Shown here one piece after another: positions 1 through 57,711 of a DNA stretch of 57,711 nt. Each line of letters opens with the position of its first letter. The stretch's first letter is position 1. Position numbers and translations under genes: made by a program. The notes under the pieces are model-generated. The model was not told where the DNA came from. It searched no databases and saw nothing but the letters and a program-made list of their open reading frames with translations. Source of the stretch: an uncultured Planctomyces sp. (lineage in GTDB: Bacteria > Planctomycetota > Planctomycetia > Planctomycetales > Planctomycetaceae); NCBI GenBank assembly GCA_937904325.1, contig CALGTK010000033.1:1-57711 (forward strand), in the 5' to 3' direction.

Positions 1-1764
1 CGGTGGGGCGTGGTGGGGTTTGATTCTAGCGTCGATGACCAGGGAGCCTCGGCAGCCCCAGTGCTTCTGCTCGGTGAATGAGCCGATGCCGTGGATGTCG
101 CTCGCCGGGTTTGACCGAGTGAAGACGACCCAGAGAAAATTCTTCAGTTGTCGTGCGGTGAATTCGCTATCGTCAACGATGACGATCAGCGGGAACGTGC
201 TCAAAGGCGATTGTTCCGAGAAATGCTCACAGAATTGGCGACAGCTTGCGTCGGCACCGTCAGAATTCGGCTGGTAATTCGGACCTTCGACGGCAAGTAC
301 ACCGGGCGAGCACACTCGCGGGTTACGGAAGCCGTCGGGTAACGAGACGCCTGCAGGAAGCTCGGTGGGCAATTCGCGACGGCGGGGGCCGGCAGCGGCA
401 ATGACAACTTTTGAGCCCTGGTTAACTCCCGTACCGCTGTAGTCGAGCGTGTCCATCGTCGTGCGAGTTTGGAAATGGAGATCGCGTCGCCAGTCCACTC
501 GCTCAAGTAGATGCCGCAGGAAGGCGTCGATGTCTTCTACGTCGAGCGCTGGCTGATCTTCGTGAGCGACCATCAGCAGATACTTTGCCAGAGATAACTG
601 GCCCTGGCCCAGGATCGCGTTGGCTTGAGTCAGAATTTCCTGAGGTCGCCGCTGGCCGTCGTATGGCGTGTAACGTTCGCTGCCAATCGCCAGCAGAAGT
701 GGATGCACGCCCGCCGCGTCGACGGCATGGACGGCTTTGACTCCGGGAAGCACGGTCGGAATAATCGGTCCGGTGATCTCGTGAATGATGTCTCCGAAGC
801 CCGTGTCTTCCTGAGGCGGGCGGCCGACGACGGTGAACGGCCAGATGGCGTCCCGTCGGTGGTAGACTTTCTCAACGTTCAGCACGGGAAACTCGTGAGC
901 GAGGCTGTAGTACCCAAGATGGTCGCCGAACGGACCTTCCGGCAGCAGCCTGTCAGGATCAACCGTGCCGCTGATGCAGAAGTCGGCCTCGGCGTAAATT
1001 GATGGTCGGCCTGGCTGCCGCACCATTTTGATTCGACGATTCTGGAGAGCTCCGGCGAAAGTCAGCTCCGACAGTCCTTCTGGTAGTGGCATGACAGCCG
1101 CCAGTGTCATGGCCGGTGAGCCTCCGACGAAAATATTAACTCGAAACGGCTCGCCCTTCTCGATCGATTTTGCATGATGCACACCAATACTTCGGTGAAT
1201 CTGGTAATGCAGACCGATCTGCTGATTCGTCACGTAGTCGTTACCGGAAAGCTGTACGCGGTACATACCCAGGTTCGAGTTCATGACACCGGGACGATCA
1301 ACGTCTTCCGTGTAAACCTGCGGAAGTGTGATGAACGCCCCGCCGTCATCCGGCCAGCTCTTCAACTGCGGAAGCTGATCGATCGTAGTTTCACATTCCA
1401 TGATCGATCCGCTTCTCGAACTGCGAGGCAGCATGTGGAGCGCCGTGAAGGGGGCTCCGAGATACCGCCACGGTCTCTTCGCACAGGCGGGCGGATCGAC
1501 CTTCAACTCGACGAGTCGACGGACGGCTTCCATCGCGTCGCGAAACATGAAGTGAACGCGTTTGCGAGTACCAAACAGATTGCTGACCATCGGAAATCGA
1601 CAGCCCTTTACATTGGAAAAATAGAGCGCCGGCCCGCCTGCTTCGTAGACTCGGCGCTGGATCTCTGCCGCTTCGAGGTGCGCGTCGATCTCCGCCTCGA
1701 TCCGCACCAGATGCCCGGCCCGTTCGAGATCAGTCACACACTCCCGTAGATTTCGATACCCCAT
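1..1764 (-). CDS. UbiD family decarboxylase, 3' end outside the window
   Basis: An open frame of 588 codons runs from an ATG at 1764 to the left edge without a stop, so the C terminus is missing. The translation begins MGYRNLRECVTDLERAG and carries the UbiD signature EGPFGDHLGYYS near residues 276-287, which holds the acidic residues used by this prenylated-FMN-dependent family. UbiD enzymes decarboxylate aromatic or unsaturated acids, typically in ubiquinone or menaquinone synthesis. The length and the middle section suit the roughly 600-residue menaquinone-type subgroup better than the shorter E. coli UbiD, but the substrate cannot be read from sequence. It is divergent from the kinase gene that follows. 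The UbiX partner that makes the cofactor is not in the window. Confidence 0.93.
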   Translation of the reverse strand, partial: MGYRNLRECVTDLERAGHLVRIEAEIDAHLEAAEIQRRVYEAGGPALYFSNVKGCRFPMVSNLFGTRKRVHFMFRDAMEAVRRLVELKVDPPACAKRPWRYLGAPFTALHMLPRSSRSGSIMECETTIDQLPQLKSWPDDGGAFITLPQVYTEDVDRPGVMNSNLGMYRVQLSGNDYVTNQQIGLHYQIHRSIGVHHAKSIEKGEPFRVNIFVGGSPAMTLAAVMPLPEGLSELTFAGALQNRRIKMVRQPGRPSIYAEADFCISGTVDPDRLLPEGPFGDHLGYYSLAHEFPVLNVEKVYHRRDAIWPFTVVGRPPQEDTGFGDIIHEITGPIIPTVLPGVKAVHAVDAAGVHPLLLAIGSERYTPYDGQRRPQEILTQANAILGQGQLSLAKYLLMVAHEDQPALDVEDIDAFLRHLLERVDWRRDLHFQTRTTMDTLDYSGTGVNQGSKVVIAAAGPRRRELPTELPAGVSLPDGFRNPRVCSPGVLAVEGPNYQPNSDGADASCRQFCEHFSEQSPLSTFPLIVIVDDSEFTARQLKNFLWVVFTRSNPASDIHGIGSFTEQKHWGCRGSLVIDARIKPHHAPP

Positions 1765-1946
1765 CAGCCTCACCAAAGAACACAGGAAACGAACAGGACA
1801 GCGACGCAAGCAGGTCGTCGGTAGGTTTTGTAGACGGAACTCAGTTCTGAAACAAAGCCGAGACACGCATGACGGGATCGCTTGTGACTGGTAAGTTTGC
1901 CAGAGAACGCTGTCAAACCTCACTGCAACCTGAGACTCTGCTTCCC

Positions 1947-3023
1947 ATGTTTGAAGTCAACGCTTCCAATGTCCTCGTTTATTTCGCCGACTCCGGTCGA
2001 CCACAGTGGGAACAGCTCGGGCTCGGTACCGACACGTTAGCAAAGTCGACAGCTGCCGAACTGGCGTGGGGTGTATCGAACATCGTGATTCGCGTCGACA
2101 CTCCGGTGCGAAGCTTCGTCGTGAAGCAGTCGCGTGAGCAGTTGAGAACGGAGATTGACTGGTTCAGCCAGCTTGACCGAATCTGGCGTGAGGTTGACGT
2201 TCTAAAGACTCTGGCGACGTTGCTTCCGGCCGAGGCCGTTCCGCAAGTTCTGTCAGAAGATCGCGACAACTACCTCTTCACGATGGAAGCGATCGACGCG
2301 GATCATCGAGTGTGGAAAGCCGATCTGCTGGACGGTGTTTTCGATTCGTCGATTGCAGAAACCCTGGCGGAGCATCTGGCAGCGATCCATCGCGGTTCGA
2401 CTGGCAATGCAGAAATTGCAGAGCGAACCAGTGATCAGACAGTGTTCGACGAACTGCGTCTCGATCCCTTTTACCGCTACGTCGCCGAAACGTGCACGCG
2501 TTTTTCAGAGCCGCTGAATTCGCTGATCGATCGAACTTCTCAGCGTACCGACTGCCTGGTCCTGGCAGACTTCAGTCCAAAGAACATCCTGCTGACGAGC
2601 GACGGGCCGGTGATCGTTGACTTTGAAACCGGCCACTACGGCGATCCGGGGTTCGACATCGGGTTCTTTCTCAGCCATCTGCTGCTCAAAACGGTAAAGC
2701 ATCATGAGCGGATGGCTGAGGCGATTGTTCCGGCACGGCGATTCTGGCAGATTTACAGCGAACAACTTTCCGCTGATCCCGCTCCAGCATGGCTGATCGA
2801 CGGGAGCCGTGACTCAGGATTCGAACGCCAGTCGGTCGAGCATCTGGCCGCCTGCACGCTGGCCAGAGTCGACGGCAAAAGCCGCGTCAACTACTTGCAT
2901 GAACCCTGGCAGCCGGATTTCATTCGCAACTTCTGTGAGGATCTGCTGACAGGCGTGCAACCACGGATAACGGCCGCGTTTGATCTGTTGGAGCGTTCGC
3001 TAAAGTCTCGATCCGTGCGGTAG
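1947..3023 (+). CDS. Aminoglycoside phosphotransferase-like (APH family) small-molecule kinase
   Basis: 358 residues with the protein-kinase-like fold of the APH/choline kinase family. The catalytic loop LADFSPKNILL has the Brenner-type Asp and Asn, and IVDFETGHYGDPGFDIGFF supplies the metal-binding Asp. Such proteins phosphorylate hydroxyls on small molecules, and the local form resembles methylthioribose or homoserine kinase relatives, so an antibiotic-resistance role should not be assumed. The frame opens at an ATG at 1869, but I prefer the ATG at 1947: the text from there (MFEVNASNVLVYFADSG) looks like a usual family N terminus, while the 26 residues before it do not. An inverted repeat begins in the stop codon region. 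Confidence 0.85.
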   Translation: MFEVNASNVLVYFADSGRPQWEQLGLGTDTLAKSTAAELAWGVSNIVIRVDTPVRSFVVKQSREQLRTEIDWFSQLDRIWREVDVLKTLATLLPAEAVPQVLSEDRDNYLFTMEAIDADHRVWKADLLDGVFDSSIAETLAEHLAAIHRGSTGNAEIAERTSDQTVFDELRLDPFYRYVAETCTRFSEPLNSLIDRTSQRTDCLVLADFSPKNILLTSDGPVIVDFETGHYGDPGFDIGFFLSHLLLKTVKHHERMAEAIVPARRFWQIYSEQLSADPAPAWLIDGSRDSGFERQSVEHLAACTLARVDGKSRVNYLHEPWQPDFIRNFCEDLLTGVQPRITAAFDLLERSLKSRSVR

Positions 3024-3082
3024 GGTGCGTCTCGCACACACCACAGTGTCGCGTGAATTCATGGTGCTTCGAGACGCACCCT
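3022..3082. repeat. 61-bp MITE-like inverted repeat
   Basis: Perfect 13-bp inverted arms, agggtgcgtctcg at 3022-3034 and its complement at 3070-3082, enclose 35 bases. The left arm overlaps the stop codon of the kinase gene. There is no T-run after it, so it is not a typical terminator. GGGTGCGTC / GACGCACCC ends of this kind recur as short intergenic elements in many bacteria. Whether this one is multicopy cannot be seen here. Confidence 0.6.
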
Positions 3083-3121
3083 GTATAAAGCTTCACACCT
3101 ATTCGGACAAAGACTGAGTCT

Positions 3122-4573
3122 ATGACGGAACTGCAAGTCGACAAGTCAGTCGTGAAATCTGAAAGCAACGGTCCACCAGCGTCACTGTCGTTGTGGGACG
3201 CGGTGAGCATTATTGTGGGGATCGTCGTAGGGGTGTCGATCTTCAAAGTCCCCGGGCTTATTTTCGCTAATGTTTCGTCGCCGCTGGAAGGACTCATTGC
3301 GTGGGGACTCGGAGCGGTCGTTGCAGTGTGCGGAGCGTTGACTTACGCCGAGCTCGCCACGCTGCATCGAAGAACCGGTGGCGAGTACGTTTATCTTTCA
3401 CGCGCCTACGGACCGCGGATGGGATTTCTGTTTGGATGGGCTCAGCTAACCGGAGTTTTCAGCGGCAGCATCGGAACAATGGCTTACGTCTTTGCTGATT
3501 ACGCCATCGTTTTGCTCAAGTGGGACGCTTCGTCCGGACTTGGGCTCGCACTGTTTTCCGTTCTCCTGCTGACAACGCTGCATATTCTCGGGGTGAAGAC
3601 AAGCACGATGGTTCAGAACGTACTGACACTTTCGAAGCTGATCGGCCTGGTCATGCTGCTGGCAGTTGGGTTGCTTGCTGGTTCGGGAGAATCACTGACC
3701 ACCGAAATGCCTGTTGGCGGAGGCGGATTCGGACTGGCGATGGTTTTCATTCTGTACGCTTATGGCGGGTGGAATGACGCTGCCATGGTTTCGGCAGAAA
3801 TCCACGACGCCAAACGGAACGTGCCAAAGTCGCTGCTGATTGGAATTGGCCTGATTTCCGGCATCTACCTGCTTGTGAATGTTGCTTATCTGCAGGGGCT
3901 TGGGTTTGCAGGGATTCGAGAATCCGGAACGCCAGCTACGGATGTCATTGCAAATTCCAAGCTGCTGAGTCCAACCATTCGCGGCTGGAGCGTTCAAGCG
4001 ATCGCTGTGCTGGTCATGCTGTCTGCCCTGGGCGCCGTTCACGGTTTGATCTTCACCGGATCGCGTCTGTACGCGGCACTTGGTTCTGACCACAGTCTCT
4101 TTGCAAAACTAGGCCTATGGCACCCGAAACTTGGTTCACCCGTTTGGTCGCTGAGTGCTCAGGCTGCTCTGACGAGTATTCTGATTGTTACCGTCGGAAC
4201 CAAAATAGGGCGAAGCTGTGTCGATACTGTCGTCACGGCGGTCGGTCGTGATCCGGTCCCGTGGGCGGACTTCGGTGGAGGCTTCGACACGCTGCTGGCA
4301 GCGACCGCTCCCGTATTCTGGTCGTTCTTTCTGCTGAGTGGTTCGACGGTCTTCGTCTTCCGTCTTCGGCAACCTGATGCCCCCCGACCATTTCGAACAC
4401 CGTTTTACCCGGTCGTCCCTCTTGTCTTCATGTTGAGCTGCGTCTACATGATCTATTCCAGTGTCAGCTATGCAGGCAACCTTTCGTTGCTTGCATTGAT
4501 TCCGCTGGCGGCCGGCGTTCCCATCTATCTGCTGAGTTCTCACACCACACACACCACACACACCACACCGTAA
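3122..4573 (+). CDS. APC family amino acid permease
   Basis: 483 residues with about twelve hydrophobic membrane segments. The first segment has the broken-helix motif of the amino acid-polyamine-organocation superfamily (SIIVGIVVGVSIFKVPG), followed by GALTYAELATLHRRTGGEYVY, which is typical of the APC cytoplasmic loop. It should be a secondary transporter that imports or exchanges amino acids or related amines; the substrate is not predictable. A hydrophilic insertion of about 30 residues lies near residues 360-390. The C terminus ends in a histidine-threonine tract (HTTHTTHTTP) coded by a 9-bp tandem repeat. The M20 peptidase begins 18 bases downstream, so peptide cleavage and amino acid transport are probably co-expressed. 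Confidence 0.9.
   Translation: MTELQVDKSVVKSESNGPPASLSLWDAVSIIVGIVVGVSIFKVPGLIFANVSSPLEGLIAWGLGAVVAVCGALTYAELATLHRRTGGEYVYLSRAYGPRMGFLFGWAQLTGVFSGSIGTMAYVFADYAIVLLKWDASSGLGLALFSVLLLTTLHILGVKTSTMVQNVLTLSKLIGLVMLLAVGLLAGSGESLTTEMPVGGGGFGLAMVFILYAYGGWNDAAMVSAEIHDAKRNVPKSLLIGIGLISGIYLLVNVAYLQGLGFAGIRESGTPATDVIANSKLLSPTIRGWSVQAIAVLVMLSALGAVHGLIFTGSRLYAALGSDHSLFAKLGLWHPKLGSPVWSLSAQAALTSILIVTVGTKIGRSCVDTVVTAVGRDPVPWADFGGGFDTLLAATAPVFWSFFLLSGSTVFVFRLRQPDAPRPFRTPFYPVVPLVFMLSCVYMIYSSVSYAGNLSLLALIPLAAGVPIYLLSSHTTHTTHTTP
4541..4567. repeat. Three tandem copies of a 9-bp unit at the end of the permease gene
   Basis: The unit cacaccaca is present three times without mismatch at 4541-4549, 4550-4558 and 4559-4567. 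It encodes the HTT repeat just before the permease stop codon. Because the unit is a multiple of three, copy-number changes would lengthen or shorten the tail without a frameshift. Confidence 0.9.
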
Positions 4574-4591
4574 GTAACAGGTCCAACAGTC

Positions 4592-5809
4592 ATGGCAAAA
4601 GCAGCCCGAGCAGGTTCCTCTGACTCATCCTCAGCCGGTATTTCGATCAATGAAAAGGCGGCGATCTCGCGTGTCACAAAGATGATGGCGATTCCTGGCA
4701 AGAGTGGTAAAGAGCGCGCGATCGCCGACTTCATCAAGAGCGAGCTTCAGAAAGCAGGCGTTCCGGCATCGGCAATCCAGCATGATTCCGCTCACAGGAA
4801 AAGTCATCTCGGAGGTGAGGTCGGCAACCTGATCGTCAAACTGCCCGGCACAGTGAAGCGGCCGCGACGCCTTCTGATGGGGCATATTGATACTGTGCCG
4901 CTGTGTGTGGGTTGCCGGCCAGTCCGTGATGGAGACCTGATTCGACCGAAAGATCCAACAACGGCCCTCGGAGGCGACAACCGCGCCGGAGCCGGCGTCG
5001 TACTTACGACGGCTCTTGAGATTCTGAAACGGAAACTCCCGCATCCGCCTCTGACGCTGCTGTGGCCTGTCCAGGAAGAAGTCGGTCTTGTCGGGGCACG
5101 ACATGTTGGTGTTTCAAAACTCGGAAACCCGAAACTCTCGTTCAACTGGGACGGCGGCCCGCCAAACATGCTCGTCGTCGGAGCAACCGGTGACGTGAAT
5201 ATCGAAATCGAAGTCAGCGGAATTGCCAGCCACGCGGGTGCTCACCCTGAAGACGGTGTTAATGCCGCAGCGATCGCATCGCTGGCGATCGCCGATCTGA
5301 CTCGCGACGGTTGGCACGGGCTGATCCAGAAAGGTCGCAACTCCGGGACAAGCAACATCGGATCCATCTCTGGCGGCGAGGCAACCAATGTCGTCATGCC
5401 GAACGTGCACGTCCGAGCTGAAGCTCGCAGCCACGATCCAAAGTTTCGACAGAGGATCGTTAATCAGTTCAGGAAGACTTTCCAGAAGGCTGCTCGCGCG
5501 CTGCAGAATTCTGCCGGCAAACGAGGCTCCGTCGAATTTGAATCGAGCCTGAAATACGAATCTTTCAAAATAAATCTTAGCGAGCCATCAGTCGAGGCAG
5601 CAAAATCTGTGATGGAGTCACTGGGGATGGAGCCGGAGTACCGAATCTCAAACGGTGGTCTGGATGCCAACTGGATGACCGCAAACGGAATCCCCACTGT
5701 CACGATGGGCTGCGGTCAGCAGGGGATTCACACGGTCGACGAGAAGCTGAACATCGAAAGCTTCCTGCTGGCTTGTCGTGTTGCAATGAGACTGGCAACA
5801 GTTGAGTAG
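4592..5809 (+). CDS. M20 family zinc metallopeptidase (PepT/ArgE-like)
   Basis: 405 residues. Metal and catalytic motifs occur in the expected order: GHIDTVP near residue 93 (His ligand and Asp), LGGDNRAGAGVVL (bridging Asp), PVQEEVGLVGA (catalytic and metal Glu) and, near the C terminus, a His in GQQGIHTVDEKL. The dimerisation (lid) domain lies between, near residues 205-320, starting SGIASHAGAHPEDGVN. These enzymes cleave small peptides or deacylate amino acid derivatives in the cytoplasm. The nearest pattern is tripeptidase T-like. It follows the APC permease by 18 bases and probably shares its transcript. The closely related M42 aminopeptidases are a less likely alternative. Confidence 0.9.
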   Translation: MAKAARAGSSDSSSAGISINEKAAISRVTKMMAIPGKSGKERAIADFIKSELQKAGVPASAIQHDSAHRKSHLGGEVGNLIVKLPGTVKRPRRLLMGHIDTVPLCVGCRPVRDGDLIRPKDPTTALGGDNRAGAGVVLTTALEILKRKLPHPPLTLLWPVQEEVGLVGARHVGVSKLGNPKLSFNWDGGPPNMLVVGATGDVNIEIEVSGIASHAGAHPEDGVNAAAIASLAIADLTRDGWHGLIQKGRNSGTSNIGSISGGEATNVVMPNVHVRAEARSHDPKFRQRIVNQFRKTFQKAARALQNSAGKRGSVEFESSLKYESFKINLSEPSVEAAKSVMESLGMEPEYRISNGGLDANWMTANGIPTVTMGCGQQGIHTVDEKLNIESFLLACRVAMRLATVE

Positions 5810-6135
5810 TTCTTCGTTCCCTGGTCGGACATCCCCTGATGAATTTTTGGAAACAAAATTCAACGATTCATTGAGTGAGCACTTGAGGGACAATTGCGGA
5901 CCGCGATGTCAAAATTCGTGAGACAGAGCCTGACCTGCCATACCGAATAAAAAAGAACGCAAAGTGCGCTGAGGTAATGGCAGGGAGCAAGGAGACTCTC
6001 CTTACCTCTGCAAGAATTCTCGGGAATCTCTGCATTCTAAATTTCAGTTGGCACGATTCCGCAGTCAGTTATGCCACTGGCTCGGAATTTACGCCGCTCT
6101 TCAAAACGCCGAGTGAGTAGATGACGCTACAAGGG
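5810..6135. other. Convergent intergenic region, no gene seen
   Basis: The stretch between the ends of the peptidase (+) and the first tatA (-) has stops in all frames and nothing recognisable. Two weak structures are visible: a short dyad aaggag-act-ctcctt near 5988-6002, and, read on the minus strand near 5945-5975, a small GC stem followed by a run of T that could end the tat transcript. Neither is strong enough to call. Confidence 0.5.
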
Positions 6136-6450
6136 TTACGCGTCCTCTTGTTCGCTGTCTTCCTGATTAAACCTGGGTGGTTCGAACTTCGGAGCGGTGA
6201 CTTCAGCAACTTCTTCGCTGGCAGCCGGTCGTGGAGTTGAAGCAGTGCTGGCCGACGAGTTGTACGTCGACGTACTCACTTCGTCCTCGATACCTCGCAC
6301 GCCCTTTTTGAACTCGACAATGCCTTTACCAAGACTGCGTGCGACTTCCGGAAGACGCTTGCCAAACAGCATTAAAGCGATCGTGCCGAAAATGATAAGT
6401 TCAGGAAATCCGGGAGCTCCACCAGGGAAGAATGCAAGAATACCAGTCAT
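6136..6450 (-). CDS. tatA: Twin-arginine translocase subunit TatA/TatE
   Basis: 104 residues: a short N-terminal membrane helix (PELIIFGTIALMLFGKRLPE), then the amphipathic helix VARSLGKGIVEFKKGVRG typical of TatA, and an acidic, proline-rich tail. TatA oligomers form the pore-like element that moves folded proteins across the cytoplasmic membrane. The frame could extend to 6534, but a GAGGT Shine-Dalgarno stands just before the ATG at 6450 and the family homology starts there. A second TatA paralogue lies directly upstream on the same strand. No TatC is in the window. The Tat-type leader of the DUF1501 protein at 26-27 kb is a likely local client. Confidence 0.92.
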   Translation of the reverse strand: MTGILAFFPGGAPGFPELIIFGTIALMLFGKRLPEVARSLGKGIVEFKKGVRGIEDEVSTSTYNSSASTASTPRPAASEEVAEVTAPKFEPPRFNQEDSEQEDA

Positions 6451-6541
6451 GTGACACCTCATGTAAAACGTTGATTTTGAATTTTTTAGCGATAATTCAG
6501 CCAACACGGCAACGTTGGAGTGCTGTGAAAGCAACTATCGA

Positions 6542-6736
6542 TCACGAATCTTTAGCGACGTCTTCGTTGGAATCCTCAGCGTCGCTCGTCCCTTTCTTAA
6601 ACTCCACAATGCTCTGTCCAAGCGACCTCATCGTTCCTGGAATTCGATTGCCAAACACCACCAGAACGATCACCGCAAATATCATTAATTCGGGCAATCC
6701 AAGGCCACCAACAAATGGGATGATTCCAAGCAACAT
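6542..6736 (-). CDS. tatA: Twin-arginine translocase subunit TatA/TatE (second, shorter copy)
   Basis: 64 residues with the same plan as its neighbour: GLGLPELMIFAVIVLVVFGN as the membrane helix, a hinge with Pro, then SLGQSIVEFKKGTSDAE as the amphipathic helix. A strong Shine-Dalgarno (AGGAGAG) precedes the ATG at 6736. The two copies differ clearly in tail length and sequence, so this is an old duplication rather than a recent one. It is the promoter-proximal gene of the pair, behind a leader of about 375 bases that starts from a good sigma-70-type promoter at 7119-7146. Confidence 0.93.
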   Translation of the reverse strand: MLLGIIPFVGGLGLPELMIFAVIVLVVFGNRIPGTMRSLGQSIVEFKKGTSDAEDSNEDVAKDS

Positions 6737-7020
6737 GTTTGCTCTCCTGACAGTTTCGCGGTGACATTCCGGAGGTCTGGCCTCGCGAAACTAAAATACA
6801 GCTCCAGTGAACGAGATGCCCATGCTCGAATGAACCACTGTCCGCTCGAAGTTAAATGATCAATCACTCCGCGAATCTTCGCAGGAGTCATAAAATCAGA
6901 CTGCGAGAATCTTCAAATGGACAGTGTGCATACTCAGAACGTCTGAAACTCGAACGCCCAGCAAAAGAAGCGACGCTCCTGCTGAAGCAACAGGCAGGCA
7001 GAGCAAACGACCGATCAGTC

Positions 7021-7070
7021 GGACATCCGTCCCGAAGGGGATTCACAGACCATCTGGCATGGGGATGTCC
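7021..7070 (-). ncRNA. Possible structured leader element (three-way junction)
   Basis: Read on the minus strand, GGACATCC at 7063-7070 pairs with GGATGTCC at 7021-7028. Inside are two short hairpins: CAGA-TGG-TCTG (7046-7056) and TCCC-CTTC-GGGA (about 7029-7040). The whole would fold as a three-way junction about 45 bases after the predicted transcription start. No known riboswitch or RNA family is recognised. It may be a tatA leader element, an independent small RNA, or chance pairing. Confidence 0.3.
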
Positions 7071-7118
7071 ACTCGGTTCGCCCGCGAGGAGCAGGTGGAG
7101 TGAGCGGAGCGGGAATTT

Positions 7119-7146
7119 ATTTTACGACTGCATTTCCCATTGTCAA
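7119..7146 (-). promoter_or_regulatory. Sigma-70-type promoter reading toward tatA
   Basis: On the minus strand, a perfect -35 box TTGACA (7141-7146) is followed after 16 bases by TAAAAT (7119-7124) as -10. The start would be near 7112, leaving a leader of about 375 bases before the tatA ATG at 6736. Confidence 0.55.
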
Positions 7147-7386
7147 ACACTTGACCCAATCGAGCCCCAATCCTGTTCGCCCGAAATAACCACGATTCTT
7201 TCAGAATCTACGATCTTACAGCAAATCTCACAGAATATCTGGCAACTTCTTTCGCATACCTGAGCGTCAAACAAGCTCAAAAAAGCCCGCAACGCTCGTT
7301 CGAACAGTGTTCCTGACGCCTGGGCATCAAGTCTCGTCCGGCAAGCATTCGGGCTCTTTTAATAGCGAAACTTCTTAGACTGATCG

Positions 7387-7662
7387 TTAATCGAAACCGC
7401 CGCCCACGCCCGGCCCGGCGTCTCCCGCACCGAAATCTTCATTGAAACCGGTCTGGTCGAGTTTGTACTGCTCGATCGCCTGTTTCGTGTTTGTCAGCAG
7501 AAATTCAGGGCCAGCCGGGAAGTACTGGACGTCGTCCCGCAGGTAGTAGGCCGATGGCAATGTCTGCCCGCCAACCGACGTCTGGCAGCCTGTGGCCATC
7601 ATGGCCAGACCGCAGACTCCAAGGATTGCGACAGCCTGTTTTCGCAGAAGTTCAAGCTTCAT
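7387..7662 (-). CDS. Small conserved-type lipoprotein
   Basis: 91 residues. The N terminus has a positively charged start, a hydrophobic stretch and a lipobox ending ATGC (Cys at residue 26), so it should be lipidated and held in a membrane. The mature part contains LPSAYYLRDDVQYFPAGPEF and a glycine-rich acidic tail. I recall proteins with this YYLRDDVQYFPAGPEF pattern in planctomycetes, but their function is unknown. It lies alone between the secreted-protein gene upstream and the tat genes downstream. Confidence 0.82.
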   Translation of the reverse strand: MKLELLRKQAVAILGVCGLAMMATGCQTSVGGQTLPSAYYLRDDVQYFPAGPEFLLTNTKQAIEQYKLDQTGFNEDFGAGDAGPGVGGGFD

Positions 7663-8125
7663 GCCTGTTCCGTCCCGTTCATCCTGACTGGGCTCATTTG
7701 TCCGTCATGTGACGCGGCAAGACCGATGGCACATGAGTATCCGAAACAGTCATCGGCATTCCTGAAGCCGCAACTTCGGATAAATCAGCATAATCCGGAA
7801 ATCTTTCCTGAATTGCCGACAGTCAGAGAGCCACAAGCAACGTCTCACGCGTTTTATTGCGGAACAACCCGCAGCCAGTCGCGAGCCCTGGCCACAACAT
7901 CCGACACTGAATTGAATACGAACATCATTCCACCGCCGAAGGCGGCGGCCACTTTCATTTCCGATGACGCACTTCGTGCTGCTCGAATATGCCGATATTC
8001 CACGTTCTCTAACGCCGGAAACTGCGTCTCAAACCGCTGCGCGAACACCTTGCATTAAACGTCACCAATCTCGAACTGGCGAAAGCTACAACATCCCCCG
8101 GAAGCGACGCCCGACCCGGAAATCT
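7663..8125. other. Intergenic region with a doubtful short frame
   Basis: Between the secreted-protein gene and the lipoprotein gene. It holds a GC-rich dyad ccgccg-aa-ggcgg near 7931-7943 with no T-run, and a doubtful 64-codon frame listed separately. Nothing else was recognised. Confidence 0.45.
7854..8048 (-). CDS. Doubtful small ORF, 64 residues
   Basis: A GTG-started frame with mixed hydrophobic and charged residues (for example KVAAAFGGGMMFVFNSV as a possible membrane segment, then a WLR-containing tail). Codon choice looks moderately like the neighbours. There is no clear Shine-Dalgarno and I do not recognise the product. It may be a short membrane protein, the end of a decayed gene, or chance. 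Confidence 0.25.
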   Translation of the reverse strand: MFAQRFETQFPALENVEYRHIRAARSASSEMKVAAAFGGGMMFVFNSVSDVVARARDWLRVVPQ

Positions 8126-8938
8126 CTACTGGACGACCAACTCGCTGCGGGCGTTGCCTTCAATCCGTCTGGCAGTCATGTCGACGGTGATTTCCGACAC
8201 GAACTGAAACTCGCTCCGCGGCTCGACTTCACCTTTGGCTTCCTGGGTGATCTTGACGCTCCATTTCGCCAGTCCAAACGGTACAGACTCGCTGAGGTAA
8301 AGCGACGACTCATGCAGGACCCGGTCGTTGAGACTTTCCTGCTCGAAGTTGCCCGTCAGTTTGGTAGCGTCCACTTCTTCCTGCCCAACGAGGACCGACT
8401 CCGGCACATTGCCACGAGTCATATCCCTGTAGTGCCGAACCAGCGAAATGATCGGATAAATCTGCAGGACCTTTGAAGTGATCTCTTTCGGAGTCGCGTC
8501 TTTAGTGTTCGTTTTTCGAAACCCGCGGACGATCGGCAAATAGGTAACTGGCAATCCCTCGCTGTCACGAGTCTGGCCAATGACCGCACTCTCAGGCACG
8601 AGCACTTTGTAAATTCGCTCCCCGACTGTCCCCGTGGCAATCAAGCCATCCTTCACGCGGCCAGTCTGCAACTTCATTTCGATCCAGCGGCACGGCACAG
8701 TCTTCCTGCGATACTCGGCATCTTCTTTTCCGACCGACTTAATCGTGAGGTGCCGGATCCACTCCATTTCGAGGTTCCCCTCGCTGGAGCCAGGCTGGGC
8801 TTCAATCTGCCGATATGTGCCTTCGTAATGAACAAGGCTTCCGTCTTCCGGGAGATTCCAGATGATTCCCTGGGCAGACGCACTTTGCGACACGGCCAGG
8901 CAGACCAAAGCCGCGAGGAGAGGAGCTGTTCGGAACAT
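8126..8938 (-). CDS. Secreted protein of unknown function
   Basis: 270 residues with a clear signal peptide: a hydrophobic core LLAALVCLAVSQSASAQG with cleavage expected after ASA. The mature protein starts IIWNLPEDGSLVHYEGTYRQ and seems all-beta, with alternating polar strands and no catalytic motif I recognise. No membrane segment follows the leader, so it should be periplasmic or cell-surface associated. It lies between hpnE (325 bases upstream) and the small lipoprotein on the same strand; the gaps argue for separate transcription. Confidence 0.8.
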   Translation of the reverse strand: MFRTAPLLAALVCLAVSQSASAQGIIWNLPEDGSLVHYEGTYRQIEAQPGSSEGNLEMEWIRHLTIKSVGKEDAEYRRKTVPCRWIEMKLQTGRVKDGLIATGTVGERIYKVLVPESAVIGQTRDSEGLPVTYLPIVRGFRKTNTKDATPKEITSKVLQIYPIISLVRHYRDMTRGNVPESVLVGQEEVDATKLTGNFEQESLNDRVLHESSLYLSESVPFGLAKWSVKITQEAKGEVEPRSEFQFVSEITVDMTARRIEGNARSELVVQ

Positions 8939-9263
8939 CGTGGTTCACGCTTTCTTTCGAGCCATCAGGCACTGCCTGAATCGGCCACTCAATTAATCGG
9001 AGCCGAGATCTCAAACCCGCGGAATCTGATCTCGTTCAGAAGCTGGGAAGTTTGACCGTTGGGAACACATGAGACAACAGGATTTGTGACACTGGCTCTC
9101 CATTCGCGTGAGCTGGCCCTGCCAGACTCGTAGAAAGTCACTGAGCTGCACAATCGGCATGACGCGCCACAACCGTCATCCCAGGCTGATTCCCACTTTC
9201 CTTACGAATAGAACTTCCGACTCAAGGCGAACGGCGAACGGCTACCGTATTCGGTTGAACAAA
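8939..9263. other. Intergenic region, nothing recognised
   Basis: About 325 bases between hpnE and the secreted-protein gene on the same strand. Only scattered short frames are present; I saw no strong promoter, hairpin terminator or RNA motif. Confidence 0.45.
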
Positions 9264-10745
9264 TCACGAAAACAACAGCCGATACAGCCTTGCCGGTGCC
9301 AGGTCCGTGGCAACGACCGTGTCAGGTCTACCGGCTCTGGCCAGAATGTTTTCCGCTGCCAGGTAGCCGCTGCGGACGGCGCCTTCCATCGTGGCCGGCC
9401 AACCCGTTCGAGTCCAATCGCCCGCAAACTGAAGATTCGAGATCGGCGACTGCTGGACGGATCGAAATTCATCGACACCCGGCAGCGGTGAGAAAACCGC
9501 TCGGTGCTCCGTGATCATTCGACCGTGAATTAGACGTGCCCTGTGGCTGTCCGGCCAGACTTCACGTAATTCCGAATCCACTTTGGCGACAACTTCCTGC
9601 TCAGACATCGCCGACAGATCATGAGCCGCGCTGATTACCACCTGCAGGCGACAACCGCCGTCGTCTTCCGTCACTCCTTTTGAGTGAGGCGACCGATCGA
9701 GAAGCGGCGATGCCGAACTGAGTACCGTCCGATTGAACATCCACTGACTGAGTCGATCGACAAATGTCGCATGCGGCAACTCGGTCAGAGGTTGATCGTA
9801 CCACAAATGCATGCTCGCGATCGGAGCAGATTCCAATCGATCCAGCGAAACGACGTCGGAGCATTCTGCACAGTCGTCGGGCAACATCGACTTCACAAGG
9901 TTGTGCGGAACAGCGAGTACAAACTCGTCGGCAAAAATTTCAGTACCGTCACGCATCTCGACTCCGGAAATACCTCCACCATCAATCAGCAATCGCCGCA
10001 CGCCGGCCTTTACCCGAATATCCACACCATGCATCCGCAACGCCGCTGATATCCGAGTCCCGTAAACATCGTCAAGAGGCACTGTTGGGATGGAAACCTG
10101 CCATCCGTCGTGGCTGGCGAGAAACCCGTCGACAAAAACTTTCCGCGCATGGTGAAGACTGATACGATCAAGCGACTCGCTCAGAGCACTGACCAGAACC
10201 AGATGCCAGAATCGGCGTTGCACCGTTTCAGACTGACGCTGGCCATCAAGCCAATCCTGGAACGAGCGATCCGTCTTCGTTCTGTCCTTCGCCAGTGCTC
10301 GCAACCCGGACGCTATCTGCCACTTCTCGCCAAGCGTGAACCAGGGCATTTTCATGAACGACGACGCCAGGTGCAGTGGAGCCGGCAAGGACGATGCTGC
10401 AAAGCGAACTACTTTCGCCTGGCCAGGCGGACCTACGAAATACAGTTCCCTCTGAGTCTCAAACAGATCTGAGCAACCTGTATCTTCGCAAAACGACCGA
10501 AAGCTCGTGCAGCACCCCATCGCAACGTGCTGACAGTTGTCAATGGTTTCGCCGGTATCGCGATCAACAATCGAACTGGCTCGACCACCGAGCCGGGGCC
10601 GCGACTCCAGCACCGTGACTGACATGCCGCGCGACGAAAGTGCCGATGCAGCAGCAAGTCCTGCCAGCCCACCGCCGATCACGACGACACGTTTTCCCGC
10701 AGCGGCCTGCGGCGGCGATGGATTTTCTTCGGCAGGGTCGGACAT
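9264..10745 (-). CDS. hpnE: Hydroxysqualene dehydroxylase (squalene-associated FAD-dependent desaturase)
   Basis: 493 residues. The dinucleotide-binding motif VVVIGGGLAGLAAASAL sits at residues 20-36, followed by LESRPRLGGRASS, the second FAD contact. The segment DNCQHVAMGCCTSFRSFCED is characteristic of the HpnE branch of the amine oxidase/phytoene desaturase superfamily. A C-terminal FAD motif reads FAGDWTRTGWPATMEGAVRSG. HpnE reduces hydroxysqualene to squalene in the HpnCDE route feeding hopanoid or sterol synthesis. HpnC and HpnD are not in the window. It is divergent from the SpoU methyltransferase gene, with a 160-base shared promoter region. Confidence 0.9.
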   Translation of the reverse strand: MSDPAEENPSPPQAAAGKRVVVIGGGLAGLAAASALSSRGMSVTVLESRPRLGGRASSIVDRDTGETIDNCQHVAMGCCTSFRSFCEDTGCSDLFETQRELYFVGPPGQAKVVRFAASSLPAPLHLASSFMKMPWFTLGEKWQIASGLRALAKDRTKTDRSFQDWLDGQRQSETVQRRFWHLVLVSALSESLDRISLHHARKVFVDGFLASHDGWQVSIPTVPLDDVYGTRISAALRMHGVDIRVKAGVRRLLIDGGGISGVEMRDGTEIFADEFVLAVPHNLVKSMLPDDCAECSDVVSLDRLESAPIASMHLWYDQPLTELPHATFVDRLSQWMFNRTVLSSASPLLDRSPHSKGVTEDDGGCRLQVVISAAHDLSAMSEQEVVAKVDSELREVWPDSHRARLIHGRMITEHRAVFSPLPGVDEFRSVQQSPISNLQFAGDWTRTGWPATMEGAVRSGYLAAENILARAGRPDTVVATDLAPARLYRLLFS

Positions 10746-10905
10746 TGGACGATTCGGACACTCAAGGAATGAGTCACTTCAAGCAGAGATTGTTGCCGGA
10801 GTATAGTGCGATCCTCTGATCTGCTCACCCTGCTCTGCCATACAGAATCAGTATCAAAAACCAACTGAACCAAGCGAGGCGGAATTCCCGAACGGCCCCA
10901 CACTC

Positions 10906-11733
10906 ATGCCACTGATAGAAATCTCAGACCTCGATGATCCGAGGTTGGACGTTTACAGAAACATCAAAAAAACGAACCTGACACGGTGGTCTGCGCAGTT
11001 CATCGCTGAAGGCAAGAAGCTCACGATTCGGCTTCTGGAAAGCGAATTCGGTGTCGCTTCGGTTTTGACGAGCGATAAGCACGTCGACCTGCTGAAGCCA
11101 CACCTGCGTAACGACGTTCCGGCGTTCGTCGTTCCGCATCAATTGGCACAAATGCTGGTCGGCCAAACCTTCCATGCCGGAATGCTTGGTTGCGGCATCC
11201 GAAAGATTCCACCGACGCTAGAAGAACTGATGCAAATCGAGCGGCGCCACCTGATCACCGTTTGCTGCGGCGTCGAAAACCTGGAGAACATGGGAGGGAT
11301 TATCCGAACAGCGGCTGGTTTTGGCGCCACAGCCCTGTTGCTGGGACCTGCCTGTTGCGACGCATTTTCCCGACGTGCTCTGCGAGTCTCAATGGGCAGC
11401 GCGCTGAACATCCCCATCATCGAAGCCGGTAAAGACCTGAGTCAGATGCTGACCACGCTGCGCGACCAGCATCACTTCAATCTGGTCGCGTCAATTCTGG
11501 ATAACAACGCGTTACGACTGCGTGATTGCCCTACCGAGGGCAACGTCGCCGTTATACTGGGCAACGAAGATGCCGGTCTGGATACTGAATGGCTCGACCT
11601 GTGCAGCCATCGAGTCACGATCCCGATGCACTCCGGAACCGATTCACTGAACGTTGCCGTGGCCGCCGCCGTATTTATGCATCACTTCGCCGAGAACATT
11701 AACGACACGTCAACAGGCATCGGCGACCGCTAA
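10906..11733 (+). CDS. TrmH/SpoU family RNA 2'-O-methyltransferase
   Basis: 275 residues. The three SpoU motifs that build the trefoil-knot SAM site are present in order: NLENMGGIIRTAAGFGA (motif 1, with Asn and Arg), VAVILGNEDAGL (motif 2) and VTIPMHSGTDSLNVAVAAAV (motif 3). About 100 residues before them form an RNA-binding domain. The enzyme methylates a ribose 2'-OH in tRNA or rRNA using S-adenosylmethionine; the target base cannot be assigned. It appears to be transcribed alone, divergent from hpnE. Confidence 0.93.
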   Translation: MPLIEISDLDDPRLDVYRNIKKTNLTRWSAQFIAEGKKLTIRLLESEFGVASVLTSDKHVDLLKPHLRNDVPAFVVPHQLAQMLVGQTFHAGMLGCGIRKIPPTLEELMQIERRHLITVCCGVENLENMGGIIRTAAGFGATALLLGPACCDAFSRRALRVSMGSALNIPIIEAGKDLSQMLTTLRDQHHFNLVASILDNNALRLRDCPTEGNVAVILGNEDAGLDTEWLDLCSHRVTIPMHSGTDSLNVAVAAAVFMHHFAENINDTSTGIGDR

Positions 11734-11898
11734 CACTCGTCAGGAAGCAGTACCGGCAACGTTGCTCGAAACTCGCCAGTCGACTCGAAACAGGTCACTT
11801 GCGGGCAACTTGCACAAAGACGAGCATCGACGCTCGTTGATCCCCGTCCCGACCGAGTAAATCAATACACAAAAAGCCGCTAGATCAGGACCAGAGCG

Positions 11899-12369
11899 AT
11901 GCGTAAAGAGCCAATTCACCGGATACACCTGAAAGGGCCCTGGGATTACGAATGGTTTGAGGGGCCGACCGGATCAGCAACTTCGGCTCAGGACGAAAAC
12001 TTGACGATGGACTATCCACTACTGAAAAATTTCCGGGTCCGTATGCCGTCTTCCGTTCAGGAAACTTTCGGCAACATGTCGGGGCGGGTCATTTTCCGCA
12101 GACGATTTCAGCGGCCAACGAATCTCGACAGCAACGAGCGGGTACACATCGCTTTCGACGGGATTGGTGGCCGAGCTGATGTCGCCGTAAACGGTAAGAC
12201 GCTCGGGAGTCTGTCGAACAATTCGGAAACGGTTTCATTCGACATGACGGAAGTACTCGAGCATTCGAATGAATTGTCCGTCGACCTGACTATCGTGTGG
12301 GACGACGACGTGGAACCCGGAGGGCTCTTCCAACCGGTAGCCGTCGAGATTCACAAAGACGACACTTAA
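11899..12369 (+). CDS. Free-standing GH2-type sugar-binding (galactose-binding-like) domain protein
   Basis: 156 residues, no signal peptide. The sequence follows the N-terminal jelly-roll domain of family 2 glycoside hydrolases: LKGPWDYEWFEG at the start, GRVIFRRRFQRP, then VHIAFDGIGGRADVAVNGKT and a final strand with DLTIVWDDDVEPGGLF. In GH2 enzymes this domain precedes the catalytic barrel, which is absent here; the gene simply stops and is followed by a convergent gene. It may be a stand-alone carbohydrate-binding or lectin-like protein, or a shortened hydrolase that kept a functional frame. The absence of a leader suggests a cytoplasmic location. Confidence 0.7.
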   Translation: MRKEPIHRIHLKGPWDYEWFEGPTGSATSAQDENLTMDYPLLKNFRVRMPSSVQETFGNMSGRVIFRRRFQRPTNLDSNERVHIAFDGIGGRADVAVNGKTLGSLSNNSETVSFDMTEVLEHSNELSVDLTIVWDDDVEPGGLFQPVAVEIHKDDT

Positions 12370-12389
12370 GCGAGCATCGTCAATCAGAA

Positions 12390-12866
12390 TTACGATTCAG
12401 TGAGTGGCAAATCAAGTCGATACCTCGGCGTGCCGCGGTAAAGCCAAACGACCAGGCCGAACGGAATGCCCATCGACATTGCCGCAAAGATCCTGGCATC
12501 GGTCAGGCTACCCTGCGTGATCACGGTAACGTTCCAGCCGACTCCTGCTCCAAATATGCCACTGAGGATAGACAAAAGAATAAGGTCACGTTGCCATCGC
12601 CAGGCTTCGGAGCAGAATCGCTGGCGTATCAGGAGTCCGCAGCCACTCCAGTCTGCTTGATAAAACAGTCTCGACTCGATCCGTTGAAAGACGAATACGG
12701 AGTACGCGTAACCGGCTACACCCAGCGAGCACCCGATCAGCGATGCAAAGCTGTCGCCAAACAGAGCGAGTACGCATCGTGGAACCATCGCCAGGAAGAT
12801 CGCGATCCGAGAGCCGATCATCGCCAGAGCAGCAATTTTTGCCAGCAGATCACAAAGCACCGACAT
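12390..12866 (-). CDS. Membrane protein of unknown function
   Basis: 158 residues with about four hydrophobic segments, near residues 8-34, 40-60, 95-117 and 128-142 (for example LILLSILSGIFGAGVGWNV). Basic residues cluster between the second and third segments (RQRFCSEAWRWQR), consistent with a cytoplasmic loop. No domain is recognised. It converges on the sugar-binding-domain gene with a gap of 20 bases. Confidence 0.65.
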   Translation of the reverse strand: MSVLCDLLAKIAALAMIGSRIAIFLAMVPRCVLALFGDSFASLIGCSLGVAGYAYSVFVFQRIESRLFYQADWSGCGLLIRQRFCSEAWRWQRDLILLSILSGIFGAGVGWNVTVITQGSLTDARIFAAMSMGIPFGLVVWLYRGTPRYRLDLPLTES

Positions 12867-12984
12867 CCAAAAAACCTTTGAAATACTCTGTTTCTACAGA
12901 TAAATAATCAGGGAACGTCAACCTGCTCTTTGGATTACGCGTCGTATCGCTTAGGGATGCTGTCCTTAATCACTGCCAGTTTTC

Positions 12985-13047
12985 AGTAGCACGCGACGCC
13001 ATCGCGTCGGCATGGCTTGTGCTGACGACAAAGCGTGTCGTGCCACT
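12985..13047. repeat. 63-bp MITE-like imperfect inverted repeat
   Basis: The left end agtagcacgcgacgc (12985-12999) is nearly the complement of the right end gcgtgtcgtgccact (13033-13047), with 3 mismatches in 15. The middle holds internal near-palindromic text around gacgccatcgcgtcgg. The right end supplies the stop codon region of the SAF-domain gene. The compact, symmetric, gene-free form suggests a mobile miniature element or a REP-like repeat. Confidence 0.55.
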
Positions 13048-13408
13048 ATGGGGAAGCCATTCCGGACACGTTCCTAAGAGACGCGGCTTGAATTGGAGTT
13101 GCCGACTCAATCTCTTTTTGAACAACTCGGCCAACAATGAGACGTTCTGACAGAATGATGTCGTCGCGGAGTTCTCGAACTGGCCACGGCCCTGTGCCGA
13201 TGTCATCTTTTCGAACAACCATTCCCGGCTTCAACGTTATGACAGCCATTGGAATCGTTCGTGTCTCTAAGCCTTCACGCCGAAGCGTCAACTGTGGCTG
13301 CTCAAGGGTGTCCAGGGTCTTCATCACCGAGTAGAACCCGAACATCACAAACACACCAAGCATAGCGACCATCGCAAGCATTACTCTGGCAGGAATCAGA
13401 AGTCTCAT
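13046..13408 (-). CDS. Single SAF-domain protein (CpaB N-terminus-like), possibly truncated
   Basis: 120 residues: an N-terminal membrane helix (VMLAMVAMLGVFVMFGFYSV) and a SAF domain near residues 50-110, with PMAVITLKPGMVVRKDDIG and the later VGRVVQKEIESATPI typical of the antifreeze/flagellar/CpaB fold. CpaB-type pilus proteins carry this domain and then continue for another 150-250 residues, but this one stops right after it, inside a MITE-like repeat. It may be a genuine one-domain protein or a pilus/flagellar assembly protein cut short by the repeat. It is far from the Tad locus at 39-45 kb. Confidence 0.65.
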   Translation of the reverse strand: MRLLIPARVMLAMVAMLGVFVMFGFYSVMKTLDTLEQPQLTLRREGLETRTIPMAVITLKPGMVVRKDDIGTGPWPVRELRDDIILSERLIVGRVVQKEIESATPIQAASLRNVSGMASP

Positions 13409-13679
13409 GGCTCTACTTTCTGCCTGGCTAAGCCATCAAGTCAGCGACGCACAAACTTCTGAAGTCTGAGCCGCCGTATCACCCGAGTTTCGAATCTGAA
13501 TTGTCAGCAACCGGAACTGTATACGTAGACGTTGCCCCGGCCAGCCAGCCACAACACGCGCGGCTTCTTCCGCCGTGCAATTGGTTTTCTGTCGAAAATT
13601 CCGATCGCATCCATCAACCAATTGTTCGCAATGCCGATTCCAGGATCACACCAACCGGTAACCTTCATCCCCAACGCTT

Positions 13680-14855
13680 CTAGACGCCAGCGTGAACTTT
13701 GAGTGACGGTGCATTTGCCGACACAGCAGCCTGTTCTTCAGCAGCAACTTCGACTTTGACCGGTGGACGTTGAACCGGAAAATCCTCCGCTTCGGCAGCA
13801 CGACGACGTTTCAGTAATTGAGCGACCGGAGAGAACTTTGCATAGTGACCGTAAGCGATCGAAGTGAAGTCAGCGTTGCTCCACGTCCCGACTCGCTGTG
13901 CATCATATGGATGAAACACGATCCGCTGGTCGTCCCGCATAAAACTGTCTCGGACCATGTGCCCGAGCAGACAGTTCAATGCAGCGTCGCCATATTCCTG
14001 CCGAGCTCCCAGAAACACATTCTCGAGACGACTTCCTGTCCGATAATTGTATGCACACGCCGCTGGACGGCCCGACACAGTCAGAGAGCAGAACTCAACA
14101 ACCCCGGCATCTACTGCAGCCGAGTGAGCATCTTTCATAACGGCCAGCTCGCAATCGTCACGTCGTCCCCGGCCTTTAACATCACGACGAATTCCTTCGA
14201 GGACTCGAAACAGATCCCAGCGACGATCAGTCGCTCCGACTATGCCGCCTGCAGGACGCCATCGATGAAACGAGATCGGCCCGCAATGCTCAATGACCTT
14301 TTCGGATTGAATGAAATCCATCCGCCCCGACATATTGCGACTTCCCATGTAGTCGTCCCAGCAGTCCGTCATCTCGACAACGGGATGTGCCACGGCACCG
14401 ATTCGAAGAGGTTTCAGTCGAGCGTTCCGAAGAGCGTTATTCGTTCGAAGATTGTCGCGCCCGAACTCGTCGATCTGTGGAAGTTCTAACGCCTTCCAAT
14501 TGCGTGGAGTTTTGCGAACATGACTGAATGCGGTACTTAGAGTTGCGGCCGGGTGCGGTCCGATCGCTCCATAAAACGGGACGAACGTATTTTTCGGCCA
14601 GGACAGGACTGAAGCTGTGCCCAGCGACGTCTCAACGTGACGAGTGACTAACGGAACGATTCCAATCGGCTTCGTCCGAAGAGTCACCAGCAGAACGCGA
14701 AGTTCCTGTTTGTCGCCATAGGTCCGCCAGTAGCTTCTAAACCAATCCCATGACTGTACGAAGGATGCGTTCGGAGTCTTTTCCCAGAGCTCACGCCAGG
14801 TAATACGCAGATTCGCCAACTCTTCAAAAGTGGTGATTTCCGAAACCGCAATCAT
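13680..14855 (-). CDS. CelD/BcsL-type GNAT acetyltransferase-like protein
   Basis: 391 residues. The start at 14855 has GGGAG five bases upstream, and homology begins there with ITTFEELANLRITWRELWEKTPNASFVQSWDWF (in two overlapping parts, characteristic of COG5653-like proteins). The C-terminal half has the GNAT fold: GVVEFCSLTVSGRPAACAYNY and a late DYGHYAKFSP-like segment. Such proteins acylate or otherwise modify exopolysaccharide and lie in cellulose and EPS loci. An upstream in-frame extension to 15236 looks non-coding. Related genes occur at 50.8 and 52.2 kb. Confidence 0.8.
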   Translation of the reverse strand: MIAVSEITTFEELANLRITWRELWEKTPNASFVQSWDWFRSYWRTYGDKQELRVLLVTLRTKPIGIVPLVTRHVETSLGTASVLSWPKNTFVPFYGAIGPHPAATLSTAFSHVRKTPRNWKALELPQIDEFGRDNLRTNNALRNARLKPLRIGAVAHPVVEMTDCWDDYMGSRNMSGRMDFIQSEKVIEHCGPISFHRWRPAGGIVGATDRRWDLFRVLEGIRRDVKGRGRRDDCELAVMKDAHSAAVDAGVVEFCSLTVSGRPAACAYNYRTGSRLENVFLGARQEYGDAALNCLLGHMVRDSFMRDDQRIVFHPYDAQRVGTWSNADFTSIAYGHYAKFSPVAQLLKRRRAAEAEDFPVQRPPVKVEVAAEEQAAVSANAPSLKVHAGV

Positions 14856-15303
14856 CACTGCTCCCAACGCGGCAAGCATGCCACAAAAATGATTCTCGAT
14901 CTTCCGCCCCGGCTGCAGTCGCTGCCGTGAACTGAACTGTCGAGTACGCGTCGCCGTCCAACGCGTCACTGAGACGACAGACCGGTAATCGCAACCACCG
15001 TGCCGCAGTCCGGCCGGTTTGACCGATAACATGAACGAGCACCTGTTGTGGCCAGCGTATCCAAACCACTTAGCTGAGCAGACCAAATTGCGCAAAGTGT
15101 TGCTGAGATTCATTTTCGGTTCACTCTGAAGCCTCAAACTTTGTCTACTTTCGCTGTTCCAAAACGTTGACAGCACATTCGACAACAGTGAACGCCTCAG
15201 AGCTAGCGTTACCTGAATGTTGTGGAGCGGCAACATCCATGTGGTGATCTCGCGACATGTTGCCTCTCGACACAGAACCGATCATCACACCGGATGGTCG
15301 CCC
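14856..15303. other. Intergenic region upstream of the GNAT gene
   Basis: About 450 bases. The GNAT reading frame stays open through most of it, but the translation is rich in Arg, Ser and Leu without domain-like pattern and lies before a good ribosome-binding site, so I treat it as untranslated. A plus-strand TTGACA occurs near 15166 with no convincing -10 partner. Confidence 0.45.
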
Positions 15304-15753
15304 TCACGCGGCGCGGCTGCCAAGGCCATCGTGACAAAGCTTCAGAATCACAACTCCGATTCCGACGACAGCGATTCCTTCAAATACCGTCCACCAGACA
15401 GGCATCGACTCGGCAATATCCACTCCCACCAGAATCAGACCGGCAACAGCGATGACTCGGCCATACCAACGGACCAACGAACGATAGTGGGCAACGTCAC
15501 TCGCCATCGCGAGCAACATCGCCCCGTGGATTCCGTAGACCAATGACGTAGAACGGGCCATATATCCGACAATTCGTCCTGGCGGGAGAGTTCCCAAACC
15601 GACGGCCTCATGCGCCCAGGCGAGCCACGTCTCCGGCAGAAAAACAACGACGATAGCCAGCAGATCTGTAACTCCAACCAGCGTCAGGAACACTTTAAGT
15701 AGCCGGTCCTTCCTGGCAAGTACTTCGTCATGCAGGTCTTGATTTGCCGTCAC
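15304..15753 (-). CDS. Four-helix membrane protein of unknown function
   Basis: 149 residues with four membrane segments: LLKVFLTLVGVTDLLAIVVV, a middle pair around ARSTSLVYGIHGAMLLAMA and RVIAVAGLILVGVDIAES, and a last one AVVGIGVVILKLC. Charged, helical termini should face the cytoplasm. No family is recognised with confidence. Its ATG overlaps the stop of the RluA-type gene by four bases (ATGA), so it is translationally coupled as the last gene of a three-gene operon. Confidence 0.75.
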   Translation of the reverse strand: MTANQDLHDEVLARKDRLLKVFLTLVGVTDLLAIVVVFLPETWLAWAHEAVGLGTLPPGRIVGYMARSTSLVYGIHGAMLLAMASDVAHYRSLVRWYGRVIAVAGLILVGVDIAESMPVWWTVFEGIAVVGIGVVILKLCHDGLGSRAA

Positions 15754-16850
15754 GAGTCGCCGGTCTCCTTGTTCTTGTCATTGTGCGAGGCAGCCGCTGA
15801 ACGCAGCCCGTCTACAAAGACAGCAAGATCAGCAGGCAAATCAGATTCAAACGACAGCCGCTGACCGGACTCAGGATGATCGAAAGCCAGCAGCCGAGCG
15901 TGCAGTGCCAGACGTGGAACACGACTTTCATCAGGTACGGTCCCACTCCCAAAAAGTCCGCGGTACATCACGTCGCCACAGACCGGGTGCTCCTGCTCTG
16001 CCAGATGAATCCGAATCTGATGCGTCCGCCCCGTTTCCAGACGACAGCTTACCAACGAGTACAGACCTAACGCCTCTACAGATTCGACGTGCGTTACCGC
16101 CGCTTTACCCTCGGTTTCCGACGTCGTACTGCCACGAAGCCCGTCGCCACGATCGCGCACCAGTCGACCTCGAACAATGCCGATCCCAGCAGTCCCGGTG
16201 ACGACCGCCTGATAGACACGGTCTACCGAGTGCTCAGCAAATTGCTTGACCAGACTCTGTTCAGCTTCCAAAGACCTAGCGAAAACCAGCAACCCACTCG
16301 TATCCCGGTCGAGTCGATGCACTGACCGAACATGTTGACGACGCAGCTTCGGCGGCAACGATGAAAGATTTCGTTTGCTTCGAGTTGCAGCCCCTACAGC
16401 TCGCAGCACACTTTCATCGGCAGATGGCTGCTGCATGCGACGTTTGATCGGCCAGTTAATCTCCGCGACGTGCCGCAGAGAAACCATGCCCGACGGTTTC
16501 TCAATCACGACCACCGATTCGTCGAGATGCAGAATGTTGACATCACCATCGTCAGGCGGAGGCGGCAACGGCGCAGCGGCGAGAAACACATTCTCCGAAG
16601 CCGTCAGACGCCTGGCAACATCCAGACAAAGCACACCCGAAACGGTCACGCGTCGGCGGTCGACCATTTTGCGGATTTGCCGCCAGGACTGGTCGGGAAG
16701 AAACTCGCGTAACGCCTGGCAGATTGTCTTTCCAGCAAGTTCAGCAGGTACGTCCCAGTCATTCCCGGGCACGGTTGTGTTTGACATTTGGAAGCAGTTC
16801 GGATTCGTATAAGTATATTGAAAGTAAGTTTGCGAAGCTGACGAAGTCAT
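15750..16850 (-). CDS. RluA family RNA pseudouridine synthase
   Basis: 366 residues. An S4 RNA-binding domain lies near residues 45-100 (WRQIRKMVDRRRVTVSGV), followed by the catalytic domain with VVIEKPSGMVSLRHV and the active-site motif VHRLDRDTSGLLVFARS, which contains the conserved Asp. RLETGRTHQIRIHL is a second RluA hallmark. The enzyme converts specific uridines in 23S rRNA or tRNA to pseudouridine. The start at 16850 overlaps the upstream stop as TAATG, suggesting coupling; an internal ATG at 16787 is closer to where family homology begins. Confidence 0.92.
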   Translation of the reverse strand: MTSSASQTYFQYTYTNPNCFQMSNTTVPGNDWDVPAELAGKTICQALREFLPDQSWRQIRKMVDRRRVTVSGVLCLDVARRLTASENVFLAAAPLPPPPDDGDVNILHLDESVVVIEKPSGMVSLRHVAEINWPIKRRMQQPSADESVLRAVGAATRSKRNLSSLPPKLRRQHVRSVHRLDRDTSGLLVFARSLEAEQSLVKQFAEHSVDRVYQAVVTGTAGIGIVRGRLVRDRGDGLRGSTTSETEGKAAVTHVESVEALGLYSLVSCRLETGRTHQIRIHLAEQEHPVCGDVMYRGLFGSGTVPDESRVPRLALHARLLAFDHPESGQRLSFESDLPADLAVFVDGLRSAAASHNDKNKETGDS

Positions 16851-18088
16851 TATTTCGTCAGGCTGAGATCAAACTCGTTTTTGCCAGCGACCACATTCAG
16901 CCGTAACCCTTCTGTGGGATCAATCCGTGAGAAATCTTTTCGCGTCGGACGAGGCTCGACAGAACCGAGATCATAGACCTCAACGACGTTCTCACCGAGT
17001 GCCGCGCCACGACTGGCAGGAATTGAGTACTTGCCTCGTGAGACCATTGTCCAGGCTCGCGGTTTGTTCGGGTCGAGCGGCGCGAGAGCGATCATGCCCC
17101 ATCGGAGAGCTTCGCCGTTCACTTTGACGGTCCCGGTCACTTCGGCTCGAGCAGTCGCGCTGAGGAGTCCAGAGCCGCGCATCCAATCCAGCAGTCTATC
17201 CTTCCAGCCAAAAACAGCCGGATCGGCAGGAGCCATCCCGACTCCGTGCGGCCCGTCCTGATAGATGTGCATTTCGCTGGCAACCCCAGCTTTCCTCAAA
17301 GCCAGAAAGAATGCAATGCTGTTCTGCGCGTCGACGCTCTTGTCTTCCGCTGTGTGGAACAGAAAAGTCGTTGGAGTCTCAGCGGTGACGTGCTTGTCGT
17401 TGCTGAGCGATTCCAGCTTTTTCTGATCGACGTCTGGCCCGAAGAGATTTCGTCCGGAACCTTTATGAGCATACGGAGCCGTCAGACTGACTACCGGATA
17501 ACACAGCGCGGCAAAATCCGGCCGACAACTCTCTCGATCCACCGGATCCTTCGCATCCGGATTTCCCGTGTCGAAATGAGTCGCGACCGTCGATGACAAA
17601 TGTCCGCCCGCCGAAAACCCCATGATTCCAACTCGTCCGGCATCAACTCCGAGTTTCACTGCGTTGGCTCGCACGTACCGAATCGCTCGCTGAGCGTCTT
17701 CCATTGGCACTGGATGTCGATACTTCGGAGCGTGCCGGTACCTCAGCACAAACCCGGCCACCCCCTTCTTCTGAAACCATTTAGCGAGCTGATGCCCTTC
17801 ATGATCCATCGCCAGAATTCCGTACCCGCCGCCCGGGCAGATCACAACTCCAGTACCCGTCGCCTTCCCGCCGTCCAATTCCTGCGGAAGATAAACTCGA
17901 AGCGTCGGAGTGTCAGACTCTGCACTCCCCTGAGCATTCGGAGCTCTCTCCGGCCAAAGCGGCAAAGCCTCTGGCCCAACAGCAAATGCCCTCTCCGCCG
18001 GCATGAACAACTCCGCAACTACCACCAACAAGGCCGCCAGTGAACTTACCCTGAACAGCCTCTGCACATCAGCACGGACATTCAACAT
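16850..18088 (-). CDS. Secreted alpha/beta hydrolase (acetyl esterase type) with C-terminal regulatory-like domain
   Basis: 412 residues from the ATG at 18088, which has GGAG seven bases upstream; a longer frame to 18148 is possible. A signal peptide ends AERAFA. The hydrolase domain shows the oxyanion motif VVICPGGGYGILA, the nucleophile elbow IMGFSAGGHLSS and a late His in DGPHGVGMA, as in bacterial acetylxylan or pectin esterases. From about residue 315 a separate beta-sandwich-like domain follows (VTGTVKVNGEALRWGMIALAP). It likely removes acetyl groups from plant or algal polysaccharides outside the cytoplasm. It leads the operon with the RluA-type gene. Confidence 0.85.
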   Translation of the reverse strand: MLNVRADVQRLFRVSSLAALLVVVAELFMPAERAFAVGPEALPLWPERAPNAQGSAESDTPTLRVYLPQELDGGKATGTGVVICPGGGYGILAMDHEGHQLAKWFQKKGVAGFVLRYRHAPKYRHPVPMEDAQRAIRYVRANAVKLGVDAGRVGIMGFSAGGHLSSTVATHFDTGNPDAKDPVDRESCRPDFAALCYPVVSLTAPYAHKGSGRNLFGPDVDQKKLESLSNDKHVTAETPTTFLFHTAEDKSVDAQNSIAFFLALRKAGVASEMHIYQDGPHGVGMAPADPAVFGWKDRLLDWMRGSGLLSATARAEVTGTVKVNGEALRWGMIALAPLDPNKPRAWTMVSRGKYSIPASRGAALGENVVEVYDLGSVEPRPTRKDFSRIDPTEGLRLNVVAGKNEFDLSLTK

Positions 18089-18331
18089 CAACGAACTCCG
18101 ACAAAGAAGAACTACAGAACCGAGCCTCTGATCATTACACAATTTCACGTCAGAAGTATTCGGCTAGTGATTCGCTCACACTTTCGGATTTCGGTCGTAC
18201 AACCGCAAGTCGATATCGACTCCGAACATCGACATCAGCAAAACATCGCCTGTTGTCGATCGTGCCGCAATTGACGAATCTACTCCCGGCCGGCAAGCTC
18301 CGCCGGATTGATCTGCAAACACTGCTACTGG
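18089..18331. other. Region between the esterase gene and the propeller pseudogene
   Basis: About 240 bases of AT-richer DNA with no gene. It should hold the promoter of the esterase-RluA operon. No convincing -35/-10 pair was found. It may include further unreadable remains of the pseudogene's 3' end. Confidence 0.35.
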
Positions 18332-18830
18332 TTAAAACCTGCTGGAGTCCTCGTCACGATCCAGGACTATCAGGCTGTGACGACGATTGGACGCGATGAA
18401 GGCGTATCTGCCAGACGGACTGCGAAAGGTGCCTCAACTACTCGACAACGCCGGATCGCTGAAGGACTCCAGGAATTTCAGTGCGGGCAAGCCATCATCG
18501 CTGACAATTTCAAACACGGCGACGTTGGAACTATCGAGGACATCCACGAATCACCCATCGGAAGAAAAGGAGCGGTCCATGGGATACAGCAATCTGACAT
18601 CGACCGGTTATCCCGCACTCACAATATCAGCACTGGTCAGAAGTCCTGTATCCGGGTCTCGCCGAAAGAGTAAAACGGCACAGCCTCGCAACAACGACGA
18701 CGCTGCTGAGGATTGCCGTCTCTGCTCAACCTGAGCGCTGTCGAGCCACCCTGGTGCTCTTTCTGCACAGTCTGCACGACCTTCAACGTTTCCGTTTTCT
18801 AATCGCGGAAATACACGGCGTGACTGCATC
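18332..18830 (-). pseudogene. Decayed beta-propeller (YVTN/lactonase-type) gene
   Basis: No frame is open, but joining minus-strand frames gives consecutive propeller-blade text. From high to low coordinates: LKVVQTVQKEHQGGS then ALRLSRDG (about 18806-18711), AVLLFRRDPDTGLLTSADI (about 18680-18620), FVDVLDSSNVAVFEIVSDDG (about 18551-18492), then SPSGRYAFIASN and LIVLDRDEDSS (about 18420-18338), ending at a stop at 18332. The pattern 'SPDGR.yV.s...d.v.vf.RD...G.L' is that of lactonase/YVTN propellers. At least three frame changes and several in-frame stops rule out a working gene. No start is identifiable. Confidence 0.75.
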
Positions 18831-18916
18831 GACTCGCAATGGCGACAAAGCAAATTGAGCGAGTAGTGCTACGCGATTAACAACAAATGAAATCAAATAC
18901 GGCACGCGAAACAACA

Positions 18917-20128
18917 CTAGCTTGCCGTGGCGATTGTTTGCTCATAGAGGTTGAGCATTTTCGGGAGCATCTTGTCGAGGCTGAAGCCGTCCTGAATCAG
19001 CTTTGCTCCGGCTTGGCCGAGGTGGCGATGCTTTTCGGGATCGTCGAGAACAGTCATCGCAATTTCGGTGAAGCCGTCGACGTCGAAGAAGTCGGATGTG
19101 TAACCGGTTTCGCCATGCTTGACCATCTCCTGAACCGGAGCGGTCGCGGAGCCAAGCACGGTGCAGCCACAAGCCAGCGAATTCATCAGTGACCAGCTCA
19201 GCACAAATGGCACGGTCAGATAGTAGTGAAGGTCGCTCAGGCTGAAAACGTCGACCAGTTCCTGCGGATCGACTCGGCCAGTGAAGATGAATCGGTCCAG
19301 GTCGTAGTCGTCCTGCTTGAGAATGTGCTCGCGGTAAGTCTCTTCCTTAATACGGTTAAGGTCGCCGCCGTAGCAGACTCGGTCTGAACCGACGCACAGA
19401 AAGATGACGTCGTCACGCGCGTCGCAGATTTGCTTAGCCGACTTCATGAATACATCGAACCCACGCATCGATTCGAAACCCCGCGAAACGTACGTGACAA
19501 CTTTCTTACCCTCGGGGATCTTGTGCCCAGCAATTTCTCTAGACGGATTCGGATTGCGTTTCCATATGTTCGTGTCGATACCGTCGAAGATTTGCTCGAT
19601 CTTCGGCTGGTACTCGGCCGGCATCAAACTCTGCTGGTATTTCGTCGGTGTGTAGCCCTTGGTGCATGTTTGCAGGTCAAGCAGAATCATCGCGTTTCGG
19701 CTGCGTGACCTGAGCACATCCTGCGGCTTGACAGGGAAGTCCGGTCGAAAATCCAGGTCCGAACCTTTGCTTCGATAATAATATTCGAAGTAGTTGATGA
19801 TCGGGCAGTCGTACAGATCGGCCAACCACACCGTCGAGCCGAAACCGCTATGCCCAACCACCAAATCCGGCTTAATGTCCGGTCGAGCCGTCATGGCCTC
19901 ATGCACGGCGTGCGAGTGCCAGACTGCGTTTTCGAAAGTTCGGCTGCAGTAGTGCGTCGACTTTGTCGCTCCGCCCTGAATTTTGTATTGCACCCGTTCA
20001 ATACCATCAACATTTCCTGAGGGAAGCTCGGAAGCAAAGGAGCACTGGAAACTGTGATTCTTAATCAGGTAGCTGGCAATGTGCCCGAACTGTGCCGGAA
20101 AGTTTTTATGCACAAATAGAATATGCAT
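18917..20128 (-). CDS. Glycosyltransferase family 4 protein
   Basis: 403 residues from the ATG at 20128, which has AAGGAG eight bases upstream; a longer frame begins at 20224. The N-terminal Rossmann half starts MHILFVHKNFPAQFGHIASYL, a pattern of the Glyco_trans_4_3 subgroup. The C-terminal half has the GT-B donor site: VTYVSRGFESMRGFDVFM, FLCVGSD and the acidic motif region ACGCTVLGSATAPVQEMV with GETGY. It should add a sugar from a nucleotide donor to a cell-envelope glycan. It is the last gene of the 18.9-23.1 kb sugar operon, 113 bases after the epimerase stop. Confidence 0.9.
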   Translation of the reverse strand: MHILFVHKNFPAQFGHIASYLIKNHSFQCSFASELPSGNVDGIERVQYKIQGGATKSTHYCSRTFENAVWHSHAVHEAMTARPDIKPDLVVGHSGFGSTVWLADLYDCPIINYFEYYYRSKGSDLDFRPDFPVKPQDVLRSRSRNAMILLDLQTCTKGYTPTKYQQSLMPAEYQPKIEQIFDGIDTNIWKRNPNPSREIAGHKIPEGKKVVTYVSRGFESMRGFDVFMKSAKQICDARDDVIFLCVGSDRVCYGGDLNRIKEETYREHILKQDDYDLDRFIFTGRVDPQELVDVFSLSDLHYYLTVPFVLSWSLMNSLACGCTVLGSATAPVQEMVKHGETGYTSDFFDVDGFTEIAMTVLDDPEKHRHLGQAGAKLIQDGFSLDKMLPKMLNLYEQTIATAS

Positions 20129-20241
20129 GATGACGACTCCTTGATCGACTTCTGATCCGTAATCAGAGCCGAATGTATTTATGAACGCCGCATTTCCCGA
20201 AAGAAATTGCAGCGGACTGATCAAGTTTTCCTGGTAACAGA

Positions 20242-21810
20242 TCAGGCAACTCGTGAGAGAAACTTCCGAGTCGCCTGCAATTCCTGATCAGACTTTCCAG
20301 CAGCCGGGTCGAACTTCAAAATCTCCAACCCAACTCCCTGCAACGTGCGGACGTTGCTGTAAACAGGGTCAGTCCAGTCCTTAACCTTGCCAGCTTGAAC
20401 GGCTTCAACCATCTCGCGAACACCGTCTTCCAGAGAAACGCTGGCCCGAAAACCGAGCACTCGTTGAATCTTGGTAAAGTCGACGCGGTAGTTTCGAGCG
20501 TCATCGTCGTTGCGAATTTCTTCGACGAATGTGCCCGGCTGGCAGTCGGCTACGATTTTACCGAGCTGATCGAGCGTGAAGTTCTGCGTGTGGTCACCAA
20601 CGTTGAAGATTTCGCTACCCACTTTTGAAAGCTGAGCCTCTATGGCGAAAACGCATGCGCGAGCAATATCGCGTGTGTGGACGAACGGTCGCCACTGCTC
20701 ACCATTAAGCACACGGATGTGTTTTTCGGTCACGGCCTGAGCACTGAAAAGGTTGGCTACAAGATCAAACCTCGGACGCAACGACCAACCGTACGCAGTT
20801 GCAAAACGGAGAATCGTCGGCTGAAACACTGAATCCGCCGCTTCCAGCAACGCACGCTCAGCATCGATCTTCGTTGTTGCATAAAGTGAAACCGGATTAA
20901 GGTCTGAATCTTCCGAGCGAAGCTCGTCCGACTCGCCGTACACGCTGCACGTCGATGCGAACACGAATCGTGAAATCCCGTTTGCACGAGCAAGCTGCGC
21001 CATCATCTTGGCTGCAGCATAATTAACAGTGATCGTTGTTTCGCGATCGAGCGCGCAGGCCGGATCACCGACGATCGCTGCCAGGTGAACCACCGCGTCC
21101 ATGCCGTGCAGAGCCTTGACGACATCTTCGACATTGCGGAAGTCACCGCTCATGAATTCGAACCGCGGATGTTCAAGAATTGACTTAAGTGAATCTCGGC
21201 CGAAGAGTTCCATATCAAGAATGCGAACTCGGTATCCCTTAAGTAGAAGCTGATCCGTCAGGACTGAGCCGATGTAACCGGCCCCGCCAACAACCAGCAC
21301 GTCCTCAACTTTGCCACTTCCTGCAGGCGTATTACGAGGAACCACTCGGAAACGCTTCATCACCGACATGCTGGAAAATCGAGTTGCAAAAACGGTGAGC
21401 CCCAGCAAAGCCCAGGCAGGAACAGCGATTTCGAGAGTTGCCGCCAACCGGTCTTCAACGATGCCGCCCAGGGCCAGATGCCCGGAAAAACCAACAGCAC
21501 ATGCTCCAGTTACATCAAGCAGTCGTTGTCCGATGCGTGAACTTGGAACCGGGCGATAAAGCCCAGCAAAAGCAAATAACAACACGGCCGTCGCTGCGAA
21601 CCAACCCGCATGCAGTATGTAAACCGGGTTGCACTTGGCCATGACCTGCCCAACGGGATCAGCCAGATCCAGCTGACCGCTGACCAGAACCCGCAACACA
21701 CCTACGGCCACCAGCACGACGTTTGCTGTGACAAAATCAGCCATAAACCGAAGGACAACTTGTCGTCCTGATGAATTGCCAAAGAGCCTTGTCCTGATTG
21801 CGTTGTACAT
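20242..21810 (-). CDS. Membrane-anchored NAD-dependent sugar epimerase/dehydratase (extended SDR)
   Basis: 522 residues in two parts. Residues 1-150 hold about four membrane helices (for example ATAVLLFAFAGLYRPVP and IAVPAWALLGLTVFATRFSS). Residues 168-480 are an extended short-chain dehydrogenase: VLVVGGAGYIGS at 172-182, a SDR Ser/Thr at FASTCSVYGES and the catalytic Tyr310/Lys314 in SLYATTKIDAE. Most nucleotide-sugar 4-epimerases are soluble; a membrane prefix is known from the WbpM/PglF dehydratases, but that sequence type differs from this one. The substrate is probably a UDP- or GDP-sugar. It is flanked by aminotransferase and glycosyltransferase genes on the same strand. Confidence 0.88.
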   Translation of the reverse strand: MYNAIRTRLFGNSSGRQVVLRFMADFVTANVVLVAVGVLRVLVSGQLDLADPVGQVMAKCNPVYILHAGWFAATAVLLFAFAGLYRPVPSSRIGQRLLDVTGACAVGFSGHLALGGIVEDRLAATLEIAVPAWALLGLTVFATRFSSMSVMKRFRVVPRNTPAGSGKVEDVLVVGGAGYIGSVLTDQLLLKGYRVRILDMELFGRDSLKSILEHPRFEFMSGDFRNVEDVVKALHGMDAVVHLAAIVGDPACALDRETTITVNYAAAKMMAQLARANGISRFVFASTCSVYGESDELRSEDSDLNPVSLYATTKIDAERALLEAADSVFQPTILRFATAYGWSLRPRFDLVANLFSAQAVTEKHIRVLNGEQWRPFVHTRDIARACVFAIEAQLSKVGSEIFNVGDHTQNFTLDQLGKIVADCQPGTFVEEIRNDDDARNYRVDFTKIQRVLGFRASVSLEDGVREMVEAVQAGKVKDWTDPVYSNVRTLQGVGLEILKFDPAAGKSDQELQATRKFLSRVA

Positions 21811-21860
21811 CCCTGTGCCCTTGATAATGCAGTTGAGAATCAGATTCGCGACCCTGTGTG

Positions 21861-23129
21861 TTAAGCAGCCCGCCTCAGAGAGTCGACCTGCTGAGCATCT
21901 GCAGCAACAACACGCATCACCTTCGCGACAGCCGCAACGGTATCTTCAACTTCTTCTCGGCTGAGCGTTGGATGAACCATGAACATCAACGACCGCTCGC
22001 CAAGTTCCCTAGCACTTGCAAGACGCTCTTCAGGTGCAAAACCAGCATCCTGAATGGCCTTCTCCAGATAGATCTCGCAGCAGAGTCCGCTGCCACACGG
22101 AACTCCTTCTTTCTGAATGCATCGCACAATTTCATCGCGTGACCACTTGTCATTCAGCATTTCTGACGCAACGTTGGCGTAATGTTTGTAGTAGCTATGT
22201 TCGACATCGGCGGACGGAGTCAACACTTCAATGCCCGGAACGTTTGAGAGTTCTTCGTCCAGCAATGCGGCATGCGACTGCCGGGCCTTCAACCACACAG
22301 GCAACCTTCGAAGCGCGACCCGGCCAATGGCCGCCTGCATTTCCGTCATCCGCCAGTTCGTGCCGATCGACTCATGCAACCACTTGAACACCGTACGTTG
22401 TTGCTGGCAGTTCTGAATGGCGTCCCAACCTTTGCCGTGATCTTTGAAACTCCAGGCCCGCTCCCAGATTTCGGGGCAAGCAGTCACGACCATTCCACCT
22501 TCACCGCCGGTTGAGATGATCTTGTCCTGACAAAACGAAAAGGCACCAACGTCGCCAATTGTTCCAACGTGCTGTTCTTTGTATTTCGCTCCGTGGGCCT
22601 GGGCGCAGTCTTCGATCACCCGCAAACCATGCTCATTTGCCACCTCCATGATCGGATCCATGTCGCAAGGCCAACCTGCAGCGTGGACGACGATGATCGC
22701 TCGCGTCTTTGGTGAGATGACTGCGGCGATCGCTTCAGCGGTAACATCGCCGGAAACCGGATCAATGTCCGCAAAGACTGGTCGCGCGCCAAGCATCGCG
22801 ACTGCGCTCGCCGTTGCAATAAACGTTCGCGTCGGAACGATCACTTCGTCACCCTCTTCAATACCGACAGCATGCAACGCTAACTCGACGGCAACCGTTC
22901 CATTTGATACAGCGATTCCAAAATTACTTCCAACACATTCAGCAAAGTCTTTTTCGAAGCAACGGACGCTTTTGCCGGTCCAGTAATTGACCTTACCGCT
23001 GCGCAGAACTTCCGTAACGGCATTGATCATTTCATCGTCGAATTGTGGCCATGGGGCAAGTGGCTCCGTTCGAACCGGAGTACCGCCGTCGCGGGCCAGT
23101 TCACCGAAATCTGCGAATCGCGTTCGCAT
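21861..23129 (-). CDS. DegT/DnrJ/EryC1/StrS family sugar aminotransferase
   Basis: 422 residues, close to the family's usual length. PLP-binding residues are visible: Asp174 in VIEDCAQAHGA and the Schiff-base Lys203 in FSFCQDKIISTGGEGG. The segment TGKSVRCFEKDFAECVG near the start and SNGTVAVELALHAVGI are typical. These enzymes transfer an amino group to a keto-sugar nucleotide, giving amino sugars for envelope glycans or natural products. As the first gene of the operon with a membrane-anchored epimerase and a GT4, it suggests synthesis and transfer of an amino sugar. Confidence 0.93.
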   Translation of the reverse strand: MRTRFADFGELARDGGTPVRTEPLAPWPQFDDEMINAVTEVLRSGKVNYWTGKSVRCFEKDFAECVGSNFGIAVSNGTVAVELALHAVGIEEGDEVIVPTRTFIATASAVAMLGARPVFADIDPVSGDVTAEAIAAVISPKTRAIIVVHAAGWPCDMDPIMEVANEHGLRVIEDCAQAHGAKYKEQHVGTIGDVGAFSFCQDKIISTGGEGGMVVTACPEIWERAWSFKDHGKGWDAIQNCQQQRTVFKWLHESIGTNWRMTEMQAAIGRVALRRLPVWLKARQSHAALLDEELSNVPGIEVLTPSADVEHSYYKHYANVASEMLNDKWSRDEIVRCIQKEGVPCGSGLCCEIYLEKAIQDAGFAPEERLASARELGERSLMFMVHPTLSREEVEDTVAAVAKVMRVVAADAQQVDSLRRAA

Positions 23130-23552
23130 AAATAGCCTCTGCAGATGGAAATCTGTAGGAAGAATCCGCGATCTCGACGAAGCAACGCTTCAGGCATGGC
23201 GCACGTAAATTACGTGACTGCTGAATCCTGATAGACCGCAACGTCGAAAAAACCGATTACTTGATTGAAATTTGGGATTGGACGGCTCGAGAACCGAGCC
23301 GACAACGGAGTTTGAGAGATGTCGTTTGGCAACCGCAGGATGGGAATAAAGTCTGGCAGCCAGTGTGAGGGGCCGGCTTATATCAAGGCTCGGCGATCTT
23401 CGGCAATATGACTTTTTACAAATCAGGCGTTCCCAGCTTCGAACAAATTCATAGCCGAACCACCACAAATCGGCATTTTTCGCAGCCTTTGAACTACGGA
23501 GCCTCTGGTCACTAGAATCAACACTTCGAATTTACCTCAGAGAGATCAACCC
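23130..23552. other. Divergent promoter region between the sugar operon and the FGE gene
   Basis: 423 bases without a recognisable gene; a 92-codon minus frame at 23190-23468 has no domain pattern. It holds a 15-bp dyad at 23202-23216, a 7-bp-arm hairpin cggctcg-agaac-cgagccg at 23283-23301 without T-run, and a small hairpin CAGAT-GGAA-ATCTG near 23143-23156. Confidence 0.5.
23202..23216. promoter_or_regulatory. Operator-like palindrome upstream of the sugar operon
   Basis: cacgtaa-a-ttacgtg is a perfect 7-bp dyad with one central base, 73 bases upstream of the aminotransferase ATG. The CGTAA half-site also occurs in the 12-bp palindrome at 45171-45182 before the pilus operon. No regulator is known. 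Confidence 0.35.
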
Positions 23553-24863
23553 ATGCGACCTTCATCGATTTCAGTCAGCACGCTGCTGCTGGCATTTACT
23601 GGCTTTGCCATCACCGGATTCTCAGGCTGCAGCAAAGACGCATCTACCGATTCGCCTGTACCACGCGTCCCTACCGCTGACGCGTCAGCCACGGATAGCA
23701 CATCGCTGAATCCTGCCAGCGCCGACGACGATTCGAGGGAACCCGACGGTATCTCTGATCCATCCGGAGGCGCATCGGCTGCCGACACCAGCCCGCCAGC
23801 CAAGCAAACCCTGATCGTCGAAGAACCAAAGGTTGACCGGCCGACTGGCATGGTCTGGGTGCCAGGCGGCAAATTCAAGATGGGCGGTTCCGATGGTTTC
23901 CCAGACGAATTGCCGGTTCACGACGTGCAACTCGATGGATTCTGGATGGACTCAACAGAGGTCACGGTCGCTCAGTTCAAACGTTTCGCAGACGCCACTG
24001 GTTATATCACCGTGGCAGAACGAAAGCCGAAACGTGAAGACTTCGCCGATCAGCTCACGCCAGAACAAATAGCCGCGATCCCGGAAGAAGCACTTGTACC
24101 GGGGTCAATTTGCTTTAATCCGGATTTTGACCGCCAAACGTTTCCCGAAGGTCGTCGGCCAACGCCCGCCGAAATCTACCTGGTCTGGATGTACAAGCGT
24201 GGTGCCAATTGGCGTCACCCAGACGGACCAGACTCGGGGATCGAGGACCGCATGGACCAGCCCATCTCACATGTCTCCTGGTCAGACTGTGCTGCCTATT
24301 GCGAATGGGCGGGAAAGCGACTTCCAACCGAGGCCGAGTGGGAATACGCCGCGCGCGGCGGACGTAACCAGGAAATGTATCCGTGGGGCAACGAAAGGGA
24401 ACCCGGCGGCCGCTGGATGACAAACATCTGGCAAGGCGAATGGCCGTTCAAGAATCTCAATCAAGACGGACATGAAAAAACTTCGCCAGTTGCCAGCTAC
24501 GAGCCCAATGGCTATGGGCTGTACGACATGTCTGGAAATGTCTGGGAGTGGTGCAGCGACTGGTACCGCCCTGACTACTACAAAAACAGCCCGATTCGAA
24601 ACCCATACGGCCCTGTCGACAGCCTTGACCCGAATGAACCCAACATTCCGAAACGCATTCAACGAGGCGGTTCGTTCATGTGCAACGCCAACTACTGCAC
24701 CGGTTACCGGGTTGCCGCGCGTATGAAAGGGGACGTCATGTCAGGTACCTGGCACTGCGGCTTCCGCACAGTCCTCAGCTCCGTCAGCTACGGAAAGTTC
24801 CGTCAGGCACCTGGAGCGAGAGTCCGGTCTAATTCAGCCAAAGCAGCGACGGTGGGAAACTAA
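23553..24863 (+). CDS. Formylglycine-generating enzyme (SUMF1/FGE family) lipoprotein
   Basis: 436 residues. A signal sequence ends in the lipobox FSGC (Cys about residue 26), followed by a Ser/Asp/Pro-rich linker to about residue 90. The FGE domain then runs from MVWVPGGKFKMGGSDGFPDE to the end, with VSWSDCAAYCEWAGKRLPTEAEWEY and SGNVWEWCSDWY. Cys377 and Cys382 in RGGSFMCNANYCTGYR match the active-site cysteine pair of true FGEs, which many FGE-fold proteins lack. It should convert a Cys or Ser in sulfatases to formylglycine. Lipid anchoring places it outside the cytoplasm, on exported or co-exported substrates. No sulfatase gene is in the window. Confidence 0.9.
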   Translation: MRPSSISVSTLLLAFTGFAITGFSGCSKDASTDSPVPRVPTADASATDSTSLNPASADDDSREPDGISDPSGGASAADTSPPAKQTLIVEEPKVDRPTGMVWVPGGKFKMGGSDGFPDELPVHDVQLDGFWMDSTEVTVAQFKRFADATGYITVAERKPKREDFADQLTPEQIAAIPEEALVPGSICFNPDFDRQTFPEGRRPTPAEIYLVWMYKRGANWRHPDGPDSGIEDRMDQPISHVSWSDCAAYCEWAGKRLPTEAEWEYAARGGRNQEMYPWGNEREPGGRWMTNIWQGEWPFKNLNQDGHEKTSPVASYEPNGYGLYDMSGNVWEWCSDWYRPDYYKNSPIRNPYGPVDSLDPNEPNIPKRIQRGGSFMCNANYCTGYRVAARMKGDVMSGTWHCGFRTVLSSVSYGKFRQAPGARVRSNSAKAATVGN

Positions 24864-25233
24864 TGGGAAAGGGGTTGGAAGACCAACACACGGTTGAGCT
24901 GCAGCGGTCATCACCAAGGCGAACCACTGGCTAGCTCTGTCTCTTAGTGGTCGCCACGAAGTCATGGCTACAGTCACATTCCTGACGCACCAAAGCCCTG
25001 GTCTTACTCGAATCACAATTACGGCATTGTCTGTCGAAGCCGAACGGCATCACCGGTGGCAATTACAGGTTCGTCTTGTACACACCCCGTCGGAGTTCGT
25101 TCGTTCTTCCAGACGCAGATCGGACAGGCTATCTCTGCAGCTTTCTTAATCGCTGCACTTCCAGTAGTCGCTGCCGTTTTCTGCGAGAAAACAGGCTTGC
25201 GACAATAGACCAGGTCTACGAACTCGGGCACGT
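24864..25233. other. Convergent intergenic region, one doubtful ORF
   Basis: About 370 bases between the ends of the FGE and response-regulator genes. It contains only the doubtful 70-codon minus-strand frame listed separately. No clear terminator hairpin was found for either gene. Confidence 0.45.
25019..25231 (-). CDS. Doubtful small ORF downstream of the response regulator
   Basis: 70 residues from a GTG two bases after the response-regulator stop. It is polar, with Cys residues in CPIC and elsewhere. I see no Shine-Dalgarno and no family match. Its position would fit translational coupling, but it could equally be a chance frame or a remnant of another decayed gene. Confidence 0.25.
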   Translation of the reverse strand: MPEFVDLVYCRKPVFSQKTAATTGSAAIKKAAEIACPICVWKNERTPTGCVQDEPVIATGDAVRLRQTMP

Positions 25234-25893
25234 CTAAACGACGGTCAAGCCTTCACGGATTGCGTAACGGCATAACTCAACGCGGTCGTGGATTCCGAGG
25301 CGATGCATGATGCGGTACTTGTGACTGTCGATCGACTTTTCTGACCGACCAAGAATCCGAGCAATTTCTTTCACACTTTCGCCGCGTGCCAGATGCCGCA
25401 AGATCGACAACTGCTGGACACTCAATCCGCATAACATATTGTCGACACGTAAGGTGTAGTGGTCAGACGCGGCGTCCCATGTCAGTCGATCTCTGACTGC
25501 GTCTGAAAAGACGTATTCGCCAGCGTGCAGTCGTTTGATCGCCGAGCAGAATTTTGCCGATGACTCGTCCTTCAAGACATAGCCATGCACCCCCATCCGC
25601 ACGGCTTGTGACACAAATACGTCAGAGAGATGCGCTGTCAGGAATGCCATCCTCGTAGACGGCACTCGCTTCATCAGTTGAGGCAAGACGTCAAATGAGT
25701 CTCGACCAGGAAAATCAACATCGAACAATGCAACATCCGGCCGCTCTCGCAGGACCAACTCTGCACCGTCGTCAGCGGTCGTTGCCATCCCCGCCACAGA
25801 AAAGTCTGCAGTAAGATCAAGCAACGCGGCAAGGGATTCAACGACAACTCGGTGATCGTCAACAATGACGACCCTTATGGGAGATGCATCCAT
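25234..25893 (-). CDS. LuxR/NarL-family response regulator
   Basis: 219 residues. The receiver domain has the acidic pair at Asp12-Asp13 (VIVDDHRVV), the phosphoacceptor Asp58 in VALFDVDFPG and the Lys in GYVLKDES. A LuxR-type helix-turn-helix fills residues 155-215 (LSVQQLSILRHLARGESVKEIARILGRSEKSID, in two parts). It should bind DNA when phosphorylated by a histidine kinase. No kinase gene is adjacent, so it is an orphan within this window. About 270 bases separate it from the upstream DUF1501 gene end. Confidence 0.93.
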   Translation of the reverse strand: MDASPIRVVIVDDHRVVVESLAALLDLTADFSVAGMATTADDGAELVLRERPDVALFDVDFPGRDSFDVLPQLMKRVPSTRMAFLTAHLSDVFVSQAVRMGVHGYVLKDESSAKFCSAIKRLHAGEYVFSDAVRDRLTWDAASDHYTLRVDNMLCGLSVQQLSILRHLARGESVKEIARILGRSEKSIDSHKYRIMHRLGIHDRVELCRYAIREGLTVV

Positions 25894-26164
25894 GACGATT
25901 CGCCTTCTTCAGCCTTGGCCCAAGGGCTTCCGCGGAGCTCTGCTCAGCCCGCTTCAGCAGAATCCATAAACAACAGCGATCTCACCGAGACGCAAAAACA
26001 TACTACATTGCGAATTCGTGTGTATATTAAATTTTCCAGTTAGACTTCAATATCGACTTTAGCCCAACCAGCGTATCTGTCGGCAATCCGACGTTCGCAT
26101 CCGACAGCAAAAAGTGAGCTAACCACCTTTGGCATAGCCGCGGTCGATCTACCAAAACGAGTAT

Positions 26165-27601
26165 TCAACTGAGAATCCCATCAATCAAGTGTCCGTGTAC
26201 GTCCGTCAGACGCATGTCACGTCCACTGAATCGGTAGGTCAGTTTTGTGTGTTCAACGCCGAGCAAGTGAAGCATCGTTGCATGCAGGTCGTGAATTTCA
26301 ACACGATTCTCGACGACCTTGTAACCGAACTCGTCGGTCGCTCCGTAAGTAATCCCACCTTTTACACCGCCGCCGGCCATCCAGATTGAGAACCCAAACG
26401 GGTTGTGGTCGCGCCCGTTTGCCCCTTGAGCGAACGGTGTTCGACCAAACTCGCCCGACCAGATGACGAGCGTACTTTCAAAGAGTCCACGCTGTTTAAG
26501 ATCCGTCAGCAGGGCAGCAATCGGCTTATCGACACTCTTTGCATTCTTTGAGTGTCCATCGACAAGGCCGCCATGCTGATCCCAACGATCACCGTTGCCG
26601 CCGGGACAAGTCAGTTCGATGAATCGAACACCGCGTTCGACAAGTCGCCTGGCGATCAGACAACTTCGCCCGAACGTTTGAGTATTTTTGAATTCATCTT
26701 CCAGACCGTATGCCAGAAGCGTCTCTTTAGTTTCCGAAGCAACATTCATCAGCTCCGGTACTGCCGTCTGCATTTTCGCCGCCAGTTCGTAATTGGCGAT
26801 TGCAGATTCGAGCTTATCGGCTTTTCCATAGTGTTCCAGGACTCGACGGTCGAGTTTTTTCAGTAGTGCGAGCTTGCGCTGCTGAAGCCCCGCAGTCTTT
26901 TCCGTCCGTCGAATATTCGAAACCGGAGGATCCTGGGCGGCAAAAACCGATCCCTGGTAACTGGCTGGAAGAAAACCGCTGTTGAAATTGTCCAGCCCGC
27001 CCGGCGGAATCAATCCACTGTTCAGGATCACAAACCCCGGCAATTCCTTGCACTCGCTGCCCAGGCCGTAGCCAACCCACGATCCCATACTCGGTCGACC
27101 TTGCTGACCGTGCCCTGTGTGTAAAAAGTAGTTCGCATTCGTGTGTTCCGGAAACTGAGAAACCATCGACCTGATCACCGCCAGGTCGTCGACATGCTGG
27201 CCAACGTATGGAAACAGGTCACTGACCGGGGTGCCGCTCTTGCCGTAGTTCTTAAACTTCCAGGGACTGGCCAGCGTCTTACCGATGTTATTGAATTGAG
27301 TCTTCTCGATCTTCGACGGAAACGGCTTTCCGTTCTGCTTGTCCAGCTCAGATTTCGGATCGAACGTGTCGACCTGAGAAACGCCACCGTCCATGTAGAG
27401 GAAGATTACGTTTCGCACCTTCGGCTCAAAGTGCGTACTCTGAGTTACCAGCCGCCCTTCATTTACCGATGCAGCGTTCGCGGATCGATCGCCATCCGCC
27501 ATCATTGCCGTTAAAGCAACCGCGCCAAACCCATTGGCACATTGACTAAGCATCTCTCGCCGACTGAGCGGCGGCGTTACGAATTTACGGCAATGACTCA
27601 T
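26165..27601 (-). CDS. DUF1501 family protein with Tat signal
   Basis: 478 residues. The N terminus PLSRREMLSQCANGFGAVAL is a twin-arginine-type leader, so export of a folded protein by the Tat system is expected. The rest follows DUF1501, an alkaline phosphatase/sulfatase-like fold very frequent in planctomycetes: VIFLYMDGGVSQVDTFDPK near residue 64, NYFLHTGHGQQGRPSMGSW, and VIWSGEFGRTPFAQGANGRDHNP with metal-site-like His and Asp. Function is unproven. In planctomycete genomes it is often paired with a DUF1549/DUF1553 protein; that partner is not adjacent here. It lies 147 bases downstream of the exb operon. Confidence 0.92.
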   Translation of the reverse strand: MSHCRKFVTPPLSRREMLSQCANGFGAVALTAMMADGDRSANAASVNEGRLVTQSTHFEPKVRNVIFLYMDGGVSQVDTFDPKSELDKQNGKPFPSKIEKTQFNNIGKTLASPWKFKNYGKSGTPVSDLFPYVGQHVDDLAVIRSMVSQFPEHTNANYFLHTGHGQQGRPSMGSWVGYGLGSECKELPGFVILNSGLIPPGGLDNFNSGFLPASYQGSVFAAQDPPVSNIRRTEKTAGLQQRKLALLKKLDRRVLEHYGKADKLESAIANYELAAKMQTAVPELMNVASETKETLLAYGLEDEFKNTQTFGRSCLIARRLVERGVRFIELTCPGGNGDRWDQHGGLVDGHSKNAKSVDKPIAALLTDLKQRGLFESTLVIWSGEFGRTPFAQGANGRDHNPFGFSIWMAGGGVKGGITYGATDEFGYKVVENRVEIHDLHATMLHLLGVEHTKLTYRFSGRDMRLTDVHGHLIDGILS

Positions 27602-27748
27602 CGAGGCTCACTCATTTCGTTGTGAAATCTGCACACACTCAGCAGAGTTTAAACCGAATCAACGTTCACATTCTGCGCCGATGCGATTCGCGATACAAAG
27701 CGATCAACATGTTCTCCAGCAAAACGATTTTCGCCAGAGTGACATGTC

Positions 27749-28210
27749 TCAGGCGGATGGCTGCGGAGCCGTGGCGAATTGAACATTGTCGAAGCCGGCA
27801 GAGCGGCAGGTATCGAAAATGTCGATAAAATCTCCAACCGGAACGCCGTTATCAATGTCTAAAATCACTGGAATCTCCGGTGCGACACTGGCCAGCTCTC
27901 GAAGAGTACGTCGCAGACGATCCCAGTCATTGTACAACTGATTGTTAACTGTGGCCGTTGTAACCACTCCCTCACCTGAGCCACGTCTTGAAAGCCGAAC
28001 CCAGACTTCGCCAAGTGGCTCCGGAGATTCGACTGGATCAACAGACTCAATCGAACCAGCAGCCAAAGGCGTCGGCAGACTTGATTCGCGAATCTGTCCG
28101 ATCGATGCGCACACGAAAAAGATCAGCAGCAGAAACACTACGTCGATCATCGGTGTCATGAACGAGTCGTCATGCTCACGGCTCTGCTGATGTGAAACTG
28201 GTATTCGCAT
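27749..28210 (-). CDS. exbD: ExbD/TolR family biopolymer transport protein
   Basis: 153 residues: a short cytoplasmic start, one membrane helix with the conserved acidic residue (MTPMIDVVFLLLIFFVCASI), then a periplasmic domain ending with a VPVGDFIDIFDTCRSAG segment, the ExbD/TolR fold. It works with an ExbB/TolQ channel to turn the proton gradient into force on outer-membrane or envelope partners. It is the third gene of the operon, 47 bases after the other exbD. The extra periplasmic sequence around residues 50-70 (SIESVDPVESPEPLGE) distinguishes the two copies. Confidence 0.92.
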   Translation of the reverse strand: MRIPVSHQQSREHDDSFMTPMIDVVFLLLIFFVCASIGQIRESSLPTPLAAGSIESVDPVESPEPLGEVWVRLSRRGSGEGVVTTATVNNQLYNDWDRLRRTLRELASVAPEIPVILDIDNGVPVGDFIDIFDTCRSAGFDNVQFATAPQPSA

Positions 28211-28257
28211 TCAGGTGCTCAACAAAGCGCAGACAACATCGTCATACAAGGTCCGAC

Positions 28258-28680
28258 CTAAGACGACTTCGGTAAAACGGCAAAACCAACACGAGTCACT
28301 CCGAACTGGGCACACGCCAGAAGAATTGGCTCGACTTCCTGATACGTTGCGGCGTGGTCTGCTCGAATCCGAACCTCGACCTGATTCTGTGACTCCTGAG
28401 CCGCCGACAGAACTAACTGCTGGACCTGCGGCAGCAGCACTTGCCGCCCACCCACCCACATCGACCGGTCAGCCATCACCGTTATCACGATGCGAAGTGG
28501 CGATTCTTCGTCGTCGCCAGCGGGATCGACGACCTTTGGCAGATCAACAGGCTCAACAGCTTCGCTGCGGGCAACGTGGCTGGCCACCAGAAAGAAGATG
28601 ATCAGCAGGAAGACGATGTCGATCAACGAAGTCACGTTGAAACTGACCGATCGTGACCGTGTTATAGTCGGAGGCTTCAT
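28258..28680 (-). CDS. exbD: ExbD/TolR family biopolymer transport protein
   Basis: 140 residues with the single helix VTSLIDIVFLLIIFFLVASH, which contains the protonatable Asp, and a periplasmic domain ending VEPILLACAQFGVTRVGFA. The ATG overlaps the exbB stop by four bases (ATGA), so the two are translationally coupled. With its neighbour it gives two non-identical ExbD subunits for one ExbB, an arrangement also found in other bacteria with duplicated exbD genes. No TonB or outer-membrane receptor gene is in the window. Confidence 0.93.
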   Translation of the reverse strand: MKPPTITRSRSVSFNVTSLIDIVFLLIIFFLVASHVARSEAVEPVDLPKVVDPAGDDEESPLRIVITVMADRSMWVGGRQVLLPQVQQLVLSAAQESQNQVEVRIRADHAATYQEVEPILLACAQFGVTRVGFAVLPKSS

Positions 28681-29561
28681 GTCTGAGACCCCCGCTCCAT
28701 CGCGACCGACTGAACTCGCGGTGGCGACTCGACCGCTCGCTCTGAATTCCGATCCTGTTTCGCCCGCCCGCGTTCGCGCCTCGCCTGATCACGGCGAAAA
28801 TCTGCAAACACGTGTTCTGCCGTTAACGATGCTTCTGCAACGAGTTCATCGATGCGGTTTCGGAAGATAGCGAAGCTCGCAAACGCTGGCACAGCAACAG
28901 TCAATCCGAGCATCGTTGTTACGAGTGCACGGTAGATTCCCGGCGCGAGTTCGGATACTGCGGGATTTGCTTTCGCTTCAAACTCCATGAATGCCGTGAT
29001 CATGCCCCAGACTGTTCCCAGCAGACCGAGCATCGGCGCCAGAGTACCAATCAAATGAAGGTATTCGATCTTGCGAAACATCCGAGCGGCTTGTTCGGTC
29101 GCCGTATCCTCCATCGATTTCTCGACGTCCTTGTATCCGAGTTCGATCACAGAGAGCCCCGAAGCGAGCACATTGGAAAGAAAACACGGCTGCAGAGAAC
29201 ATTGCTGTTTCGCGTCCTCAATCTTTCGCTCAGACAGATGCTGATGCACGGCTTCCGCCAGCTCGCCTGGAATCAAAGTACTACGTCGGATACTCAGCAG
29301 ATGCTCGACCATCAGGTAGACCATCGACAGGCTGAGCGCGAAGATCAAACCACCAACCAACCCGCCCGTCCGTACAAGATCAAAGAAGCCGGTCTCGGCA
29401 CTTGCTGGTGGTCCTGATTCTTCGCCCTGCGCAAAAGCTGGCCCCGCGACCATTCCCAGCACGAGCAAAGCCAGGAGCGGCGGCGCAAACGTTCGGACCA
29501 TCGAGCCAACTGACGCTGCCCGCACTGCAGCAACGCCTTGATACCTTGCGTGAAGCATCAC
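28677..29561 (-). CDS. exbB: MotA/TolQ/ExbB proton channel with N-terminal signal peptide
   Basis: 294 residues. A leader (FAPPLLALLVLGMVAGPAFA) precedes the ExbB core, which then has a first helix GLIFALSLSMVYLMVEHLL and the paired helices LIGTLAPMLGLLGTVWGMI and ALVTTMLGLTVAVPAFASF that hold the TolQ/ExbB signature. The first codon is GTG at 29561; an ATG at 29501 would give a cleaner signal peptide and may be the true start. It should form the proton channel driven with the two ExbD proteins encoded directly downstream. The charged C-terminal tail after residue 255 is cytoplasmic. Confidence 0.92.
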   Translation of the reverse strand: MMLHARYQGVAAVRAASVGSMVRTFAPPLLALLVLGMVAGPAFAQGEESGPPASAETGFFDLVRTGGLVGGLIFALSLSMVYLMVEHLLSIRRSTLIPGELAEAVHQHLSERKIEDAKQQCSLQPCFLSNVLASGLSVIELGYKDVEKSMEDTATEQAARMFRKIEYLHLIGTLAPMLGLLGTVWGMITAFMEFEAKANPAVSELAPGIYRALVTTMLGLTVAVPAFASFAIFRNRIDELVAEASLTAEHVFADFRRDQARRERGRAKQDRNSERAVESPPRVQSVAMERGSQT

Positions 29562-29669
29562 GATTCTATCCCGACTTCATGTCTGAAATGTGTCAGATAA
29601 AGTTGTCGTCGCAGAGTTTAGGCCGGCACTCAATCTGGCGGAATCCCGGTCTGCTGACTCAAGCCGGAA

Positions 29670-30918
29670 CTACTGACGTAATTCGGGATGGATGTCCCGC
29701 CAGGATAACCCAAAACGCCCAAGCGACTTTTTAACGCTGTCGAAGTCGCTTGGCTGAGTCTTTGCGCGTCTGGATACAGCAAACAATCGCCGTCCGGCAT
29801 CCGGCATCGATCAGCACTCTTTGCAAACCTCGACTATCTTAGCAACCCCCGACTGATCGAACAGATCGATCTCTGCAAGCTGCTCTTCCGACAGCACGCT
29901 TTTCAAAACTTCGAACGACGAATCGCCACAGATTTCGGGCTGCGCATACTTCAGAGAGTTGACTTCGACATTCATGACGTCACCGCTGATCCGCCCTGAC
30001 GTTGCCAAAGTCACCATGCGTGTGATCGCCGAGTCCAGATCGAAAAATATTGTTTTCCAACGCATTTCTGCTGACTCAGTAAACTTCAAAACCCACCCTC
30101 TCGCTTAACGATTGAACGCCCTCGACGGCCGCCCGTTGATTCGAAGCGTTTCAACTCGCAGTCAACGTTCGACTCAAGAACCCACGCCGTTCAGGAAACA
30201 ATGGCCATAAGAATGTCCACAGATTGATCCTCGCCTGTAAGTTCTCACGAAATCGTCCATGCGGAATCTCCAATCACAAGTCGCGATTCATTCCCACAAT
30301 CAATTGCATATCACTTGAATTCACTTTTGCAGCAACGACTGGAAGTAATCATTTCTCTTCGACAGCTCGCAGAAGCATTGCCTGCTTGTCGGGTCCACCT
30401 CGCCGATCCCGTCAGGAAACAACGTCCAGCTATCAGCCGTTCGAAGCAGCCCATCGCGATTTTTCACCGCACCTGTGAATGCCATGGCCAAACAATGCCA
30501 AAATCGCCTGATCACCGTGGATGACGGCAAAGTTCAACGCGACGACCTTACCGGACACTCGCTGACGAAGCAGTTTCATTTCGAAGATTCGGCGATCGAC
30601 CTGACTCTTGCCCGCTCCGGTCAATAGAACTGGAGCATGGCTGTTAAGGGACATCTTCTCGATCTGATCAATCAGTCGATTAATTTTTCATACCGAGTCG
30701 CCATGCCACTCTTGAGAAACGAAACGCTTTTGTCTCGTTCAAGCTGAATCCGGAGCGTCAGTCAGTCGTAACGTGAAACATCAAAATCGATCCACCAGCA
30801 AGTGTTCGTGTTGACAGACCGAAACCGTTGGCCGCCACCGCCCCCATCATCGAGCGTTCGCTCCCGCATCAAGCTGCTGAACCGGCAGTCCACTCACCAC
30901 AGTCTTTCGTTACGCCAT
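29670..30918 (-). pseudogene. rtcR: rtcR pseudogene (sigma-54-dependent regulator of RNA repair)
   Basis: A full-length but broken copy, recovered by following minus-strand frames. N terminus (ATG 30918): KTVVSGLPVQQLDAG, stop, RWRPTVSVCQHEHLLVDRF (to 30784). Most of the CARF-like domain is deleted; text resumes IDFDVSRYD, stop, then SVSFLKSGMATRYEKLID. AAA+ domain: APVLLTGAGKSQVDRRIFEM (Walker A region, one Gly-Thr lost), SGKVVALNFAVIHGD, then after frameshifts AFTGAVKNRDGLLRTADS, FPDGIGEVDP, QAMLLRAVEEK, and VGMNRDL with GRFRENLQARINLWTF. C terminus: DLDSAITRMVTLATSGRI, EEQLAEIDLFDQ, stop, DAGRRLFAVSRRA and FGLSWRDI (stop 29670). A 92-codon frame at 29811-30089 is its tail, not a separate gene. 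Length is about 1,249 bp against roughly 1.6 kb for intact rtcR. Confidence 0.9.
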
Positions 30919-30956
30919 AACTCAATTCAGTTCTCTGCCGACGTCACGAAGGTCAA

Positions 30957-32681
30957 TTATCGCTGCCGTCGATATCGCGACAAACTGACAGAAACAGCGG
31001 ACGGTCGAGTCTGGGTCGTTCGCGATCCCGATGGTCTGCGGGTTTTCATTGATGTGGGCTGAACCTGATTCTCCACTTCGCTGGTCAGGTCTGAAACAAA
31101 CTGATTCGACGCTTTGTGGATAACGATGATCCGACTCGGACCATCCGGTTTGTTTCGATCTCTGATAACACAAACAACTTCCGCTCCACGAGCGGCTTCC
31201 AGATCGTCACGAAGTAATTCAACATTCGGACTGACGAATGGGCGTCCTGATGGCTCAGCAACAGATTCACAATTTGCAGAAGAAGCATCAACGGGCGTTC
31301 CCGGCGACAACTGCCTAACCATCGCCAGCACGCCTGCAAACGCGGCGGGTGTTTTCACACCTTGCTCATGATTGCCCGGCAGAAGCTCTGACGGCAAATC
31401 CACTGGCGCCGCAACGGTCCCGAAAGTATCCGATTCAAAGTCCGGCTCGACAAACGAAGGAAGCCCATGCTCGCTGGTCGCGATTTGAGTTCCAATCGTT
31501 GCCTCAAAATCATCGTGCTCGTTGTCGGTTTCCGCGACGAAAAGCCGTTCACCGACTTCCGCAGCATGTCGGTAAATTGATTGCAACCCGCAGCGATCGA
31601 GTAATGCATGAATCGTTTCGAGGCTTGTGTAGAGCCCTCGCCGTGCTGCCGGATCGGCCAGGACACACACGCCAGATACTTCGCCGTTGACGTTGAAGAG
31701 TCCACCACCCGACCGTCCCTGAATCGGAGTCCCTGTACACTCAATATAGCCAGCGGGAAACTTCGTCGTTGACGTAACTCGATGCTGCAACTTCGATGGC
31801 GGCTCACCACCGCCGCAGCCAACGCTGAACACGAGCTGTCCTGAATTCAGCGACTGTCGAGCGACTCTTGACGCGGCCAGCGTCTCCAGCGTCGAAATCG
31901 AGATCAACCCGACGTCGGCCTTCAAGTCGAACTTGACCAGCTCACCGTCGTACATCCTGGGTCGTTCCCCCTGAAAAACGTCAACCTCGATCATGCCCGA
32001 GTCGTCGAAGTGTCGAAAGATATGCCCGCAGGTCAGAATCAAAGTCCGCCCGGGTTCGCTATGAATGATCGTGCCCGATCCAATGTCCATCCCGCTGGAA
32101 TCTTTGACACGTATTCGAGTACAGACCTGCATCGGATCACGAGTGAACTCAGGCGTCAAAGTTTCTCCGATATTTGCCCTCACAACCTCAGCCGCAGAAG
32201 GACGTGGCGGGCCACTTGCTTCGGCAGGATCTGACGTGGACTGCCCAGTGAAAGCCGCTCCTAGTTTTTCGATCAAACTGACCTTTTCACGGGCTGGATC
32301 ACGCCGGGAATCGATATCTGCGACAAACAGGGGCTGAGTCGGGACACTCCGCGGCGCTGCGGATTTCACAGGGATCATCGACGCCATCCGCCGAAGCTGA
32401 GCCTCGCTCAGAATCCCAGTGTACCGCTGCTGCTCCTGCCCTTTCACGATCAGCACGAACGTTGGCATGTGAGAAATGTTGAACCGCTGCGCAAGCGCGG
32501 GCTGACGATCCACGTCGACCGTTCGAATGGCGTAACCTTGGTTCTGAAGCCGTTGCACGACCGGCATCACCTGCTGACAGGGGCCGCACCATGACGCAGA
32601 AAAATCAAGCACCACACCATCCGGAGTTCCCCCGACAGCCGCGAGAGCAAAAACCAGACCGCTCAACCCTGACATGCACAA
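30957..32681 (-). CDS. Thioredoxin domain fused to trypsin-like serine protease
   Basis: 574 residues. A short leader is followed by a thioredoxin domain, with VVLDFSASWCGPCQQVMPVV (Cys32 and Cys35) and the cis-Pro segment SHMPTFVLIVKG. After a linker near residues 120-175 comes a chymotrypsin-fold protease: His in ILTCGHIFRHF, Asp in LKADVGLISI and Ser in QGRSGGGLFNV, giving a complete triad. The last 170 residues are low in pattern and end in a basic Arg/Ser-rich tail. It should act in the periplasm; joining redox and protease modules suggests quality control of disulfide-containing proteins, an inference only. The rtcR pseudogene begins 39 bases downstream. Confidence 0.88.
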   Translation of the reverse strand: MCMSGLSGLVFALAAVGGTPDGVVLDFSASWCGPCQQVMPVVQRLQNQGYAIRTVDVDRQPALAQRFNISHMPTFVLIVKGQEQQRYTGILSEAQLRRMASMIPVKSAAPRSVPTQPLFVADIDSRRDPAREKVSLIEKLGAAFTGQSTSDPAEASGPPRPSAAEVVRANIGETLTPEFTRDPMQVCTRIRVKDSSGMDIGSGTIIHSEPGRTLILTCGHIFRHFDDSGMIEVDVFQGERPRMYDGELVKFDLKADVGLISISTLETLAASRVARQSLNSGQLVFSVGCGGGEPPSKLQHRVTSTTKFPAGYIECTGTPIQGRSGGGLFNVNGEVSGVCVLADPAARRGLYTSLETIHALLDRCGLQSIYRHAAEVGERLFVAETDNEHDDFEATIGTQIATSEHGLPSFVEPDFESDTFGTVAAPVDLPSELLPGNHEQGVKTPAAFAGVLAMVRQLSPGTPVDASSANCESVAEPSGRPFVSPNVELLRDDLEAARGAEVVCVIRDRNKPDGPSRIIVIHKASNQFVSDLTSEVENQVQPTSMKTRRPSGSRTTQTRPSAVSVSLSRYRRQR

Positions 32682-33023
32682 TCTCCGTCCCTGGAGTCTT
32701 TGTAAGTCTTACAACGCCACTATGCCGCATTCTGCAAAACGTCCAACGAACCGGGCTCGAAAACCCGACTTTTGAACATCTACCTGATGATCCGACGCTC
32801 GTAGCATAAACCGGACCAAACGAAACTCCCGGTGTTCGTTGAGACTTGAGTGACGCCACTGACAATCGCGCAGCCTCGGAATTACACTGCTTCGAAAGTA
32901 CCCTTCACGGAGTTACTCTCAACGAGTAAAGACAACGAATCAGCACGAAGACACGCACATCCGGCTTCCCAATTGATGACGAACCCATCTTCGCTTAATG
33001 AATGTCAGCCTGGTCCGATCAAA

Positions 33024-34052
33024 ATGCGGAAACCAGCCACCGAAGAACCACTGGTCCTTAAACCGCTGCACTTCGGAAACTGCGAAATCGATTTCCCGAT
33101 AGTTCAGGCAGCACTCAGCGGGTACAGCGACTGGCCAATGCGCGTTGTCGCTCGCAGACTGGGTGCGCCCTACTCGATTGCGGAAGTCCTGATCGAAAAG
33201 TTTGTCCTCGAGCTGAAACAGCGTCACAAGACTCGCCGCCACTTGATGGTTTCTGACGAGGAACATCCCGTCGGCGGGCAACTGATGGGTTCCGATCCGC
33301 AACAGTTTCCAGCGGCCGCAAGAAAGCTCGTCGCGGCAGGGTTCGACGTAATCGACATCAATTTCGGATGTCCGGTCAACACGGCGATGGGTGGCTGCCG
33401 CGGTGGATACCATCTTTCACAACCGAAGATCGCTCTTGAAATCGTGGAACGCGTTCGCTGCGAAGTTCCTCCTCACCTGCCGGTCTCGGTCAAAATGCGG
33501 CGGGGAATCGACGACTCAGAAGAAAGTCGATCCAACTTCTTTCAGATTCTGGATGGAGCGTTTGATCTGGGCGCCGCCGCAATCACTGTCCACGGGCGAA
33601 CCGTCAAGCAGAAATATATCGGTGCCAGCAGCTGGGACTTCCTGCGCGATGTCAAGCAACACGCCGGCGACAAAACCATCATCGGCAGCGGTGACATTTT
33701 TACGGCTCAGTCCTGCCTGGACATGATGAGGTACACCGGCGTCGACGGCGTTTCCGTCGCAAGAGGAGCAATCGGTAATCCGTGGATATTCCGGCAGGCA
33801 CGCGACCTTGCGGCAGGACAATCAGCGTTTGTACCAGACATCAGCGAACAGCGGCGAATCCTGGAGATGCAGCGTTCTCTTTGCACGGAAATCTACGACG
33901 ACCGCCGAGTTCTCAGCACGATGCGAAAATTCGGGATCAAATTCGCGCCGTTACACCCGTCGTATAAGCAGGTTCGGAACGCGTTCGCTGCTGGAAAAAC
34001 TCTGGACGCATGGCAGAAAGTCATTGACGATTTTTACGTGAGAAATTCGTAA
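33024..34052 (+). CDS. dus: tRNA-dihydrouridine synthase
   Basis: 342 residues from the ATG at 33024; the frame is open to 32850 but the first 58 codons do not look like the family. A TIM-barrel flavoprotein: QAALSGYSDWPMRVVARRLG at the start, the catalytic-Cys motif INFGCPVNTAMGGCRGGYHL, VKMRRGIDDSEES with the conserved Lys, and TVHGRTVKQKYIG with His and Arg. VSVARGAIGNPWIF supplies FMN phosphate contacts. It reduces uridine to dihydrouridine in tRNA using NADPH and FMN. It is divergent from the thioredoxin-protease gene and converges on the next gene with 33 bases between stops. Confidence 0.9.
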   Translation: MRKPATEEPLVLKPLHFGNCEIDFPIVQAALSGYSDWPMRVVARRLGAPYSIAEVLIEKFVLELKQRHKTRRHLMVSDEEHPVGGQLMGSDPQQFPAAARKLVAAGFDVIDINFGCPVNTAMGGCRGGYHLSQPKIALEIVERVRCEVPPHLPVSVKMRRGIDDSEESRSNFFQILDGAFDLGAAAITVHGRTVKQKYIGASSWDFLRDVKQHAGDKTIIGSGDIFTAQSCLDMMRYTGVDGVSVARGAIGNPWIFRQARDLAAGQSAFVPDISEQRRILEMQRSLCTEIYDDRRVLSTMRKFGIKFAPLHPSYKQVRNAFAAGKTLDAWQKVIDDFYVRNS

Positions 34053-34085
34053 AAATTAAAACGCTGCGCGTAGCCCCATTTGAGG

Positions 34086-35114
34086 TCAATCGGCGTTTTG
34101 CACACGTGCGGGAGTGACTTGCGAAGTCGGCGTCACACGATAAGGAGCAATCAATTCTTCGAACCCGGTCCGCTCAACGCGTCGATCAGGATTTCTTGAC
34201 TGATTGATAGCAAGCCGGTTTTGAGCGGCGACGTAGACACGGGCAGAAAGTTTCATCAGTTCGATCCGTTGCTCACGATCGATCCCGTCAATTCGCTGAA
34301 TTGTCTGTTCCATCCAGCCAGGCTGACGCTCCATTGCGACGTTCATAAATCGAACGAAGAGGCTCAGTTCTCGAAAGTTTCGATCGGCAATCATGTGACT
34401 GACGGGTGCAATTACTCGCGCAACCGTGTCGATCGTGTGTGATGGGAACATCACAAACAGATCGAGACCATGCACCACCTTCGGCTGAAGATCTTGTCCC
34501 TGCTGATACTGCGTCTTCAAATGCATGACCGAGACAGCTTCAATCGGACTGGCAAGCAGCGGGCTTTTGTATTTTCCCGTGCAAAGCAGCAGGTGGTGAT
34601 TTGTGGAACGACTCAGCACATCGATCGTTCCGGTGGAACCGTCACCGGCGTCGCCGTACCACTCTGTCGGTCTGGTTTGCTGCATCGTGAACTTTGAGAT
34701 CCCGAGCACTCGCCAGATGCCGACAACCGACTCCGGATTGTGAGTCAGATGGTTATAAACTTCCGCATTTGCATCAATCGAAATCATCGGAAGTCGACGA
34801 AACATGCTGCGGTGCTCAAGGACATCGTTTACTCGACGACGCTGCTCATCGGTTAGGCCTGCAAGGGGTAACCGGTCCAGAGCATCGCGAAGTGTACTGC
34901 GTGAGGACGAACCGCGAGCGAGAATATCCACTATCAACGGAGGTTGGTCCGCGGTCTGCTTGCCTGCACGATTTGAGTCTGGCAGCAAGCCAGACTCACC
35001 AGCAACAGTTACCGACTGAATGTTCAGAGCGGAAAACGCGAAGATCAGCGTGCATCGAGTGAGTCTGCGCAAAACGCTACTCTGAATAACTCGAACGCAG
35101 CTTACCGCGGGCAT
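34086..35114 (-). CDS. Secreted protein of unknown function
   Basis: 342 residues. A signal peptide (RCTLIFAFSALNIQSVTVAG) precedes the mature protein. The middle has ISIDANAEVYNHLTHNPESVVGIWRVLG and later VMHLKTQYQQGQDLQPKVVHG, with a helical C-terminal half. No enzyme motif is recognised; the style (long planctomycete-type secreted protein with regular helix-strand text) suggests a conserved lineage-specific family. It is on the same strand as the Ser/Thr kinase upstream, 228 bases away. Confidence 0.8.
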   Translation of the reverse strand: MPAVSCVRVIQSSVLRRLTRCTLIFAFSALNIQSVTVAGESGLLPDSNRAGKQTADQPPLIVDILARGSSSRSTLRDALDRLPLAGLTDEQRRRVNDVLEHRSMFRRLPMISIDANAEVYNHLTHNPESVVGIWRVLGISKFTMQQTRPTEWYGDAGDGSTGTIDVLSRSTNHHLLLCTGKYKSPLLASPIEAVSVMHLKTQYQQGQDLQPKVVHGLDLFVMFPSHTIDTVARVIAPVSHMIADRNFRELSLFVRFMNVAMERQPGWMEQTIQRIDGIDREQRIELMKLSARVYVAAQNRLAINQSRNPDRRVERTGFEELIAPYRVTPTSQVTPARVQNAD

Positions 35115-35342
35115 CCCGGCTCCTTCGTCAATTCACCCAATGAGATCAATCACTGTTCGCGTTGAGCGGTTTCTGTCGCTTGACTGTGAGGCTATCGGCA
35201 CCTCAAACAGTCCACGCAACCGCTATCATCGGCACAAGCGCCCATGTGCCATCAGGCGAAAATCGGAAGCCACACTGCACTGGCCGTAAGTCACTGGGAA
35301 TTAAATGGTTCGGCGTAGCAAGGACCGCCAGAAAACGATCCG

Positions 35343-36929
35343 CTACTCGATTCGTCGCGGCGGTTGCGGAGCTGGGGATGTGGCCTTTTGAGCGCCGGAA
35401 GAAGCATCTTCAGCGTGAGCAGTTCTGCCAGAAGTTCCAGCAGGAGCGACTCCGGCCGAAACTGCGTCAGCAGGCGACTGTCCGTCAGAAGTCGACGGCC
35501 CCATCATCGCCGAAAAAGCGAAATAACCAACGATGAGCACCCCTACGACACCCGCACCCATCGTCATTGCCTGCTTGCGGCCTTCAGCCACTCGGCGTTG
35601 CCGAACGTTTCGTGCCAGCATCGCTTCTCGACGAGAAGGGATCGCACTGGATGTATCCGCTGAGTCGGCGATCGTGTCGGTTGCCGAAGCAGAAATTTTA
35701 GGTATCGACGTGGAACTCTTCGAGCCTGACTTCCGAACTTTCTTCTTTTTTGGCTTCGCGGGAGCAGTCGCCACCTCGCCAGAGGATTTCGGTTTACGAA
35801 TCGGAAGATCAGTTGTCTCCGGAATGACGACGACATCGACAGCCTCACGATGCCCGCTCGTCTCACGCTTTGATCTGGAAGGTGGTTTGCGGCTGCGGAT
35901 CCCATCATCCACCACATTATCTTCCTCGGCCAGGCCGGCAAGAATGTCGAGACTGAGAAGCTTGTCGCCGCCATCAGTTGGAGCGGTCTCTGAGTCGGAA
36001 GAACTCGCTGAATATCCGTGTTCAAGATCGTGAATCAACTCGCTTGGAGTCTGGTATCGTCGGGCTGGTTTTTTCTCGAGCATCCGATGCATGATTTGAA
36101 CCACCGATTCGGGAATATTCGGCCGAACATCTCTTGGATCAGGCGGATCCGCCGTCGCGTGAGCAGTGATCTTGTTCAATAAGTCTCCGTCGGGAAACAG
36201 CGGCTTGCCCACCAGCATGTGGTACCAGGTCGCCGCTAGAGAATACATGTCACTGCGACAGTCTGCCGACTTGCTGTCGCGGGCCTGTTCGGGCGACATG
36301 TAATCAACAGTGCCGACAGTTGTGCCGGCTCGCGTGATGCCTGCTTCTTCCGTTTCAGCGATTGAACGAGCCAACCCCATATCCGCAAGTTTAACGTTTC
36401 CATCGCGATCAATCAGCAGGTTCGCAGGTTTGATATCACGATGCACAATCGTTTGCTCATAAGCGTGCTCCAATGCCCGGGCCACTTGCTTAATGATGTC
36501 GAGCGACCGCTTAACCGACAGACCGTCCTTTCGTATCACAAGATCCTGAACATCTATCCCGTCCAGGTACTCCATCGCGATATAAAGATAGCCATCGACT
36601 TCGCCGCTGTCGTAAACGCAAACGATGTTTTTATGCCGAAGCTGGGCAGCAGCTTCGGCCTCGGCCTGAAATCGCTTAACGAGAATATCATTCTTCGCTT
36701 TTTCACGTGGCAGAATCTTCAGCGCTACAGTGCGTTTCAGGTTGGAATCGATGGCTCGATAAACAGCCCCCATTCCACCTTCACCAAGCTTCTTTTCAAT
36801 GACGTAGCGACCAAACGTCCTCAGGTCCGCACCAGCGTTCCCGGACGATGTCTCTTCACCTGAGGATAGATTCTTTCCCTCGGAGGTCATCTTCAAACTC
36901 GTACGACGGCTAGCGACGGTCACGGGCAT
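35343..36929 (-). CDS. Ser/Thr protein kinase with C-terminal membrane anchor
   Basis: 528 residues from the ATG at 36929 (GGAG eight bases upstream; the frame is open to 36977). The kinase domain starts GRYVIEKKLGEGGMGAVYRA, has the ATP Lys in VALKILPREK, HRDIKPANLLID as catalytic loop, and ADMG in place of the usual DFG. It ends near residue 300. A long Ser/Lys/Thr-rich linker follows, then one membrane helix (MGAGVVGVLIVGYFAFSAMMG) and a short extracytoplasmic tail. This is a Hanks-type kinase of the PknB class without sensor repeats; the tail is only about 50 residues. Substrates are unknown. Confidence 0.92.
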   Translation of the reverse strand: MPVTVASRRTSLKMTSEGKNLSSGEETSSGNAGADLRTFGRYVIEKKLGEGGMGAVYRAIDSNLKRTVALKILPREKAKNDILVKRFQAEAEAAAQLRHKNIVCVYDSGEVDGYLYIAMEYLDGIDVQDLVIRKDGLSVKRSLDIIKQVARALEHAYEQTIVHRDIKPANLLIDRDGNVKLADMGLARSIAETEEAGITRAGTTVGTVDYMSPEQARDSKSADCRSDMYSLAATWYHMLVGKPLFPDGDLLNKITAHATADPPDPRDVRPNIPESVVQIMHRMLEKKPARRYQTPSELIHDLEHGYSASSSDSETAPTDGGDKLLSLDILAGLAEEDNVVDDGIRSRKPPSRSKRETSGHREAVDVVVIPETTDLPIRKPKSSGEVATAPAKPKKKKVRKSGSKSSTSIPKISASATDTIADSADTSSAIPSRREAMLARNVRQRRVAEGRKQAMTMGAGVVGVLIVGYFAFSAMMGPSTSDGQSPADAVSAGVAPAGTSGRTAHAEDASSGAQKATSPAPQPPRRIE

Positions 36930-37823
36930 AATCACTGCTCCGCGACTGGAAAACACTCCAACTTCAAACAGGTTCATGCGTTGGACGCTTCACGATGCCA
37001 TGCAGTTCCCGATTATGCACAGTAGAACTCGCGAACGAACATGCAACAATAACGGCCACCGCAATCTAACGTCAAAACGCCACGCTCTTTATTCAGCGAC
37101 TCTCAAATCAAGGCGATTCTGATAACGAATATACGCTCCATCCGGAACTGACAGGTGAACGCATTGTCCCACTTCACACTCCAGCAAGACCACAATCAGC
37201 CAGGAAAGAGCTGGAAATATTCACTGTCAGAAAATGCAAACAGCGATCCTGCTAGCGATTCTGGCGTCAGAATTTGAGACTGTGCAGGTTTCTTTAAAGA
37301 GTCGGCCCAGACACAGGGCTCATGATCGGGAGTCAACTATCTCGATTCCGAAAAGCAATCGCTATTTTTATTGGACTGTCTCTACCAACAAATACGCACG
37401 ACTGTTTCACTTTAATTCGAGTCTGAAATAAATTCTTACTTCATTAGAAGTCGTCTAGCGAATCCAGATTCGCAACAAACATAGGAGCAACTCAACGGCG
37501 ACTTTCTATCCCAGATCACAGCTTCCACGAAACCAGCTGTCGCAATGCGATGAATGCTAAGAAACGCGTTCCTCACCATATTGCATCCGAATCCACTGCA
37601 CTAGTCAGTCCCTTGAACACCTCTTCCACGCAACACATTTTTTGAACATCCTTAATGACGACTCAGCATCGGTTCTCCGGGACAATCTCGCTGAAAATAG
37701 CTGGACGCCTTACTCTCTCATGCAAAAGTCTATGGCACATTCAGATTGAGAATTTGTCTATGAATATCTTTGTTGCGCGAGGAATCAGGCGGCCGGTAAT
37801 GCTGAAGGTTGCAGTCGCCAACC
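36930..37823. other. Long intergenic region, possible degraded coding DNA
   Basis: About 890 bases between the Ser/Thr kinase start and the BlaI-like stub, AT-richer than average. No intact gene. Some minus-strand stretches read like old coding sequence, for example PDHEPCVWADSLKK (near 37320-37280) and, in another frame, VHLSVPDGAYIRYQNRLDL (ending at a stop at 37089), but I cannot name a family. It must also carry the kinase promoter. Confidence 0.35.
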
Positions 37824-38030
37824 TCACGATTCGCAGTCAAATTCATTTTCCTTATCCAGAATGAGTTTACGCAACTCTGCAAACTTTTCCCGAGAAACCG
37901 GTCGGACGTCCAGCCAGTGACACACAACATCGGTCAGGCTTCCTGAGAACAACCTTGCGGCGAGATTCGAAATCATCGTCCGGTTGACTTGCCGTGGTCC
38001 GATCGATCTGGCATCAACGCCTGACTCACC
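37824..38030 (-). pseudogene. C-terminal remnant of a BlaI/MecI/CopY-type repressor
   Basis: A minus-strand frame open from a stop at 38031 to the stop at 37824. It reads VDARSIGPRQVNRTMISNLAARLFSGS and then LTDVVCHWLDVRPVSREKF with AELRKLILDKENEFDCES. The pattern 'VSR.EV.RTM...LA.RLF.GS...lV.hLl....vS..El..LRkLi' is the dimerisation half of BlaI-type repressors. The N-terminal winged helix is absent; upstream sequence is a hairpin repeat. Such repressors normally precede an M56/BlaR1 gene, which is not readable here. It could still be translated as a 49-residue peptide from an ATG at 37976. Confidence 0.6.
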
Positions 38031-38092
38031 TCAGCAACTGTGGCTTACCCACGATCCCACAGGGATCAGCACAAACGCCTGCTACCCAAGTA

Positions 38093-38126
38093 GAAGAACT
38101 GTCCTACCACGGCAGGACAGTTCTTC
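38093..38126. repeat. Perfect 13-bp inverted repeat
   Basis: gaagaactgtcct (38093-38105) and its exact complement (38114-38126) flank an 8-base loop. On the plus strand it is followed by aaaggtctttt, a poor T-run. It sits just upstream of the BlaI-like stub. It may be a terminator, an operator or the trace of a small element. Confidence 0.5.
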
Positions 38127-38364
38127 AAAGGTCTTTTCCTGATCGCCCAAACAAGCCCAAATAGCCAATCAAGTGACGCTGCAAGCGCAACTTGCAAATA
38201 ACTCGCCTGAGCAATCTCGAAACTCGTATTGGCCGATATTACTGACTCGACCTATATTGCCAGGTTTCACCGTCGGCCGAATTCAGGAAGAACAGGCGCC
38301 GACTCGGCTGCAGTTGGTATATCCGCAGCTGGAATTACAGGCACAGACGCAGGGAGGCGAGTGC

Positions 38365-39303
38365 ATGAACAACGTTTTAATTATTGGTATTGAGGGTGCG
38401 GTTGGAGCTGGGCTCGCGTCGACCATTCAGCAAAGTCACACAGTCACTGGAATCGCAAGCCGTTCAGGTATCAATATCGCCGGTTGCCGAATCATTCACG
38501 CGACGGCTCATAGCTCTGCCAGCGTTCAACAACACATTCAATCCGAGCGCCCAAATTGGATTATCTTCTGCGGTGCAGCCTCCCGGTCATCCTGGGATAC
38601 GGATTCTGTACGCAACTCCGCCATCCCCGACAAACACGCCATAGAATGGGCAACGGCCGCCGCCAACGCCGGCATCGAATTCAGCATGATCTCGTCGGAT
38701 GCCGTTTTCACTGGCCCGTGGATGCTGCACAAAGAAGATGACGAAAAGCATTTCTGTGAGACGCCACAGGCTGAGCGACTGCGTCAAATTGAGTCGACCG
38801 TTCTTGAACTCAATGAGGACGCTCTCATCATTCGAACAAACGCTTTTGGCTGGAGCCCGGATTCAGACACACCGGAATTTGCGGAATCTCTAATGGAAAG
38901 CCTCGATGGTGGCATGCCGATTGAAATCGACTTCCTGCGTCACGCGGCGCCGATTCTGGCTACTGACCTGGGGATGATGCTCTTGAAGAGTCGTAGTGAA
39001 GAGCTTCGAGGCATCCTGCATATCGCCAGTGCTGAACGATTCAACCCGTTTCAGTTTGCTGAGCGTCTTGCCGAAATGGCCGACCTTCCTCAACCCGCGT
39101 TTCCAGACCACACGATTCTGGAAGGACCGGTCACCGGCTTTGGCAAAGGTGAAACGACGCTCGACTGTAGCCTTTCCACTAAATTACTGGGCGTCCGAAT
39201 GCCTCAGATCGACGACGGAATCGGCCAGTTCATCCAACAGGCGGAAGACGGTCTATTGAACCAAATCCGTAGCAGAAAAACACAAGTCAGTCGCGCGGCT
39301 TAG
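38365..39303 (+). CDS. RmlD-like extended SDR protein without the YxxxK pair
   Basis: 312 residues from the ATG at 38365, which has GGAGG seven bases upstream; an open extension to 38173 is ignored. It follows the dTDP-4-dehydrorhamnose reductase plan: nucleotide motif IIGIEGAVGAGLAS, WIIFCGAAS, SMISSDAVFTGP in place of the usual STDYVFDG, and a C-terminal substrate half ending TLDCSLSTKLLGVRMP. Where family members have the catalytic Tyr-x-x-x-Lys, this one reads PQAERLRQIES, with neither residue. It may bind nucleotide or sugar without reduction. It converges on the tad operon, with a strong hairpin between. Confidence 0.8.
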   Translation: MNNVLIIGIEGAVGAGLASTIQQSHTVTGIASRSGINIAGCRIIHATAHSSASVQQHIQSERPNWIIFCGAASRSSWDTDSVRNSAIPDKHAIEWATAAANAGIEFSMISSDAVFTGPWMLHKEDDEKHFCETPQAERLRQIESTVLELNEDALIIRTNAFGWSPDSDTPEFAESLMESLDGGMPIEIDFLRHAAPILATDLGMMLLKSRSEELRGILHIASAERFNPFQFAERLAEMADLPQPAFPDHTILEGPVTGFGKGETTLDCSLSTKLLGVRMPQIDDGIGQFIQQAEDGLLNQIRSRKTQVSRAA

Positions 39304-39336
39304 CGTTGGCAGCCATTCGGCATAACAATATTTGTC

Positions 39337-39383
39337 AAAAAACAAAAACAGGTTCGATGCCTTAAGGGTATCGAACCTGTTTT
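39337..39383 (-). terminator. Hairpin terminator at the end of the cpaE operon
   Basis: A 14-bp perfect inverted repeat, aaaacaggttcgat (39345-39358) with atcgaacctgtttt (39370-39383) and an 11-base loop. On the minus strand it is followed by a long run of T (to 39337), a good rho-independent terminator. The plus side has only a few T, so it may serve the convergent RmlD-like gene less well. Confidence 0.8.
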
Positions 39384-39435
39384 CGATTTGAAGCTCAACG
39401 TCGCCGAGAGCACGCTAAGATGTGTTACAGGCTTA

Positions 39436-40650
39436 CTACTTTGCGCCCCCAAATATGCTGAACAGGCTTTTGCGATTTGCCTTACTGTCTTTATCTTCAG
39501 CCTCAGTGCTATCATCATTAACGTCTAAAGCTTTAGCCAGCCGTTCGATCTCTCGTGTCAGTTTGGCTTTGGGCGCGTACGTTAAGAGAGGCACACCATT
39601 GTTACGCGACTCGACCATCGTCGCGTAATCATTCGGCACTTGCCAGAAGACGTCGCGACCGATTGTCTCTAACGCTTTATTGAGGCTGATTTGTGTATCC
39701 TGCAGACCAAGCCGGTTCACGACAACTTTAATCTTGTCAGCAAGAGCTTCATGCTGATCGTAAAACTGCAATAGTCGAACTACGTTTCTCAGACACGGTA
39801 AGTCAAGCTGTGTTGTCAGAAGGATGGAATCTGAAGCTTCCATCGCGGCAATATCGAGTGCTGTGTAACTCTTACTGATGTCGATCACCAAGTGAGTGAA
39901 CGTCGCTCGAAGCAGAGCGATCACACGACGCAGCTCGTCCGGTGAAAACGACGGACTGAGGTCCATATGGACCGGTCGGGGAAGCAGGAACGCCCCGCAA
40001 TCGTGCTTCGTCAAAGACCGCTTCAAAAGTGCAAAGTCAAGACGGCCGATGTTCTCGGCAACGTCCTGAATAGTGTAATCCGGGATAATATCCAGCCAGA
40101 CGTCGGCATCACCGAGCGCGAGGTCGAGGTCAATTATTGCAACGTTGTTCCTCTGATCCTGAGCAAGCACGCAGGCCAAATTGATCGCCAGCGATGTGCA
40201 ACCGACTCCGCCGCTGACGCCCGAAACCGTTACGACCTGACTGGATTTGGCCGACGAGTTACCAGAACGCCCTACCGAGGAAAGTTGGATGCGATCAAGT
40301 GCAGCCAGGAAGTCTTCGAGATTCAGTGGAAAGTTCAGGAACTCCTTCGCACCGTTTCTCATCGCCTTGAGAATCAGGCTGCCTTCCTGCGAACTACTGA
40401 CGACAAGCGTGTTGCACGTCGGAAGGTCCCGGGAGACGCGCCCAATAAGTTCAAGAGCCTTGTCCGCGTCGGCATCGAGAGACACCAGCGCAATATCCGG
40501 CTGGGTCTGCATGGCCACGTCGGCAAAGTATTCGTAGTTCGAGCATTCAGCTTCGAGCCAGACTGAATCAATACCCAAAAGCAGATGCTTCAACGTACTG
40601 CGGCTGGACTCAGTCGGGTCGACGATGGCTATTCGGATGACATTTTTCAT
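39436..40650 (-). CDS. cpaE: CpaE/TadZ-type pilus assembly ATPase-like protein
   Basis: 404 residues. The N-terminal 120 residues resemble a response-regulator receiver (RIAIVDPTESSRSTLKHLL). Residues 140-370 form a ParA/MinD-like domain: VSGVSGGVGCTSLAINLACV, IIDLDLALGDADVWL and VVNRLGLQDTQIS. The Walker A lacks both lysines of the deviant motif (SGGVGCTS), as in other TadZ/CpaE proteins, so ATP hydrolysis may be weak or absent. CpaE/TadZ localises the Tad pilus machine at the cell pole. It is the last gene of the minus-strand pilus group, ending before a strong terminator. Confidence 0.88.
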   Translation of the reverse strand: MKNVIRIAIVDPTESSRSTLKHLLLGIDSVWLEAECSNYEYFADVAMQTQPDIALVSLDADADKALELIGRVSRDLPTCNTLVVSSSQEGSLILKAMRNGAKEFLNFPLNLEDFLAALDRIQLSSVGRSGNSSAKSSQVVTVSGVSGGVGCTSLAINLACVLAQDQRNNVAIIDLDLALGDADVWLDIIPDYTIQDVAENIGRLDFALLKRSLTKHDCGAFLLPRPVHMDLSPSFSPDELRRVIALLRATFTHLVIDISKSYTALDIAAMEASDSILLTTQLDLPCLRNVVRLLQFYDQHEALADKIKVVVNRLGLQDTQISLNKALETIGRDVFWQVPNDYATMVESRNNGVPLLTYAPKAKLTREIERLAKALDVNDDSTEAEDKDSKANRKSLFSIFGGAK

Positions 40651-40790
40651 CTTCGCAGATTCACTTTTAAAAAGTGACCAGGCAGTTCGAGCATCCAGAA
40701 AACGTTTCTACTGACATCGCTCTGCACTGATTTACGGCCGTTGCTAACAATCCTGCTAAGTCATTGAGTGTCGTATCAATTTAGAAACGA

Positions 40791-42599
<1,809 letters not shown>

Positions 42600-42834
42600 C
42601 CATGCACCCCATTGAGTCCACATCCCTTGCGGACTTCGGCTTATTTTATCTGACTTCCGTGATTACTCAGACTGAGCAACTTCCGAAGCAGACCGAACGA
42701 AGACAACACAACCAAACTGGTCGAGTTGCCTTTGTCCGCTGATCGTTTCCCGATTGCCTTTCGACAAGTCGAGTGTGTCTTCTGTCGTAATTTTTTTGCT
42801 GTTTCAGCTTCGTTTTCGATCTTGCATTGTCTGG

Positions 42835-44031
42835 TCAGTTGGCCTCAGATAATTCCGCTGGAACGGGAATTGAGTCTTCAATATTCTGATTGTCGTTGAC
42901 AAGCGGAAGTGGTTCCGGCACCTCGGCATTCTGATTCCCGGCCTTGACTGCAGCTTTCTTCTCTCCGTTCCCGAACAGGCTCTTCAGACCTTTGAGCAGC
43001 AGATTCCCTCCAGACTCGTCGACTTCCTCAGTCACAACTTCTGGCTCGATGACAGGCCATTCTGATTCAGGAATCTGTACCTCTTCGACCCGTTTGACGG
43101 CTCCCGCAAAAATTTCAATTGTCCACGATGAGTCAAATACTGGAACTTCAGGTTCGGCCGGTACGACCACTGGGACACTGGCTACTTGTGCAACCGGAAT
43201 TGATTCCGGCAGCGAATCAGGCTGGCTGTTGGCATCCAGGAACTGTTCTAGATCGTCGTCGTTTACCTGCGGCTCAACCGCATCATCTTCTTCGCCTTCT
43301 TCCTCTTCTTCAGGATCGCCGAGGAAGTCAGACATGTCTGTTGGTTTGAATCTGTCTTTGTCGTCAACCCGTGGTTCTGAGTCCGTTTTGGACCGCATGG
43401 TCAAGTGAAGTTTGCCGACGTCTTCGGCGAGTTTCACCAGCAGGGCCTGATCACGATTGACCAGCAGAGTCAACGTCTTTGCGAGTGCTTCTCCCTTTGT
43501 CGTTTGAATTTCACGCCGTTGATCGACTGAAAAGACTTCCACGAATTCAAGAACTGTCTTAATGACTTTGCCGCCGGCATATCCGCCACCCATCGTAAAA
43601 GTCACCAGAACGTCGACACGGTCACCTGGCAGCAGTAAGCCGCTACTGGTCATTGCCGAGTCCACCAGAATTGTGATGGCTACCATTCCCGACGGGATGT
43701 CCTGCGACGCCGCGTGGTCTCCTTTTCCGCTTAACTTATCGAACGTGACGAAATCTCCGGGGAATGCTCGGACCCGACTCGCTCGTTCTTCGAATTCTTC
43801 CGGTTCAGTTACAGCGTTTTCCGGAACTACCGAAACCGGATAGTCACGGAACTCGATGTTATCTTCGCTGAGTAGTTCTCCAGGCGAAATCTCGGCAGTC
43901 ACAACGAGAACAGAGATGTTCTCTTCCACTGTTGCGCCGGTGTTTCCTTTAGTCGCCTGCTGAAACAGGAACATGGCCACAAGGCCGCAACCGCTGGCCA
44001 GGGCCAGCAACAACATTGGCTTGAGTCTCAT
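42835..44031 (-). CDS. cpaB: Flp pilus assembly protein CpaB/RcpC
   Basis: 398 residues. A membrane helix (LLLALASGCGLVAMFLF) is followed by a SAF domain (SVLVVTAEISPGELLSEDNIEFR) and the RcpC/CpaB periplasmic domain, with IPSGMVAITILVDSAMTSSGLLLPGDRVDVLV in adjacent parts. An acidic stretch near residues 240-265 (DPEEEEEGEEDDAVEPQ) and a long proline/valine-rich region extend it beyond the usual 260-300 residues. It links the secretin to the inner-membrane pilus complex. It is 212 bases upstream of cpaC and 343 bases after cpaA, with an intercistronic hairpin. Confidence 0.92.
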   Translation of the reverse strand: MRLKPMLLLALASGCGLVAMFLFQQATKGNTGATVEENISVLVVTAEISPGELLSEDNIEFRDYPVSVVPENAVTEPEEFEERASRVRAFPGDFVTFDKLSGKGDHAASQDIPSGMVAITILVDSAMTSSGLLLPGDRVDVLVTFTMGGGYAGGKVIKTVLEFVEVFSVDQRREIQTTKGEALAKTLTLLVNRDQALLVKLAEDVGKLHLTMRSKTDSEPRVDDKDRFKPTDMSDFLGDPEEEEEGEEDDAVEPQVNDDDLEQFLDANSQPDSLPESIPVAQVASVPVVVPAEPEVPVFDSSWTIEIFAGAVKRVEEVQIPESEWPVIEPEVVTEEVDESGGNLLLKGLKSLFGNGEKKAAVKAGNQNAEVPEPLPLVNDNQNIEDSIPVPAELSEAN

Positions 44032-44374
44032 GACTATGAACCTTCATCAATCAGTTTGTCGGCAACCGCCTGGTAAACTCTTCAGTTTATAACGGCCGTA
44101 CCAGTTGAAACGCGGGTACCGGTTACGTGATGCCTGATGGCAATCCAGCTTCAAGTGAACTCCGCAGACGACTCTTGAACGGTTCTCGAAGAATCTCACC
44201 ACTTTTGCAGCAATTACTTCCAGCCGTCCGTATTTCACGGAGTCAGGTCGCACCAGCCAATGCTGGTCCGACCTGCCCGTCATCGATTGACACGCCCAAT
44301 TCGTGTTCCAAAGATCCGAGTAACTTACTGCGACTCGGTTCAGGCCATGACCAAAGTCAGACCCAGGCATCAAC
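44032..44374. other. Intercistronic region between cpaA and cpaB
   Basis: 343 bases within the pilus gene group, no gene recognised. A minus-strand frame at 44047-44493 runs into the prepilin peptidase gene and has no domain pattern. It holds the hairpin at 44245-44274. Confidence 0.5.
44245..44274 (-). other. Intercistronic hairpin between cpaA and cpaB
   Basis: aggtcg-ca-ccagc (44245-44257) pairs with gctgg-tc-cgacct (44262-44274) around a 4-base loop: 11 paired positions with a 2-base mismatch. No T-run follows. It could trim or stabilise the transcript so that pilus genes are expressed unequally. Confidence 0.45.
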
Positions 44375-44947
44375 TCATCCGATGAGCAAGCCTTCGTAGA
44401 TGAAGTAGCCGATCGACCCGATGCAGATCGGAATGCCGTACGGCAGAAGGTGCATAGTTGGCTTTCGTTCTGCAGCGTTCGCTGCCAATTCACGAGGGCT
44501 TCGAATCGTCAGCCACTCGTTGATGATCACATGGAAGTTGGCATAGTTGTCAGCAAAGTTGCCGCGTTTCCACATCATGTAAAGGCCCATGAAGGCTCCG
44601 ACAAAAACAGAAACGCAGAATGCTTCCCACGTTTGATTGGCACTGGCGAGCCATGCTCCCATGCCAGCCATCAGCTTTACGTCGCCCGCTCCCATTCCGC
44701 CGACCGCATAAATTGGCAGGAGACAGAGCAGCCCCATTCCCATTCCGGCCAGAGAGCCACACAGACCTCCTTCAGCCCACTCGCCCATCCCACCGGCGTA
44801 CGTGTGCCACGCCAGGCCGGAGAAGGCCATCGGGAACGTAATCCAGTTGGGGACTCGCAATTCTTTACCGTCAATCCAGGCTGCCACGATCAGGGTGATC
44901 GCAACCAGTTTGACTTCCCAGTTTTCGAGAAGGAATTCCAATCCCAT
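44375..44947 (-). CDS. cpaA: A24 family prepilin peptidase (CpaA/TadV-like)
   Basis: 190 residues with about six membrane helices. The two catalytic Asp of the A24 aspartic protease family are visible: Asp26 in AAWIDGKELRVPNW and Asp89 in VGGMGAGDVKLMAG (the GxGD motif). The N-terminal zinc and methyltransferase domain of PilD is absent, as expected for the TadV/CpaA subgroup. It should cleave the leader of the Flp pilin encoded just upstream, after the Gly in GPTAVEY. It heads the cpaA-cpaB-cpaC-cpaE series and lies 447 bases after flp. Confidence 0.9.
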   Translation of the reverse strand: MGLEFLLENWEVKLVAITLIVAAWIDGKELRVPNWITFPMAFSGLAWHTYAGGMGEWAEGGLCGSLAGMGMGLLCLLPIYAVGGMGAGDVKLMAGMGAWLASANQTWEAFCVSVFVGAFMGLYMMWKRGNFADNYANFHVIINEWLTIRSPRELAANAAERKPTMHLLPYGIPICIGSIGYFIYEGLLIG

Positions 44948-45331
44948 GACTGCTCGAACCTTTCATTACGCCCTGAAAGCTACCCACTGCGATCTGCCAG
45001 ACTCACGATTCATTCGTGGCTGGAAGGCAGAAAACGGCTACGGGACCTCGCAGAACAAGCACCAAACCTGAGGGGTTAATCTGGTCCACAGTGACCAGCG
45101 ACTGACTCGATACACGCGTCGCAACTTGCGGCCGCGTTGTTCTAACTCTAGGTCGGTTTTTGCATCCGCGCCGTAATTACGGGGATATTTTCCGCAAATC
45201 ATGCTCTTGCGGATTACAGTCGAACTATCGCTTTGTCGGTATCGCCGCTGCAGCCGAAAGAGCCGCATTCAGAGTCACAAACGCAGTTCATCTGTGATGC
45301 AGGCTTCGCATGTGCAAAGTAACCGCGTACG
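44948..45331. other. Intergenic region between the flp terminator and cpaA
   Basis: About 380 bases that should contain the promoter of the cpaA-B-C-E group. The notable element is a 12-bp palindrome at 45171-45182. No protein gene or RNA family was recognised. Confidence 0.45.
45171..45182. promoter_or_regulatory. Operator-like palindrome before the pilus assembly genes
   Basis: ccgtaattacgg is a perfect 12-bp palindrome, 224 bases upstream of the cpaA ATG. It shares the CGTAA / TTACG half-sites with the dyad before the aminotransferase at 23202-23216. No regulator is known. Confidence 0.3.
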
Positions 45332-45367
45332 AAAAAAGCCAGTCGTCCGAAAATCGGAACGACTGGC
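45332..45367 (-). terminator. Rho-independent terminator after flp
   Basis: On the minus strand GCCAGTCGTTCCGA pairs with TCGGACGACTGGC around TTT (45338-45367, one bulged base), followed directly by six T (45332-45337). It separates abundant pilin transcription from the assembly genes downstream. Confidence 0.9.
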
Positions 45368-45393
45368 TCGCTTACAAAAGCTACAGACCGGCC

Positions 45394-45570
45394 TTAGGGT
45401 TCAAGGGCATTCTTGACTTCTTCAAACTTGGCGTTGGCGTTGGTACCGATTGCTGTGACAGTTCCGATACACACGACAATAATCAGGGCCATCATGACGG
45501 CGTATTCAACAGCCGTAGGACCATCTTCTGAAACGATAAACTTCTTGACGCTGTCTGCAAATTTTTTCAT
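45394..45570 (-). CDS. flp: Flp/Fap type IVb major pilin
   Basis: 58 residues, too short for many gene callers' cut-offs. MKKFADSVKKFIVSEDG is the basic leader, and G-PTAVEYAVMMALIIVVC is the Flp processing site and hydrophobic helix, with the mandatory Glu at position +5 and the neighbouring Tyr. The tail GTNANAKFEEVKNALEP is typical. A Shine-Dalgarno AGAGGA precedes the ATG at 45570. It should assemble into Tad pili used for surface attachment. It has its own strong terminator and, upstream, two palindromes, so it is probably expressed separately and more strongly than the assembly genes. Confidence 0.95.
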   Translation of the reverse strand: MKKFADSVKKFIVSEDGPTAVEYAVMMALIIVVCIGTVTAIGTNANAKFEEVKNALEP

Positions 45571-45595
45571 CTCAATTCCTCTTCTTTTGTCTTGC

Positions 45596-45610
45596 CGCCT
45601 GAATCAGGCG
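45596..45610 (-). promoter_or_regulatory. Palindrome in the flp 5' leader
   Basis: cgcctga-a-tcaggcg, perfect 7-bp arms, 26-40 bases upstream of the flp ATG and directly before its Shine-Dalgarno. In RNA it would form only a tight hairpin, so a DNA-binding site is also possible. Confidence 0.35.
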
Positions 45611-45673
45611 TTCCCCAGGAAAGTTCGAATGTTGTGGCAACGGCCACAGATACCGGTCACTCGAACACACGTG

Positions 45674-45687
45674 TTCTGTATACAGAA
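45674..45687. promoter_or_regulatory. Palindrome upstream of flp
   Basis: ttctgtatacagaa is a perfect 14-bp palindrome about 105 bases upstream of the flp ATG, in a promoter-like position. Its CTG-N4-CAG spacing does not match the LexA box of E. coli (CTG-N10-CAG). Confidence 0.4.
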
Positions 45688-45957
45688 ATACTGCAAATGC
45701 CAGCCGCGACATCTTCACTAGCCCATAGCTGGCGTTCTTCGCTGCTAACTACCTTAAACTAGGCCACGAGTCAGATGAGGCAAACTTTTCGGAGAACGTT
45801 CTGGGGGGAAACCCGCGGTGCACTTGCTACTCGTGCGGCTTATGACGACACCGCCGAAATGGCACCTGCTGCAGCGCATGTAGAAACTGCTCCGTAGAAG
45901 TGGACTCGTGGCTGATTCATCCTGAAGCACGCCCGGACTTCAGGAAACATCGCGACG

Positions 45958-47103
45958 TTACGCAGCAGAGCCAGTAAGTCCGCCTGCGGCAAGTCCGACC
46001 TGTTCATACAGCTGAAGAGTCTGCTCAAGCATCTCTGCGAGCGAGTACTGACTAACCGGCGGAACAACAGTCCCCTGTTCAAGTAACTGAGTCACACGAT
46101 CCGTCAGCTCGTGACAATCCCCTACCGACACAACGCCAGCTGGAAAAACATCGTTCAAAACCTCACCGACGCCGCCGTGAGCGTAACCGATGACGGGCGT
46201 CCCCAGATTCAAAGCTTCCAGCACCGTGCGTCCAAAAGATTCCGGCTTGGATGACAACGAAAAGACAGCATCCGAAACCGCATAGAACTCCCTCATGTCT
46301 GAGCGGTGACCTGTAAAGGTGACATCACCTTCCAGGCCAAGCTCAGCAACGACTCTCTTCACTTCGGCCGCGTACCGGCGTTTCCGACGATCCACGCCGC
46401 CAACGATCAAACCATGAGCAGCCAAACCCGATTCCCGCAGCGAAACCAGCATCTTTAAAAAATCGACGTGCCCCTTCAGACGAGTAATCCGCCCCGGCAA
46501 CATCAGTAGTGACTTGCCTGCAAGGTTCGGCCATTCCCGATGCAGATTCTGAAGCCACTCATCGGACGGCTGATACCCGTGCGGAAACTCTGCGGGATCG
46601 ACACCTCTATATATAGTGTGAATTCTATCGACCGGCGTTTGGGGATAGTTCCCACTAATGTAATTCTGAATCGTCCCGGAAACAGCAATGACCCGGTCTC
46701 CCCGAGTCATGATCTCGCTGAACCGGCTGACCGAGTATTGCCCGTGGACAGTCGTCACAAATTGCGGCCGCTGTGCTTCAGGAATCTTCCGCATCGCCAG
46801 CCACGCCACCCAGGCGGGAACGCGGGAACGCGCATGCACGATATCAACGTTCTGCTTGACGATCAGCTTCCGAAGCCACCCGACCTGACGCAAAGTAAGC
46901 GGCGACTTATTGCCGACGGGCGCCGCAAAATGCTGACTGCCAGCTTGCTCCAGGTGCTCGACCATCCGGCCGCCGCCGGATACGACCAGCGAACGATGGC
47001 CACGTCGCACGATCTCCGCTCCAACTTCCAGCGTCCCGCGTTCGACGCCGCCTGAGTTCAGCTCAGGCAGAATCTGCAGAATGGTCAACGGCAAACGCGG
47101 CAT
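45958..47103 (-). CDS. Glycosyltransferase family 4 protein
   Basis: 381 residues with the GT-B plan. The acceptor half starts LTILQILPELNSGGVERGTLEVG and includes FVTTVHGQYSVSRFSEI; the donor half has LLMLPGRITRLKGHVDFLKM, VTFTGHRSDMREFYAVSDAV and the nucleotide-sugar site SKPESFGRTVLEALNLGTPVI with the conserved Glu residues. It should transfer a hexose to a lipid-linked or surface glycan. It is on the minus strand, divergent from the polymerase gene of the exopolysaccharide group, and likely part of the same pathway. Confidence 0.92.
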   Translation of the reverse strand: MPRLPLTILQILPELNSGGVERGTLEVGAEIVRRGHRSLVVSGGGRMVEHLEQAGSQHFAAPVGNKSPLTLRQVGWLRKLIVKQNVDIVHARSRVPAWVAWLAMRKIPEAQRPQFVTTVHGQYSVSRFSEIMTRGDRVIAVSGTIQNYISGNYPQTPVDRIHTIYRGVDPAEFPHGYQPSDEWLQNLHREWPNLAGKSLLMLPGRITRLKGHVDFLKMLVSLRESGLAAHGLIVGGVDRRKRRYAAEVKRVVAELGLEGDVTFTGHRSDMREFYAVSDAVFSLSSKPESFGRTVLEALNLGTPVIGYAHGGVGEVLNDVFPAGVVSVGDCHELTDRVTQLLEQGTVVPPVSQYSLAEMLEQTLQLYEQVGLAAGGLTGSAA

Positions 47104-47874
47104 CGTCCAGTCCCTTGGAATGTTCCGTCTTCTCGCGGTATATCGTCATCCAGACGTCATAGCAAAACGCACGGTAGCCGAGCACCCGGAAACCGGTCAA
47201 CGTCGGTCAAACCCTTTAATAATGGCGGAAAATACGAACTACCAGAATTGCATACGGAAACTTCAGAGTTAGATTGGCACATGTAAGGTGTTTTACAGCC
47301 AAACGGCCCCGCTTTCAGACAACCTGTATGTATTCCTTCGGGATACTCACGTAACACATCGAGAGTCAGCGTGGCAGTCCGATCCAGGCTCGAATCCGCA
47401 AGCAGGACGCGACAATGATCATTGTGAGCTGACTGTTGCTACCCGTTTCCACGACGCACGTGTCTTGCGGATCGCTGTTCGGACCAGGCACCGTCACGGG
47501 CAAAGCAGCGTGGTGCGGTATCAGTAAGATCGTTCTCGGCTGGATCATCAATCGCTCCACCGCCGCGGTCATTGTCGCTTCAAAGCTTCTACCTGCTGCA
47601 TTCCAGTGTAGAAGCATTGTGACACAGTCGACCATTGAGCCTGCCCCAATTGTTACGACCTGCGGACTGTGCCGATTGCACCAAACTTTCGACGATGCTC
47701 TGTCGCGGTCACTCCGGTGGAATCGTCGCGACTACCCAATTCGCCTCCGGATTCTACCGGTGCTTCCGCGACCTCGACCTATAGTCAAAGCAGTGTGGAT
47801 CAAAGTGCCCGCGGCACTCCGTTTCGCGGTCCGTTCCCGTTTGGGAGTTTCTGCAGGTTCTCTGAGGGTCATCG
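47104..47874. other. Long divergent region upstream of the exopolysaccharide genes
   Basis: About 770 bases between the GT4 (-) and the polymerase (+). Frames at 47366-47635 (-) and 47436-47882 (+) are open but show no domain pattern or ribosome-binding site, and the second runs into the polymerase start. A short dyad tgtaa-ggtgtt-ttaca lies near 47283-47298. It probably holds two promoters; some decayed sequence is possible. Confidence 0.4.
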
Positions 47875-49200
47875 ATGGGTAACTCGCCGATGTCAGGCCT
47901 TACCTTCACGCTGTTTTGCCTAACAACAGCGACAATGCTCCTGCGCCCAGGCGAAATGGTCACCGCTCTGGCCCCGATCCCCTTTTACGAAATCCTGATT
48001 CTGAGCACCCTGGCACTTGCTCATCAGGGTGTGATCCAGCAATTCAAATTCGACTCGCTGAAACGTCAGCCCGTCGCTTTATGCCTGGTTGGAGTCTTCG
48101 TCGCGATCCCGATCTCGCACCTGACGCACGCCTATCTTGGCGGCATTATTGAAAGCACCATCGAATTTACAAAAGCAGCGATGCTTTTCATCCTGCTGGT
48201 CGTGGTCGTTGATCGGTGGAGCCGGTTCGAACGACTCGCTCAGGTCGTCGCCGTCTGTGCCAGCTTCGTCGTGTTCCTCTGCGTGATCGACTACATGGGA
48301 TTTGTTGATTTTCCATTTATAAAGCACGCCGAAGAAAACTACGGTCAGCGGGCCAACGGCTACAGCAACCGAATTTCTCGAATGAACGGGACCGGAATCT
48401 TCTCCGACCCGAACGACATCTCGCTGCTCATCGTTGCGGCGGGCATCATCTGCCTGTCGTTTCTGACGGACAAAGCTCGCGGAGCCACTCGATTCGCCTG
48501 GGCCATTCCGATCGTCGTGCTGATCATCGGCATGGCCTGCACGCGCTCACGCGGTGGAATGCTGGCAGCCTGCGCGGCCATCGGCATCATGCTGATGTTT
48601 CGCTACGGGAAGAAAGTCGCCATCGGACTCGGCGGACTGGGACTGCTTGCGTTGCCAGTCGTCGCCGGACGACAGGCAAACATCGACCTGTCCGAAGGAA
48701 CCGGCCACGATCGTATCCTTCTATGGAGAGACGGACTGGACGCGCTTCGCTCGAAAGATCTCTTCTTCGGAACTGGACAGGGTTCGTACGAAGACATTGC
48801 CGGACTGGTCGCTCACAACTCATACATACACGCCTTCGTTGAACTCGGCCTGTTCGGCGGAACATTTTTTTTCGGCATGTTCTTCTTCAGCGCTCTGGCG
48901 ATGTTTCGACTGAACACTCCCGACTGGCAGATTCTGAATCCGAAGCAAGCTCGCTTCCTGCCCTACATGGCGGCGATCGGAGCCGGTTATGCCGTCGGCC
49001 TGCTGTCGCTTTCACGATGCTACACGGTCTCGACCCTGTTGATCATCGCGTTGGGGACAGCTTTTTTGAACCTTGCCGGCTGGAACCTGAACCCTCGCCG
49101 ACCGGTTCTGGTGTGGGACAAACCTCACATCGCACAACTGTTGGGCGCCAGCGTGTGCATGTTTGTGGCGTGCAATATTTTCGTGCGACTTGTTTCGTAG
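47875..49200 (+). CDS. O-antigen ligase/polymerase (Wzy-like) membrane protein
   Basis: 441 residues with about eleven or twelve membrane helices. The large periplasmic loop holds the Wzy_C features: ILLWRDGLDALRSKDLFFGTGQGSYED followed by LVAHNSYIHAFVELGLFGG, in which the His and neighbouring residues are conserved. NGTGIFSDPNDISLLIVAAG earlier is also typical. It should polymerise or transfer lipid-linked oligosaccharide repeats outside the cytoplasmic membrane. The start could be 47875 or the ATG at 47890. The flippase gene begins 40 bases downstream, suggesting one operon. Confidence 0.9.
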   Translation: MGNSPMSGLTFTLFCLTTATMLLRPGEMVTALAPIPFYEILILSTLALAHQGVIQQFKFDSLKRQPVALCLVGVFVAIPISHLTHAYLGGIIESTIEFTKAAMLFILLVVVVDRWSRFERLAQVVAVCASFVVFLCVIDYMGFVDFPFIKHAEENYGQRANGYSNRISRMNGTGIFSDPNDISLLIVAAGIICLSFLTDKARGATRFAWAIPIVVLIIGMACTRSRGGMLAACAAIGIMLMFRYGKKVAIGLGGLGLLALPVVAGRQANIDLSEGTGHDRILLWRDGLDALRSKDLFFGTGQGSYEDIAGLVAHNSYIHAFVELGLFGGTFFFGMFFFSALAMFRLNTPDWQILNPKQARFLPYMAAIGAGYAVGLLSLSRCYTVSTLLIIALGTAFLNLAGWNLNPRRPVLVWDKPHIAQLLGASVCMFVACNIFVRLVS

Positions 49201-49240
49201 CTCAGTCTTTGAATGTGCTCTCAGTCAGTCTGAACGACTC

Positions 49241-50722
49241 ATGAAATACAAGCTCAAAGTAAACCTGCTTGCGAGCTGGGGTGACCACCTGGTTGGAATC
49301 CTCATCGGTCTGTTCCTGATGCCGTACGTCCTGACGACGGTTGGCGACGCGCAATACGGACTATGGTTATTCATTTGCTCGTTCGCTGGCTATTCCGGAC
49401 TGCTCAACCTCGGCTTCGGCGAAACCGTCAGCCGTTTCGTCGCGCACTATCACGCCAAAAACGAAATCACGAAGATCAATCAGGTCGTTTCCGTCATTGG
49501 CACGGTTTACCTCGGCATGAGCACTGTGCTGATCGGCCTGGCTGGATTTCTGGCCTGGCTGGCACCGTCGCTTTACGACTGGGGTACGACATCAATCATC
49601 GAAGTCCGCTGGGTCATTGTTCTGCTGGGAGCAAACGTCGCGGTCGGAATGCTCGGCAGCGTCTTTGGCGGAGTAATCATTGGCCTGCAGAGAATCGATC
49701 TCGAACGAGGGTTCCGAACCATCTCTGGAATCGGCCGTCTGGCGATGACCGTTTTCCTTCTTCAGCAAGACCACGCGTTGATCACACTCGCCACGATCTT
49801 CCTGCTGACCACATTAATCGAAAACGTCGGTTACTTGACTGTCGTCTTCCGACAACTGCCGGGCCTTCGCTTCGGGAGGGAATACCTGAGCCGCGAAACC
49901 TTTAAAGAATGCTTCGGCTTCAGCATGTTCGCTCTACTGGAGAATCTGGCGTGCCGCTTGATCGACGCCACGGACACCATCGTGATCGGAGTCATGCTCG
50001 GTACGCGTTACATCATTCCGTACTTCGTGGCGCATCGCCTGATGACAGTCATCGTCCATCCGCTGCAGATGATCGGTTCGATCGTCATGCCTCGCGGAGC
50101 AGAACTTGGAGCCAACCAGCACGACGATAATCTAAGAGTCCTCGTACAGAAGGGCCTCGGAGTGTCATTCCTGCTGACAGCTGGCTTCTTCATCGGAAGC
50201 TGGTTCTTCGGCGGAGTCGTGCTGGAGACATGGCTCGACCGCTCTTACGAGCAAAGCCATCTGATCCTGTTAATCCTGCTGGGAGCTCAGGTCGTCGCAA
50301 CACCGATCCACGTCCTGCGAGGCGTTCTGTTCGGCATGGGGCATGTCAAAGTCCCAGCGTTGTTCTACTTCGTCGAAGCTATTTTGAATCTCGTTTTGAC
50401 TCTCATCCTGATCAAGCCATTCGGCATCGTCGGCGTCGCGTTGGGCACAGCCATCCCAATCATCCTGGTGGAACTGTGCGTCATGCTGCCATACGCCCTG
50501 TCGTTACTCCGGTTCGAGAAATCGCATTTCTTCCAGGGCGTGGTTATCCCACAGGTTCTGCCATTGGCTGCTTTGTGGGGCTACTCCTTCTCCGTCGGAG
50601 TGACGTTTGTGATCTCACCCTCGTGGATACCAGTTCTACTTGTCGCAGCCGGCGGCGGAGTCGTCCTTGGAGCGTCCTGGATGGCCAGTCACCACGCCAC
50701 AAAAAAATGGCTGCCGGCATAG
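49241..50722 (+). CDS. Wzx-type polysaccharide flippase
   Basis: 493 residues, about 14 membrane helices, MOP superfamily. I take the ATG at 49241, 40 bases after the polymerase stop; a longer frame from 49163 would overlap that gene and adds unconvincing sequence. The N-terminal pattern WGDHLVGILIGLFLMPYVL, then GDAQYGLWLFICSFAGYSGLLNLGFGETVSRF in adjacent parts, is that of PST/Wzx proteins. It should move lipid-linked sugar units across the cytoplasmic membrane for the adjacent Wzy-like protein. No Wzc/Wza chain-length or export protein is in the window. Confidence 0.9.
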   Translation: MKYKLKVNLLASWGDHLVGILIGLFLMPYVLTTVGDAQYGLWLFICSFAGYSGLLNLGFGETVSRFVAHYHAKNEITKINQVVSVIGTVYLGMSTVLIGLAGFLAWLAPSLYDWGTTSIIEVRWVIVLLGANVAVGMLGSVFGGVIIGLQRIDLERGFRTISGIGRLAMTVFLLQQDHALITLATIFLLTTLIENVGYLTVVFRQLPGLRFGREYLSRETFKECFGFSMFALLENLACRLIDATDTIVIGVMLGTRYIIPYFVAHRLMTVIVHPLQMIGSIVMPRGAELGANQHDDNLRVLVQKGLGVSFLLTAGFFIGSWFFGGVVLETWLDRSYEQSHLILLILLGAQVVATPIHVLRGVLFGMGHVKVPALFYFVEAILNLVLTLILIKPFGIVGVALGTAIPIILVELCVMLPYALSLLRFEKSHFFQGVVIPQVLPLAALWGYSFSVGVTFVISPSWIPVLLVAAGGGVVLGASWMASHHATKKWLPA

Positions 50723-50817
50723 ATCAAGAACATAGCGTCCGTCCCCACCGGTCGTTCGGAACCCGCTCGACGAAAGCTCACTTCTAAATCCTGAATAAAA
50801 CCAGTTACGAGTCTTCC

Positions 50818-51990
50818 ATGGCTGTCACAAATCAAACACCGCTTAAGGCGAACCCCGCTACATCCGCAGCACAGCCCCTTTCGTTGGGGATTCGGGCTTC
50901 AACTGACCGCGTTGAAGTTCTTCAACTCTGGACAGAACTCGAACAGCGAATCGGACACCTCGGACTCCCCTGCTCTGTCGACTGGACGGAAGCCTGGCTG
51001 AACGCGTACGGCGATCTTGTACCACACAGTTTTCTGCTGGCACGTAACTCTGAAACATCCACGCTGCAGGGAATCTGTCTGATCTGTGAAGGAGTTGACC
51101 AGAAGGACGGGCCCCTCGGTATCAAGACACTGCATATCGGACCGGCTGGAGAACCGGAAGCCGACTCCGCCTGTGTCGAATACAACCGACTCCTCCTTGC
51201 CCCCGAATTCGAAGAAGCTTTCACGAAGCTGATCGTCGAGTACCTGCAAAATCGATCCGGTTTCGATCAATGGAATATCGATGGAATCGCGACCGCAAAC
51301 CTAGCCGCGTTTCGTCAGCACGAATCTGATCTGCAGCTTCGCATCGAGCCTTCCTACGGATTCGACTTTGCAAAAGCAAAAGCCGAAAACACTACCGTTC
51401 TATCGCAGTTCAAGAGCGCGACTCGCCGAAAAGTCAAACGCAGCATGGAAGCGTGGGATGACCTTTCGGTCGAATGGTCATCCACGCTGAACGAGGCCAT
51501 CGACGCATTCAACGAAATGATCGACCTGCACCAGGCCCGGTGGACATCGGTCGGCAAGCCAGGTTCCTACAGCAGCGAACGCTTCACCGCATTTCACGAA
51601 GACCTGGTGAGCAAACTTGTGCCGCAAGGCCGCATGGCCTTTGTCCGCGTCCGATCCGGCGCTGACACCATCGGAATCGTCCAGCTATTCATCGAACGTC
51701 GACGTGCCCTGCTCTATCAATGCGGCTGGAGCGTTGGCGACAAGACTCGCAGTCCCGGCGTCGTTGTCGACTATCTCGCCATGGAAGAATGTCTGAAGCA
51801 AGGTCTCGACGCCTACGACTTCCTGGCCTTTGCGACGCAGCACAAACGAAGTCTCGCCAACATGAGCACCAACATTGTCTGGGCAAAAAAGCGGCATCCA
51901 CGACTCAAATTCTTCGCCCTGGATCAGGCTCGAAAACTCCGTACATGGCTTCGTGAACGAAAAAACAAACAGAACGCAAATTCAAAGTAG
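50818..51990 (+). CDS. CelD/FemAB-like GNAT protein of the exopolysaccharide group
   Basis: 390 residues, no leader. It starts with a linker, then the COG5653-like pattern STDRVEVLQLWTELEQRIGH and CSVDWTEAWLNAYGDLVPHS. The second GNAT half has STLNEAIDAFNEMIDLHQARW with RFTAFHEDLVSKLVPQGRMAF and ends KSLANMSTNIVWAKKRHP-like text. Such double-GNAT proteins acylate polysaccharides or transfer amino acids. It is 95 bases after the flippase gene and precedes a second protein of the same type, so the two probably act on the same polymer. A basic C-terminal helix closes the protein. Confidence 0.85.
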   Translation: MAVTNQTPLKANPATSAAQPLSLGIRASTDRVEVLQLWTELEQRIGHLGLPCSVDWTEAWLNAYGDLVPHSFLLARNSETSTLQGICLICEGVDQKDGPLGIKTLHIGPAGEPEADSACVEYNRLLLAPEFEEAFTKLIVEYLQNRSGFDQWNIDGIATANLAAFRQHESDLQLRIEPSYGFDFAKAKAENTTVLSQFKSATRRKVKRSMEAWDDLSVEWSSTLNEAIDAFNEMIDLHQARWTSVGKPGSYSSERFTAFHEDLVSKLVPQGRMAFVRVRSGADTIGIVQLFIERRRALLYQCGWSVGDKTRSPGVVVDYLAMEECLKQGLDAYDFLAFATQHKRSLANMSTNIVWAKKRHPRLKFFALDQARKLRTWLRERKNKQNANSK

Positions 51991-52000
51991 GCAGACAACC

Positions 52001-52019
52001 CGTGTCGCGCAGTGACACG
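52001..52019. other. Short hairpin after the first exopolysaccharide GNAT gene
   Basis: cgtgtc (52001-52006) pairs with gacacg (52014-52019) around a 7-base loop, 11 bases after the stop. No T-run follows, so termination would be weak. Confidence 0.35.
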
Positions 52020-52071
52020 AGACCCACAGGAAAACAAAAAACTAATCACAACTACCTCTTGCATATTCGCC

Positions 52072-52095
52072 GCACAGGTTGCAAGCAACCTGTGC
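52072..52095. repeat. Perfect 11-bp inverted repeat between the two GNAT genes
   Basis: gcacaggttgc-aa-gcaacctgtgc, exact arms with a 2-base centre. The first in-frame ATG of the next gene (52079) lies inside it, which argues for the later start at 52166. Elements of this kind (GCACAGGTTGC ends) look like short intergenic repeats. Confidence 0.55.
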
Positions 52096-52165
52096 CACCC
52101 ACAAAACATTCTCATTCCATCACTCAAGTTTCATTCAGCACCTCACGGCATACTGGAATTCAGAA

Positions 52166-53380
52166 ATGACCGAAGCTACTACAGAAACCATACCCGTCCT
52201 GACTGCAGTTCCCGCTGAAACTCCGGCTGAATTGACAATCAGCATTCACAAAATCGACGAGTCATTCCACCAGCATTTCGCCACTGACTACTGGGCATGG
52301 CGCGCCGTCTTCGAGAACGACAGGAACAGTCGAGTCACTCAGCACCCCGACCTTCTCTTGACCGAGCTGAGTTTCTCTCGCGACGCCGAACATCATCCCC
52401 CAAAATTGATCACTTGCCTGCAAAAGAGCAAAACCGTCGGCGCAGCCGTTTTGATTCCCAAGTCAATCGCTGGCGAAAAGAAATTCGGACCAGCCTGGGA
52501 TCTGCGTGGCTATCGATTGGCCGGCAACCGACTGATCGGCAGCGACGACTCCGAAGTGCAAAGCCGACTGATGCAAGGCATCAGCCAGCACATGACTCAA
52601 TCCAGGGCAGACTTCCTTCTCGTCGAAGATGTCGAGACAACCGACCCGTTGCTGTCTCTCGTTGAAAACAACTCTCACGGCCTGCAAACATTCAAGCCGG
52701 CCCCTTTTCAACGTCGGCACATGATCGAGCTTCCTGAAACGCACGACGAATACTGGAGCAAGTTCAACTCAAAAACTCGTAGTACGCTCCAGCGGAAACT
52801 CAAGCAGTTTGGCAACTGCCGACTCGAGTTAATCAACAAGCCGTTTCAGATCCCAGGATTTCTCGAAAATGCTCAAGAAATTTCGAAGCGATCATGGCAA
52901 AGCGACCTGCTTGGCCTGCGAATTCAAAATGACGAATTCGAAACTCAAGTATTTACGTTCCTGGCCAGTCAAAACTCTCTGCGAGCGTACCTGCTCTGGC
53001 AGGACAACACTCCCATCAGCTTCTGTATCGGAACGCAGTACAACGGAATCTTTAACTACGAAGAAGTTGGTTACGACCGCGACTACTCGAAAAAATCTCC
53101 TGGCCAGGTACTCGTCATCAAGATGCTCGAAGAAATGTACGAGCATGACAAGCCGGCAGTCTTCGACTTCGGTGGCGGTGACGCGGAATACAAACGCCAG
53201 TTCGGCACCAGTATCTCAGAAAGCGGCCATGTCTGGCTGCTACGTCCTGGAATACGATCCAAAATGATCGTCGGTTACCTGTCTGGACGCCACGCGTTGA
53301 GCCAGACACTTCGAGGAACTCTCGCAAAGTTTGGACTGCTCGACCGGCTTAGAAAATTATCTCGCCGTGGTCTGAAGTAA
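52166..53380 (+). CDS. CelD/FemAB-like GNAT protein, second copy
   Basis: 404 residues from the ATG at 52166, with GGA about 12 bases upstream; an in-frame ATG at 52079 falls in an inverted repeat. Double-GNAT plan: SFHQHFATDYWAWRAVFEND at the start, HDEYWSKFNSKTRSTLQRKL at the lipid/carrier-binding FemAB-like step, then LLWQDNTPISFCIGTQYNGI and the closing FDFGGGDAEYKRQFGTS, which is highly characteristic of these proteins. It likely modifies the exopolysaccharide together with the gene upstream. Sequence identity between the two copies is low by eye, so they may have distinct donors or acceptors. Confidence 0.87.
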   Translation: MTEATTETIPVLTAVPAETPAELTISIHKIDESFHQHFATDYWAWRAVFENDRNSRVTQHPDLLLTELSFSRDAEHHPPKLITCLQKSKTVGAAVLIPKSIAGEKKFGPAWDLRGYRLAGNRLIGSDDSEVQSRLMQGISQHMTQSRADFLLVEDVETTDPLLSLVENNSHGLQTFKPAPFQRRHMIELPETHDEYWSKFNSKTRSTLQRKLKQFGNCRLELINKPFQIPGFLENAQEISKRSWQSDLLGLRIQNDEFETQVFTFLASQNSLRAYLLWQDNTPISFCIGTQYNGIFNYEEVGYDRDYSKKSPGQVLVIKMLEEMYEHDKPAVFDFGGGDAEYKRQFGTSISESGHVWLLRPGIRSKMIVGYLSGRHALSQTLRGTLAKFGLLDRLRKLSRRGLK

Positions 53381-53394
53381 GAACAGTCTTGAAT

Positions 53395-53470
53395 CCACGA
53401 ATGGACACGAAGAAACACGGATAATGGAACGATTATCTGGTCTTAATTCGTGTTACCTTGCGTCCATCTG
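53395..53470. repeat. MITE-like imperfect inverted repeat
   Basis: atggacacgaagaaacacg (53401-53419) is close to the complement of cgtgttaccttgcgtccat (53449-53467), 14 of 19 matching, with further symmetric text outside (ccacga). The type 'cacgaatggacacgaag' recurs in intergenic DNA of many bacteria. It lies between the second GNAT and the deacetylase gene and contains the TTG at 53458 that would be an alternative start. Confidence 0.5.
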
Positions 53471-53502
53471 TACTTCGTTTCAGCAGTAATCGGAATACCC
53501 CA

Positions 53503-54243
53503 ATGGGACAATTTCGACAAATCGTCAAACGATCGATCGAAAGCGCATTGCCAGAGCAGGCAATGCTCTCGCGCGGCCGCCGACTTCGAACGAACGACGG
53601 CGTCAATCGACCATCACGTTGTGCAGTCAGCTTGACGTTTGACGATGGTCCGCATCCAGAGTTCACACCTCAATTGCTCGACAATCTGGCGACCGTTGAT
53701 ATCAAAGCAACGTTTTTCATCGTCGGTGAAAAAGCAGAACAACATCCCGACATCGTCAAACGAATCGCCAACGATGGCCACGAAATCGGTAACCACACAT
53801 GGACACACAGTGAACCGCGTCAAACATCAACAGGAACGTTCCGTGACGAAGTCGTCAGAACAAACAAACTGATCTTCGAACTCACCGGGCAGAATTGTCG
53901 ACTCACCCGGCCCCCGAAGGGAGAACTCTCACCCGGCAAGATCCTGGTACTGCTGAAACAGCGACAGACGATCGTCCTATGGAATCAGGACGCAAGGGAT
54001 TACCGCATGGAATCGTGGTCAGATATGGAAATCTGGTGCCAGAACTTCACGCCAGAGCACGGTGACATTGTATTAATGCACGACAACCATCGCTTCGCAG
54101 TTACCGCCGCCGCACTGGCAGGCTCGCTGCCGAATATGTCTGACGTGAAGTTCTGCAAGGTTTCTGACTGGCTCAGGAACTCTCGGCAAAGCAACTCAAA
54201 CAACCTGAGCACCAACGGAAGGCAGTCATCATGTTCTGGATAA
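53503..54243 (+). CDS. Polysaccharide deacetylase (NodB homology domain)
   Basis: 246 residues from the ATG at 53503; a longer TTG-started frame falls in a repeat. The NodB domain starts VSLTFDDGPHPEFTPQLLDN (motif 1, with the catalytic Asp pair), has FFIVGEKAEQHPDIV and the metal His pair in GNHTWTHSEP (motif 2), then TRPPKGELSP (motif 3), WNQDARDY and a late LMHD (motif 5). It should remove N- or O-acetyl groups from the exopolysaccharide. There is no signal peptide, so either the substrate is lipid-linked in the cytoplasm or export is unusual. Its stop overlaps the next start by 13 bases. Confidence 0.92.
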   Translation: MGQFRQIVKRSIESALPEQAMLSRGRRLRTNDGVNRPSRCAVSLTFDDGPHPEFTPQLLDNLATVDIKATFFIVGEKAEQHPDIVKRIANDGHEIGNHTWTHSEPRQTSTGTFRDEVVRTNKLIFELTGQNCRLTRPPKGELSPGKILVLLKQRQTIVLWNQDARDYRMESWSDMEIWCQNFTPEHGDIVLMHDNHRFAVTAAALAGSLPNMSDVKFCKVSDWLRNSRQSNSNNLSTNGRQSSCSG

Positions 54244-55493
54244 TCGTCGGCCTGACCGTAGGCGTACTTGCCCTTGAAACTGTCGTGGTTGCCTGCATCG
54301 TTCGCAAAAAGCATCTCGATCGTTGGCTGCCGAGCTACCTGTTCAGCATGGGTAACTGTCCGCGGCTGAATCGGCCGGACATCCGTACGGAATCTCTGAA
54401 AAGTTCCAACGACCGCGAAGAAATCGTTACAAGTGTCACTGGACATCGCACACCGTGGGAACGATTCGTTAATGACGAACCGCTGGATATTTTCATCGCT
54501 GTATGCGACCACTTTGAACCCGACAATGCAAAGCCCGCTCGCCACGTCGCCGACGCTCGGATGAATCGATGGTGCGCCGACTACCCAAAGCTCTTTGGCA
54601 AGTTTGAAGACAGCAGCGGCCGACCGCCGCAACACTCATTCTTCTATCCTCAGGACGAATACTTCGTTCCCGAGTACCTGGATCAGTTGCGTGATCTTTG
54701 TAAAGCCGGATTCGGTGACGTCGAAATCCATCTTCATCACGACAACGACACCGAAGACGGGTTCCGCGAAAAACTGGAATCGTTCCGCGAAACTTTGTTT
54801 CACCGACACGGCCTCCTCAGGCAAGACCCGGCCACTGGCGAAATAGTCTACGGATTCATTCACGGAAACTGGGCGTTGTGCAACTCCCGTGCTGATGGCC
54901 GGTGGTGCGGCGTCAACGACGAACTGACGATCCTGCGAGAGACTGGCTGCTATGCCGACTTCACCATGCCGTCAGCTCCTGAATTTACACAGACGCGCAT
55001 CGTCAACAGCATCTACTACGCGAGCAGCGATGCGAAGCGACCGAAGTCGCACGACCGGGGAACCGCTGCCACACTTGGCGTCGCTCCACCACAGAGTCAA
55101 CTAATGATGGTACAAGGACCGTTGACACTCGACTGGAAAAATAGAACTCGCAAAATCATGCCACGCATCGAAAACGGCGACCTGCTGCATCGACGGCCGC
55201 CAACAATGCAGCGGCTTGAACAGTGGCTCCGTTGCGGAGTTCATGTCGGCGGACGGCCGGACTGGTGCTTCATCAAGCTGCATACTCACGGTTGCAAAGA
55301 CGGCAACATCGACACGCTGCTCGGTGAAGAAAATCAGCTTTTCCACCATGCTCTGGCCGAGAAGTCACAACAGCAAAAGAACTTCCGCTACCACTATGTA
55401 ACTGCCTGCGAAATGTCTCAACTCGTCCATCAGGCAGAAAACGGTACCGCCGTCCCGCAGCAACAAACAGCCCGGGAACCAGCCCTTTCTTGA
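54231..55493 (+). CDS. Membrane-anchored polysaccharide deacetylase-like protein
   Basis: 420 residues. One N-terminal membrane helix (FWIIVGLTVGVLALETVVVAC) anchors a large extracytoplasmic or cytoplasmic domain. Text such as LDIFIAVCDHFEPDNA, DVEIHLHHDNDTEDGFREKL and YGFIHGNWALCNS resembles the distant deacetylase/glycoside-hydrolase barrels that use DHFEP and HLHHD metal sites. It begins inside the preceding deacetylase gene (13-base overlap), so the two are translationally coupled and probably act in sequence on one polymer. I do not recognise a named family. Confidence 0.75.
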   Translation: MFWIIVGLTVGVLALETVVVACIVRKKHLDRWLPSYLFSMGNCPRLNRPDIRTESLKSSNDREEIVTSVTGHRTPWERFVNDEPLDIFIAVCDHFEPDNAKPARHVADARMNRWCADYPKLFGKFEDSSGRPPQHSFFYPQDEYFVPEYLDQLRDLCKAGFGDVEIHLHHDNDTEDGFREKLESFRETLFHRHGLLRQDPATGEIVYGFIHGNWALCNSRADGRWCGVNDELTILRETGCYADFTMPSAPEFTQTRIVNSIYYASSDAKRPKSHDRGTAATLGVAPPQSQLMMVQGPLTLDWKNRTRKIMPRIENGDLLHRRPPTMQRLEQWLRCGVHVGGRPDWCFIKLHTHGCKDGNIDTLLGEENQLFHHALAEKSQQQKNFRYHYVTACEMSQLVHQAENGTAVPQQQTAREPALS

Positions 55494-55659
55494 ACAGACA
55501 GGCAGGTTCAATACCTCTGAATGAATCAGGAACACTCATCAGGACTAATCTTCGCTAATCAAGACAACAACCACATCAGTGGAACTGAGCATCCATCAGT
55601 GTTCCGACTTTTGAAAATGTGCCGCTGCAACACCACTCGCGTTTTCAGGTGCGTCAATT

Positions 55660-56778
55660 ATGGCAACTGTTTCTCCCTGGATTGATCGTTCAACAGCTTC
55701 GGATCCCAATAAACCGAAGTTTCAGAATCAGGAAGTACTACGCCGACGTTACAAGTGGTGGACGTTTCTGATTTCATCGCTCAACCTGCTCGCCATCGCC
55801 GCTCTGGTCATGGTGTGCCTGTATCTTTCTGAAAACTGGTGGCTGTCCGGGGCTCTCATTTACCTTCCACAGACTCCCCTGGTCATTCCATCAGTGTTGC
55901 TTTTAGGCTGCTCGCTGATGTGGCATTTAAGGTCTGCGTTGCTCAACCTGACATCGATCGGGCTGATACTGGTTTGTCTTTGCGACGCTCATTTTTCGAT
56001 GAAGCCATTCAACGAAATCCCCGACACTGGCCGCAATGTTCGACTGATCACGTGCAACGTTCAGAACTTTGAACCGAACTTCGGACAAGTGCTCCGTGAA
56101 GTCGCTCGATTCAAGCCTGACGTTCTGGTTCTTCAGGAAGCTCGCCAGGTCCCGAAGATGCTGAAAGACTATCTGGAAGGCTGGAACTGGCAGCACCAGG
56201 CTGGCTTAATGGTCGGTTCGAAATGGCCGCTCAGCGAAGGCAAACTCTGCCACACCTCGCCGTATGATCGACCCGCGGCGATGGCCGTCCAGATTGAAAC
56301 TCTCGGCGGCCCGATCACAGTCGGCAACCTTCACCTGATGACTGCTCGGCGAGGACTGACCGATCTCAGCGTCACGTCAATCTTAGACGGACGCGGACCG
56401 GCATCGGTCGACCACCACGCGTTCCTGCGGGACGAAGAAGCCAGGCAGACTCACGATTTCTTCGTGAACCTTACCGGGAACTCGCCAACAATCATCGCGG
56501 GCGACTTCAACATGCCGACAACCAGCAGCATTTTCGATCACAACTTCGGTCAGTACTCAAACGCGTTCAACGAGGCAGGCATCGGCTTTGGATATACAGC
56601 TCCGTGTCGTCCCGTTCGATTCTGGCTGCCAGAAGTTCCATGGCTGAGAATCGACCACATCCTGACCTCGCCGCACTTTGAAACACTCCAATGCGAAGCC
56701 GGCGAATTCAATGGCTCAGACCACAGACTTGTCACCGCACTTCTGAAGCTGCGAGCCCCAAATGCTTCTCAGCCCTGA
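55660..56778 (+). CDS. Endonuclease/exonuclease/phosphatase (EEP) family protein with membrane anchor
   Basis: 372 residues. Three membrane helices near residues 36-60, 70-87 and 95-110 (for example LISSLNLLAIAALVMVCLYL) precede an EEP domain: VRLITCNVQNFEPNFGQVLREV, VLVLQEARQVP with the catalytic Glu, NPLHLMTARRGLTD-like text, IIAGDFNMPTTSSIF and the closing FNGSDHRLVTALLKL with the metal Asp-His pair. EEP enzymes cleave phosphodiesters in nucleic acids or lipids; the membrane anchor favours a phospholipid or lipid-carrier substrate, an inference. It is the last plus-strand gene of the exopolysaccharide region. Confidence 0.88.
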   Translation: MATVSPWIDRSTASDPNKPKFQNQEVLRRRYKWWTFLISSLNLLAIAALVMVCLYLSENWWLSGALIYLPQTPLVIPSVLLLGCSLMWHLRSALLNLTSIGLILVCLCDAHFSMKPFNEIPDTGRNVRLITCNVQNFEPNFGQVLREVARFKPDVLVLQEARQVPKMLKDYLEGWNWQHQAGLMVGSKWPLSEGKLCHTSPYDRPAAMAVQIETLGGPITVGNLHLMTARRGLTDLSVTSILDGRGPASVDHHAFLRDEEARQTHDFFVNLTGNSPTIIAGDFNMPTTSSIFDHNFGQYSNAFNEAGIGFGYTAPCRPVRFWLPEVPWLRIDHILTSPHFETLQCEAGEFNGSDHRLVTALLKLRAPNASQP

Positions 56779-56790
56779 TTCCCCTCGAGT

Positions 56791-57660
56791 TCATGCCACG
56801 TCTCGATCGCCGTTTGTGAACGATTCGCGAGACTGGATAATCGAGTTGGCGTCAAAGCGTTCGCCGAAGTAGCACTGCTGAGCGTCGGGGTTGCTGAGTA
56901 CTGTTTCGGCATCGCCGCTGACCAGCACCGTCCCCTGGAAGATGATGTAATTCCGGTCGGTGATCGTCAGCGTTTCCCGCTCCCGATGGTCGGTTAGCAG
57001 AATAGAAATTCCCTGCTCACGCAAATTGGCGATAATATCCTGAATGCTGTGAATCGTTACCGGGTCGATGCCGGTGAACGGTTCGTCGAGCAGAATCAGC
57101 ACCGGATCCGTCGCGAGACAACGAGCGATCTCCAATCGTCGTTTTTCACCGCCCGACATCGTCGACGAAATCTGCTTTCGCTTACTGGTCAGACCAAACT
57201 GATCAAGCAGTTTGTCGACCTTGTCGTTGCGTTCGCCTTTAGAAAGTGGCAAATACTCAAGCACTGCGTGAATGTTCTGCTCGACCGACAGCCGTGTAAA
57301 AATGCTGTGATCCTGCGGAAGGTAACCCATGCCGTTTCTGGCTCGACGATACATCGGCCACTTCGAAACGTCGGTGTCTCGAAGATAAACTTTACCTTCA
57401 GTCGGCCTCACCATCCCACAAGCGATACGGAAGGTCGTCGTCTTTCCAGCACCGTTCGGGCCAAGCAGACCGACGATTTCACCGGGCATGACGTGAAAAT
57501 CGACGCCGTCGACGGCTCGCTTGCCAGGGTAATCCTTCACCAGGCCGACACACTCAAGGAGCCGTTGCTCACCAACCTGAGTGCCTGTGTGAGACGACTT
57601 CACTGGCTCCTGGCCTGCGACAAACTCAGCCTGATCCGTTTCCGTTGTGTCTTCACTCAT
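56791..57660 (-). CDS. lptB: LPS export ABC transporter ATPase LptB
   Basis: 289 residues with the complete ABC cassette: Walker A GPNGAGKTTTFRIACGM near residue 70, Q-loop GYLPQDHSIFTRLSVEQN, signature MSGGEKRRLEIARCLA, Walker B PVLILLDEPFTGIDPVTI and the switch His in LLTDHRERETL. The DHRERET and GDAETVLSNPDAQQCYFGE segments mark the LptB type that drives lipopolysaccharide transport to the outer membrane. An N-terminal extension of about 35 polar residues is unusual. A GGGAGG ribosome-binding site precedes the ATG at 57660. It converges on the EEP gene with a gap of 12 bases; LptF/G/C are not in the window. Confidence 0.95.
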   Translation of the reverse strand: MSEDTTETDQAEFVAGQEPVKSSHTGTQVGEQRLLECVGLVKDYPGKRAVDGVDFHVMPGEIVGLLGPNGAGKTTTFRIACGMVRPTEGKVYLRDTDVSKWPMYRRARNGMGYLPQDHSIFTRLSVEQNIHAVLEYLPLSKGERNDKVDKLLDQFGLTSKRKQISSTMSGGEKRRLEIARCLATDPVLILLDEPFTGIDPVTIHSIQDIIANLREQGISILLTDHRERETLTITDRNYIIFQGTVLVSGDAETVLSNPDAQQCYFGERFDANSIIQSRESFTNGDRDVA

Positions 57661-57711
57661 TTCGTCCTCCCTGACGAATCATCCGCCGCATCAACCGATT
57701 GGGGACTCAGC

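Follow-up and report, generated by a model that had tools for sequence, protein, structure and literature searches.

A thioredoxin joined to an HtrA-type protease domain in one polypeptide across much of a bacterial class

In this study we describe a protein family in which an HtrA-type protease domain carries a thioredoxin in place of a PDZ domain, an arrangement of which we found no account in the full-text literature searched. By the genome sequences the fusion is real and is conserved across much of one bacterial class. The gene under study lies in a 57,711-nucleotide stretch of DNA from an uncultured Planctomyces sp., hereafter called the window. Residues are numbered throughout from the ATG at 32675, giving 572 amino acids, and the features of the gene and its product are as follows.

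30957..32675, minus strand: whole gene, 572 amino acids from ATG, stop included
32683..32690, minus strand: putative Shine-Dalgarno-like GGACGGAG, 7 nt upstream of the ATG (direct reading)
32619..32675, minus strand: N-terminal hydrophobic stretch (residues 1-19), likely a signal peptide or an anchor (hydropathy)
32370..32618, minus strand: thioredoxin domain, residues 20-102 (Pfam PF00085; pLDDT ~96; order of strands and helices)
32577..32588, minus strand: CGPC, residues 30-33 (conservation)
32145..32369, minus strand: variable linker, residues 103-177 (mostly pLDDT <60; low conservation)
31560..32144, minus strand: HtrA-type protease domain, residues 178-372 (Pfam PF13365; pLDDT ~95; VIA-align)
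32028..32030, minus strand: Cys216, two residues before His218 (TCGH; alignments)
32022..32024, minus strand: catalytic His218 (81/81 members)
31914..31916, minus strand: catalytic Asp254 (81/81 members)
31815..31817, minus strand: Cys287 (VGC; alignments)
31737..31739, minus strand: Cys313, a frequent fourth protease cysteine (125/190)
31710..31712, minus strand: catalytic Ser322 (GRSGGG; 81/81 members)
31665..31667, minus strand: Cys337 (GVC), third protease cysteine (189/190; exception L024)
31206..31559, minus strand: variable linker, residues 373-490 (pLDDT mostly <50; dN/dS 0.23-0.39)
31056..31205, minus strand: conserved beta-beta-alpha module, residues 491-540 (pLDDT ~90 over most of it; dN/dS 0.04-0.13)
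30960..31055, minus strand: Arg/Ser-rich end, residues 541-572, finishing RYRRQR (47% Arg+Ser)

The frame is open for 574 amino acids from a TTG at 32681 (30957..32681, minus strand). The ATG at 32675 is the more likely start, because the Shine-Dalgarno-like motif stands 7 nt upstream of it and because the genus orthologues L002-L005 each have a methionine in the same alignment column. The best 11-residue hydropathy at the N-terminus of the window protein is 2.4, and 186 of the 189 family members examined reach at least 1.6, a threshold of our own choice, ahead of the thioredoxin. Judged by hydropathy, the fusion protein is probably exported.

To assess the distribution of the fusion, several sets of genomes were searched. 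Within the genus, four full-length orthologues were found, 66-82% identical. When one genome of each GTDB species was scanned with patterns of this family, 401 pattern matches resulted, of which 244 were relatives, and the best 80 were kept; their titles name planctomycetes or leave the bacterium unspecified, and they include the isolate Thalassoglobus neptunius KOR42 (L074). A CxxC thioredoxin and a GRSGGG protease shared one open reading frame in all 80 loci read (L097 through a second frame), and both domains were likewise found in 110 of 110 frames of a further class set, one of them truncated in the thioredoxin by a contig end. This second set comprises 80 fetched class members and 30 class-scan loci and overlaps in species with the 80-locus set. 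At E<=1e-25, the family alignment found a match in 178 of the 248 class genomes sampled; among the 70 misses, the 20 listed belong to families f3, f4 and f72. In the phylum scan, which took in 147 genomes, only the family and class of the window gave strong matches, and those outside the class were weak (best E 2.8e-10) and HtrA-like. The species scan used patterns of this family, so that the survey speaks for this family and, in the phylum, for the 147 genomes scanned.

A sequence-only reading of the window had proposed a CGPC thioredoxin and a protease within a single polypeptide, and it is upheld by the Pfam matches given below and by the 80 loci with both domains in one frame. That reading had also called for a check of phylogenetic distribution, which the 178 class genomes now answer. 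Its first worry, that faulty assembly or sequencing had run two separate genes together, is next to inconceivable given the recurrence in 80/80 and 110/110 loci and the purifying selection described below. Its other worry, that the fusion might be widespread and already characterised, was half justified: the family is widespread in one class, and no paper on a thioredoxin-HtrA fusion was found in the full-text literature, most subscription journals being outside its coverage. Protein databases probably annotate both domains automatically.

The thioredoxin domain matches Pfam PF00085 over residues 22-99 (E 5e-18, 65.3 bits against a gathering cut-off of 23.5) and has C30, C33 and P71, which makes it a member of the Thioredoxin family; the remaining Pfam rows are weaker matches of other thioredoxin-like families to the same residues. 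Both CGPC cysteines are present in 81 of 81 aligned members (the window and 80 others). When the genus, species-scan and class sets were pooled into 190 distinct proteins (191 less one partial), both CxxC cysteines were found in 189, the last being cut by a contig end. The cis-proline, Pro71, is invariant in both collections (81/81 and 190/190). In the AlphaFold model, the domain is a minimal fold that begins at the strand before CGPC; canonical thioredoxins have a first strand and helix ahead of it, and both are absent here. The domain also scored 66 bits against the curated cut-off of 96.8 for the TrxA equivalog (TIGR01068) and is thus not a canonical TrxA. The same genome holds one DsbD_TM gene.

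The protease domain matches Trypsin_2 (PF13365) over residues 201-338 (E 3e-16, 60.8 bits against a gathering cut-off of 27.6) and has the full His-Asp-Ser triad that the earlier reading had named, identified here as His218-Asp254-Ser322, so that it belongs to this Pfam family. The invariance of Ser322 is partly a product of selection, because the GRSGGG motif was part of the species-scan patterns and of a later filter; the cysteines were in neither. Foldseek and VIA-align both placed the domain among DegP, DegS, DegQ, HtrA1 and others, in agreement with an HtrA-type chymotrypsin fold. The 50 VIA-align rows listed (Z 22.9-24.3, rmsd 2.1-3.3, identity 16-25%) were filled by proteases and bear on this domain, not on the thioredoxin. 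No PDZ domain was detected by Pfam in the whole protein (E<=1) or in its C-terminal 163 residues (E<=0.01). The definition of HtrA/Deg includes a C-terminal PDZ domain, and the protein is therefore not a canonical HtrA. It is not a member of the Do subfamily either (TIGR02037, 35 bits against a curated cut-off of 416.2).

We then considered the remainder of the polypeptide. AlphaFold, with 77 aligned sequences as input (alignment A3 omits 4 of the 80 species-scan loci as near-copies or for their length), was confident for the thioredoxin (20-102), the protease (178-372) and a beta-beta-alpha unit (~491-540), and mostly of low confidence in the linkers. The pTM of 0.48 gives no relative placement of the domains, and contacts between CGPC and the protease are unreadable. 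The linker noted earlier between thioredoxin and protease occupies residues 103-177. In genus comparisons, dN/dS was 0.05-0.11 for the thioredoxin (four comparisons) and 0.02-0.03 for the protease (the three comparisons with estimable dS), while the tail, at 0.25-0.53, lay above both of these and above the C-terminal module; some of the comparisons, above all those of the first linker, suffer from saturation at synonymous sites. By these ratios the thioredoxin, the protease and the C-terminal module are under purifying selection. A profile of the module matched 77 of the 110 class members at E<=1, and no Pfam family matched the C-terminal 163 residues that include it at E<=0.01. C502 is found in 62 of 81 aligned members. 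The module had escaped the earlier reading, as had C216, C287 and the nearly invariant C337. The long Arg/Ser-rich tail described there shrinks to the last 32 residues; the rest is mostly ordinary linker, with 18.5% Arg+Ser over the whole post-protease region (373-572) against 17% for the entire protein. Of 181 members, 45 have an R[YF]xR motif among their final 25 residues, where shuffled sequences would lead one to expect 3.3.

The protease cysteines set the family apart from the Trypsin_2 domains used as controls. C216, C287 and C337 each occur in 81 of 81 aligned members and C313 in 67; alignment A1 omits L003, L019, L024 and L026 from the first 30 loci, L024 being the one that lacks C337. 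C216 and C287 are present together in all 189 distinct members that have the catalytic His and Ser. The complete set of CxxC, triad and cysteine pair was found in 187 of the 190 proteins. Of the other three, one has Glu in place of Asp254 and retains the pair, one meets a contig end before CxxC with triad and pair present, and one (L268) has lost His, Ser, C216 and C287.

As controls, we used 69 Trypsin_2 domains in 68 reading frames (66 distinct), from 70 loci of which 68 had a protease match: 30 found by searching 30 phylum genomes with Pfam, 20 from the phylum scan and 20 from regions of our choosing. No control frame matched the family thioredoxin profile at E<=1. C216 and C287 occur jointly in none of the 69 domains, among which L177 is gapped at 216 and two are degenerate domains of L188; cysteine stands at 216 alone in four and at 287 alone in five. 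The commonest control residue at 216, 287 and 337 is Asn. L187, L189 and L190, the closest relatives that lack the fusion and retain a full triad, all show Ala at position 216, and at 287 they show Val, Ile and Phe. Outside the class, four HtrA-like loci (L154, L157, L158 and L170) have two CxxC pairs per reading frame, TCPFC and a second one, perhaps forming a zinc ribbon. In marine trypsin-like proteases, selenocysteine was predicted at a conserved cysteine position, for which passages of PMC2398784 suggest a redox site.

Natural losses of these residues were then placed on trees. The cysteine pair was lost jointly in two lineages, each with decayed catalytic residues. In two species of genus g62, represented by L268/L149 (G116) and L150 (G130), the catalytic His is replaced by Ser or Ala and Ser322 by Cys, and C216/C287 are gone; the thioredoxin CxxC, C313 and C337 are retained. 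In family f2, ECF sigma factors bear one or two degenerate copies of the family's protease, nested in the thioredoxin-protease clade and without thioredoxin. Sigma70_r2 and r4_2 were matched by Pfam in L188/L302 (G038:C1) and L329 (G291:C4), and L331 (G306:C456) was recognised as a sigma factor by eye. Among these domains, L188a lacks the Asp, L329 the His, and L188b and, as aligned, L331 the whole triad. All four have lost C216 and C287; C313 and C337 are retained in L188 and L329 and absent from L331. The grouping of the sigma-fused copies as a single lineage has weak support (0.74, and 90/40 in IQ-TREE), L331 being a long branch. These domains seem, from their residues, to represent an enzyme turned sensor. 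A literature search returned nothing on an ECF sigma-HtrA-like fusion among the matches listed.

A further case is L330 (G295:C16), a 356-amino-acid protein with no thioredoxin in its reading frame that keeps the triad, C216, C287, C313 and C337; the same genome holds a third copy, L332. L330 contradicts a strict coupling of the cysteine pair to a thioredoxin in cis. The modules are separable, because L330 looks active without a thioredoxin and g62 keeps the thioredoxin beside a dead protease. In the alignments, what the pair accompanies is catalytic competence of a protease in the family clade, not a thioredoxin in cis. The best IQ-TREE tree shows the family as one clade with L187/L189/L190 as sister, at a support (77/85) that is not decisive; a nested position of these three is not rejected (p-AU 0.197), and FastTree grouped them with six fused members at a support of 0.41. 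Were they nested, they would represent a third joint loss of the pair, together with the thioredoxin and with the triad kept. With the family as one clade in the best tree, the contrast in cysteines between family and controls amounts to about one evolutionary event, to which the joint losses add two.

The gene environment could give clues regarding function. Across 81 loci, no conserved operon partner was found for the family as a whole, and each neighbour cluster occurs in only part of it. The widest comprise a ~400-amino-acid protein without a Pfam family (16/81 loci) and a CcsBA-like protein of ~1240 amino acids (13/81); the one example tested contains Cytochrom_C_asm and ResB domains. At one locus they lie as follows.

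L056:30-3752, minus strand: gene of the CcsBA-like protein
L056:3816-5045, minus strand: gene of the ~400-amino-acid protein

Both are mostly divergent from the thioredoxin-protease gene. A CcsBA-like gene lies about 5 kb away (within 6 kb) in 15 of 50 genomes, which were hand-picked, mostly for few contigs, and in which pairs on separate contigs were scored as not close. This proximity was seen in 4 of 26 genera (g61, g19, g14 and g8), all in family f1 (4/13 genera, against 0/13 elsewhere). It is above chance, given one such long gene per multi-Mb genome, and may be inherited gene order. No CcsBA-like gene was seen near the gene in the window, where 13.7 kb were examined. In the window, ExbB/ExbD-like genes (named by eye) and a 92-amino-acid frame follow the gene on the same strand (27749-30089, minus); L031, L032, L033 and L034 each contribute one gene to the cluster of the ExbB-like gene. 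According to PMC5742617, apocytochromes c are degraded by DegP and depend for their thiol state on DsbA and CcmG/CcdA. This makes apocytochromes reasonable candidate clients and nothing firmer, and cysteine-rich apocytochromes c as the client class of this family would be a weakly supported proposal.

Our preferred reading, which we put a little short of an even chance, is that of an exported enzyme of quality control, which would first reduce cysteine-containing envelope clients and then cut them. After export, the thioredoxin would be recharged by a DsbD-type membrane reductase and would reduce disulphides in envelope clients, opening them or holding them open; the tethered protease, without PDZ, would cut the client when misfolded. 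The thioredoxin would serve as substrate adaptor instead of PDZ, and could hold Cys216/Cys287 of the protease on the same chain reduced, or reset them. We favour reduction followed by cleavage because the thioredoxin outlives the protease in g62, where the retention of both its cysteines suggests targets beyond the protease's own pair, and because a thioredoxin/Deg precedent exists in vitro. According to PMC3446894, the Deg protease HhoA accepts PsbO as a substrate after its reduction by thioredoxin; the paper also cites work that saw no degradation of mature PsbO by Deg1 in vivo. Against this reading stands L330, which looks active without a thioredoxin, so that the family's protease apparently functions on its own. 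The strict conservation of C216/C287 is not required by this model.

The earlier reading had suggested that the redox state of a client or of the enzyme itself could control cleavage, and for the second of these the cysteine pair beside the catalytic His is a concrete candidate. The presence of the pair in 189/189 members with His and Ser against 0/69 controls would suit a redox-gated protease, in which a disulphide or dithiol at C216/C287 switches activity and the fused thioredoxin is a built-in reductase. So would the joint loss of the pair in two triad-decayed lineages, with C337 kept in L268/L149, L150, L188 and L329, and so would Arabidopsis Deg1, cited in passages of PMC3446894 as redox regulated and, with Deg5, as forming mixed disulphides with thioredoxin. 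However, passages of the same paper hold that the Deg proteases of Synechocystis are themselves not under thioredoxin control, the association of pair and fusion is near a single event (clade support 77/85; p-AU 0.197 for nesting), the pair tracks catalysis and not thioredoxin (L330; L268/L149, L150), and an alternative bond with C337 is possible. We regard such gating as possible but less probable than our preferred reading. A self-contained gated protease that ties envelope cleavage to electrons of a membrane reductase, with some descendants acting as a sensor on ECF sigma factors, would be a bolder version of it and slightly less probable still. C216-C287 could also be a permanent stabilising disulphide and the thioredoxin no more than a tethered neighbour, there to help form that bond or to do other work in the envelope. 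Retention of the pair in the thioredoxin-less L330 and its loss only alongside catalytic residues are consistent with such a bond, and the long, variable, disordered linkers with a loose tether, but the thioredoxin active site and the protease are conserved as a unit in the members examined of a family found in 178/248 sampled genomes, and related HtrA domains do without C216/C287. We find this unlikely.

Whichever reading holds, a class-wide, thioredoxin-bearing HtrA branch with a cysteine pair by the catalytic His offers a compact test system for the coupling of disulphides and proteolysis, for which we found precedents only among separate proteins. The family also gives a handle on planctomycete envelope biology.

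HtrA proteases are standard quality-control enzymes of the envelope and usually recognise their clients through PDZ. The window protein shares with DegP, DegS, DegQ and HtrA1 the protease fold, the His-Asp-Ser triad and, as inferred here, an extracytoplasmic site, and differs from them in the N-terminal thioredoxin and in that no PDZ was found. The family has GRSGG where most control proteases have GNSGG, and its cysteine positions hold mostly Asn or Ser in the controls. With TrxA, the thioredoxin shares CGPC and the cis-proline, and it differs from TrxA in lacking the first strand and helix, in being fused and, probably, in being exported. MarP (Rv3671c) has a regulatory disulphide and, to our knowledge, no thioredoxin; this trypsin-like protease is among the structural matches (3k6y, Z 23.4, VIA-align), and the window protein is not a member of its family (NF033740, 19 bits against a curated cut-off of 250; NCBIfam). 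ResA/CcsX of cytochrome c system II also has an exported thioredoxin-like domain, with no protease that we know of; the likeness extends to the CcsBA-like gene near the family gene in four genera, and membership of ResA was rejected (NF002854, 26.6 bits against a curated cut-off of 170; NCBIfam). The plant proteases Deg1 and Deg5, in the accounts cited in PMC3446894, are Deg proteases that are thioredoxin targets, but in trans. In the HhoA/PsbO case, as given in passages of that paper, reduction by thioredoxin renders a client degradable by a Deg protease, as proposed here; there thioredoxin and protease are separate proteins in vitro, whereas the window protein, known from its sequence, unites the two in one polypeptide.
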